In this document: in pieces, positions 1 to 33,914 of the stretch | Layout: each line of letters opens with the position of its first letter | Position numbering within the stretch: the first letter of the stretch is position 1 | Origin: Acidobacteriota bacterium | GTDB taxonomy: Bacteria; Acidobacteriota; Holophagae; Holophagales; Holophagaceae | Direction of reading: 5' to 3' | DNA length: 33,914 nucleotides | Assembly (NCBI GenBank): GCA_016213735.1 | Contig: JACQZU010000001.1 | Coordinates: 1-33,914, forward strand | Notes under the pieces: generated by a model | What the model was told of the DNA's origin: nothing | Database searches by the model: none | What the model saw: only the letters and a program-made list of their open reading frames with translations | Position numbers and translations under genes: made by a program

Positions 1-56
1 ACCAGCGCCCCGCCACGCGGGGCGTTTTTGTGGCGGAGCGTGAGGGATTCGAAATC
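1..56. repeat. 56-bp direct repeat, copy 1 (terminator plus inverted tRNA-Ser-like 3' end)
   Basis: Identical over all 56 bases to 234-289. It contains a GC-rich hairpin followed by five T (6-29) and then, at 31-53, the reverse complement of a tRNA 3' end: T-loop TTCGAAT, T-stem strand CCCTC, acceptor strand ACGCTCC, discriminator G and CCA. Discriminator G and this acceptor fit a serine tRNA. Copy 2 is directly preceded by a tRNA-like end, so position 1 may be the last A of a tRNA CCA end lying just outside the window; that is inference. Confidence 0.8.
6..29 (+). terminator. Rho-independent terminator (copy 1)
   Basis: Perfect 8-bp stem CGCCCCGC/GCGGGGCG with a 3-base loop, followed by TTTTT. 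It is oriented for transcription on the plus strand and probably ends a tRNA-like transcript entering from the left of the window. Confidence 0.75.
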
Positions 57-234
57 GGCCATGGCGCCCAGGTAGGGCCAGGGCGGCACGCACTGCGTGA
101 CGCCCGGCCCGCCGAGGGCGGAGGCCCGGGGGCAGCCAGTGCCGCGGCCTGGAGGCCCCGCTCAATATCGTCCCCGGCCACGCCGGGGACACTCCGGAGG
201 CCGGGTCCGGAAGGGAATCCCTCACGCTCCGCCA
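31..234 (+). other. Segment bounded by 20-bp perfect inverted repeats; candidate structured RNA or tRNA-derived element
   Basis: Bases 31-50 and 215-234 (GAATCCCTCACGCTCCGCCA) are perfect inverted repeats, and both are tRNA-Ser-like 3' ends. A plus-strand transcript would close on a 20-bp helix ending in GCCA and be followed at once by the terminator at 239-262. The core (57-214) holds further short palindromes, for example around 160-190 and 191-210, and no convincing open reading frame. It could be a non-coding RNA, a miniature inverted-repeat element, or debris of repeated integration at a tRNA gene. The sequence alone does not decide. Confidence 0.45.
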
Positions 235-289
235 CCAGCGCCCCGCCACGCGGGGCGTTTTTGTGGCGGAGCGTGAGGGATTCGAAATC
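234..289. repeat. 56-bp direct repeat, copy 2
   Basis: Exact copy of 1-56, offset by 233 bases. It directly follows the tRNA-like end at 215-234. It includes the second terminator and, at 264-286, an inverted tRNA-Ser-like 3' end. Confidence 0.8.
239..262 (+). terminator. Rho-independent terminator (copy 2)
   Basis: Same perfect 8-bp hairpin plus TTTTT as at 6-29, lying 5 bases after the tRNA-like CCA at 231-234. Confidence 0.75.
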
Positions 290-470
290 ACGGATGGCGC
301 GCAGGTAGCACCAGGTGAGGGCGCCCGGCGTCCGAACCGATCCCCGAAGGGGAGGTGCGTGCGCAGCCAGCCGTGGGGCCTGGAGGGTCCGCCGACCCTG
401 TCCCCGGCAAGCGGGGGGCACACCTCCGCCACGGCCCCGAGGGGGATTCCTCGTCTTCCCTTCGAGACAC
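290..470. repeat. Degenerate second copy of the ~233-bp tandem unit
   Basis: Aligns by eye with 57-233. Shared blocks are ATGGCGC-CAGGTAG near the left, a GCAGCCAG...GGCCTGGAGG block in the middle, and TCCCCGGC...GGGG-ACAC on the right. The right end (about 449-468) is a decayed form of the tRNA-like end. The remaining stretch to 497 holds nothing I recognise. No gene is supported anywhere in 1-497. Confidence 0.5.
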
Positions 471-497
471 TGATTCCAGGCGGCGGCAGGGCTGAGA

Positions 498-1229
498 TTA
501 GAGGGTGGGTGAGGGCTCCAGGGCCCCGGCCCCCTTCTGGCCCACGAGCACCAGGTTCCCACGGGCCAGAGCCCGGCCGTTGCTGTGGATCCCCAAGTTC
601 AGGCTGTCCTCTCGGGCCTCAGCCAGAATCTCGGCCGCGGATCGCCAATGGATCCGGGGGGCTTTGTTCCACCCCAGGCGAACAGCCCCCCGCTCCCAGA
701 ACCGGGTGAGCCTCGCGAGGCCTCCAGCCTCTGCGTCCATGACTCGGATCAGGAGCCTCCCGCCCCCAGGCAGGTGCTCCCCGACCCGGCGGAGAAGTTC
801 CCTCTGCTCCTCGGGTGGGAAATAGTGGAGGACGTCCAGCAGGACGATGACCTCGCACGGGGGCCAGTCTGAAACGCGAAAATCCCCTTGCCGAACCTGG
901 AATCCTTCCGCCCCGGTCCCGCGCTTCTCCGCAAAGCGCACCTTGGCGGCATCCCATTCGATGCCCACGGTCCGGTCCCCGAAGCCCCGGGCGGCCAGGA
1001 GCAGGCCCAGGAGCCCCAGCCCGCACCCCAAGTCCAGGACGGTGCTCCCGGGGGGAATCAGGGTCAGCAGTTCCCGGTAGATCCCGTCGGTGCGGAGCTT
1101 GGTCCGGGCGTAGCCGGCGAGGACCCGTTCCGACAAGGGGCCTGAACTGGCCAACCGGCCGGCCGCCACGGCAAAGGGGTCCGTCCCCCTTCCTCGTCGA
1201 GGATCCAATCCGATTCCCTCCCATCCCAT
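498..1229 (-). CDS. Class I SAM-dependent methyltransferase
   Basis: The 243-residue protein has a Rossmann methyltransferase core. Motif I VLDLGCGLG at residues 64-72 binds S-adenosylmethionine. An acidic residue after strand 2 follows (GIEWD, about 89-93), and the motif IV region LLDVLHYFPP lies near 130-139. These are standard for family methyltransferases acting on small molecules or lipids, but nothing fixes the substrate. The gene lies 52 bases downstream of the fmdB-type gene on the same strand and may be the last gene of a thioredoxin-like/FmdB/methyltransferase unit. No clear Shine-Dalgarno precedes the chosen ATG, and the first ~25 residues are arginine/glycine-rich, so a later start is possible. 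Confidence 0.75.
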   Translation of the reverse strand: MGWEGIGLDPRRGRGTDPFAVAAGRLASSGPLSERVLAGYARTKLRTDGIYRELLTLIPPGSTVLDLGCGLGLLGLLLAARGFGDRTVGIEWDAAKVRFAEKRGTGAEGFQVRQGDFRVSDWPPCEVIVLLDVLHYFPPEEQRELLRRVGEHLPGGGRLLIRVMDAEAGGLARLTRFWERGAVRLGWNKAPRIHWRSAAEILAEAREDSLNLGIHSNGRALARGNLVLVGQKGAGALEPSPTL

Positions 1230-1281
1230 TTCACTGGAAGGGGCGCCAGGGGGCCACGGATTTCAGGGCGGGGGCCCGGCC

Positions 1282-1500
1282 TCAGGAGGCGAAGGGGCAG
1301 CTCCCGGTGGCGCAGCTGGGTCCGGCCCCCCGGGAGGGCGCCGGCCCGGAGGCGCTGCAGACCGCGGCCACGGAGAACTGGCGGCGCATCCCCGCCGGGG
1401 CGCCACAGCCCTCACAGGTATGGGTTTCGGGGGCGGAGAGGGTCTCCAGCTTTTCCTCTCGCCGGCCGCAGGCTTCGCAGGCGTATTCGTAGATGGGCAT
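1282..1500 (-). CDS. FmdB-family zinc ribbon protein
   Basis: This 72-residue protein starts MPIYEYAC, the signature opening of the FmdB/CxxC-CxxC regulatory zinc-ribbon family. The first pair is CEAC (residues 8-12 region) and the second CEGC (29-32), together expected to bind one zinc. The C-terminal half is rich in Ser, Gly and Cys (ending SCATGSCPFAS), as in many family members. The molecular role is unknown; the name comes from a gene linked to amide and formamide metabolism. An in-frame extension upstream overlaps the neighbouring gene and lacks family similarity, so the start at MPIYEY is secure. It lies 11 bases after the thioredoxin-like gene and is probably co-transcribed with it. 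Confidence 0.85.
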   Translation of the reverse strand: MPIYEYACEACGRREEKLETLSAPETHTCEGCGAPAGMRRQFSVAAVCSASGPAPSRGAGPSCATGSCPFAS

Positions 1501-1511
1501 GGCCACTCCCC

Positions 1512-1916
1512 CTACTTTCCCAGCCAGGCGGCCAGGTCGGCCCCGGTGCGGAAGGCGCCCACCTGGCGTTTGAGTTCCTTGCCGTCCGCGTCCAGCACCA
1601 CGAGGGTGGGGAAGGCCTCCACCCGGAAGCGCTGCGCGGCCTTCACCGCCTCCGCCTGGGGCTTTCGGTCCCGGGTCTCGGTCATGAGCGACACGGCCAC
1701 GAAGCGGGAGAGGCCCTTCTGGGCCTCGGGGCTGGGGAACACATTCTTCTGGAGGTGCTGGCAGGGGGGGCACCACTCGGCCCACACGTCCACGAAGACC
1801 TGCTTCTTCTCACGCTGGGCCCGTTTCAGGGCGCTGGCGAGGTCGTGCTCCCACACGAGGGAGCCCTGGGCCAGGACGGGAAGGGCGGCGAAGGCGAAGG
1901 CGGCAAGGCGTTTCAT
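1512..1916 (-). CDS. Secreted thioredoxin-like protein
   Basis: The 134-residue protein begins with a short signal peptide (MKRLAAFAFAALPVLAQG, cleavage near residue 17). A thioredoxin fold follows, with a WCPPC redox motif (Cys49, Cys52) and the cis-proline strand FPTLVVLDADGKE later on. The spacing and the pattern FVDVWAEWCPPCQ fit the DsbD-gamma/thioredoxin_7 type of periplasmic reductase. It probably reduces or isomerises disulfides outside the cytoplasm; the partner is unknown. It is the first gene of a likely unit with the FmdB protein. Its upstream region is unusually AT-rich and probably holds the promoter. Confidence 0.8.
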   Translation of the reverse strand: MKRLAAFAFAALPVLAQGSLVWEHDLASALKRAQREKKQVFVDVWAEWCPPCQHLQKNVFPSPEAQKGLSRFVAVSLMTETRDRKPQAEAVKAAQRFRVEAFPTLVVLDADGKELKRQVGAFRTGADLAAWLGK

Positions 1917-1951
1917 GGATGGTCGCTCCGGGAGAATCGGGGGGCTCGCAA

Positions 1952-1990
1952 CTTGTAGCCAATTAACTATAAGGTTAAATAGGAAATTTG
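1952..1990 (-). promoter_or_regulatory. AT-rich promoter region for the thioredoxin-like gene
   Basis: In otherwise GC-rich DNA this block is AT-rich. On the minus strand it reads TTTAAC (1974-1979), 16 bases, then TACAAG (1952-1957), a weak -35/-10 pair. The palindrome TTAAC-6-GTTAA (1963-1978) overlaps it and could be an operator. No experimental support is implied. Confidence 0.3.
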
Positions 1991-1998
1991 TCCAGTCC

Positions 1999-2478
1999 TC
2001 ACCCGGGAGGCCGCTGGGATTCGCGCTTGCGGCGGAAGAAATCCTGCAGCAGGTCCCGGCACTCGGGTTCCAGCAGTCCGCCCTCCAGGGCGGGCCGGTG
2101 GTTCAGAGGGGCGCCGGCCAGGAAGTCCTCCCACTGGGTGACCCCCACCTTGGGATCCTTGGCCCCGTAAACCACCCGGGCCACCCGGGCGTGCACCAGG
2201 GCGCCGAAGCACATGAGGCAGGGTTCGAGCGTGACGTAGAGGGTGCTGCCGGGCAGGCGGTAGTTCTTCAGGAAGCCCGCGGCGTCCCGCAGGGCCAGGA
2301 TCTCCGCGTGGGCGCTGGGGTCGTGGCGCTCCAGGGGGCTGTTGTGGCCCCGGCCCATGGCCTGGCCGTCCACCACCAGCACCGCCCCGATGGGGACCTC
2401 GTCCTCCCAGCCCGCGTCCTGGGCCTCCTCCAGGGCGAGGCGCATGAAGTAGAGATCGTCCCCAGACCAGTGGCTCAT
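1999..2478 (-). CDS. tadA: tRNA adenosine(34) deaminase TadA
   Basis: The 159-residue protein converts adenosine to inosine at the wobble position of tRNA-Arg(ACG), which is essential in most bacteria. It carries the cytidine/deoxycytidylate deaminase zinc site: HAE (His57, Glu59; the Glu is the proton shuttle) and PCLMC (Cys87 and Cys90). The N-terminal MRLALEEAQDAGWEDEVPIGAVLV and the NYRLPGSTLYVTLEPC stretch are typical of TadA. The length matches the family. Its ATG overlaps the stop of the upstream gene by four bases (ATGA), indicating translational coupling to the 710-residue exported protein, although no functional link is obvious. Confidence 0.93.
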   Translation of the reverse strand: MSHWSGDDLYFMRLALEEAQDAGWEDEVPIGAVLVVDGQAMGRGHNSPLERHDPSAHAEILALRDAAGFLKNYRLPGSTLYVTLEPCLMCFGALVHARVARVVYGAKDPKVGVTQWEDFLAGAPLNHRPALEGGLLEPECRDLLQDFFRRKRESQRPPG

Positions 2479-4607
2479 CTCGCGGCAGGCCCCTCCGCCA
2501 TCCACTCTGCCACTTCCCGGTCCAGGGCCTGGACCTCGGCGTCGCGCTTGAGGGCCACCAGGGCCTCGCGAAGGGGATCGGCGATGCTCTCCTTCTGCTC
2601 TTTGCGCAGCCTGACCAGGAAGCGCGGCAGGCTTCCCCGGCCCCGACGCGTCTTGTCGACCCCGTCCCAGGCCGCCTGGAACCACTGGCGCATCTCCTCG
2701 GCACGCTGGGTGTCGCGAAGTTCCTCGGCCACGGCGCGGTGGACTTCCGCGGGGAGGCGGGCGCTCCAGGCGCTCTCGGGCCCCCACACGGGCAGCCGCC
2801 GGGCCAGATCCAGGGCCGAGGGCTTCCGGGGGTGGAGGCGGGCCCAGGAGACCCAGCTCCGCCAGAGGTCGGGCCGGTCGGGCCACCGGGCCAGGTCCAC
2901 CTCCAGGCCCGGAAGCACCTGGAGGGCGGACCATTGCCAGAGGCCGGGCTCGGGGGTCCACCCGTCCCCGCCCTTGATCCGGGCCCGCAGGCGCCGGGCG
3001 TCCTCCGCCAGGCGGGCTTCCAGGTGCCGGTTGGGCATGCGCTCGGCCAGGAGGTCGAGACGGTAGCGGCGGGCCGTGAGGTGCTCCGGGTGGCGTTCCA
3101 GGAAACGGTCCAGGCGCTGGAGGACCGGGGGTCCCTGGGCCTCCAGGCGGGCCGCCATGTCCTTCGGCTCCAACAGGATTTCCCCGCTGACCAGCACGTC
3201 CTCGCCGCGAAGCACGGCCCAGGCGGGGCCCTCCCACCCGTACTTCGACCGAAGGTCCCGTTCCAGCTCGGGAGGGGCCGGCCCCAGGCTCAGCTCGGCG
3301 GGTCCCCAGGGGGCGAGTTCGGCACTGCGGCCCAGGCGGGCCCAGGCATCCGCCCAGGCGGGTCCCAGACGCAGCAGCCTGAGACCGGGAGGCCGGGGCG
3401 GGGCGGCGGGAGGCGGGGGCGGCTCGTCCTGGAAGAGGGAGGAGAAGAGGGTCTTCCGCTCCCCCGTGGAGGCCGGGATTCCCCGCTGGATGAGGGTGGA
3501 CAGGTAACCCCGCCATTGGGGCCCCCCCAGGGTCCTGGCCTCGGCTGCGGCGGCCGCGCATTCCTCCCAGCGTCCCAGCCGGGCCAGGGCCCGGGCCCGA
3601 AGGGCTTCCAGGTAGGCCCGGGACAGGCGCAGCTCGTCCCAGTCCGCACCCTCGGAATCCACCGCCCGCAAGGCATCCAGGGCCGCCAAGGCCCCGCTCC
3701 AGTCCTCCCGCCCGGCGGAGGCCTCGAAGAGGATCGTGGCGAGGGCCTCCGGCGGCCAGGCCTGGCCCGGGGCGGGCAGGGCCGAGGGCAGGCCCGAGCG
3801 CAGATCCCTTCCGCTGGCGGCGTTCAGCCCCGCCCACAGGTTCCATAGGCCTTCGTCGTCCGGCTCACGCTCCAGGGCGGCCTGCACCTGGTCCCGCATC
3901 GTGGCGATCTGCCCCCCTCCCAGGATGGCGGCCGCATTCTGGGGAGGGATCTGGAAGAGGCGGCCCAGGAAGCCCTGGGCCCGCTCCCACCACAGGGGGA
4001 TCTCGGAGAGCCGGGCCAGGTCCTCCTGGATCCCCTGAAAGGCGGCGGCAGCCTGGGCCAGGGCCTGGGCGTCCAGGCGCTGGTTCAGGAGGCGCAGGGC
4101 GGACCCGCCCCTGGGAGAGAGGTTCGCGAGGCGGTTCAGGGCGAGGCGGAAGCGTTCCTCCGCGGCCTCCAGGCGCGCGGGACCGTGCTCAGGGTGTTCC
4201 CGGAGGAAACGCTCCCGCCCTTCCCAGCGGGGGGCGAAGCCCATGCTCCGGAGTTCGGACAGCAGGGCTTCCCCGTCGGGGCGGCCCCGGCCCTCGGCCT
4301 GGCGGCTCGCGTCGTGGGAGAGGAGGAGCCAGCGGGCGTCCTTGTTCCAGCCCCGCTGCTGGGCGAGTTCCCGGGCCGCGGGTTCCGGCAGGCGCTCCAC
4401 GCGGAATTCCTGGGTGGCGATCAGGCGCCGCAGCAGGTCGTCCTGGAGCCACCAATCCCCGGGGGCGTCCTGGCCCCGCAGGACCAGGGTCCAAAGGGTC
4501 CGGGGCTCCCGGCGCTCCTTCAGGCGCTCCAGCCAGGCGCTCCAGGGATCCTGGGCCGGGGCGGAGAGGCAGAGAAGGGCCGCGCCAAGAATCGCCGGGT
4601 TCTGCAT
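2475..4607 (-). CDS. Large exported protein with internal duplication, function unknown
   Basis: The 710 residues begin with a signal peptide (ILGAALLCLSAPAQ, cleavage near 18-19). The mature part is mostly helical, with TPR-like Ala/Leu/Arg periodicity. Two stretches look homologous to each other: about 85-150 and about 455-520. Each has a GW...WLLL/WAVL strand, an acidic hairpin and then the helix R-FLREHPEH/R-FLERHPEH. The first part of each resembles a thioredoxin-like strand-helix pattern without cysteines. A proline-rich linker (395-407) separates the two halves. I recognise no catalytic motif. It is likely an envelope protein involved in protein-protein contacts. It is translationally coupled to tadA. 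Confidence 0.75.
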   Translation of the reverse strand: MQNPAILGAALLCLSAPAQDPWSAWLERLKERREPRTLWTLVLRGQDAPGDWWLQDDLLRRLIATQEFRVERLPEPAARELAQQRGWNKDARWLLLSHDASRQAEGRGRPDGEALLSELRSMGFAPRWEGRERFLREHPEHGPARLEAAEERFRLALNRLANLSPRGGSALRLLNQRLDAQALAQAAAAFQGIQEDLARLSEIPLWWERAQGFLGRLFQIPPQNAAAILGGGQIATMRDQVQAALEREPDDEGLWNLWAGLNAASGRDLRSGLPSALPAPGQAWPPEALATILFEASAGREDWSGALAALDALRAVDSEGADWDELRLSRAYLEALRARALARLGRWEECAAAAAEARTLGGPQWRGYLSTLIQRGIPASTGERKTLFSSLFQDEPPPPPAAPPRPPGLRLLRLGPAWADAWARLGRSAELAPWGPAELSLGPAPPELERDLRSKYGWEGPAWAVLRGEDVLVSGEILLEPKDMAARLEAQGPPVLQRLDRFLERHPEHLTARRYRLDLLAERMPNRHLEARLAEDARRLRARIKGGDGWTPEPGLWQWSALQVLPGLEVDLARWPDRPDLWRSWVSWARLHPRKPSALDLARRLPVWGPESAWSARLPAEVHRAVAEELRDTQRAEEMRQWFQAAWDGVDKTRRGRGSLPRFLVRLRKEQKESIADPLREALVALKRDAEVQALDREVAEWMAEGPAAR

Positions 4608-4735
4608 GGGAAAACGCCTATTATGCCAGGGTTCCGGACCGAGTTCCAGAATGGTCCTGCCCCAGTGTGACGGATAGACTCGTCCAGGTCTCCCCGAGGC
4701 CGAACGAAGCCCTGACAGCGCGGCACGGAGGCATG
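4608..4735. promoter_or_regulatory. Divergent promoter region for the exported-protein gene and carA
   Basis: Bases 4619-4625 read TATTATG, giving a -10-like hexamer on the plus strand (TATTAT, 4619-4624) and on the minus strand (CATAAT, 4620-4625). Neither has a good -35. The remaining leader ahead of carA (about 110 bases) shows no clear attenuator. Confidence 0.3.
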
Positions 4736-5818
4736 ATGCACGCCCACCTGATCCTGAAGGACGGGACGGTCTTCCGCGGGCGGGCGCCGTTGGGTTCGGG
4801 GGGCAGCGGCGAGGCCGTCTTCACCACCTCCATGGCGGGCTACCAGGAAATCCTCACGGACCCCAGCTTCGCCGGCCAGATGGTCTGCATGACCTTTCCC
4901 GAGCAGGGCATCTACGGCATTCACGGATCCCTGGGGGAGAGCGACCGGCCTGCGGCCACCGCCCTGCTCTGCCGGCGCATCACGGGCACCCCGGACCACG
5001 CCTTCGCCGAGAGCGACCTCGGGGGATGGCTCAAGCGCCAGCGGGTGGCCCTCATGACCGAGCTGGACACCCGGGCCCTCACGCAGCACCTTCGGGACCA
5101 GGGAGCCCAGCCGGGGCTCATCTGGACGGAAGGGGACGGCAAGCTGGCCGCGGGAATGGCCAAGGCCTCCCAGCTTCCGGACATGGGCGGCCAGGCCCTG
5201 GCGGCCCAGGTGAGCTGCAGGTCCCGCTACGAGCTGCCCAACGAGGAGGCCCGCTTCCGGGTGGCCGTGCTGGATGGCGGCATCAAGGCCTCCATCCTCA
5301 AGTTCCTCCATCAGTCCGGGCTGCACCTGGAGGTCTTCCCCTGGGACGCCCCCGCCTCCGAACTGTGCGCGGACCGATTCGACGGGATCTTCCTGAGCAA
5401 CGGCCCCGGGGATCCCGCGGCCCTTCCGGGCATGCGAAAGGAGATCGAGGGCTGCATCGGGCGCAAACCCATTTTCGGGATCTGCCTGGGGCACCAGCTC
5501 CTGGCCCTGGCCCTGGGAGGCAGCACCTTCAAGCTCAAGTTCGGCCACCGGGGCGCCAACCAGCCGGTGCTGGACCTGGCCACGGGACGCATCGAGATCA
5601 CCGCCCAGAACCACGGCTTCGCGGTGGACGAGGCGAACCTCCCCCCCGAGCTGGAGGTGACCCACCGCCACCTCAGCGACGACACGGTGGAGGGACTGCG
5701 GCACCGGGCCCTGCCCATCTTCTCCCTCCAGCACCACCCCGAGGCCAGCCCCGGACCCCACGACGCGAGGGGGGCCTTCGGAAGGTTCATTGAGATGCTG
5801 GAGGACAGCCGGAAATGA
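4736..5818 (+). CDS. carA: Carbamoyl-phosphate synthase small (glutaminase) subunit
   Basis: The 360-residue protein hydrolyses glutamine and channels ammonia to CarB for carbamoyl phosphate, the precursor of pyrimidines and arginine. The N-terminal CarA domain is followed by a class I glutamine amidotransferase domain with nucleophile Cys250 (GICLGHQ) and His334/Glu336 (QHHPEASPGP). These match the E. coli triad by position in the fold. Two consecutive ATGs occur. GGAG at 4727-4730 is 5 bases from the ATG at 4736 and only 2 from that at 4733, so 4736 is chosen. An upstream in-frame ATG at 4667 has no family similarity and lies within the leader. carB follows after a palindromic spacer. Confidence 0.95.
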   Translation: MHAHLILKDGTVFRGRAPLGSGGSGEAVFTTSMAGYQEILTDPSFAGQMVCMTFPEQGIYGIHGSLGESDRPAATALLCRRITGTPDHAFAESDLGGWLKRQRVALMTELDTRALTQHLRDQGAQPGLIWTEGDGKLAAGMAKASQLPDMGGQALAAQVSCRSRYELPNEEARFRVAVLDGGIKASILKFLHQSGLHLEVFPWDAPASELCADRFDGIFLSNGPGDPAALPGMRKEIEGCIGRKPIFGICLGHQLLALALGGSTFKLKFGHRGANQPVLDLATGRIEITAQNHGFAVDEANLPPELEVTHRHLSDDTVEGLRHRALPIFSLQHHPEASPGPHDARGAFGRFIEMLEDSRK

Positions 5819-5915
5819 TTCACCGCCAAGACGCCAAGGCACCAAGAAATGCAACACACAAGCTGAACATCGACCCGCAGGCTTTTCTTGGCGCCCTTGG
5901 CGTCTTGGCGGTGAA
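5819..5915. repeat. Long palindromic repeat between carA and carB (copy 1)
   Basis: The left arm 5819-5849 and right arm 5885-5915 are near-perfect inverted repeats of about 31 bases. Each carries the double CGCCAAG motif, and the loop is 35 bases. The same family occurs at 23967-24042. The RNA would fold into a strong hairpin. Its right arm ends in GGTGAA, which overlaps the carB Shine-Dalgarno GAAGGA (5913-5918). Confidence 0.85.
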
Positions 5916-5926
5916 GGATCTTGCCC

Positions 5927-8900
5927 ATGCCTAAGCGATCCGACATCCACTCGGTCCTCGTCCTCGGGTCGGGCCCCATCCAGATCGGGCAGGCCTGCGA
6001 GTTCGACTACTCGGGCACGCAGGCGCTGAAGGCGCTCCGGGAGGAGGGCATCCGCACCGTGCTGCTCAACAGCAACCCGGCGAGCATCATGACGGACCCG
6101 GAGCGCGCGGACGCCACCTACATCGAGCCCCTGACCCTGCCGATCCTCGAGAAGATCCTGGAGGCGGAGAAGCCCGACGCCTTGCTCCCCACCGTGGGGG
6201 GGCAGACCGCCCTCAACCTGGCGATGGAGGCCCACAAGGCCGGCGTGCTCCAGCGCCTGGGGGTGCGGCTCATCGGCGCCCAGCCCGAGGCCATCGAGCG
6301 GGGGGAGGACCGGGAGGTCTTCAAGAAGCTCATGGACGAGCTGGGCCTGGAGACCTGCCGGGGCGGCTTCGCCCACAACCTGGAGGAGGCCCGGGCCATC
6401 GTGCGGGAGACCGGCTTCCCGGCCATCCTCCGGCCCTCCTTCACCCTGGGGGGCAGCGGCGGGGGCATCGCCTACAACGTGGAGGAGTTCGAGACCATCC
6501 TCCAGCGGGGGCTGGACCTCAGTCCGATCCGGCAGGTGCTGGTGGAGGAGAGCATCCTGGGCTGGAAGGAGTTCGAGCTGGAGGTGGTGCGGGACCTGGA
6601 CGACAACGTCGAGGTGATCTGCTCCATCGAGAACATCGACCCCATGGGCGTCCACACCGGGGACAGCATCACGGTGGCCCCGGCCCTCACGCTGACCGAT
6701 CCCGAATACCAGCGCATGCGGGAGGCCGCCAAGGCCATCATGCGGGGCGTGGGCGTGGAGACCGGCGGCAGCAACGTGCAGTTCGCCCTGCAGCCCGAGA
6801 CCGCGCGCCTGGTGGTGGTGGAGATGAACCCCCGGGTGAGCCGAAGCTCCGCCCTGGCCTCCAAGGCCACGGGCTTCCCCATCGCCTGGGTGGCCACCAA
6901 GCTGGCCCTCGGCTACCGCCTCTGGGAGCTGCCCAACGTCATCACCCTGCGCACCAAGGCGGCCTTCGAACCCGTGCTCGACTACGTGGTGGTCAAGATC
7001 CCGCGCTTCACCTTCGAGAAGTTTCCCCAGGCCCGCGCGGAGCTGGGGACCCAGATGAAGAGCGTGGGCGAGGTCATGGCCATCGGGCGCAGCTTCCAGG
7101 AAGCCCTGCAGAAGGGCCTGCGGAGCCTGGAGGAGGGCTACCCGGGCCTCGCGGGGGCGTTGGAGGGCCGCCTGGACCTGAGCCGGTTGCGGGAGCGCCT
7201 CCTCACCCCGGGCCCCCGGAGGGTCTTCTGGATCTACCAGGCCCTGCAGGCGGGCCACTCCGTGGAGGAGCTGGCGCGCCTCACGGGCATCTCTCCCTGG
7301 TTCCTCCGCGAGATGGAGGAGATCGTGGTGCTGGAGGGCCGCCTGCGGGGCTTCGCCCTCTCCCGCCTGCCGCGGGAACTGCTGGAGAAGGCCAAGCGCG
7401 CGGGGTTCGGGGACGCGCAGATCGCGGCCTTCTGCGGCGCCTCCGAGGCCGAGGTGGGCGCGCTCCGGGAGAAGCTGGGGCTCCGGCCGGTGGCCAAGCG
7501 CGTGGACACCTGCGCCGGGGAGTTCGTGGCGGAGACGCCCTACCTCTACCAGACCTGGGAGGACCACTCGGAAGCCCCCCCCACCGACCGGCCCAAGGCC
7601 ATCGTGCTCGGCTCGGGCCCCAACCGCATCGGCCAGGGGGTGGAGTTCGACTGCTGCTGCGTGCAGGCCGTGGAGGCCATCCGGGCGGCCGGGGTGGAGG
7701 CCATCCTGGTGAACTGCAACCCCGAGACGGTCAGCACCGATTTCGACACCTCGGACCGCCTCTACTTCGAGCCCCTCACCTACGAGGATGTGAAGGCGGT
7801 GGTGGACCGGGAGGCGGCCGGGGGCCAGCTCCTGGGGGTCTTCACCCAGTTCGGGGGCCAGACCCCCCTCAAGCTCGCGGGCCCCCTGGAGGCCGCGCGG
7901 GTGCCCCTGCTGGGCACCCCGCACAAGGCCATCCTGGACGCCGAGGACCGCCGGCGCTTCGGGGAGGTCCTGGAGAAGCTGGGCATTCCCGCGGCCCCCT
8001 GGGGCACCGCCACCAGCCTGGAAGAGGCCCGGGCCGTGGCGGAACGCCTGGGCTACCCGGTGATGGTGCGCCCCAGCTTCGTCCTGGGGGGCCGGGCCAT
8101 GGCGGTGGTCTTCGACGACCAGGACCTGGAACGCTATGTCCGGGAGGCTGCGGTGGTGAGCCCCGGCCAGCCCGTGCTGCTGGACCGCTACCTGGACGCC
8201 GCCCAGGAACTGGACGTGGACCTGGTCTGCGACGGCACGGACACCGCCGTCTGCGGGGTCATGGCCCACATCGAGGAGGCGGGCGTCCACTCCGGCGACA
8301 GCTACGCGGTGTTCCCCCCCATGGGGATCGAGGAGTCCATCCTGGACACGGTCCAGCGGCAGAGCCGGGAGCTGGCGCTGGAACTGGGCGTGCGCGGCCT
8401 CATGAACCTCCAGTGGGCCCTCAAGGACGGCGTGGCCTACTGCCTGGAGGCCAATCCCCGGGCCAGCCGCACCGTGCCTTTCATCAGCAAGGCCACGGGC
8501 GTCACCTGGGCCGGGGTGGCGGCCCGCATCGGCCTGGGCCAGAGCCTGAAGGCCCAGGGCGTCGCGGACGGGAAGGCCCTGGCCGTCGCGGTCAAGGGCG
8601 TGGTCTTCCCCTTTTCCAAATTCCCGGGGGTCGACCCGGTGCTGGGGCCCGAGATGAAGTCCACCGGGGAGGTCATGGGGATCGGCGAGAGCTTCGGCGA
8701 GGCCTACGCCAAGGCCCTCACCGCCGCGGGCGTGAGCCTTCCCCTCTCCGGCACCGTGTTTCTCTCCGTCAGCCGGCGCGACAAGGACCGCCTGCCCGAG
8801 CTGGCCCGCCGCCTCACCGGCCTGGGCTTCGGTCTCTGCGCCACGGAGGGCACCGCCCGCCGCCTGGAGGAGGCCCTGGGGCTCAAGGTGCGGCGGATCT

Positions 8901-9136
8901 TCAAGGTCGCCGAGGGCCGCCCCAACACGGTCGACCTCCTGAAGAACGGCGAAGTGCAGTGGGTGATCAACACGCCCCTGGGCCGGGACGCCTTCTCCGA
9001 CGGCAGCGCCATCCGCAAGGAGGCCCTGCGCCTCAAGCTGCCCTGCCTGACCAACATGAGCGCGGCCCTCGCGGCCTGCGAGGCCGTGGAGACCCTCCGG
9101 GACGAGCTCAAGGTCCGGGCCCTTCAGTCCCTGTGA
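5927..9136 (+). CDS. carB: Carbamoyl-phosphate synthase large (synthetase) subunit
   Basis: The 1069-residue protein makes carbamoyl phosphate from bicarbonate, ammonia and two ATP. The two homologous ATP-grasp halves are clear. Each has a [17 protein letters not shown] nucleotide strand (near residues 15 and 560), a glycine-rich loop (FTLGGSGGG in the first, FVLGGRAM in the second) and an EMNPR/EANPR metal-binding strand. The C-terminal ~140 residues form the MGS-like allosteric domain. Length fits the family (E. coli 1073). The ATG at 5927 is preceded by GAAGGA with 8-base spacing; a TTG at 5921 is too close to the SD. The extra palindrome before it may modulate CarB translation relative to CarA. 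Confidence 0.95.
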
Positions 9137-9257
9137 TCTCGTCCAGGGAGGGGCCCCCGTCCCCGGCATCCTCCCACCTCCGCCCGGCCCGGCCGCCGGG
9201 CGCGGCTTCCCGCCTCCTCCTCCGGAGGCCATGGGACAATGCTCTCGAGGTGCCGCC

Positions 9258-9668
9258 ATGCCCCGCACGGACCAGGACAAGATCCAGGCCTTCCTCTCGG
9301 AAGGACCTTACGCGGTGGTGGGCGCCAGCACCGACCGCGACAAGTACGGCAACAAGGTGCTCCGCTGCTACCAGCAGCACGGGCGGGAGGTCTATCCGAT
9401 CAACCCCAAGGCCCCCGAGGTGGAGGGCCTCAAGGCCTTCCCGGGCCTGGCGGAGCTCCCCGTTCCCGTGAAGGGCCTCTCGGTGATCACCCCCCCGGCG
9501 GTCACGGAGTCGGTGGTGCGGGAGGCCGCGCGCCTGGGCATCCCCCGGGTGTGGATGCAGCCCGGAGCCGAGAGCCCGCAGGCCGTGGCCCTGGCCGAGG
9601 AGCTGGGCCTGGAGGTCATCGCCGGAGGGCCCTGCCTCCTCGTGGTGCTGGGCTACCACGAACACTGA
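9258..9668 (+). CDS. CoA-binding domain protein (YccU-like)
   Basis: The 136-residue protein is a single CoA_binding Rossmann domain. It has YAVVGASTDRDKYGNKV near the N terminus, YPINPKAPEVEG at strand 2, and IPRVWMQPGAES near residues 94-105. This arrangement is typical of the small YccU/succinyl-CoA-synthetase-alpha-like proteins, which bind CoA or a similar nucleotide; their physiological role is not settled. The ATG at 9258 with GAGGTG upstream is preferred, since family homology starts just after it. An earlier in-frame ATG at 9231 adds nine unrelated residues and has GGAGG only 2 bases away. Strong hairpins follow the gene. Confidence 0.85.
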   Translation: MPRTDQDKIQAFLSEGPYAVVGASTDRDKYGNKVLRCYQQHGREVYPINPKAPEVEGLKAFPGLAELPVPVKGLSVITPPAVTESVVREAARLGIPRVWMQPGAESPQAVALAEELGLEVIAGGPCLLVVLGYHEH

Positions 9669-9676
9669 GCGCGGGT

Positions 9677-9791
9677 GTGGGGGCCGAGCGCAGCGGGGCC
9701 CCCACGGAGTATCAAGCGTAGGCCCGGCTGCGCCGGGCCGGAGCGCGGGGTGTGGGGGCCCAGGCGGGCGAAGCCCGCCGTTTGCCCCCAC
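9677..9791. repeat. Cluster of three strong hairpins between convergent genes
   Basis: Hairpin A has stem 9677-9685/9697-9705 (GTGGGGGCC/GGCCCCCAC). Hairpin B has stem 9721-9727/9733-9739. Hairpin C has outer stem 9752-9759/9784-9791 and inner stem 9763-9769/9773-9779. A and C share flanks (GCG-GGTGTGGGGGCC on the left, CCCCCACGGA--ATCA on the right), so they look like duplicated REP-type units. The cluster lies between the convergent CoA-binding and zeta-like genes and probably acts as a bidirectional terminator. No T-run is present. Confidence 0.65.
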
Positions 9792-9825
9792 GGAACATCA
9801 GGCCAGGCCGAGGGCCTTCCGCACC

Positions 9826-10815
9826 TCAAGGTTTTCCTGCTGGTGCGCCTGGACCACCTTCGGGACTTCGCTGAGCCATAGCCTGGCAAATTCGACGGAG
9901 GAGACGATCCGCTTCTCCTCGCCGCCATGGGTCGAGCGAACGGTTGAGTCCTGCGAGCACGTCTCGCGAGTACCATGCCTGGGGGTCATCGGTCTGGGTC
10001 CTTAGGAGGGTAAGGTACGCGCCCTGGAGACGGTTTGCAAGTTCCCTCGCGGCGGGCTTGGGACGGCGGGAAATTTGCTCCAGGGCCTCCCGCCCCTCGG
10101 CCATCCGGCTGCCCTCCCCCTCGTCCGCCTGGATGTGATAGAGAACCAAGTCCCGGCCGATCTGGCTGCCCAGGTTCAGGAAGGTGTAGGGGGCCTGCGC
10201 GTGGGTGCGGGCCATGCGGTCCAGGGGCACATAGCGCCCCTCCCGTTCCGAGCGGTCCAACATGGCCCGGAGGGCCCCCGCAGGGGTGCGGTCGGTGTAG
10301 GCCACGTGCACCTCGTTGCCCATGGGTCTCACCCGCCGGATCAGGAAGCGCATGGCGTCCGGGTCGGTGTGGGGAGCGTCCAGGATCGCGCCGAAGGTGT
10401 GGCCCAGGGCCAGGGCCCCCGTGGTCTTGCCCGTGGCCTGGCCCCCCATGAGGATCAGCACCGGATCCCGGGCCGCCAGGTCCAGGGCCCGGTCCCTCAG
10501 GAGCTTGCCCACCTGGTTCATGGACACCACGGCCCGGCATTCCGAATCCTCCAGGGCTTCGTAGCCCTGGGTGGGATTGGCGGCCAGGGTGGGCAGCAGG
10601 GTGGCGGCCAAGTCGCCGTTGACCAGGCGCCCCCCGAAGGCGTCCGGAAGCCGGGAATAACCCATGATGGCGGCGGCGGGATCCGCCGCCAGGCCTTCCG
10701 CCTCCTGTTCCAGGGCCGACCGCCGCCGGGCCTTGTGCTCCTCCCCGAGCTCCCAGTAGGACAGCCGGAGGTGCCGGGGCACCTGCTGCCAGGGCGGGAT
10801 GGGTGGGCTCGGCAT
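9826..10815 (-). CDS. Zeta-toxin-like P-loop kinase domain protein, probable C-terminal frameshift
   Basis: As read, 329 residues. The N-terminal ~115 residues are helical and unassigned. A Walker A motif GGQATGKTT follows (124-132). Then comes a run with the order DAPHTDPD, RVRPMGNEVHVAYTDR and R-SEREGRYVP, which resembles zeta toxins and related nucleotide/UDP-sugar kinases. No antitoxin gene is adjacent. The last ~30 residues are Pro/Gly-rich with poor third-position GC. The next frame, ending at 9798, encodes a better-behaved helical tail (VEFARLWLSEVPKVVQAHQQ). A one-base shift at about 9920-9930 (in GGCGGCGAGGAG on the minus strand) would join them. It may be a genuine frameshift, a sequencing error or the true end. 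A kinase role is likely; toxicity is uncertain. Confidence 0.6.
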   Translation of the reverse strand: MPSPPIPPWQQVPRHLRLSYWELGEEHKARRRSALEQEAEGLAADPAAAIMGYSRLPDAFGGRLVNGDLAATLLPTLAANPTQGYEALEDSECRAVVSMNQVGKLLRDRALDLAARDPVLILMGGQATGKTTGALALGHTFGAILDAPHTDPDAMRFLIRRVRPMGNEVHVAYTDRTPAGALRAMLDRSEREGRYVPLDRMARTHAQAPYTFLNLGSQIGRDLVLYHIQADEGEGSRMAEGREALEQISRRPKPAARELANRLQGAYLTLLRTQTDDPQAWYSRDVLAGLNRSLDPWRRGEADRLLRRICQAMAQRSPEGGPGAPAGKP

Positions 10816-10874
10816 GGGGTCCCGCCATCATTCCCCAGGAGCGGATGCCTGTCCACGCACCCGGGGGCGCCAGC

Positions 10875-10880
10875 TATCCT
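10875..10880 (+). promoter_or_regulatory. Putative -10 (TATCCT) of the FabD-like gene, leaderless spacing
   Basis: TATCCT is followed by 7 bases (GGCTTCC) and then the ATG at 10888. There is no Shine-Dalgarno. This spacing would put the transcript start at or next to the ATG. No convincing -35 is seen. Confidence 0.35.
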
Positions 10881-10887
10881 GGCTTCC

Positions 10888-11775
10888 ATGCTGGCCCCCG
10901 TCCTCCTCTTTCCCGGCCAGGGCGCCGAGGCCGTGGGCATGTCCCGGGGCTGGGAGCGCGTGGACGAGTGGGCCGCGGCCCTCGAGGAGGCCGAGGGACA
11001 CTGCGGTCAGCCGCTGCGGGCCTGGATGGCCTCCGGCCCCGAGGAGGAGCTCCGGGCCCAGCGCCACGCCCCCAACGCGGTCATCGCCCACTCGGTGGGG
11101 GTCTACAGGGCCCACCGGGCCCGGGGCCTGGCCCTGCCTGCGGCCGCGGCGGGGCACAGCGCGGGCTATTTCTCCGCCCTGGTGGCCGCGGGCGCCGTGT
11201 CTCTCCCAGCCGTCCTGGACCTCATCCGCCACACCGAGGACCTGGCGGACGCCCGCTTCCCACCCGGCAGCATGGGCATGGCCTTCGTGGTGGGCCTGAG
11301 CCCCGGCGAGCTCGACCTGCAACTGGGGGCCTTGCCGGCCCTGGCCCGCTCCAACATCAACGGGCGGGCCAGCTTCACGGCCTCGGGACCCGCGGAGGAC
11401 CTGGACCTCCTGGTGGAGCGCTGCCAGGCCCTGGGCGCGAGGGCCGGGCGACTGCCCGTGCGGCAGCCCCTTCACGGGCCCCACATGACCCCCCTGCTCC
11501 CGGACCTGTCGCGCCGGCTGGCGGGGATCCGTCCCGCCCCGCCCCGCTTCCCCCTCTGCTCGGGCCGGGATGGGCGCCTGATTCTGGAGGGCGGGGAGGC
11601 GTGGGAGGAGGCCATCGCCAGCGTGGCCCTCCCCGTGGACTGGATCCGGGTGGTGGCAGGCCTGGCCTCCTTCGGGGGCGAGTGGCTGGAATGCGGCCCC
11701 GGGGCCAGCCTCGCCCGACTCACCCGCTGGCTGGACCGCCAGCGGGCCGTCCGCAGCCTGGATCCGCCGGAATGA
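10888..11775 (+). CDS. Malonyl-CoA:ACP transacylase-like acyltransferase
   Basis: The 295-residue protein has the FabD acyltransferase layout: LFPGQGA at the N terminus (7-13), nucleophile Ser91 in GHSAGYFSAL, Arg114 (IRHTEDL) in the position of the carboxylate-binding arginine, N-INGR--FTASG (156-167) and His196 in VRQPLHGPHM. It is expected to move malonyl or a related acyl group from CoA to acyl carrier protein. No other fatty-acid gene is nearby, whereas fabD proper usually sits in a fab cluster. It may therefore be a second, divergent transacylase. The start follows the TATCCT hexamer. It is divergent from the zeta-like gene. Confidence 0.75.
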   Translation: MLAPVLLFPGQGAEAVGMSRGWERVDEWAAALEEAEGHCGQPLRAWMASGPEEELRAQRHAPNAVIAHSVGVYRAHRARGLALPAAAAGHSAGYFSALVAAGAVSLPAVLDLIRHTEDLADARFPPGSMGMAFVVGLSPGELDLQLGALPALARSNINGRASFTASGPAEDLDLLVERCQALGARAGRLPVRQPLHGPHMTPLLPDLSRRLAGIRPAPPRFPLCSGRDGRLILEGGEAWEEAIASVALPVDWIRVVAGLASFGGEWLECGPGASLARLTRWLDRQRAVRSLDPPE

Positions 11776-11828
11776 CTGGCCGGGCGGCTTGAAGTGGCCT
11801 AGGATCAGGCATTCCATTTGGCCCCCCC

Positions 11829-13646
11829 ATGGACCCCCTCCGGCTGAGCCTCACCGAGGCCTCCTCCAACCGTTTCGCCCAGGTGCTCTACCGTTGCCTC
11901 GAGGAGGTGGGGAGCACCAAGGGGGTCTTCTACCTGCGCCGGGAGGACGGCAGCTTCTTCCACGTGTGCCACTACGGCTGGCCCCGGGGCAGCGCCCCCC
12001 CCGACCCGATCCCCGCCCAGGACGGCCTGCTGATCCTGGCCCAGCGGGAAAAGCGGAGCTTCGCCGCCAACGAGCTCCGGGACTTCCCCGAGTTGGCCCC
12101 CTTCGGGGAAGGCGGCGAGAGTCCCCGCTTCCTCGTCACCCCCCTCTACGACGCGGGGGAGTGGATCGGCCTCCTGCTCCAGCGGCACCGGATCCGGAAC
12201 CAGCCCTTCGACGTCGCACGCGACGAGCGCCCCACCCTCCGCATCGGGGAGGAACTCGTCGCCATGGTCAGGGAACTCACCCACCCGGTGCCCCTCCCCT
12301 CCGGACCCTCCTCCCCCGAGTCCACGGCGGCGGGCCTCCGCGCCACCGCCCCGACGGAGACCGCAGGGACCCCGGAGGCGGGAGGACCCTTCCCGCCGCA
12401 GGAGGTGGCCGGGGGGGCCCCCAGCGTCGGGCTGATCCCGGACCTGCCTGAGGAAGCCGCGCCCCAGGCCTCCCAGCCTCCGGGCCAGGAACCCACCGAA
12501 GGCTTCCGGAGCGGGGCCCGCCCCGGGGAGGCCTTCGGCGTCCTGCCCTGGGAACAGGAGAAGGCCTCCCCCGTCCACCGCCTCGAGACCCCCCGGCCCC
12601 CGGAAGGGCCCCAGCCGGTGGGCACCCGCAAGCCCGGGAAGATCCCGCCCGAACTGCGGGCCTTCTGGTGGGACGCCGCGGCCATCCTGCACGACCTCGT
12701 GCCCTTCGACGCGGCGGTCCTCTGGATGGACGAGGCCGACGAATTGCGCCCCGTCCTGGGGTGGAGTCCGGGGATCCTCTCCCCGGCCCTCAAGCAGCAG
12801 ATCCTGGGCCACCTCACCTTCCTGGTGCCGGGCCTGGACCAGAAACAGTTGCACCTGGTCAGCCGTTCCGCGGGCAAGGACCCGGTTCCCATGGACGGGG
12901 TCTTCCAGGCCCAGACCCACCTGCTCCTCGGCGAGGAAGGGGGCGGGAAGGACCTCCTCCTGCTCTTCCGCCTCGCGGAAAGCCCCTTCACCGGCAAGGA
13001 GACGGTCAAGACCGGCAAACTGGGCCGCCTGGTGACGGCCCAGCTCCACGAGCACCGCATCCACGAGCGCTACCACCGGGCCTTCCTCAGCGTGAGCCAC
13101 CGCATCCTGCGCGCCGGCGAGGGGCGCCACCCCCAGCTCCGGGCCCACAGCCTCGGCGCGGCCAAGCTCGCCCGGGGTCTCGGGCTCTGGATGAACCTGC
13201 CCACCCTCGAGGTGGAGGCCCTCACCATCGCCGCGATCCTCCACGACGTGGGCCAGCTGCTGCTGGATCCCGCGCTCCTGGCCAGACCCGACCCCAGCGC
13301 GGAGGAACTCGCCAAGATCCGCACCCACCCGGTCCTGGCGGGCACCTTCCTGAAGGACTTCGCCTTCCCCTTCGAGGTCCTGAAGGTGATCCGGCACCAT
13401 CACGAGCGGTGGGACGGGACGGGGTACCCCGACGGCATCGGCGGCACGGCCATTCCGCTGGCGAGCCGCATCATCTTTGTGGTGGACGCCTACCAGGCCA
13501 TGACCTCCGGGGCCGCGGACCGGCACCCCCTGACCTCCGCCCAGGCGGTGGACGAACTGCGCCGGAACGCCGGAACCCAGTTCGACCCCGACGTGGTGGA
13601 CCAGTTCTGCGCCATGATCCGCCGTCCCGAGCCGGACGAGGGCTGA
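11829..13646 (+). CDS. GAF-like/HD-GYP domain protein (probable cyclic-di-GMP phosphodiesterase)
   Basis: 605 residues. Residues 1-150 look like a GAF-type sensor domain (FYLRREDGSFF...YGWPRG; FLVTPLYDAGEWIGLLLQ). A proline-rich linker (about 152-270) is followed by a second, weaker GAF-like region (280-415). The C-terminal 430-595 is HD-GYP: HD at 472-473 (LHDVG), His500, HHHERWDGTGYPDG (523-536) and Asp553 in VVDAYQAMTS. These metal ligands and the GYP motif indicate hydrolysis of c-di-GMP or a related cyclic dinucleotide. It is cytoplasmic, with no membrane segment. A TAGGAT hexamer lies at 11800. The pseudopilin and carboxypeptidase genes follow, but no operon is proven. Confidence 0.85.
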   Translation: MDPLRLSLTEASSNRFAQVLYRCLEEVGSTKGVFYLRREDGSFFHVCHYGWPRGSAPPDPIPAQDGLLILAQREKRSFAANELRDFPELAPFGEGGESPRFLVTPLYDAGEWIGLLLQRHRIRNQPFDVARDERPTLRIGEELVAMVRELTHPVPLPSGPSSPESTAAGLRATAPTETAGTPEAGGPFPPQEVAGGAPSVGLIPDLPEEAAPQASQPPGQEPTEGFRSGARPGEAFGVLPWEQEKASPVHRLETPRPPEGPQPVGTRKPGKIPPELRAFWWDAAAILHDLVPFDAAVLWMDEADELRPVLGWSPGILSPALKQQILGHLTFLVPGLDQKQLHLVSRSAGKDPVPMDGVFQAQTHLLLGEEGGGKDLLLLFRLAESPFTGKETVKTGKLGRLVTAQLHEHRIHERYHRAFLSVSHRILRAGEGRHPQLRAHSLGAAKLARGLGLWMNLPTLEVEALTIAAILHDVGQLLLDPALLARPDPSAEELAKIRTHPVLAGTFLKDFAFPFEVLKVIRHHHERWDGTGYPDGIGGTAIPLASRIIFVVDAYQAMTSGAADRHPLTSAQAVDELRRNAGTQFDPDVVDQFCAMIRRPEPDEG

Positions 13647-13695
13647 AGGTCCGGAACCTCGCGGCTCCGGGGACCATCCAGTACCCTGGAAGAAG

Positions 13696-14460
13696 ATGAG
13701 CGCGCGCCCGGAATCCGCCCCGCCCAGCCCCGCCCCGGGGAATGGCCAGGCTGCGGCCCTGCGCGGACCCTCTCCCTCCGGCCTCCTTCCCGGGCCCCAG
13801 GGCCGGAGGGTCCTCCGGAGCCGCTCCCAATCCGGCTTCATCATCTCGGTATCGCCTGCGGCGATACGCGAGGCCTCCGCATCAGGCCCCGCACCGGGAT
13901 CCCCCAGCCTGCCGCCACCGAAAGCCCGCTCCCAATCCGGCTTCATCATGGCCCTGCTGCTGGTGTTCATGGTGATCATGGGGATCCTGCTGATGAAGGC
14001 GCAGCCCTACGCCATCGCCCAGGTGCAGCGTGAGAAGGAGGCGGAACTGATCTTCCGGGGGGAGGCCATTGCCCGGGCCATCCGCGTCTACCAGTTGCGG
14101 ACCGGCGGCTATCCTCCCTCGCTCGGATCCCTGACCGAACTGCGGCCCCGCATCATCCGGAGGGTCTACGAAGAACCCATGAGCAAGGACGGGGAGTGGC
14201 GGAAGATCTACCAGGTCCAGCCCGGCGTCACCGGCAGCACCGCGGGCCTGCCGATCATCGGCGTGGCCAGCACCAGCGACGCCCAGGGCTACCGGAAATA
14301 CAAGGGCCGGGAACTCTACAGCGACTGGATCTTCTCGGCCACCGACACGGTGCTGGGAATGCCTCAGGGGGCCCAGGTACCTCCGGTTCCCCAGCTTCCG
14401 ACCGGGACCGGCAAGGATGCCCAGCCCCCGTCGTCGCCCCCGGCCGGGGACAAGAAGTAG
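13696..14460 (+). CDS. Type II secretion/type IV pilus pseudopilin-like protein with duplicated prepilin site
   Basis: 254 residues. The core is RSQSGF (residues 78-83), a hydrophobic helix (MALLLVFMVIMGILLMKA) and then QREKEAELIFRGEAIARAIRVY and GGYPPSLGSLTEL. This is the GspG-like pseudopilin family seen in Acidobacteria and Geobacter. Cleavage would be expected between Gly82 and Phe83, but Glu at +5 is absent. The leader is abnormally long (about 80 residues) and contains a second RSQSGFI at 43-49, because a 24-base sequence is repeated 105 bases apart (13821-13844, 13926-13949), in frame. The tail is Pro/Gln-rich. The ATG at 13696 has GGAAGAAG just upstream; a start nearer the helix is possible. 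dacB starts 4 bases after the stop. Confidence 0.7.
   Translation: MSARPESAPPSPAPGNGQAAALRGPSPSGLLPGPQGRRVLRSRSQSGFIISVSPAAIREASASGPAPGSPSLPPPKARSQSGFIMALLLVFMVIMGILLMKAQPYAIAQVQREKEAELIFRGEAIARAIRVYQLRTGGYPPSLGSLTELRPRIIRRVYEEPMSKDGEWRKIYQVQPGVTGSTAGLPIIGVASTSDAQGYRKYKGRELYSDWIFSATDTVLGMPQGAQVPPVPQLPTGTGKDAQPPSSPPAGDKK
13821..13949. repeat. In-frame 24-bp direct repeat flanking a palindrome-bearing insert
   Basis: The repeat copies are 13821-13844 and 13926-13949 (24 identical bases, offset 105 = 35 codons). Between them lies a perfect 8-bp hairpin GTATCGCC-TGC-GGCGATAC (13849-13867). The pattern looks like an inserted palindromic element with duplicated target, or a tandem duplication that kept the reading frame. 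Confidence 0.75.
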
Positions 14461-14464
14461 CCTC

Positions 14465-15604
14465 ATGCGGAGGTCCCTCCACCTTCTCCTGGCCTGGGGG
14501 CTGGCGCTCCCGCTCCTCGCGGGAGCGGATTTCCAGGCCTGGGTGCGTCGCCAGGAGGCCAAGGGCACCCGGGTCTCCGCCGGGCTATGGGACCTGGCCA
14601 CGGGCAAGGCCGTGGAGGGGCACCACGCCGACACCGCCCTCGTCCCGGCCTCCACCACCAAGGTGGTCTCCTCCTATGCGATCCTCCGCACCTGGAAGCC
14701 GGACTTCCTCCTGGAGACCGAAGCCTGGGGGGACCTCCAGGGCGGCGCCGTCCGGGGGGACCTGGTGCTCAAGGGCGGGGGGGACCCCTTCCTCACCGAC
14801 GAGCGGATCTGGCTTCTGGCCCGGGAGCTGAAGGCGGCCGGGGTCCTGCGGGTGACGGGCCGCCTGAAGCTGGACCAGAGCGCCTTCGACGGCCAGCGCT
14901 TTGGCAACGGCTGGGAGAACACCAGCGCCAACACCACTCCGCCCATCGCCGCCCTCAGCGTGAACTTCAACCGCGACCCCGCCGGGCGCCTCGTGGGCGA
15001 TCCGGACCGCCTGGCCCTGGACACCCTCCACCGCATCTTCACGGAGGCGGGCATCGCCATCGAGGGCGGCCCCCCCAACGGCGCGCCCCGGAAGCTTTTG
15101 GCCTTCCCCTCCCCGCCGCTCCGGCAGCTGGTGGGGGACATCAACAAGTTCAGCAACAACTTCATGATCGAGATGCTCGTGAAGCGCTTCGGGGACGGCT
15201 CCTGGCCCAGGGGCATCCAGCGGATCCAGAGGTTCTACCAGGAGGCCTATGCCCTCCCCCCCTCGAAGCTGGCGATCACCGACGGCAGCGGCCTCAGCAA
15301 GGACAACCTGCTTTCCGCCAAGACCCTGGCGGTGGTCCTGCGGGGGGCCTGGCACGACTTCGAGGTGGGCCCCGAATTCGCCGCCAGCCTCAAGGTGATC
15401 GGCGGCGAGCCCTGGAAACTGCGCGTCAAGGACCCCAACCTGGCCCGCCGGGTGCGGGTGAAGACCGGCCACCTCAGCGGCGTGAGTTCCGCCTGCGGGT
15501 ACCTCCAGACCCCCGACGGCAAGCTGCGGGTCTTCGCCATCCTCCTGAACGGGAACTGCCAGGAGAACGACGTGTGGGAGCAGGTGAGCCGCTGGGCGAA
15601 CTGA
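14465..15604 (+). CDS. dacB: D-alanyl-D-alanine carboxypeptidase/endopeptidase (PBP4 type, S13)
   Basis: The 379-residue protein has a signal peptide (LHLLLAWGLALPLLAGA, cleavage near 21). It carries the three penicillin-binding motifs in order: STTK (nucleophile Ser63, Lys66), SNN (230-232) and KTG (333-335). The long insert between the first two motifs is typical of the S13/PBP4 family, which trims or cuts peptidoglycan cross-links in the periplasm. Length is somewhat short for the family (E. coli 477). The ATG at 14465 is chosen because the signal peptide begins there; an upstream in-frame ATG at 14417 lies inside the pseudopilin gene. The 4-base gap from the pseudopilin suggests co-transcription. 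Confidence 0.9.
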   Translation: MRRSLHLLLAWGLALPLLAGADFQAWVRRQEAKGTRVSAGLWDLATGKAVEGHHADTALVPASTTKVVSSYAILRTWKPDFLLETEAWGDLQGGAVRGDLVLKGGGDPFLTDERIWLLARELKAAGVLRVTGRLKLDQSAFDGQRFGNGWENTSANTTPPIAALSVNFNRDPAGRLVGDPDRLALDTLHRIFTEAGIAIEGGPPNGAPRKLLAFPSPPLRQLVGDINKFSNNFMIEMLVKRFGDGSWPRGIQRIQRFYQEAYALPPSKLAITDGSGLSKDNLLSAKTLAVVLRGAWHDFEVGPEFAASLKVIGGEPWKLRVKDPNLARRVRVKTGHLSGVSSACGYLQTPDGKLRVFAILLNGNCQENDVWEQVSRWAN

Positions 15605-15694
15605 TTCCCTCGGGGGCGGGCTCGCACCCCGCGCCCTCCTCCATTGTCACCGCTCCCTCCTTCATCCGATGATCAATGCTCCCGGAGGGCCTCC

Positions 15695-16360
15695 ATGACC
15701 ACCCCCATCGCGGCGATCGTCGGCGTGGGTCCGGGCATCGGGCTGGCGGTGGCGCGGCGCTTCGCGAAGGGGGGGATGGACCTGGCCCTCATCTCGCGGG
15801 ACATGGGGCCCCTGGAGGGGTTCCGGGACACGCTGGCGCCGATCGGCGGAAAGGTGCACCTCTACGAGTGCGACGCGGGGGAGCACGTCCCCCTGGCCAA
15901 GGTGTTCCAAGAGATCCGGGAGCACCAGGGAACCCCCGACGCGCTCGTGTACAACGCCTCCGTGATGAAGGAGGTGCCCGCCTCGCGGGTGAGTCCCGAG
16001 GGCCTGGCGCGTGAGTTCAGGACCAACTGCCTGGGCGCCCTGGTGAGCGCCCACGAGGTTCTCCCAGGGATGCGGAAGCGGGGGCGGGGCAGCATCCTCT
16101 TCACCGGCGGGGGCCTGGCCCTCAAACCCCACCACAAGCTAGCCAGCCTCAGCATCGGCAAGGGCGCCGTCCGGACCCTGGCCCTCATGCTGGCGGAGGA
16201 ACTGGAGCCCGAGGGCATCCACGTGGCCACCGTCACCGTGGACGGCTTCGTGCAGCCCGGAACACGCCTGGATCCCGACACCATCGCCGAGGAGTTCTGG
16301 AAGCTCCACCGTCAGCCCCCGGGGGCCTGGACCCGCGAGGTCGTGCTGTCCCAGGGCTGA
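15695..16360 (+). CDS. SDR-family protein lacking the catalytic Ser/Tyr
   Basis: The 221-residue Rossmann protein has GVGPGIG at 9-15 (the SDR cofactor loop), VYNAS in place of the usual NNAG, and RGSILFTGGG at the strand before the active site. The position of the catalytic YxxxK reads LSIGK, keeping Lys but not Tyr, and the usual Ser is replaced in the TGGG segment. So it is related to short-chain dehydrogenases, but classic hydride-transfer chemistry is doubtful. It could be a divergent reductase or a nucleotide-binding non-enzyme. The ATG at 15695 has CGGAGGG upstream. Expression is probably separate from dacB (about 90-base gap). Confidence 0.75.
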   Translation: MTTPIAAIVGVGPGIGLAVARRFAKGGMDLALISRDMGPLEGFRDTLAPIGGKVHLYECDAGEHVPLAKVFQEIREHQGTPDALVYNASVMKEVPASRVSPEGLAREFRTNCLGALVSAHEVLPGMRKRGRGSILFTGGGLALKPHHKLASLSIGKGAVRTLALMLAEELEPEGIHVATVTVDGFVQPGTRLDPDTIAEEFWKLHRQPPGAWTREVVLSQG

Positions 16361-16399
16361 GGGTGCAATGACCTCTCCCCGAGGCCTCCCGCCCGGCTT

Positions 16400-16444
16400 G
16401 GTTCGGGTCCGCCGGAGGCGTTTTCGCGGGGGCCTCCGGGAACC
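16400..16444 (+). terminator. Hairpin after the SDR gene
   Basis: Inner stem CCGGAGGC/GCCTCCGG (16412-16419/16432-16439) with a 12-base loop, and outer GGTTC/GAACC (16400-16404/16440-16444). No T-run follows, so termination is only possible. It lies between the SDR gene and clpS. Confidence 0.4.
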
Positions 16445-16484
16445 CTCGGCCCCCCCGCCCTCCACGGAGCCCCCCGAGGCACAC

Positions 16485-16490
16485 TAGAAT
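16485..16490 (+). promoter_or_regulatory. Putative -10 (TAGAAT) of clpS, leaderless spacing
   Basis: TAGAAT ends 6 bases (GCGACC) before the clpS ATG at 16497, the distance expected when transcription starts on the A of the start codon. There is no Shine-Dalgarno. No clear -35. Confidence 0.4.
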
Positions 16491-16496
16491 GCGACC

Positions 16497-16826
16497 ATGG
16501 CCGCACCGCGGGAGCGCACCGAGAAGGGGGCCGGGACCCTCACGAAGACCCGCACCGGCGCCAAGCTCAAGGCGCCGGGGATGTGGCAGGTCGTGCTGCA
16601 CAACGACGACTTCACCACCCAGGAGTTCGTGGTGGCCATCCTCCGCGGGGTCTTCCACAAGCCCGAGGCGGAGGCCGTCCGCATCATGCTGAGCGTCCAC
16701 CGGGCCGGCAAGGGCGTGGCGGGACTCTACCCCCGGGACGTCGCGGAGACCAAGGCGGCCCAGGTGCGGCGCCTGGCGGAGGCCCAGGAATTCCCCCTCC
16801 TCTGCACCCTGGAACCCGCCCCGTGA
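16497..16826 (+). CDS. clpS: ATP-dependent Clp protease adaptor ClpS
   Basis: The 109-residue protein delivers proteins with destabilising N-terminal residues (N-degron) to ClpAP. The conserved core is VVLHNDDFTTQEFVV (33-47), containing the Asn-Asp-Asp pocket that reads the N-degron, followed by the M-SVHRAGKGVAGLYPRDVAETKA segment and a C-terminal LLCTLEP strand. The N-terminal ~28 residues are charged and probably flexible, as in E. coli, where they modulate ClpA. Its stop overlaps the clpA GTG start by 3 bases, the usual clpS-clpA arrangement. No Shine-Dalgarno is seen; the start lies 6 bases after a TAGAAT hexamer. Confidence 0.95.
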   Translation: MAAPRERTEKGAGTLTKTRTGAKLKAPGMWQVVLHNDDFTTQEFVVAILRGVFHKPEAEAVRIMLSVHRAGKGVAGLYPRDVAETKAAQVRRLAEAQEFPLLCTLEPAP

Positions 16827-19087
16827 GCCGAAGCGAACCGCCCCCCCTCACGCGCAGCCTCCAGGGGGCCCTGTCCTCGGCCTACCAGGCCTCCCGGGAA
16901 CGGCGCCACGAATTCATCACCCTGGAGCACCTCCTGCTCGGCCTGCTCTCGGACCCCCTGGCCCAGGACGCGGTCCGCGCCTGCGGGGGCGACCCCGCCC
17001 GGCTGCAGTCCCACCTGGCGGGCTTCCTCGAAGAGAAGCTGGACCCCCTGCCGGGGGAAGGTCCCGTGGATCCCATGCCCACCCTGGGTTTCCAGCGGGT
17101 GATGGAGCACGCCATCCTGCACGCCATGTCCAGCGAGAAGCCCCACCTGGACAGCGGCAGCGTGCTGGTGTCCCTGCTGCGGGAGAAGGACAGCCACGCC
17201 GTCCACCACCTGCGCCAGGAGGGGGTGGAGCGCCTGCCCCTGTTGCGCTTCCTCAGCCACGGCGCCGCCGCCGCGCCCCAGACCTCGCCGCCGGACCCCC
17301 AGGGGCCCGGTCCCGAGGCGGAGGACGGCGAAGCCCCGGTCCGGGATCCCCTGGCGGCCTACGCCGTGGACCTCACCGACCGGGCCCGGGCGGGGGGCAT
17401 CGATCCCCTCATCGGCCGGGACGAGGAGGTGGCCCGGGTGGTGCAGATCCTCTGCCGGCGCCGGAAGAACAACCCCCTGCTGGTGGGGGAGCCGGGCGTG
17501 GGCAAGACCGCCATCGCGGAGGGCCTGGCCCTGCGCATCGTGGAGGGAAAGGTGCCCGAACCCCTGGCGGGTTCGACGCTCTACGCCCTGGACCTGGGCT
17601 CCCTGCTGGCGGGAACCCGCTACCGGGGCGACTTCGAGCAGCGGGTCAAGGCCGTGCTGGAGGCCCTCCGGGGCCGGGAGAAATCCCTGCTCTTCATCGA
17701 CGAGCTGCACACGGTGGTGGGGGCCGGGGCCAGTTCGGGCGGCTCGGTGGACGCCTCCAACCTCCTCAAGCCCGCCCTGCAGAGCGGGGAGCTGCGCTGC
17801 ATCGGCGCCACCACCTTCCAGGACGCCAAGCACAGCCTGGACCGGGACCGGGCCCTCTCCCGACGCTTCCAGAAGGTGGAGGTGGGGGAGCCCAGCGCCG
17901 CGGACACCCTCGCCATCCTCCAGGGCCTCAAGGCCCACTACGAGGCCCACCACGCGGTGCGCTTCAGCGACGCGGCCCTGGAGTCCGCCGTCACCCTCTC
18001 GGACCGCCACCTGCGCGAGCTGAAGCTGCCGGACAAGGCCCTGGACGTGCTGGACGAGGCGGGGGCCGCCCAGAAGCTGCTGCCCCCCCGGAAGCGGCGG
18101 AAGGTCATCGGCGTCCCGGAGATCGAGGCGGTGGTGGCCCGCATGGCCCGGGTGCCCGTGCAGACCGTGAGCCGGGACGACCGGCAGGCCCTGGCCCGCC
18201 TGGAGCCCGAGCTGAAGGCGGTGGTCTTCGGCCAGGACGAGGCCGTGGAAAAGGTGGCCGCGGCCATCAAGCTGGCCCGCTCGGGCCTCCGGGGCCTGGA
18301 GAAGCCCATCGGCTCCTTCCTCTTCGCGGGGCCCACGGGGGTCGGGAAGACCGAGCTGGCCCGGCAGCTGGCGCGGGTCCTGGGGGTCTCCTTCCACCGC
18401 TTCGACATGAGCGAGTACATGGAAAAGCACGCCGTGAGCCGCCTCATCGGCGCACCCCCGGGCTACGTGGGCTTCGAGGACGCGGGCCTGCTCACCGACG
18501 CGGTGCGCCGGGATCCCCACGCCGTGCTGCTCCTGGACGAGATCGAGAAGGCCCACCCCGACCTCTTCGCCATCCTGCTGCAGGTGATGGACCACGCCAC
18601 GCTCACCGACAACCACGGCCGCCGGGCGGACTTCCGCCACGTGGTGCTGGTGATGACCACCAACGCCGGCGCCCGGGACCTCAGCGCCCGCCGCGTGGGC
18701 TTCGCCGCGCCGGGGAGCGGGGGTTCGGCGAAGGGCGCCATCGAGAAGGCCTTCAGCCCCGAATTCCGGAACCGCCTGGACGCGGTCCTGCACTTCAAGC
18801 CCCTGGGGGAGGCCGTGGTGCTCAAGGTGGTGGACAAGAACCTCCGGGAGCTCCAGGCCCTGCTCGACGAGAAGGGCGTGGTCCTCCAGGTGGACCCGGA
18901 GGCCCGCCGCTGGCTGGCGAAGAAGGGTTTCGATCCCGCCTTCGGCGCCCGCCCCATGGCCCGCCTCATCGAGGAGAAACTCAAGAAACCCCTGGCGGAC
19001 GAGATCCTGTTCGGGAAGCTCCAGGGCGGCGGCAGGCTCCGGGTCCGGCTGGACGGAGATGCGCTGGTGCTGCGTCCCGGCAGGTGA
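16823..19087 (+). CDS. clpA: ATP-dependent Clp protease ATP-binding subunit ClpA
   Basis: The 754-residue AAA+ unfoldase feeds substrates to ClpP. The N-domain (1-145; [14 protein letters not shown]) is followed by a linker, AAA domain D1 with Walker A GEPGVGKT (222-229) and Walker B LLFIDELH, and D2 with GPTGVGKTE and [13 protein letters not shown]. There is no ClpB/ClpC middle coiled coil, which separates it from those relatives. A VGF tripeptide (RRVGFAAP) in D2 is where the ClpP-docking IGL/IGF loop is expected. Length is close to E. coli ClpA (758). The start is GTG at 16823, overlapping clpS as GTGA; longer in-frame readings lie inside clpS. ClpP is not in the window. Confidence 0.94.
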
Positions 19088-19164
19088 GTCAAGGCCGCCC
19101 CCGGGATTGACCCGCGCATCCTCCGGGCGCACAGTGCTTCCAAGCCCCTGACGAAGGAGAGGCC

Positions 19165-19911
19165 ATGGCCAGGAATTGGTACTACAGCCGCGACGGGCAG
19201 TCCCAGGGCCCCGTGCCCGAGGAGCAGCTGCGCGCCATGGTGGCCAATGGCGTGGTCCGGGGCGAGGACCTCGTGTGGGCCGAAGGCCTGGCGGCGTGGA
19301 CGCCCCTGCGCCAGGTCCCCGAGCTGGCCCCGCCTCCGCCGCCGGCTGCGGTGTACACCCCCCCCGCCGCCCCCGTCCCCGCTCCGGTCTACGCCCCCGC
19401 CCCGGCCCCCGCCCCGCGGCCCGCGCCCGCCCCGGCCCCCTATGTGGCGCCCGTGGCGGTGCAGCCCGCCGTGCAGGGCGCGGTGAGCCCCGAGGCCGTC
19501 GAGGCCCTCCGGCGCACCAAGCCCTGGGTGCGCTTCCTGGCGGTCCTGGGCTTCATCGGCCTGGCCTTCCTCCTCCTGGGCGCCCTGGCCGTGATCGTGC
19601 TCAGCGCCCTGGGTTCCGCGGCGCTTCCGGGGTTCGGCGGCGCCATGGGCTTCATCATGGGCGGGGTCTACCTGGTGATCGCCCTCATCCAGTTCCCCCC
19701 GGTGATCTTCCTCAACCGCTACGCCAGCCGCATCGGGGACCTCACCGCCACCGAGAGCAGCGAGGACCTGGAGGCCGCCCTGGGCGCCCAGAAGTCCTTC
19801 TGGAAATTCGTCGGGGTCTTCACCCTGGTGATGATCATCCTTTACGTCCTCGCCATCGTCGCGGCGGTGGTGCTGGGGGCGACCGCGGGCTCGGGGCTTC
19901 TCCGGCGCTGA
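19165..19911 (+). CDS. GYF-domain membrane protein
   Basis: 248 residues. Residues 4-52 (NWYYSRDGQSQGPVPEEQL ... DLVWAEGLAAWTPL) form a GYF_2/DUF4339 domain, a small module thought to bind proline-rich peptides. A long Pro/Ala linker (about 55-108) and three hydrophobic segments follow (about 123-145, 155-175 and 210-235), resembling DUF5362 membrane proteins. The Pro-rich linker could be an internal or neighbouring ligand for the GYF domain; that is inference. AAGGAGAGG lies just before the ATG. A TTGACC at 19108 may be a -35, but no matching -10 is seen. Confidence 0.75.
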   Translation: MARNWYYSRDGQSQGPVPEEQLRAMVANGVVRGEDLVWAEGLAAWTPLRQVPELAPPPPPAAVYTPPAAPVPAPVYAPAPAPAPRPAPAPAPYVAPVAVQPAVQGAVSPEAVEALRRTKPWVRFLAVLGFIGLAFLLLGALAVIVLSALGSAALPGFGGAMGFIMGGVYLVIALIQFPPVIFLNRYASRIGDLTATESSEDLEAALGAQKSFWKFVGVFTLVMIILYVLAIVAAVVLGATAGSGLLRR

Positions 19912-20034
19912 AGGGCCTTTCATCCGCCATCGGGGACCGGGCCGGGAGGGGTCCGGACCGGGCAGCATCAAACCACGATGCATTTTCCTCACCCAGGGGT
20001 AGACTGGGCCGGGTGACCACCCGGAGGAGGTTCC

Positions 20035-21645
20035 ATGCGGATTCCAGGAAACCTGACAGCTCCCGCCCTGATGCTCGTGGCCCTGGGCGGGACGGCCCAG
20101 AGCCTGCCCATCGTCGAGAAGACCCTGTCCAACGGCATGCGCCTGGTGATGGTGGAGCGCCATGACCAGCCCACCCTTTCCCTGGGCTGGATGGCCCGGG
20201 TGGGCAGCGCCAACGAAGGGCCGGGGATCACGGGACTGGCCCACCTCTTCGAGCACATGATGTTCAAGGGCACCCGGACCATCGGCACCACGGACGCCCG
20301 CCGGGACGCGGAGCTGAACGCGCTCCAGGACAAGGTCCAGGCCGGGATCCGGACCGAGATGTCGGTCCTCCGGGAGAAACAGCGCCGCGGGGAGATCGCC
20401 GACATGATGGACCCCAAGGCCCGCACGCCGCGCCTGCAGCAGCTGCTGGGCGAATTCGACGCCCTCGTGAAGGAGCAGCGGACCCTGGTGGTGAAGGACG
20501 AGATGGACAAGATCTACACCCAGGCCGGAGGCACGGGCCTCAACGCGAGCACGAGCCAGGACCGGACCTTCTACATCACCGGCCTCCCCTCCAACAAGCT
20601 GGAGCTGTGGATGTGGCTGGAGTCGGACCGCCTGGCCAACCCGGTGTTCCGCGAGTTCTACAGCGAGCGGGACGTGATCCTGGAGGAGCGGCGCCAGACC
20701 CTGGAGTCCCGCCCGGGCGGGCTGGTGGGGGAGGCCTTCAACGCCATGACCTGGGCCGCCAGCCCCTACCACTGGGAGGTCATCGGCTGGCCCAGCGACA
20801 TCGCCCAGGTGACCCGGGAGGCGGCCAACGCCTTCTTCGCCACCTACTACGCCCCCAACAACATCACCGCCATCCTGGTGGGGGACCTGGACCCGGCGAA
20901 GACCGTGGCCCTGGCCGAGCGCTATTTCGGGCGCATCCCCGCCAACCCCAAGGGCGTCCCCGAGATCACCACGCTGGAACCCGCGCAGCCCGCGGAGCAG
21001 CGCATGCTCGCGGAGGTCGAGACCACGCCCTCCATCCAGATGGAGTTCAAGACCGTCCCGGCGGTGCACAGGGACGCCCCGGCCCTCCAGGCCCTGGCGG
21101 GCATCCTGGGCGGCGCGCCGATGTTCATGGGCCGGCCCGGGGCCGGGGGGATGAGGCCCCCCACGGGCCGCCTCAACAAGGCCCTGGTGCTGGAGCAGAA
21201 GGTGGCCACCTCCGCCAGCGCCTTCGCCCGGGGCCAGAAATTGGGGGGCACCTTCACCCTCCGGGCCACCCCGGTGCCGGGGACCCCGCCCTCGGACCTG
21301 GAGGCCCGGCTGGTGGCCGAGGTGGACCGCGTGGTGAAGGAGGGCGTCACCGCGGAGGAGCTGGCCCGCTTCCAGAAGGCCTCCAAGGTGGGCTTCTACG
21401 GACGCCTGGAGAGCAACGCGGGCATCCGGGAGACCCTCTCCTCCTTCCTGGCCACGGGGACGCTCCAGGACTTCCAGGACGCGCCGCGGCGCATCGAGGC
21501 CATCACCCGGGAGGACGTGCAGCGCGTCGCCCGGCAGTACCTGGTCCGGAATGCCCGGAACGTGCTGATCACGACCCGCAAGGGCGGCCCGCCGGAGGGC
21601 ATGCCCCGGAGGCGGCCCGGGCAGCCCGGGCAGGAGGTGAAGTGA
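20035..21645 (+). CDS. M16-family zinc metallopeptidase, catalytic subunit
   Basis: The 536-residue exported protein has a signal peptide at about 1-22 (ALMLVALGGTAQS). It carries the inverted zinc motif HLFEH (His70, Glu73, His74) of pitrilysin/mitochondrial-processing-peptidase-like enzymes. A long charged helical insert (about 88-165), common in bacterial M16 pairs, separates it from the rest of the N-terminal domain; the usual second M16 domain is recognisable from about 250. GGAGGAGG lies just upstream of the ATG. The gene overlaps the next by one base (TGATG). The two products very likely form a heterodimer in which this subunit cuts peptides in the periplasm. The natural substrate is unknown. 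Confidence 0.88.
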   Translation: MRIPGNLTAPALMLVALGGTAQSLPIVEKTLSNGMRLVMVERHDQPTLSLGWMARVGSANEGPGITGLAHLFEHMMFKGTRTIGTTDARRDAELNALQDKVQAGIRTEMSVLREKQRRGEIADMMDPKARTPRLQQLLGEFDALVKEQRTLVVKDEMDKIYTQAGGTGLNASTSQDRTFYITGLPSNKLELWMWLESDRLANPVFREFYSERDVILEERRQTLESRPGGLVGEAFNAMTWAASPYHWEVIGWPSDIAQVTREAANAFFATYYAPNNITAILVGDLDPAKTVALAERYFGRIPANPKGVPEITTLEPAQPAEQRMLAEVETTPSIQMEFKTVPAVHRDAPALQALAGILGGAPMFMGRPGAGGMRPPTGRLNKALVLEQKVATSASAFARGQKLGGTFTLRATPVPGTPPSDLEARLVAEVDRVVKEGVTAEELARFQKASKVGFYGRLESNAGIRETLSSFLATGTLQDFQDAPRRIEAITREDVQRVARQYLVRNARNVLITTRKGGPPEGMPRRRPGQPGQEVK

Positions 21646-23123
21646 TGATCGGACGACTGACCCTCTCCCTCCTCCTGGCCGCCCTCGCGGCCCCCGCCCA
21701 GCCCATTCCGGACCGGCCGGAGAAACTCAGCTACCCCCCCGTGGCCTTCCAGGTGCCCCGGGCGAAGGACTTCAAGGTGAAACTGAAGAACGGCGTCACC
21801 GCCTTCCTGGCCCCCCACGGCAAGGAGGGCACGCCCCTGGTGCGCCTCTCCCTGAGCTGGCGCGGCGGGGCCTACCTGGATCCCGTGGGGAAGGAAGGGC
21901 TCGCCCAGATGTTCGGGTCCCAGCTCGCCCAGGGCGGCACCCGGCAGCTGGACGCCTCCAAGCTGGAGGACCGGCTGGAGGCCATGGCCGCCACCCTGTC
22001 CAGCATGAACGGCGACACCAGCGGAAACCTCTCCCTCCAGGCCCTGGACAGCGACTTCCCCGAGGCCCTGGGACTCTTCATGCAGGTGCTGACGGAACCG
22101 GCCTTCGGGCAGGACCGCCTGGACCTGGCCAAGCGCCAGGCCCGGCAGGCCCTGGGCCGGCGCAACGACGCCGTCACCTCCATCGCGTCCTACCAGATGG
22201 GCTACCTGCTGTCCGGGGAGAAGCACTTCAGCTCCGCGGCGCCCACCGCCGCCAGCCTGGAGGCCATCTCCCGGGAAGACCTGCTGGGCCTCCACGCCCG
22301 GCTCCTGCATCCCGCCAACCTGGTGGTGGCGGTGTCGGGCTCCTTCGAGCGGAAGGCCATGACCGAGACCCTCCAGCGCACGCTGGGGTCCCTCAAGCCG
22401 GGCCCGGCGGCCCAGGCCAGTCCCAAGGTCCCCGGGCCGGACTTCGCCCGCACCCCCGGCCTGTACCTCACGGACAAGGAAGCCCCCCAGGCCATGGTGC
22501 AGTGGGCCTTCCCCGGCCTGCGGCGAAGCGACCCCGACTGGCACGCCGCCGTGGTCATGAACCAGATTCTGGGAGCCGGGGGCTTCACCAGCCGGCTCAT
22601 GAAGAAGATCCGCTCCGACGAGGGGCTCACCTACGGGGTGCGCACCGCCCTGGGCACCGGCGCCCACTGGCGCGGGGATCTCACCGGCGGCCTGCAGACC
22701 AAGAACCGCAGCGTGGCCTACGCCCTGCGTCTGGCCCTGGCGGAGATGGAGCGGCTCAAGGCCGAGCCGGTGGGAGCGGCGGAGCTGGCCGTCATCAAGG
22801 ATGGACTGGTGGAAGCCTTCCCCACGGGCTGGGGCGGCCCCCAGGCCATCGCGGGACGCTTCGCCGAGGAGGCCCTCCTGGGCTGGCCCGAGGACTGGTG
22901 GGCCGACTACCGGGAGAAGATCCAGGCGGTGACCCCCGCGGACGTGCAGCGGATGGCGAAGAAGCTCCTGGACCCCGACCGCCTGGTGGTCCTGGCCGTG
23001 GGCAAGGCCTCCGAGATGGGGCCCGGCGACCCCGACCATCCGGGAGCCCTGAAGGATGTGGTCCGGCTGCCTTCCTTCAAGCTTCCCCTCCGGGATCCCC
23101 TGACGCTCAAACCCCTGCCCTGA
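21645..23123 (+). CDS. M16-family peptidase-like partner subunit (no zinc motif)
   Basis: The 492-residue protein has a signal peptide at about 1-19 (LTLSLLLAALAAPAQ) and the two-domain M16 fold. Where the catalytic subunit has HxxEH, this one reads LAQMFGSQLAQGG, so it cannot bind the catalytic zinc. The conserved R-Y pair near the C-terminal domain (FTSRLMKKIRSDEGLTYGVRT) is present, as in the non-catalytic subunits that help shape the substrate chamber. Translational coupling (TGATG) with the upstream catalytic gene supports a stoichiometric heterodimer. The SD AGGAGGTGA lies at the end of the upstream gene. Confidence 0.87.
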   Translation: MIGRLTLSLLLAALAAPAQPIPDRPEKLSYPPVAFQVPRAKDFKVKLKNGVTAFLAPHGKEGTPLVRLSLSWRGGAYLDPVGKEGLAQMFGSQLAQGGTRQLDASKLEDRLEAMAATLSSMNGDTSGNLSLQALDSDFPEALGLFMQVLTEPAFGQDRLDLAKRQARQALGRRNDAVTSIASYQMGYLLSGEKHFSSAAPTAASLEAISREDLLGLHARLLHPANLVVAVSGSFERKAMTETLQRTLGSLKPGPAAQASPKVPGPDFARTPGLYLTDKEAPQAMVQWAFPGLRRSDPDWHAAVVMNQILGAGGFTSRLMKKIRSDEGLTYGVRTALGTGAHWRGDLTGGLQTKNRSVAYALRLALAEMERLKAEPVGAAELAVIKDGLVEAFPTGWGGPQAIAGRFAEEALLGWPEDWWADYREKIQAVTPADVQRMAKKLLDPDRLVVLAVGKASEMGPGDPDHPGALKDVVRLPSFKLPLRDPLTLKPLP

Positions 23124-23176
23124 GCGCCGCGGGCCCAGCGCGGACCCTCCCTCCGCGCCGGGCCTCCGGCTCCCCC

Positions 23177-23935
23177 ATGTGCCTGGTCCTCCTGGCCCTC
23201 GACGCCCACCCGCGCTACGCGCTGGTGCTGGCGGCGAACCGCGACGAGTTCCACCGGCGGCCCGCCCTTCCGGCGGATTGGCTGGCCCCGGGGCTGCTGG
23301 GGGGGCGCGACCTGGAGGGAGGCGGAACCTGGCTGGGCCTTCGCAGGGACGGCCGCTTCGCCCTGGTCACCAACTTCCGGGAGCCCGGGCGTCCCAGGAC
23401 GGGGGCCCCCTCCCGCGGGCGCCTGCCCCTGCGGGTGCTGGAGGATCCCAGGCCCCCCGCCACGGCCCTGGAAGCCCTCCTTCCCGACCTGGAGCGGAGC
23501 CACGGATGCAACCTGCTGGCCGGCTCCCCCGAGGGGGTCTGCTTCGCCTCCAGCCACGCCCCGGGCGTCCACCCTCTCGAGCCAGGGATCCACGGCCTCT
23601 CCAACCACCTGCTGGACACGCCCTGGCCCAAGGTGGCCCGGGGCCGCAGGGCCCTCGCCTCCTGGATCGAGGAGGACGGGACGCCCGAGGGGCTCTTCGC
23701 CCTCCTGGGGGATCGGCGGGAGGCCCCGGACGCCGAGCTGCCCCGCTCGGGGGTCTCCCTGGACTGGGAACGCCGCCTCTCCCCGGCCTTCATCGTCTCC
23801 CCGGACTACGGGACCCGCTGCTCCACGGTGCTGCTCCTGGGCCGGGACGGAGAGGCCCGCTTCCACGAGCGGAGCTTCGGGACCGAGGGGCAGCTCCTGG
23901 GCGAGCGCCGCTTCCAGTTCCCCCTCGAGGACTGA
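23177..23935 (+). CDS. NRDE-family (TANGO2-like) protein
   Basis: 252 residues beginning MCLVLLA, with AANRDEFHRRP at 18-28, the diagnostic Asn-Arg-Asp-Glu motif of the NRDE/DUF833 family. GGGTWLGLRRDGRFALVTNFREP (about 49-71) and the GLSNHLLDTPWPKV motif (about 144-157) are also typical. An N-terminal Cys2, exposed after Met removal, suggests an Ntn-hydrolase-like fold. Eukaryotic TANGO2 has been linked to haem or lipid handling; the bacterial role is not established. It is cytoplasmic. It follows the M16 pair by 53 bases with no clear SD. Confidence 0.82.
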   Translation: MCLVLLALDAHPRYALVLAANRDEFHRRPALPADWLAPGLLGGRDLEGGGTWLGLRRDGRFALVTNFREPGRPRTGAPSRGRLPLRVLEDPRPPATALEALLPDLERSHGCNLLAGSPEGVCFASSHAPGVHPLEPGIHGLSNHLLDTPWPKVARGRRALASWIEEDGTPEGLFALLGDRREAPDAELPRSGVSLDWERRLSPAFIVSPDYGTRCSTVLLLGRDGEARFHERSFGTEGQLLGERRFQFPLED

Positions 23936-23966
23936 TACGAATGGGCGTTCAAAGATGTGTAACCCC

Positions 23967-24042
23967 CCGCCAAGAATCCAGGACGCCAAGAAAAGGAAAT
24001 CCAATATTCATGCAGTTCTTGGCGTGCTTGGCATCTTGGCGG
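23967..24042. repeat. Long palindromic repeat (copy 2 of the carA-carB family)
   Basis: The left arm 23967-23992 and right arm 24016-24042 carry the same CGCCAAG-rich palindrome as 5819-5915, with a shorter AT-rich loop. It lies between convergent genes (NRDE ends 23935, the OYE gene ends 24094), where it may act as a bidirectional terminator. Confidence 0.75.
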
Positions 24043-24093
24043 TGAGTAGGGTCTTTGTTTGATTTGATCGCCCCTAGGTCTGAGGGGGGTGCC

Positions 24094-25167
24094 TCACTTC
24101 GCCCGGAGGTAGGGGGGCGGCCAGGGGGCCTCGGCGCCCAGCTCCCGGGCCGCCCGCAGGGGCCAGTGGGGGTCCCGGAGGAATTCCCGTCCCAGCAGCA
24201 CGAGGTCCGCGTGGCCCTCGGCCAGGATGGCTTCCGCCTGCCCCGCCCCGGTGATGAGCCCCACGGCGGCGGTGGGGATGCCGGCCTCCTTCCGGATGGC
24301 CGCCGCGAAAGGCACCTGGTAGCCCGGGGCCACCTTCACCGAGGCGTCCGGGGCGAGCCCGCCGCTGGAGACGTCCACCAGGTCCACGCCCACCCCCTTC
24401 AAGGCCTTGGCGAAGGCCACGCACTGGGGCAGGTCCCAGCCCCCCTCCTTCCAGTCCGTGGCGGAGACCCGCACGAAGAGGGCCCGGTCCGGGGCCGCCT
24501 CCCGCAGGGCCGCGACCACCTGCAGGGGGAAGCGCAAGCGGTTCTCCAGGCTCCCGCCGAAGGCGTCGCCCCGGTGGTTGCTCAGGGGGGACAGGAACTG
24601 GTGGAGCAGGTAGCCGTGGGCCGCGTGCAGTTCCACCACCCGGAAGCCCGCGGTCACCGCGCGGCGGGCCGCGGCCCGGAAGGCGTCCAGGACCCGCGCC
24701 AGGGCCGGCCCGTCCAGGGCCATGGGCTCGGGGTCCCCGGGATGGAAAGGCAGGGGGCTGGGGGCCTCCACGACCCATCCGCCCTCCGCGGGCAGGAGGC
24801 GGGCTCCCCCGTCCCAGGGGCGCGCCACTCCGGCCTTGCGTCCCGCGTGGGCCAGCTGGATGCCGGGCACGGCGCCCTGGGACGCGATGAAGGCGGCGAT
24901 CCGGGCCAGGGGGCCGATCTGGCCGTCCTCCCAGAGGCCCAGGTCGTGCGGGGAGATCCGCCCCTCCGGCGCCACCGCGGTGGCCTCCACCAGCACCAGG
25001 CCCGCCCCGCCGGCGGCCCGGGCGCCCAGGTGGACCAGGTGCCAATCCGCGGCCCGGCCCTCCTCGGCGGAATACTGGCACATGGGCGAGACCCCGATGC
25101 GGTTCCGGAATCGCTGCCCGCGCAGCTCCAGGGGGCTGAAGAGGTGGATGGATCCCTGGCTGCCCAC
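24094..25167 (-). CDS. Old Yellow Enzyme-family NADPH:flavin oxidoreductase (YqjM/NamA type)
   Basis: The 357-residue FMN-dependent ene-reductase has a TIM barrel. SPMCQYSA with Cys30 is the thermophilic-like/YqjM class signature, where Cys tunes the flavin. LAHAGRK supplies the strand-4 His-Ala-Gly. [22 protein letters not shown] plus GGSLENR form the substrate and FMN pocket, and [12 protein letters not shown] the phosphate-binding end. It reduces activated C=C bonds such as enones; the physiological substrate is unknown. The upstream minus-strand TATGGT may be its -10. It is isolated from its neighbours by the palindrome at 23967 and the divergent kinase gene. Confidence 0.92.
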
Positions 25168-25379
25168 GCGTCGCCTCCCGCCGGCGCACGCGGGGTTCCG
25201 ATGCGCCGCCCAGGAGATACCATAGCCGCAGGGCCTTCCGCGGTCGGAGGGTTCCGCAGGACAGCCAGGGTCACTTTCCCGCCCCCTGCCCTCCCGGGGC
25301 GGCGGGACCTGGCTGGTGGTTCCGGGCCCATCGCGGGATCTGCCCGTGCCCTCCGCCTCTCTCCACGGTTGATCCCTTC

Positions 25380-27314
25380 ATGTCCGACGGAACAGGCCCC
25401 AAACCCCTCCCGACCCTGCGGAAGATCCTGCTGGGCCGGATGAGCGCGCTCATGCTCGGGCTCGGGACCCTGGTGATGATCGTCTTCACCCTGGGGGTGC
25501 GGGAGGTGAACCTCCTGAACGCCCAGCGGCAGGCCGTGGTCCTCGCGGAACGGGGACAGAACGAATTCCGGCGCCACCTGAGCAAGGTGGAGGCCCTGGG
25601 CGGGCTGCTGGGCCAGCTGTGGACCGAGGGGCACTTCGACCCCGCCACCGACCGCCTGCCCGACCCGGTCCTCGCCCAGGCGGGGGGGCTCCAGACCCTC
25701 TCGGGGATCATGATCTCCCTGCCCAACGGACGCACCTCCATGCTCTACCGCGTGGGGGACTTCTGGCGCATCCAGCGCCTGTCCCCCCTCGGGGACGGGC
25801 GTTCCCTGAACGAGACCGAGGACATGAACCCCCGGGAGGGAAGGAGCCGGGGCCGCCAGGGTCACGGAGAACTCCCCTGGGATGCCCGGGAGCGGCCCTG
25901 GTTCCGGCAGGCCGAGGTCTCGGTGGGGCCCTCCTGGACCCCGGTCTATCCCGCCATGGGGGGTACGCCCTGCATCACCTACACCGTCCCCGTGCGCGGG
26001 GCGAAGGGGCAGTTCCTCGGCGTGGTGGCCATGGACTACTCCCTGGCGGCCCTGGGGGAACTCCTGAAAAACTCCCTCCCCACCCCGGGGAGCGAAGCCC
26101 TGTGCGTGGACGGCCAGGGACAGGTGCTGGCGGCCTCGGTGGCCCCCGGGAGGCTCCCGCCGATGCCGGGATCCACCCTCGCCAGGCTTCCCCAGCCGGG
26201 GTTGAAGGCCTTCTCCGGGGCCTTCAAGTCGCTGCAGGAACGGCCTGGTTCCGAGGGATCCTGGGTCTTCCGGGGCGAAGACGATCGCCTGGTGGTGGTC
26301 CTCGGCGCCTTCATGGGTCCCGGGGCCACGTGGACCCCCATGGTCTCCATTCCCTGGACGGACCTGACGCCCACCCCCTGGGGCGGCGTGGGGGTCTACC
26401 TCCTGGTCGTCCTCGTCATGTTCGGACTGGGGTTGTGGCAGCTGGCCAAGATCGCCTCCCGGGTCGCCTCCCCCCTCACCGAGCTGGCCCGGCAGGCGGA
26501 ACAGGGCAGCCCCGAGCAGGTCATCACCCCCGCCTCCGGCATCCGGGAGATCCAGATGCTTTCGGAGTCCGTGCGCCGCGGCCTCGAACACGTGAGGGAA
26601 CGCCAGCAGCTCAGGGAGCAGCTGCTGCGCCTGGAACGGGTCCAGCTGGCGGGGGCCCTCACCAGCGGCATCGCCCACGACCTGGGCAACCTCCTCTCCG
26701 CCGCCCGGCTGAGCCTGGACCTGGTGGAGGAGGAGCACGGAGCCGGGAACCCCGAGGCCGCACGCTTCCTGAAGGGGGCCCAGCAGGCCCTCTCGCGGGG
26801 CAACGAACTGGTGGCCTCCCTCCTGGACTTCTGCCGGAGCGTGGATTCCGGGAGGGAGCGCTTCGACCTGGGAGCCCTGGTCCAGGACCTGGAACCCATC
26901 CTGCGGGCCCTCCTGGGAAAGAGGAACGCCCTGGAGCTCCAGGCCGAATCCGTGTGGGTGGACGGCAGCCCCGTCCAGCTGGAGCAGGTGCTCGTGAACC
27001 TGGTGCTGAACGCCCGGGACGCGGCCGGAGAGCCCGGGACGGTCCGGATCCTGGTCCAGGGGGGCGAGGGAGAGGCCCGGCTGGAGGTCCAGGACTCAGG
27101 CCCGGGCATCCCCCCCGAGCACCTCCCGCGGATCTTCGAGCCCTTCTTCACCACCAAGGGAGAGGGACGCGGAACCGGGCTGGGCCTGGCCATGGCGCGC
27201 CACATCGCCGAGGAGCACGGCGGGACCCTGGAGGCCGCGAACCTCCCCCGGGGCGGGGCCCGCTTCAGCCTGCGGGTGCCCTCGGTCTCCCCGCCGGAAG
27301 GGACGGCGGGCTGA
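25380..27314 (+). CDS. Orphan sensor histidine kinase with Cache-type sensor
   Basis: The 644-residue membrane kinase has a first transmembrane helix at about 17-40 and a large extracytoplasmic domain with Cache/PDC features (ERPWFRQA at 171-178; YTVPVRGAKGQFLGVVAMDYSL at 201-222). A second helix lies at about 335-358, followed by a short HAMP-like linker (PLTELARQAEQG). The dimerisation helix carries phospho-acceptor His433 (SGIAHDLGN), and the HATPase_c domain shows N box NLVLNARDA, G1 DSGPGIP and G2 GRGTGLGLAM. It probably senses a small ligand. No response regulator is in the same operon; a receiver gene lies nearby on the other strand. The last 50 bases overlap the convergent exporter gene. 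Confidence 0.88.
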   Translation: MSDGTGPKPLPTLRKILLGRMSALMLGLGTLVMIVFTLGVREVNLLNAQRQAVVLAERGQNEFRRHLSKVEALGGLLGQLWTEGHFDPATDRLPDPVLAQAGGLQTLSGIMISLPNGRTSMLYRVGDFWRIQRLSPLGDGRSLNETEDMNPREGRSRGRQGHGELPWDARERPWFRQAEVSVGPSWTPVYPAMGGTPCITYTVPVRGAKGQFLGVVAMDYSLAALGELLKNSLPTPGSEALCVDGQGQVLAASVAPGRLPPMPGSTLARLPQPGLKAFSGAFKSLQERPGSEGSWVFRGEDDRLVVVLGAFMGPGATWTPMVSIPWTDLTPTPWGGVGVYLLVVLVMFGLGLWQLAKIASRVASPLTELARQAEQGSPEQVITPASGIREIQMLSESVRRGLEHVRERQQLREQLLRLERVQLAGALTSGIAHDLGNLLSAARLSLDLVEEEHGAGNPEAARFLKGAQQALSRGNELVASLLDFCRSVDSGRERFDLGALVQDLEPILRALLGKRNALELQAESVWVDGSPVQLEQVLVNLVLNARDAAGEPGTVRILVQGGEGEARLEVQDSGPGIPPEHLPRIFEPFFTTKGEGRGTGLGLAMARHIAEEHGGTLEAANLPRGGARFSLRVPSVSPPEGTAG

Positions 27315-28164
27315 GGGCGCTGAGGGTGATCCCGGCCAGGATGAGGGCGGCCCCGAGGCCCTGGACGGGCTTCACGGACTCCCCCAGGAGAAGCCAGCCC
27401 AGCCCCACCGTCGCCACCGGCTGCACCAGCAGGCCGATGGAGCCCAGGTTGGCGTCCACGTGGCCGAGGCCCCAGGCGATGCACCACCAGGCCAGCACCT
27501 GGACCAGGATGCCGAGCCCCGCCAGGGAGGCCCAGGCGCGCCAGGGGAAGGGTCCGAAGGGATCCCCCTGGAGCCAGGCCAGGAGCCCGAAGCCCGCGAG
27601 GCAGGTCACCACCACCCAGGCCAGGGAGCGGCGCGCGCTCAGGCCCTGGCGGGCCCGGGCCAGGGCGAGGGTGAAGAAGGCGTAGGAGACCGAGGCCAGG
27701 GCCCCGAGCAGTTCCCCCAGGCCGCTCCCCCACCGCGCGCCCCTCGCGAAGCCCAGCACGCAGGCCCCGGCCAGGGCGAGGGCCAGGCCCCCCCAGGCCC
27801 GGCGGCGGAGCCGCGCGCCGAAGAGGAGCATGGAGGTGAGGGCCACCCACAGCGGCGACAGCCCCACCAGGAGGGTGGCGTTGGCGGCGCTGGTGTGCCG
27901 GAGGCTCAGGTGCCAGAGCCAGAGGTCGGAGATGAAGAAGACCCCCGCCCCCAGGGCCCAGGCCACGGGACGACCCGCCGGGGGGGCCTTCGCCGGGTCG
28001 GACCCGGCCAGCGCCAGCACCCCCGGAAGGGCGAAGAGCATGCGGTAGAACCCGATCACCAGGGGGCTGGCCGGTGCGGACCAGCGGACGAAGACCGCGG
28101 CGAATCCCAGGATGCCCGCCCCGAGGAGCAGCAGGCCCAGGCCCCGGGTGCGGCGCGCGTCCAA
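27265..28164 (-). CDS. EamA/DMT-family transporter
   Basis: The 299-residue integral membrane protein has about ten hydrophobic segments arranged as two EamA repeats (about 10-138 and 150-290). It shows family patterns such as FYRMLFALP, TSAANATLLVGLSPLWVAL and GLLVQPVATVGLGWLLLGES. Members export amino acids or other metabolites; the substrate cannot be inferred. It starts 6 bases downstream of the receiver gene stop on the same strand, so the two are probably co-transcribed. Its 3' end overlaps the kinase gene by 50 bases, tail to tail. Confidence 0.88.
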   Translation of the reverse strand: MDARRTRGLGLLLLGAGILGFAAVFVRWSAPASPLVIGFYRMLFALPGVLALAGSDPAKAPPAGRPVAWALGAGVFFISDLWLWHLSLRHTSAANATLLVGLSPLWVALTSMLLFGARLRRRAWGGLALALAGACVLGFARGARWGSGLGELLGALASVSYAFFTLALARARQGLSARRSLAWVVVTCLAGFGLLAWLQGDPFGPFPWRAWASLAGLGILVQVLAWWCIAWGLGHVDANLGSIGLLVQPVATVGLGWLLLGESVKPVQGLGAALILAGITLSALSPPSLPAGRPRAPAG

Positions 28165-28170
28165 TTGGGC

Positions 28171-28542
28171 TCAGGCCCCCAGGAGCGCGGCGACCGCCTC
28201 CTCCAGCACCTTGGGGTCCACCGGCTTGTGCAGGACCTTCTGGACCCCGAGGTTCTCGAGCCGCTGCTGGGCCTCCTCCTCGCGGTGCGCGGTCAGCAGG
28301 ACGATCTTGAGGTCCTTCAGGTCCGGGTCCTCGTGGCAGCCTCGGACCACGCTCTGCCCGGGGCAGCCGGGCATGAGGAAGTCCACCACGAGCAGGTCGG
28401 GCTTCCGCTCCTTGAGCGCCGCCAGGACCGCGAAGACGCTGAGGGGCTCGATCTCGACGGTCTCGTGGCCCAGCTTCTTCAGCGCCGCGGCCGAGAACGT
28501 CCTGGCCAGCCGGCTGTCGTCCACGATCGCGATCAAGGCCAT
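28171..28542 (-). CDS. Single-domain response regulator receiver (CheY-like)
   Basis: 123 residues forming one receiver domain. Acidic pocket Asp8/Asp9 (IVDDS), phosphoacceptor Asp54 (LLVVDFLMPG), Thr84 (LLTAH) and Lys106 (LHKPVDP) are all in place, so phosphorylation is likely. There is no output domain. It may signal by protein contact or work with the histidine kinase encoded nearby at 25380, which lacks an adjacent regulator; that pairing is inference. GGAGG lies upstream of the ATG, and GATAAT (28560-28565 on the minus strand) is a plausible -10. Confidence 0.88.
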   Translation of the reverse strand: MALIAIVDDSRLARTFSAAALKKLGHETVEIEPLSVFAVLAALKERKPDLLVVDFLMPGCPGQSVVRGCHEDPDLKDLKIVLLTAHREEEAQQRLENLGVQKVLHKPVDPKVLEEAVAALLGA

Positions 28543-28633
28543 GGAGGGCTCCTCCGCCCATTATCGGCCCCGCCCTCCGGAAACCCAAATCCAGGCCCCG
28601 GCGGCCCGGCCCGCGCGCGGAAGCCGGCCCGGC

Positions 28634-29275
28634 TCAGGGCGCCCCGAGGATGGGCCGGGGCTTGGCGCGCAGGGGACCCTGGAAGGCCACGGTGCCCCCG
28701 ACCAGCAGGGCCGCGGCGGCCAGGAGGAGGAACACCTGGGGCCAGGTGGCCTTCTGGGCCCGCAGGCGGGCCCGGGGCTCGCACACCTCGCCGGGGCAGA
28801 GGACCGGCTTCTCCCGGTACACCAGGGGGTAGAACAGGCAGCCCAGGCAGATCCCGAAGGCCGACTCGAAGAAGAGGAACACCAGGCAGAGGAGGCAGAT
28901 GATCCCCGTGACGGGGCTGTAGGTGTTCATCCACACCATCATCACGAACATCACCCCGGAGAGGAGCACGCCGAGGATCCAGGCCAGGCGCTTGGGCTTC
29001 GCGGCCACCCACTCGGGGGTCTGCCGGCCCACGATGAGGCGGCCCAGCACCAGGGTGGGCGCGTAGCGGGGGCTGACGAAGACCCGGACCAGGAAATCGG
29101 CGAAGAAGAAGGGGATGACCACCTTGATGGGAACGAAGTTCCCCCGGAAGACGATGAACATCAGGGAGAGGAAGGTGGCCAGGAAGAGCAGGCCCGCCGC
29201 CGCCCGCACCTCCCGCTCGTTGAGCACCGGCACGGAATAGCCCTCCACCGATTCCCCGAACTGGATGATGGCCAT
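28634..29275 (-). CDS. DUF4395-family membrane protein
   Basis: The 213-residue protein begins MAIIQFGESVEGYSVPVLNERE, a cytoplasmic start. Four to five hydrophobic helices follow (about 26-46, 52-68, 99-118, 123-145 and 188-203). Cysteine-rich stretches GICLGC and CPGEVC (about 148-170) resemble DUF4395 proteins, which often accompany thioredoxin- or sulfur-related genes. The pattern could bind metal or be redox-active, but no function is known. A longer in-frame reading upstream is Pro/Arg-rich and discounted. The divergent lipoprotein gene starts about 100 bases away. Confidence 0.75.
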   Translation of the reverse strand: MAIIQFGESVEGYSVPVLNEREVRAAAGLLFLATFLSLMFIVFRGNFVPIKVVIPFFFADFLVRVFVSPRYAPTLVLGRLIVGRQTPEWVAAKPKRLAWILGVLLSGVMFVMMVWMNTYSPVTGIICLLCLVFLFFESAFGICLGCLFYPLVYREKPVLCPGEVCEPRARLRAQKATWPQVFLLLAAAALLVGGTVAFQGPLRAKPRPILGAP

Positions 29276-29362
29276 GGCGCCTCCCGGAGGGCCCGGGGGC
29301 CCTTGAGGCGGGTACGGGGCAGGCCGGGATCGGTTGACCCGGGTGGATGGCCGGCCCGGAGC

Positions 29363-29368
29363 TAGCAT
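29363..29368 (+). promoter_or_regulatory. Putative -10 (TAGCAT) of the lipoprotein gene
   Basis: TAGCAT ends 5 bases before the ATG at 29374, near leaderless spacing, and no SD is seen. TTGACC at 29334-29339 is 23 bases away, too far for a standard -35. Confidence 0.28.
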
Positions 29369-29373
29369 GGGTC

Positions 29374-30342
29374 ATGCGGCCCCTGCACGGCGCCCTGCCC
29401 CTCCTCCTGCCGCCGCTCCTGGCGTGCCCGGGCTGCGGGTCCCCGGGACCGCCCGAGACCCCCGCCGCCCCTGCCCCCTGGGGGGACCTGGCCCGGGCCG
29501 AGTGGACCGACCTGGGGCGCATCCTGGGCCCGGCGGATTTCGGCCAGGCCCCCGGCACGATCATCGGCGACCCCACGGGGGTCCTGCTCCCGGACGGACG
29601 CATCCGCCTCTTCGTCTTCGTGGAGGGGCACGGGGTCTGGCGGGCCCTGGCAACCGACGCCTCCGGCACGGCCTTCCGCGTGGAGGGACCCTGCACCCTC
29701 GTGCCCGACCCGGGAACCAACACCCAGGGAACCCCCTGGGGCGAGCCCCGGGTGGTGGCCATCCCCGGAGGCCTGCGGATGTTCTACATGCAGGACCAGG
29801 GCATCGCCTCCGCCACCAGCGCCGACCACCTCACCTGGCGCCAGGAGCCGGGCCTTCGCATCACCTCGGCCCAGGCGGGCTTCCGGGCCACCACCACGGG
29901 CAGCGTGGTGCCCACCCGGGACGGCGGGTGGCGGATGTACTTCAGCGAACGGCGGGACTCCCCCGCGGACCCCGCCACGGCCATGAAGAGCGCCACCAGC
30001 CGGGACATGCTGGCCTGGACCATGGACTCCGGGGTGCGGGTGGGGCCCGGGGCGCCCCTGGACCAGAACGCCACCGACCCCTTCGTCTTCGCCCATGCCG
30101 ACGGCAGCGTCACGGCCTGGTACCTGGTTCAGCAGGCGGCGGGCAGCAGCTTCCATGGCCCCGGCGGCCTCTACGCCGCCACCTCCGCCGACGGGCTCGG
30201 CTTCCCCGCCTCCACCCGCACCTCCCTGCCGGGGGGCAACCCCAACCTCATCCTGCGGGCGGACGGGACCCCGATGATGTACCTCAGCGCCACGGATCCC
30301 CTGGGGGGGCCCGGGATCCGGGCGGCCCAGGCGAAGCGCTAG
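29374..30342 (+). CDS. Lipoprotein with beta-propeller-like glycosidase fold
   Basis: 322 residues. A lipoprotein signal ends LLAC with Cys18 (start MRPLHGALPLLLPPLLAC), so the protein is probably anchored in a membrane. The mature part shows repeated short strands with SADHLTW, TSRDMLAW and TSADGLGF-type turns and motifs like GVLLPDGRIRLFVF and GGLRMFYMQD. This pattern is seen in five-bladed propeller proteins related to GH43/GH32/GH130. The catalytic acids of those families are not identifiable by eye, so enzyme activity is uncertain. The start at 29374 is preferred over 29347 because the lipobox fits. The alpha/beta hydrolase gene follows 36 bases later. Confidence 0.65.
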   Translation: MRPLHGALPLLLPPLLACPGCGSPGPPETPAAPAPWGDLARAEWTDLGRILGPADFGQAPGTIIGDPTGVLLPDGRIRLFVFVEGHGVWRALATDASGTAFRVEGPCTLVPDPGTNTQGTPWGEPRVVAIPGGLRMFYMQDQGIASATSADHLTWRQEPGLRITSAQAGFRATTTGSVVPTRDGGWRMYFSERRDSPADPATAMKSATSRDMLAWTMDSGVRVGPGAPLDQNATDPFVFAHADGSVTAWYLVQQAAGSSFHGPGGLYAATSADGLGFPASTRTSLPGGNPNLILRADGTPMMYLSATDPLGGPGIRAAQAKR

Positions 30343-30378
30343 GAAAGCCCGGCTAGGCTGGAACTCCCGGGGGTCCCC

Positions 30379-31182
30379 ATGCGCCGCCTCGCCCTTCTCC
30401 TCTGCCTCGCCCTGGGCCTCCAGGCCGCCCCGCCCCTGTTCCGGAAGGCCGGCCAGGGGCCGGGGCTCCTGCTCATCCACGGCTTCGGGGGCAACAAGGA
30501 GGTGTGGTCCGAGGTGGCCGCGGAGCTGGCCCAGGACCACACGGTGCTGAGCGTGGACCTGCCGGGGAGCGGGGGCAGCCCGGGGCCCGCGCTGGCCGGG
30601 GACCGCGCGGACTTCGGTGTCCTGGGCCGGGAGCTGGCGGCGCTGGTGCGCCGGGAGGGGCTCGCCCCCTGCGTGGCCGTGGGGCACTCCATGGGGGGCC
30701 CGATCGCGGCCCGGGCGATCCTGGAGGATCCCGGCGCCTTCCGGGGCCTGGTGCTGGTGGACAGCTTCCTGAGCGCCATCCCCGGGGCCTACCTGGACCC
30801 CACCCTCGCCGCCCTGGAGCAGGATGCCAGCACGGGCCTGACGGTGTTCTTCGACCTCATGACCCGGGGCCCGGAGCAGACCCGGCGGGTGGTGGCGGAG
30901 GCCCGCAGGATCCCCCCGGCGGTCCTCCAAGCCTACCTCCGGGCCCTGGGCCAGGATGCCCTCGGGGGCCGCCACGCCCAGCTCCACCTGCCCGTGCTGC
31001 AGCTCGCCGCGGGCCGCCGGGATCCCGCCACGGAGCCGGCCCGGAAAGTCCAGCTCGGCTTCCAGCAGCTGCCGGCCTTCGCCACCATCCACTTCCCCGG
31101 GGCCCGGCACTGGGTGATGTGGGACGCCCCGGAACCCTTCCTGGTGGCGGTGCGGGCCTTCGAGGCCGGGCTGCGGCGCTGA
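30379..31182 (+). CDS. Secreted alpha/beta-hydrolase
   Basis: The 267-residue protein has a signal peptide at about 1-16 (LALLLCLALGLQA). The fold is clear from LLIHGFGGNKEVW (oxyanion region, 31-43), the nucleophile elbow GHSMGG (Ser104), LVLVDSF and the catalytic His244 in GARHWVMWDAPE. The acid is probably in the LAAGRRDPA segment (about 209-217). It is an esterase/lipase-like hydrolase of the envelope or exterior; the substrate is unknown. A TAGGCT hexamer lies 19 bases upstream of the ATG. It ends 13 bases from the convergent integrase gene, marking the host side of the integron. Confidence 0.82.
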   Translation: MRRLALLLCLALGLQAAPPLFRKAGQGPGLLLIHGFGGNKEVWSEVAAELAQDHTVLSVDLPGSGGSPGPALAGDRADFGVLGRELAALVRREGLAPCVAVGHSMGGPIAARAILEDPGAFRGLVLVDSFLSAIPGAYLDPTLAALEQDASTGLTVFFDLMTRGPEQTRRVVAEARRIPPAVLQAYLRALGQDALGGRHAQLHLPVLQLAAGRRDPATEPARKVQLGFQQLPAFATIHFPGARHWVMWDAPEPFLVAVRAFEAGLRR

Positions 31183-31195
31183 CCCGGCCGACCCC

Positions 31196-32200
31196 TCAGC
31201 CCAGGAGGTCCAGGGGGCTCGCCACGCCCCGCCCGCCCCGGTTCAGCACGTGGGTGTAGATCATGGTGGTCTCCACGTCCTGGTGGCCCAGCAATTCCTG
31301 GATGGTGCGGATGTCGTGGCCCGCCTGGATCAGGTGGGTGGCGAAGCTGTGGCGCAGGACATGGGGGGTGACGGGCTTGGCCAGTCCGCCGGCGCGGGCG
31401 GCCAGGCGCACCGCCTTCTGCACGCTCTCGGGCAGCAGGTGGTGACGGCGCAGCTCGCCGCTGCGGGGGTCCTCCGAACGCTGGGCCGAGGGGAAGACCC
31501 ACTGCCAGCCCCAGGCCCGGGCCGCGTGGGGGGCCTTCACCGCCAGGGCGCCGGGCAGCCAGACCGCTCCGAAGCCCTCGTCCAGGTCCCGCCGGTGCAG
31601 GGCCCGCACCTCCGCCAGGTGGGCCTGGAGCGGTCCCCGCAGGCGTTCGGGCAGCACGGACACCCGGTCCTTGGCCCCCTTGCCCTCGCGCACGATGACC
31701 TCCCGGCGCTCGAAGTCCAGGTCCTTCACCCGCAGCCGCAGTCCCTCCAGCAGCCGCATGCCGGTGCCGTACAGCAGGCCCGCCACCAGCGCCATGACCC
31801 CCTGCAGCTGGCCCAGCAGCACGGACACCTCGCCGGGGGTGAGCACCACCGGCAGCCGGCGCGCGCCCTTGGCGCGGACCACCTCCTCCAGCCAGGGCAG
31901 GTCCAGGCCCAGGACGCTGCGGTAGAGGAAGAGGAGCGCGGCCTTGGCCTGGTTCTGGGTGGAGGCCGAGACCCTGCGCTCCACCGCCAGGTGGGTCAGG
32001 AAGGCGCCCACCTCGGGCCCCCCCAGTTCCCGCGGGTGGCGCCGGCCGTGGAACAGGATGAAGCGCCGGGCCCAGTCCGCGTAGGCCTCCTCCGTGCGCA
32101 GGCTGTAGTGGCGCAGCCGCAGCTCCTCCCGGAGCCGGTCCAGCAGCCGCGGTTCCCCTCCCGTCCGCCCTTCACCGGTCTGCCTCACAAGGTCGGCCAT
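31196..32200 (-). CDS. intI: Integron integrase (tyrosine recombinase)
   Basis: The 334-residue recombinase inserts and excises gene cassettes by attI x attC recombination. The core-binding N-terminal part (18-105; [17 protein letters not shown]) is XerC-like. The catalytic residues are all present: Arg149 (GTGMR), His280 and Arg283 ([12 protein letters not shown]), His306 (LGHQDV) and nucleophile Tyr315 (MIYTHV). Residues 232-264 ([21 protein letters not shown]) form the extra segment that marks integron integrases and binds the extrahelical bases of folded attC sites; XerC/D lack it. AAAGGGG precedes the ATG. It is transcribed away from the cassettes, with attI just upstream, the canonical layout. 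It appears intact, with host-like codon use, unlike the cassettes. Confidence 0.95.
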
Positions 32201-32225
32201 GTTTCCCCTTTACTCGTCCCACGGA

Positions 32226-32444
32226 TCGCCTAATTCTTTAGGAAGCCACCGGACCTCCGGGGAACCATCCAGAACGGAATCAAAACATGTCGCTTTTTTT
32301 TCGCCTGTCAACCCCCCCTCGCCGTTCGCCTAATTCCCCCCGGACCCGAACCGGATTTCCCGGCGGATCCCTCCCCCCTCCCCCCGGCTTAGGCGTACTC
32401 GCCCCCACCCCGGGCCGTCGTCTAATTCAAAGTTAGGTGCCTTG
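32226..32444 (+). other. attI region of the integron
   Basis: Three direct copies of TCGCCTAATTC-like sequence lie at 32226-32236, 32326-32336 and 32418-32428 (the last TCGTCTAATTC), spaced 100 and 92 bases. An inverted copy TTAGGCG is at 32389-32395. The recombination core is 32417-32439 (GTCGTCTAATTCAAAGTTAG followed by GTG). It closely matches the layout of attI1 (CTAAAACAAAGTTAG): a left box, an AAAG spacer and the right box GTTAGGT. Cleavage is expected between G32432 and T32433. The other copies probably bind extra integrase. Confidence 0.8.
32282..32311 (-). promoter_or_regulatory. Putative integrase promoter (Pint)
   Basis: On the minus strand, a perfect TTGACA (32306-32311), an 18-base spacer containing eight A, then TGTTTT (32282-32287). 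The leader to the intI ATG would be about 75 bases. It lies between two integrase-binding repeats, suggesting autorepression (inference). Confidence 0.4.
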
Positions 32445-32906
32445 ATGAACTCTCAAAACCCCTCCAAGAAAATCCCGACGGCGTTCCTCACCCTGGCATT
32501 GAATTGTTGTGGTTTGATAAGTTATGACGATGATGGGGTTGCAAGTAATCAAATTTACATGTCCAGGCACGGTGACAAAGAAATTCACTTCGCTATCCCA
32601 GATAAGGACATCCCTAGTTATCCTTCTTGGCGTCCTGGCACTCCAATTCCTCTTTCGATTGACAAGGCGATCAGTATTGGATTGAAGGAGCTTCCAAAAT
32701 ATACAAAAAATTCTGATCATTGGGAATTCTATGGGGTGAGCCTAACTTACCTTCATACAACAGGATCCTCTCCAGATAAATGGCTCTATCAAATCCAATT
32801 CCACCAAAAAAGGGATTCAAACATCTTGGGAATCCCGATCACCCTCAATGGTGTCCCTATTCAGGGGACTGAGCACCCGCTAGATAAACGCCGGTGGTCC
32901 AACTAA
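32445..32906 (+). CDS. Integron cassette 1 protein, unknown, possibly exported
   Basis: 153 residues, no family recognised. An N-terminal hydrophobic run after KK (PTAFLTLALNCCGLIS, residues 11-26) looks like a short signal peptide or lipoprotein-like leader, although the lipobox is poor. The mature part has a WEFYGVSLTYLHTTGSS-type beta pattern and no catalytic motif I can name. Base composition and codon use are clearly AT-richer than the chromosomal genes, as expected for a captured cassette. The ATG starts 12 bases after the attI cleavage point; AGGTG from the recombined R box lies 5 bases upstream and may serve as SD. It is the cassette nearest attI, so probably the best expressed. Confidence 0.75.
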   Translation: MNSQNPSKKIPTAFLTLALNCCGLISYDDDGVASNQIYMSRHGDKEIHFAIPDKDIPSYPSWRPGTPIPLSIDKAISIGLKELPKYTKNSDHWEFYGVSLTYLHTTGSSPDKWLYQIQFHQKRDSNILGIPITLNGVPIQGTEHPLDKRRWSN

Positions 32907-32925
32907 GGGGAATTTATTTATCGGC

Positions 32926-33051
32926 ACCTAACCAGGCGTTCAACTCGGACCCAGCCGCAACTGTCTTCCAGGTTCCAATGTTCCTCTCGTCCTTCAAATC
33001 CCCAACCATCACCCGGCCTGCGGCTGGGCCGGTTAACTTGGTTCGTTAGGC
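32926..33051 (+). other. attC recombination site of cassette 1
   Basis: 126 bp. R'' is ACCTAAC (32926-32932), then GGCGTTCAACTCGG as the L'' region. A strong arm CCCAGCCGC (32950-32958) pairs with GCGGCTGGG (33020-33028), followed by the L' region GGTTAACTTGG and R' GTTAGGC (33045-33051). Cleavage is expected between G33045 and T33046, giving cassette 1 the span 32433-33045. The bottom strand should fold into the imperfect hairpin used by integron integrases. Confidence 0.92.
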
Positions 33052-33059
33052 CGCCAACA

Positions 33060-33536
33060 ATGGTCCTTGTGAAGTCCTGGAAGTTCATTTTTCTGTTTGG
33101 ATTCCTGATCATTGGTCAGTCGCTATTCGCGAATCCAATTATTGTGGAATCAAGACACGGTGGGCCTTCAGATTTAATTCTGTGGAAACAGGTGTTGATC
33201 GCGCTCATTGCCCTAATAATTGAATGCATTGCGCTTTTAGTCCTTCTTCGGTCAGCAACCAGTGTCAAAACCATTTCGGTCATCAAAGCCTTTCTTCTTG
33301 TTCATCTGATTTCGTATCCGGTTACCTTTCTACTGGTTAAACCCATCGGAATAGCGGCAGAGCTATTTCCTTTGGTCTTTGAGCCCTGGTTCTTAGCAAT
33401 AGTCTCAGGATTAGCCGTCCGAGAATCCTGGAAGGCCGTGGTTCGTTCAAATCTGTTGAGCTTTCTTCTCGGCCTAGCAATCCCTCATCTCTGGGTTCGG
33501 GCCTTTCCGTTCTGGGTTGGGGGGTTCAGTGCGTAG
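33060..33536 (+). CDS. Integron cassette 2 membrane protein, unknown
   Basis: The 158-residue protein begins with a signal or anchor segment (FIFLFGFLIIGQSLFA, about 9-24). Further hydrophobic helices follow near 44-64 (VLIALIALIIECIALLVLL), 78-95, 97-117 and 131-150. I recognise no family. AT-rich codon use again sets it apart from the host. The ATG is 14 bases after the cassette boundary; the only SD candidate is AGG in the R' box. Its 3' end overlaps a second small reading frame by 8 bases. It could be a small transporter-like or envelope protein; nothing more is supportable. Confidence 0.72.
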   Translation: MVLVKSWKFIFLFGFLIIGQSLFANPIIVESRHGGPSDLILWKQVLIALIALIIECIALLVLLRSATSVKTISVIKAFLLVHLISYPVTFLLVKPIGIAAELFPLVFEPWFLAIVSGLAVRESWKAVVRSNLLSFLLGLAIPHLWVRAFPFWVGGFSA

Positions 33537-33663
33537 CAAACTTCCTCAGGCTCTTCCATGGTTGCTGTTGGCTTTACTTGTGGGGGTTACCATTATCAAA
33601 TTCCATCTGCCCACTCAACCGCTCTACGCCCATACAGTCGTGCTAAATGCCAATCGTTTCTAG
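33529..33663 (+). CDS. Small membrane peptide gene, second gene of cassette 2
   Basis: 44 codons, GTG start, overlapping the upstream stop by 8 bases. The product has one clear transmembrane helix (LPWLLLALLVGVTIIKF, residues 9-25) with basic residues before it (RSK) and a polar tail ending NANRF. The TAG stop lies five bases before the attC2 R'' box, so the frame fills the cassette exactly. Overlap with the membrane-protein gene suggests coupled translation and possibly a shared membrane complex. No homolog is recognised. A short frame can occur by chance, but its position, hydrophobicity and fit argue for a real gene. Confidence 0.5.
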   Translation: MRSKLPQALPWLLLALLVGVTIIKFHLPTQPLYAHTVVLNANRF

Positions 33664-33668
33664 TGGCG

Positions 33669-33794
33669 CCCTAACCCTGCGCTCAACTCGGGCCCAGCCG
33701 CTACTGTCTTCCAATCTCCCATGAACTCTTCAGATTTCTCGTCCCCAACCACCGTCCGGCCTGCGGCTGGGCCGGTTAGCTTCAACCGTTAGGC
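33669..33794 (+). other. attC recombination site of cassette 2
   Basis: 126 bp, the same length as the first attC and similar along most of its length, including an identical 23-base run (33756-33778 against 33013-33035). R'' is CCCTAAC (33669-33675), the L'' region GCTCAACTCGG, stem CCCAGCCGC/GCGGCTGGG, and R' GTTAGGC (33788-33794). Cassette 2 spans 33046-33788. Confidence 0.92.
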
Positions 33795-33800
33795 TACCCA

Positions 33801-33914
33801 ATGAAACCTGGTTTCCCCTTCAAGAAGGTCGTAAATGCGCTGATTCCGAATGCGACTCCAACCTTGTTTGTAAAAGGGGTGACCCTAGGAGTGATCGATC
33901 AATTTTCAGCATTG
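33801..33914 (+). CDS. Integron cassette 3 gene, 5' part only
   Basis: An open frame of 38 codons runs off the window end. It starts MKPGFPFKKVVNALIPNATP, 12 bases after the cassette boundary. AGG of the R' box is 7 bases upstream. It has AT-rich codon use like the other cassettes. No family can be named from this fragment. Confidence 0.55.
   Translation, partial: MKPGFPFKKVVNALIPNATPTLFVKGVTLGVIDQFSAL

Follow-up and report, generated by a model that had tools for sequence, protein, structure and literature searches.

What is the repeated sequence at the very start of this contig, and how did it come to stand there? Mobile DNA often lands in tRNA genes, and the elements that target these genes usually, to our knowledge, keep to their own tRNA. 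The window analysed in the present study (33,914 nucleotides) is the entire contig C3, one of the 28 contigs of a draft genome of 3.59 Mb, and it opens with tandem units built in part from the 3' end of a tRNA-Ser. A preliminary description had two copies to work from, in which a wider family was not visible, and offered three readings: a closed-helix non-coding RNA, a tRNA-derived miniature element, or what is left of successive integrations at a tRNA-Ser gene.

Results

The broken end of a tRNA-Ser array

The 56-base repeat reported at positions 1 and 234 is exact, and extends to 98 nt at 86% with a start-to-start distance of 233. The perfect inverted repeat, previously given as 20 bp (31-50 with 215-234), holds and is in fact 21 bp long (30-50 with 215-235; positions 215-237 read GAATCCCTCACGCTCCGCCACCA), and 215-235 is also perfectly inverted relative to 263-283, with a terminator between the two. 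Positions 30-238 fold far better than their shuffles (z = -8.6; 0 of 200 shuffles as good).

A search for tRNA genes within the window returned none because the window is the whole of contig C3, which starts inside the array. The tRNA-Ser gene anticipated to the left was found at the end of another contig, C8, where tRNA-Ser(gga) is followed by the terminator of the window and by the same variant inverted arm, GGCGGAGCGTGAGGG; therefore, C3 very probably belongs to the same array, and bases 1-470 are very probably, from this comparison, its broken end behind that gene. The C3 and C8 ends differ in letters (TTTTTTATTGG versus TTTTTGTGG), and both arms of the window carry one compensated A-T to C-G change relative to the tRNA-Ser(gga) of C8. 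The acceptor GGAGCGT, which had been predicted for the source gene, is absent from all four tRNA-Ser genes found, that at the C8 end having GGAGAGT. The 21-mer of the window recurs with few mismatches at several sites of the genome, many of which adjoin contig ends, probably because assemblies break in such arrays. The parts of the array are listed in Table 1.

Table 1. Parts of the repeat array at the start of the window.
Feature	Position	Strand	Basis
Last base (A76) of the upstream tRNA-Ser 3' end, remainder off the contig	1..1	+	Comparison with the C8 end
Terminator copy 1, CCAGCGCCCCGCCACGCGGGGCGTTTTT	2..29	+	Same terminator after tRNA-Ser(gga) at the C8 end
Unit 1, inverted copy of tRNA-Ser 3' end (acceptor and T arm)	30..56	+	Sequence comparison
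Unit 1, predicted folded body, three-way junction	57..143	+	Covariance model R1, 73.3 bits
Unit 1, spacer with extra hairpin	144..214	+	Compared with 13-nt spacers of other units
Direct copy of tRNA-Ser 3' end, G57 to A76	215..234	+	Sequence comparison
Terminator copy 2	235..262	+	Sequence comparison
Unit 2, inverted copy of tRNA-Ser 3' end	263..289	+	Sequence comparison
Unit 2, predicted folded body	290..374	+	Covariance model R1, 91.1 bits
Spacer and degenerate distal array end; GGGGGATTCCTCGTC resembles a decayed direct copy	375..462	+	Read from sequence; putative

Apart from the array, the window contains a chromosomal integron, with an integron integrase at 31196-32200 on the minus strand (TIGR02249, 453.9 bits) and two attC-like sites recognized by reading at about 32923-33050 and 33670-33795 (array about 32919-33795). 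Its cassette ORFs, 32442-32906 and 33060-33536, are A+T-rich and have no Pfam or NCBIfam match, and contig C3 ends inside the integron array.

A repeat family of Holophagaceae

The array in the window is one instance of a far larger repeat family in Holophagaceae (Acidobacteriota). In a BLAST search with the unit as query, relatives turned up elsewhere in the genome behind Ser(gct, tga, cga), Leu, Gln, Glu and Asn genes and behind tmRNA. A script run over all tRNA loci detected, downstream of the genes, copies of the 3' end of the tRNA concerned in both inverted and direct orientation, and units also stand behind His, Ala and Met genes. The covariance model placed the body behind approximately 13 tRNA genes and tmRNA, with one weak match behind Pro(tgg); at Ser(cga), Gln(ttg) and Arg(acg), arms or a variant body were present. 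All model matches with context in this genome lie behind tRNA or tmRNA genes; the three on C3 and C7 start where their contigs do.

Across Holophagaceae, the body occurs behind more than 20 kinds of tRNA, SeC included, and behind tmRNA. The covariance model search detected it in 46 of 77 genomes and in eight of the 11 genera of the GTDB family, the other 31 genomes having none at the threshold used. Clean arrays are present in single-contig genomes, namely, three 171-bp units behind tRNA-Gln in G022 and three 196-bp units behind tRNA-Pro in G004. The linkage to tRNA genes is nearly absolute: among 96 loci, a tRNA or tmRNA gene lies upstream on the same strand at 73 (within 200 nt at 72), 18 are at contig ends, and five others lack an ARAGORN call, several of these having tRNA 3'-end sequence just upstream.

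A DNA search of 60 relatives gave no match outside Holophagaceae. In a pattern scan of 84,980 species, the hosts were Geothrix and other Holophagaceae, and 14 loci fell under other names, none of which has a tRNA gene in the stretch examined. Thirteen of these score at most about 24 bits or have no score; the remaining match (67 bits) lies at a contig start (L289, 3-87) in a MAG labelled Bacillota, MH_R1_5, and may represent a mis-binned contig or a transfer.

Variant bodies were noted at L030, L032, L035, L353, L370 and L371, in an extended form, GGCTGAC...GTCCTATT..., and in a CGCTGGCAGG...GTGCCAGCG form; model R1 misses them or scores them low, and copy counts are therefore minima. Spacer-like segments were also observed at other Geothrix loci (L382-L392), three of them at 197-bp spacing in G085 (e.g. 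G085:C1:2728200-2730000).

Anatomy and predicted fold of the unit

In the orientation of the tRNA, the order of parts is terminator, inverted tRNA 3' end (approximately 17-28 nt), body (approximately 85 nt), spacer (often 13 nt and GCGGCCCGGAGGG-like) and direct tRNA 3' end, with unit sizes of approximately 150-260 bp. Direct copies fall into two classes, one of which mostly starts exactly at base 57 (T-loop G57) and runs to CCA (Gln, Ser, Cys, Leu, Glu, Gly, SeC and one Asn locus), and another that starts within the T stem (Pro, Val, Met, His, Ala, Asp, Arg, Thr and another Asn locus). The direct copy continues through the terminator in approximately two-thirds of the loci that have one; in the others it is followed by an unrelated sequence, which is often another terminator.

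The body is modelled as a three-way junction in which an internal loop, AGGTAG, is conserved; in some members the body is larger and includes an additional domain. Compensatory changes were found in 23 of 29 pairs among 21 sequences; among 116 distinct sequences aligned to the model, 28 of 29 pairs changed on both sides and 95.1% of cells were paired. The covariation score of the latter alignment was 0.598 against 0.152 when shuffled and at most 0.065 with partners slid, a large margin even though an alignment made in this manner leans toward the covariance model. A conserved fold is thus strongly supported by the modelled alignments.

G/U differences outnumber A/C differences, by 58 to 25 in the inner helices of the body and by 54 to 14 in the arms relative to the tRNA, in counts that include related sequences repeatedly; the excess is only suggestive of folding of the tRNA-sense strand, as RNA or as DNA. 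G/U pairs are rarer in bodies than in the tRNA stems of the same genomes (2.2% versus 6.5% of cells), and a folding-energy test of the two strands gave little difference beyond composition.

Arms fit the resident tRNA and bodies do not track it

The inverted arms are complementary to the resident tRNA at 1389 of 1518 positions, with a mean arm score of 17.3 for the own tRNA versus 9.0 for another. The own tRNA is strictly the best partner in 51 of 73 cases, and most of the others tie with, or narrowly lose to, an isoacceptor for the same amino acid. Where the direct copy and the tRNA differ, the inverted arm forms Watson-Crick pairs with the tRNA at 17 of 19 positions; the window provides the one compensated case among such differences. 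A single arm, that of a Pro unit with a Gln-like half, is clearly chimaera-like at the T-loop.

Bodies behind one and the same tRNA are similar within a genus (mean identity 0.85). Between genera, the nearest body lies behind the same tRNA in three of 73 cases, against 3.4 expected. Glu and Gln units of Geothrix have 85-89% of the body in common and unrelated arms, and a Val body (g3) and a Pro body (g5) are 88% identical with different arms. Since arms fit the resident tRNA and bodies do not track it, these comparisons, made at the level of sequence, show that bodies have moved between tRNA genes, with arms that follow, and would have been remade from, the target.

At tRNA-Gln in Geothrix, some genomes have no unit, and the gene is followed at once by sequence of the type found after the direct copy in other genomes; these sites are apparently empty, and could be precise excisions rather than the ancestral state. 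The copy number at tRNA-Cys also varies, many genomes having one unit and some a remnant only or none.

Discussion

We regard the units as non-coding mobile mini-repeats at the tRNA and tmRNA 3' ends of Holophagaceae, the body of which would be copied to new tRNAs by template switching, and assign to this reading a probability of roughly 0.5. In the mechanism that we infer, the body would be copied into another tRNA gene during replication: the new strand would fold back at the terminator hairpin, copy the tRNA end in reverse, switch to a donor body at the T-loop (TTCGAA, which is palindromic and nearly universal) and return near G57. The product would be tRNA, terminator, inverted end, body and direct end, with both arms remade according to the target and with boundaries in a stretch common to almost all tRNAs, and no dedicated enzyme would be needed. 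Retention of the fold may reflect a role in promoting copying or a function of the strand as RNA, and tandem copies would expand and contract through recombination between direct repeats. The unrelated sequence, rather than the same terminator, after approximately one-third of direct copies argues against the simplest fold-back, and the finding of just one clear T-loop chimaera argues against template switching. Whether these repeats amount to a new type of mobile element, which would inherit the folded body alone, have its ends rewritten from the target via the T-loop and enter almost all tRNA genes without harming them and without an enzyme of its own, is a more tentative matter, to which we give somewhat less than even odds.

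The main competing explanation is a non-autonomous tRNA island, in which a tyrosine recombinase would integrate a folded single-stranded unit, the paired arms serving as the attachment site and the tRNA being restored. The genome of the window (97% complete) encodes four tyrosine recombinases, two Xer-like by reading, one phage-type by reading, and the integron integrase in the window, so that enzyme-driven movement would be possible. A regenerated tRNA with a displaced 3' fragment is the signature of such islands, the excess of G/T over A/C in arms and inner helices may indicate that one strand folds, T-loop crossovers are a known subsite of tRNA islands (PMC4383910), and in the CTX phage, att copies are inverted and the att site is a folded single strand (PMC4246890). 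An integrase nevertheless leaves unexplained how the restored end, the inverted arm and the direct arm all switch to the new tRNA; class I direct copies start at G57 without T54-C56, none of the units seen has an integrase gene, and attC boxes were not apparent on reading. We consider this explanation unlikely, and slightly more so a host-useful non-coding RNA or pre-tRNA trailer, which, with a tRNA-like acceptor and T helix and a CCA end, would be released by tRNA-processing enzymes and act on tRNA metabolism in the manner of RtT from the tyrT operon of E. coli; RtT RNAs are freed from tRNA operon transcripts (PMC4986893). Its strong, covarying structure, the G/U excess and the persistence at the same tRNA within a genus are consistent with an RNA; most units, however, sit behind a terminator and room for a promoter was not seen, presence is patchy, G/U pairs are scarcer than in tRNA stems, the plus strand folds hardly above the expectation from composition, and bodies change tRNA. 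An RNA function could accompany either template switching or an integrase.

The remaining explanations are far less probable. That the contig ends at this point, and that tRNA genes often serve as integration sites, might suggest scars left at tRNA-Ser by phages or plasmids that integrated repeatedly, or else a misassembled contig end; this reading is refuted by the existence of the family, as the same structure lies inside the single-contig genomes G004 and G022 and the same body behind unrelated tRNAs, and we give it very little weight. Phages, plasmids and viral contigs yielded no match, the viral scan being for the exact pattern only, and spread by such vehicles was rejected. Even less probable are REP-like palindromes moved by a RAYT (Y1) transposase: the repeats are short and palindromic with a conserved GGTAG, and REPs carry GTAG (PMC3733652), yet the genome of the window has many copies and no match to PF01797 (Y1 transposase), and the GTAG lies inside an internal loop of the body, not at an end. 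Reverse transcription, hinted at by the TGG with which some inverted arms begin, similar to a retroviral primer site, was discarded because this genome has no match to PF00078 (reverse transcriptase). As a separate observation, G014 (L393) and G022, two single-contig genomes of genus g5, have reverse-transcriptase genes, possibly group II introns, in seven identical copies and approximately ten copies, respectively.

The readings of the preliminary description were thus partly supported. The miniature element came close, as a miniature repeat family with tRNA-derived arms; the closed helix stands as a modelled structure backed by compensatory changes and covariation, less so as an RNA, with most units behind a terminator; and integration at tRNA-Ser was too narrow for an element with arms fitted to each of so many tRNAs. 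A repeat moving among more than 20 tRNA kinds with rewritten ends would solve the problem of target choice in a new way and offer a natural model of how bacteria copy by template switching; it would also help to explain the frequent contig ends beside tRNA genes in these draft genomes.

Comparison with known systems

No Rfam family reached its gathering score in the window; matches up to E = 1 were far below threshold, and none was RtT. Keyword searches of the literature found no description of such a family, which does not establish its absence from the literature, and as far as we found, no small repeats with arms that copy the resident tRNA are known. The tyrT repeats of E. coli are tandem units of approximately 178 bp behind a tRNA gene, each with a tRNA 3' end. 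They are the nearest arrangement known; the Holophagaceae units differ from tyrT/RtT by their inverted arms, conserved folded body and more than 20 tRNA kinds.

As in tyrosine-integrase islands, the resident tRNA is intact, a displaced 3' fragment lies at the far end, tmRNA is used and the boundary is in the T-loop; a regenerated tDNA and a displaced 3' fragment in direct orientation were both found. Unlike those islands, the units contain an inverted target copy, their arms change with the target, and they are geneless, being too short at approximately 0.15-0.26 kb to hold an integrase gene. Similar to CTX attP and integron attC, the units have two inverted arms that would pair within a single strand and enclose a branched hairpin, whereas the arms here are tRNA sequence and neither attC R boxes nor a dif-like core was apparent; in a comparison by eye only with the attC consensus RYYYAAC/GTTRRRY, GTTCGAA of the T-loop does not conform to GTTRRRY, and the boxes were not recognized. 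The units resemble REP/BIME and MITEs in being short, palindromic, intergenic, non-coding and limited to related hosts. Those elements own their ends, REPs with GTAG at the end of the palindrome and MITEs with terminal inverted repeats that belong to the element; the present units end in sequence of the target, the inverted arms following the resident tRNA and not the relatives of the body, and the genome of the window has no RAYT. Judged from these comparisons, the repeats appear to form a previously unlisted family outside Rfam, REP/RAYT and integrase-bearing tRNA islands as tested, with no attC boxes apparent on reading, and ends written by the target would, if proved, make this family categorically new.
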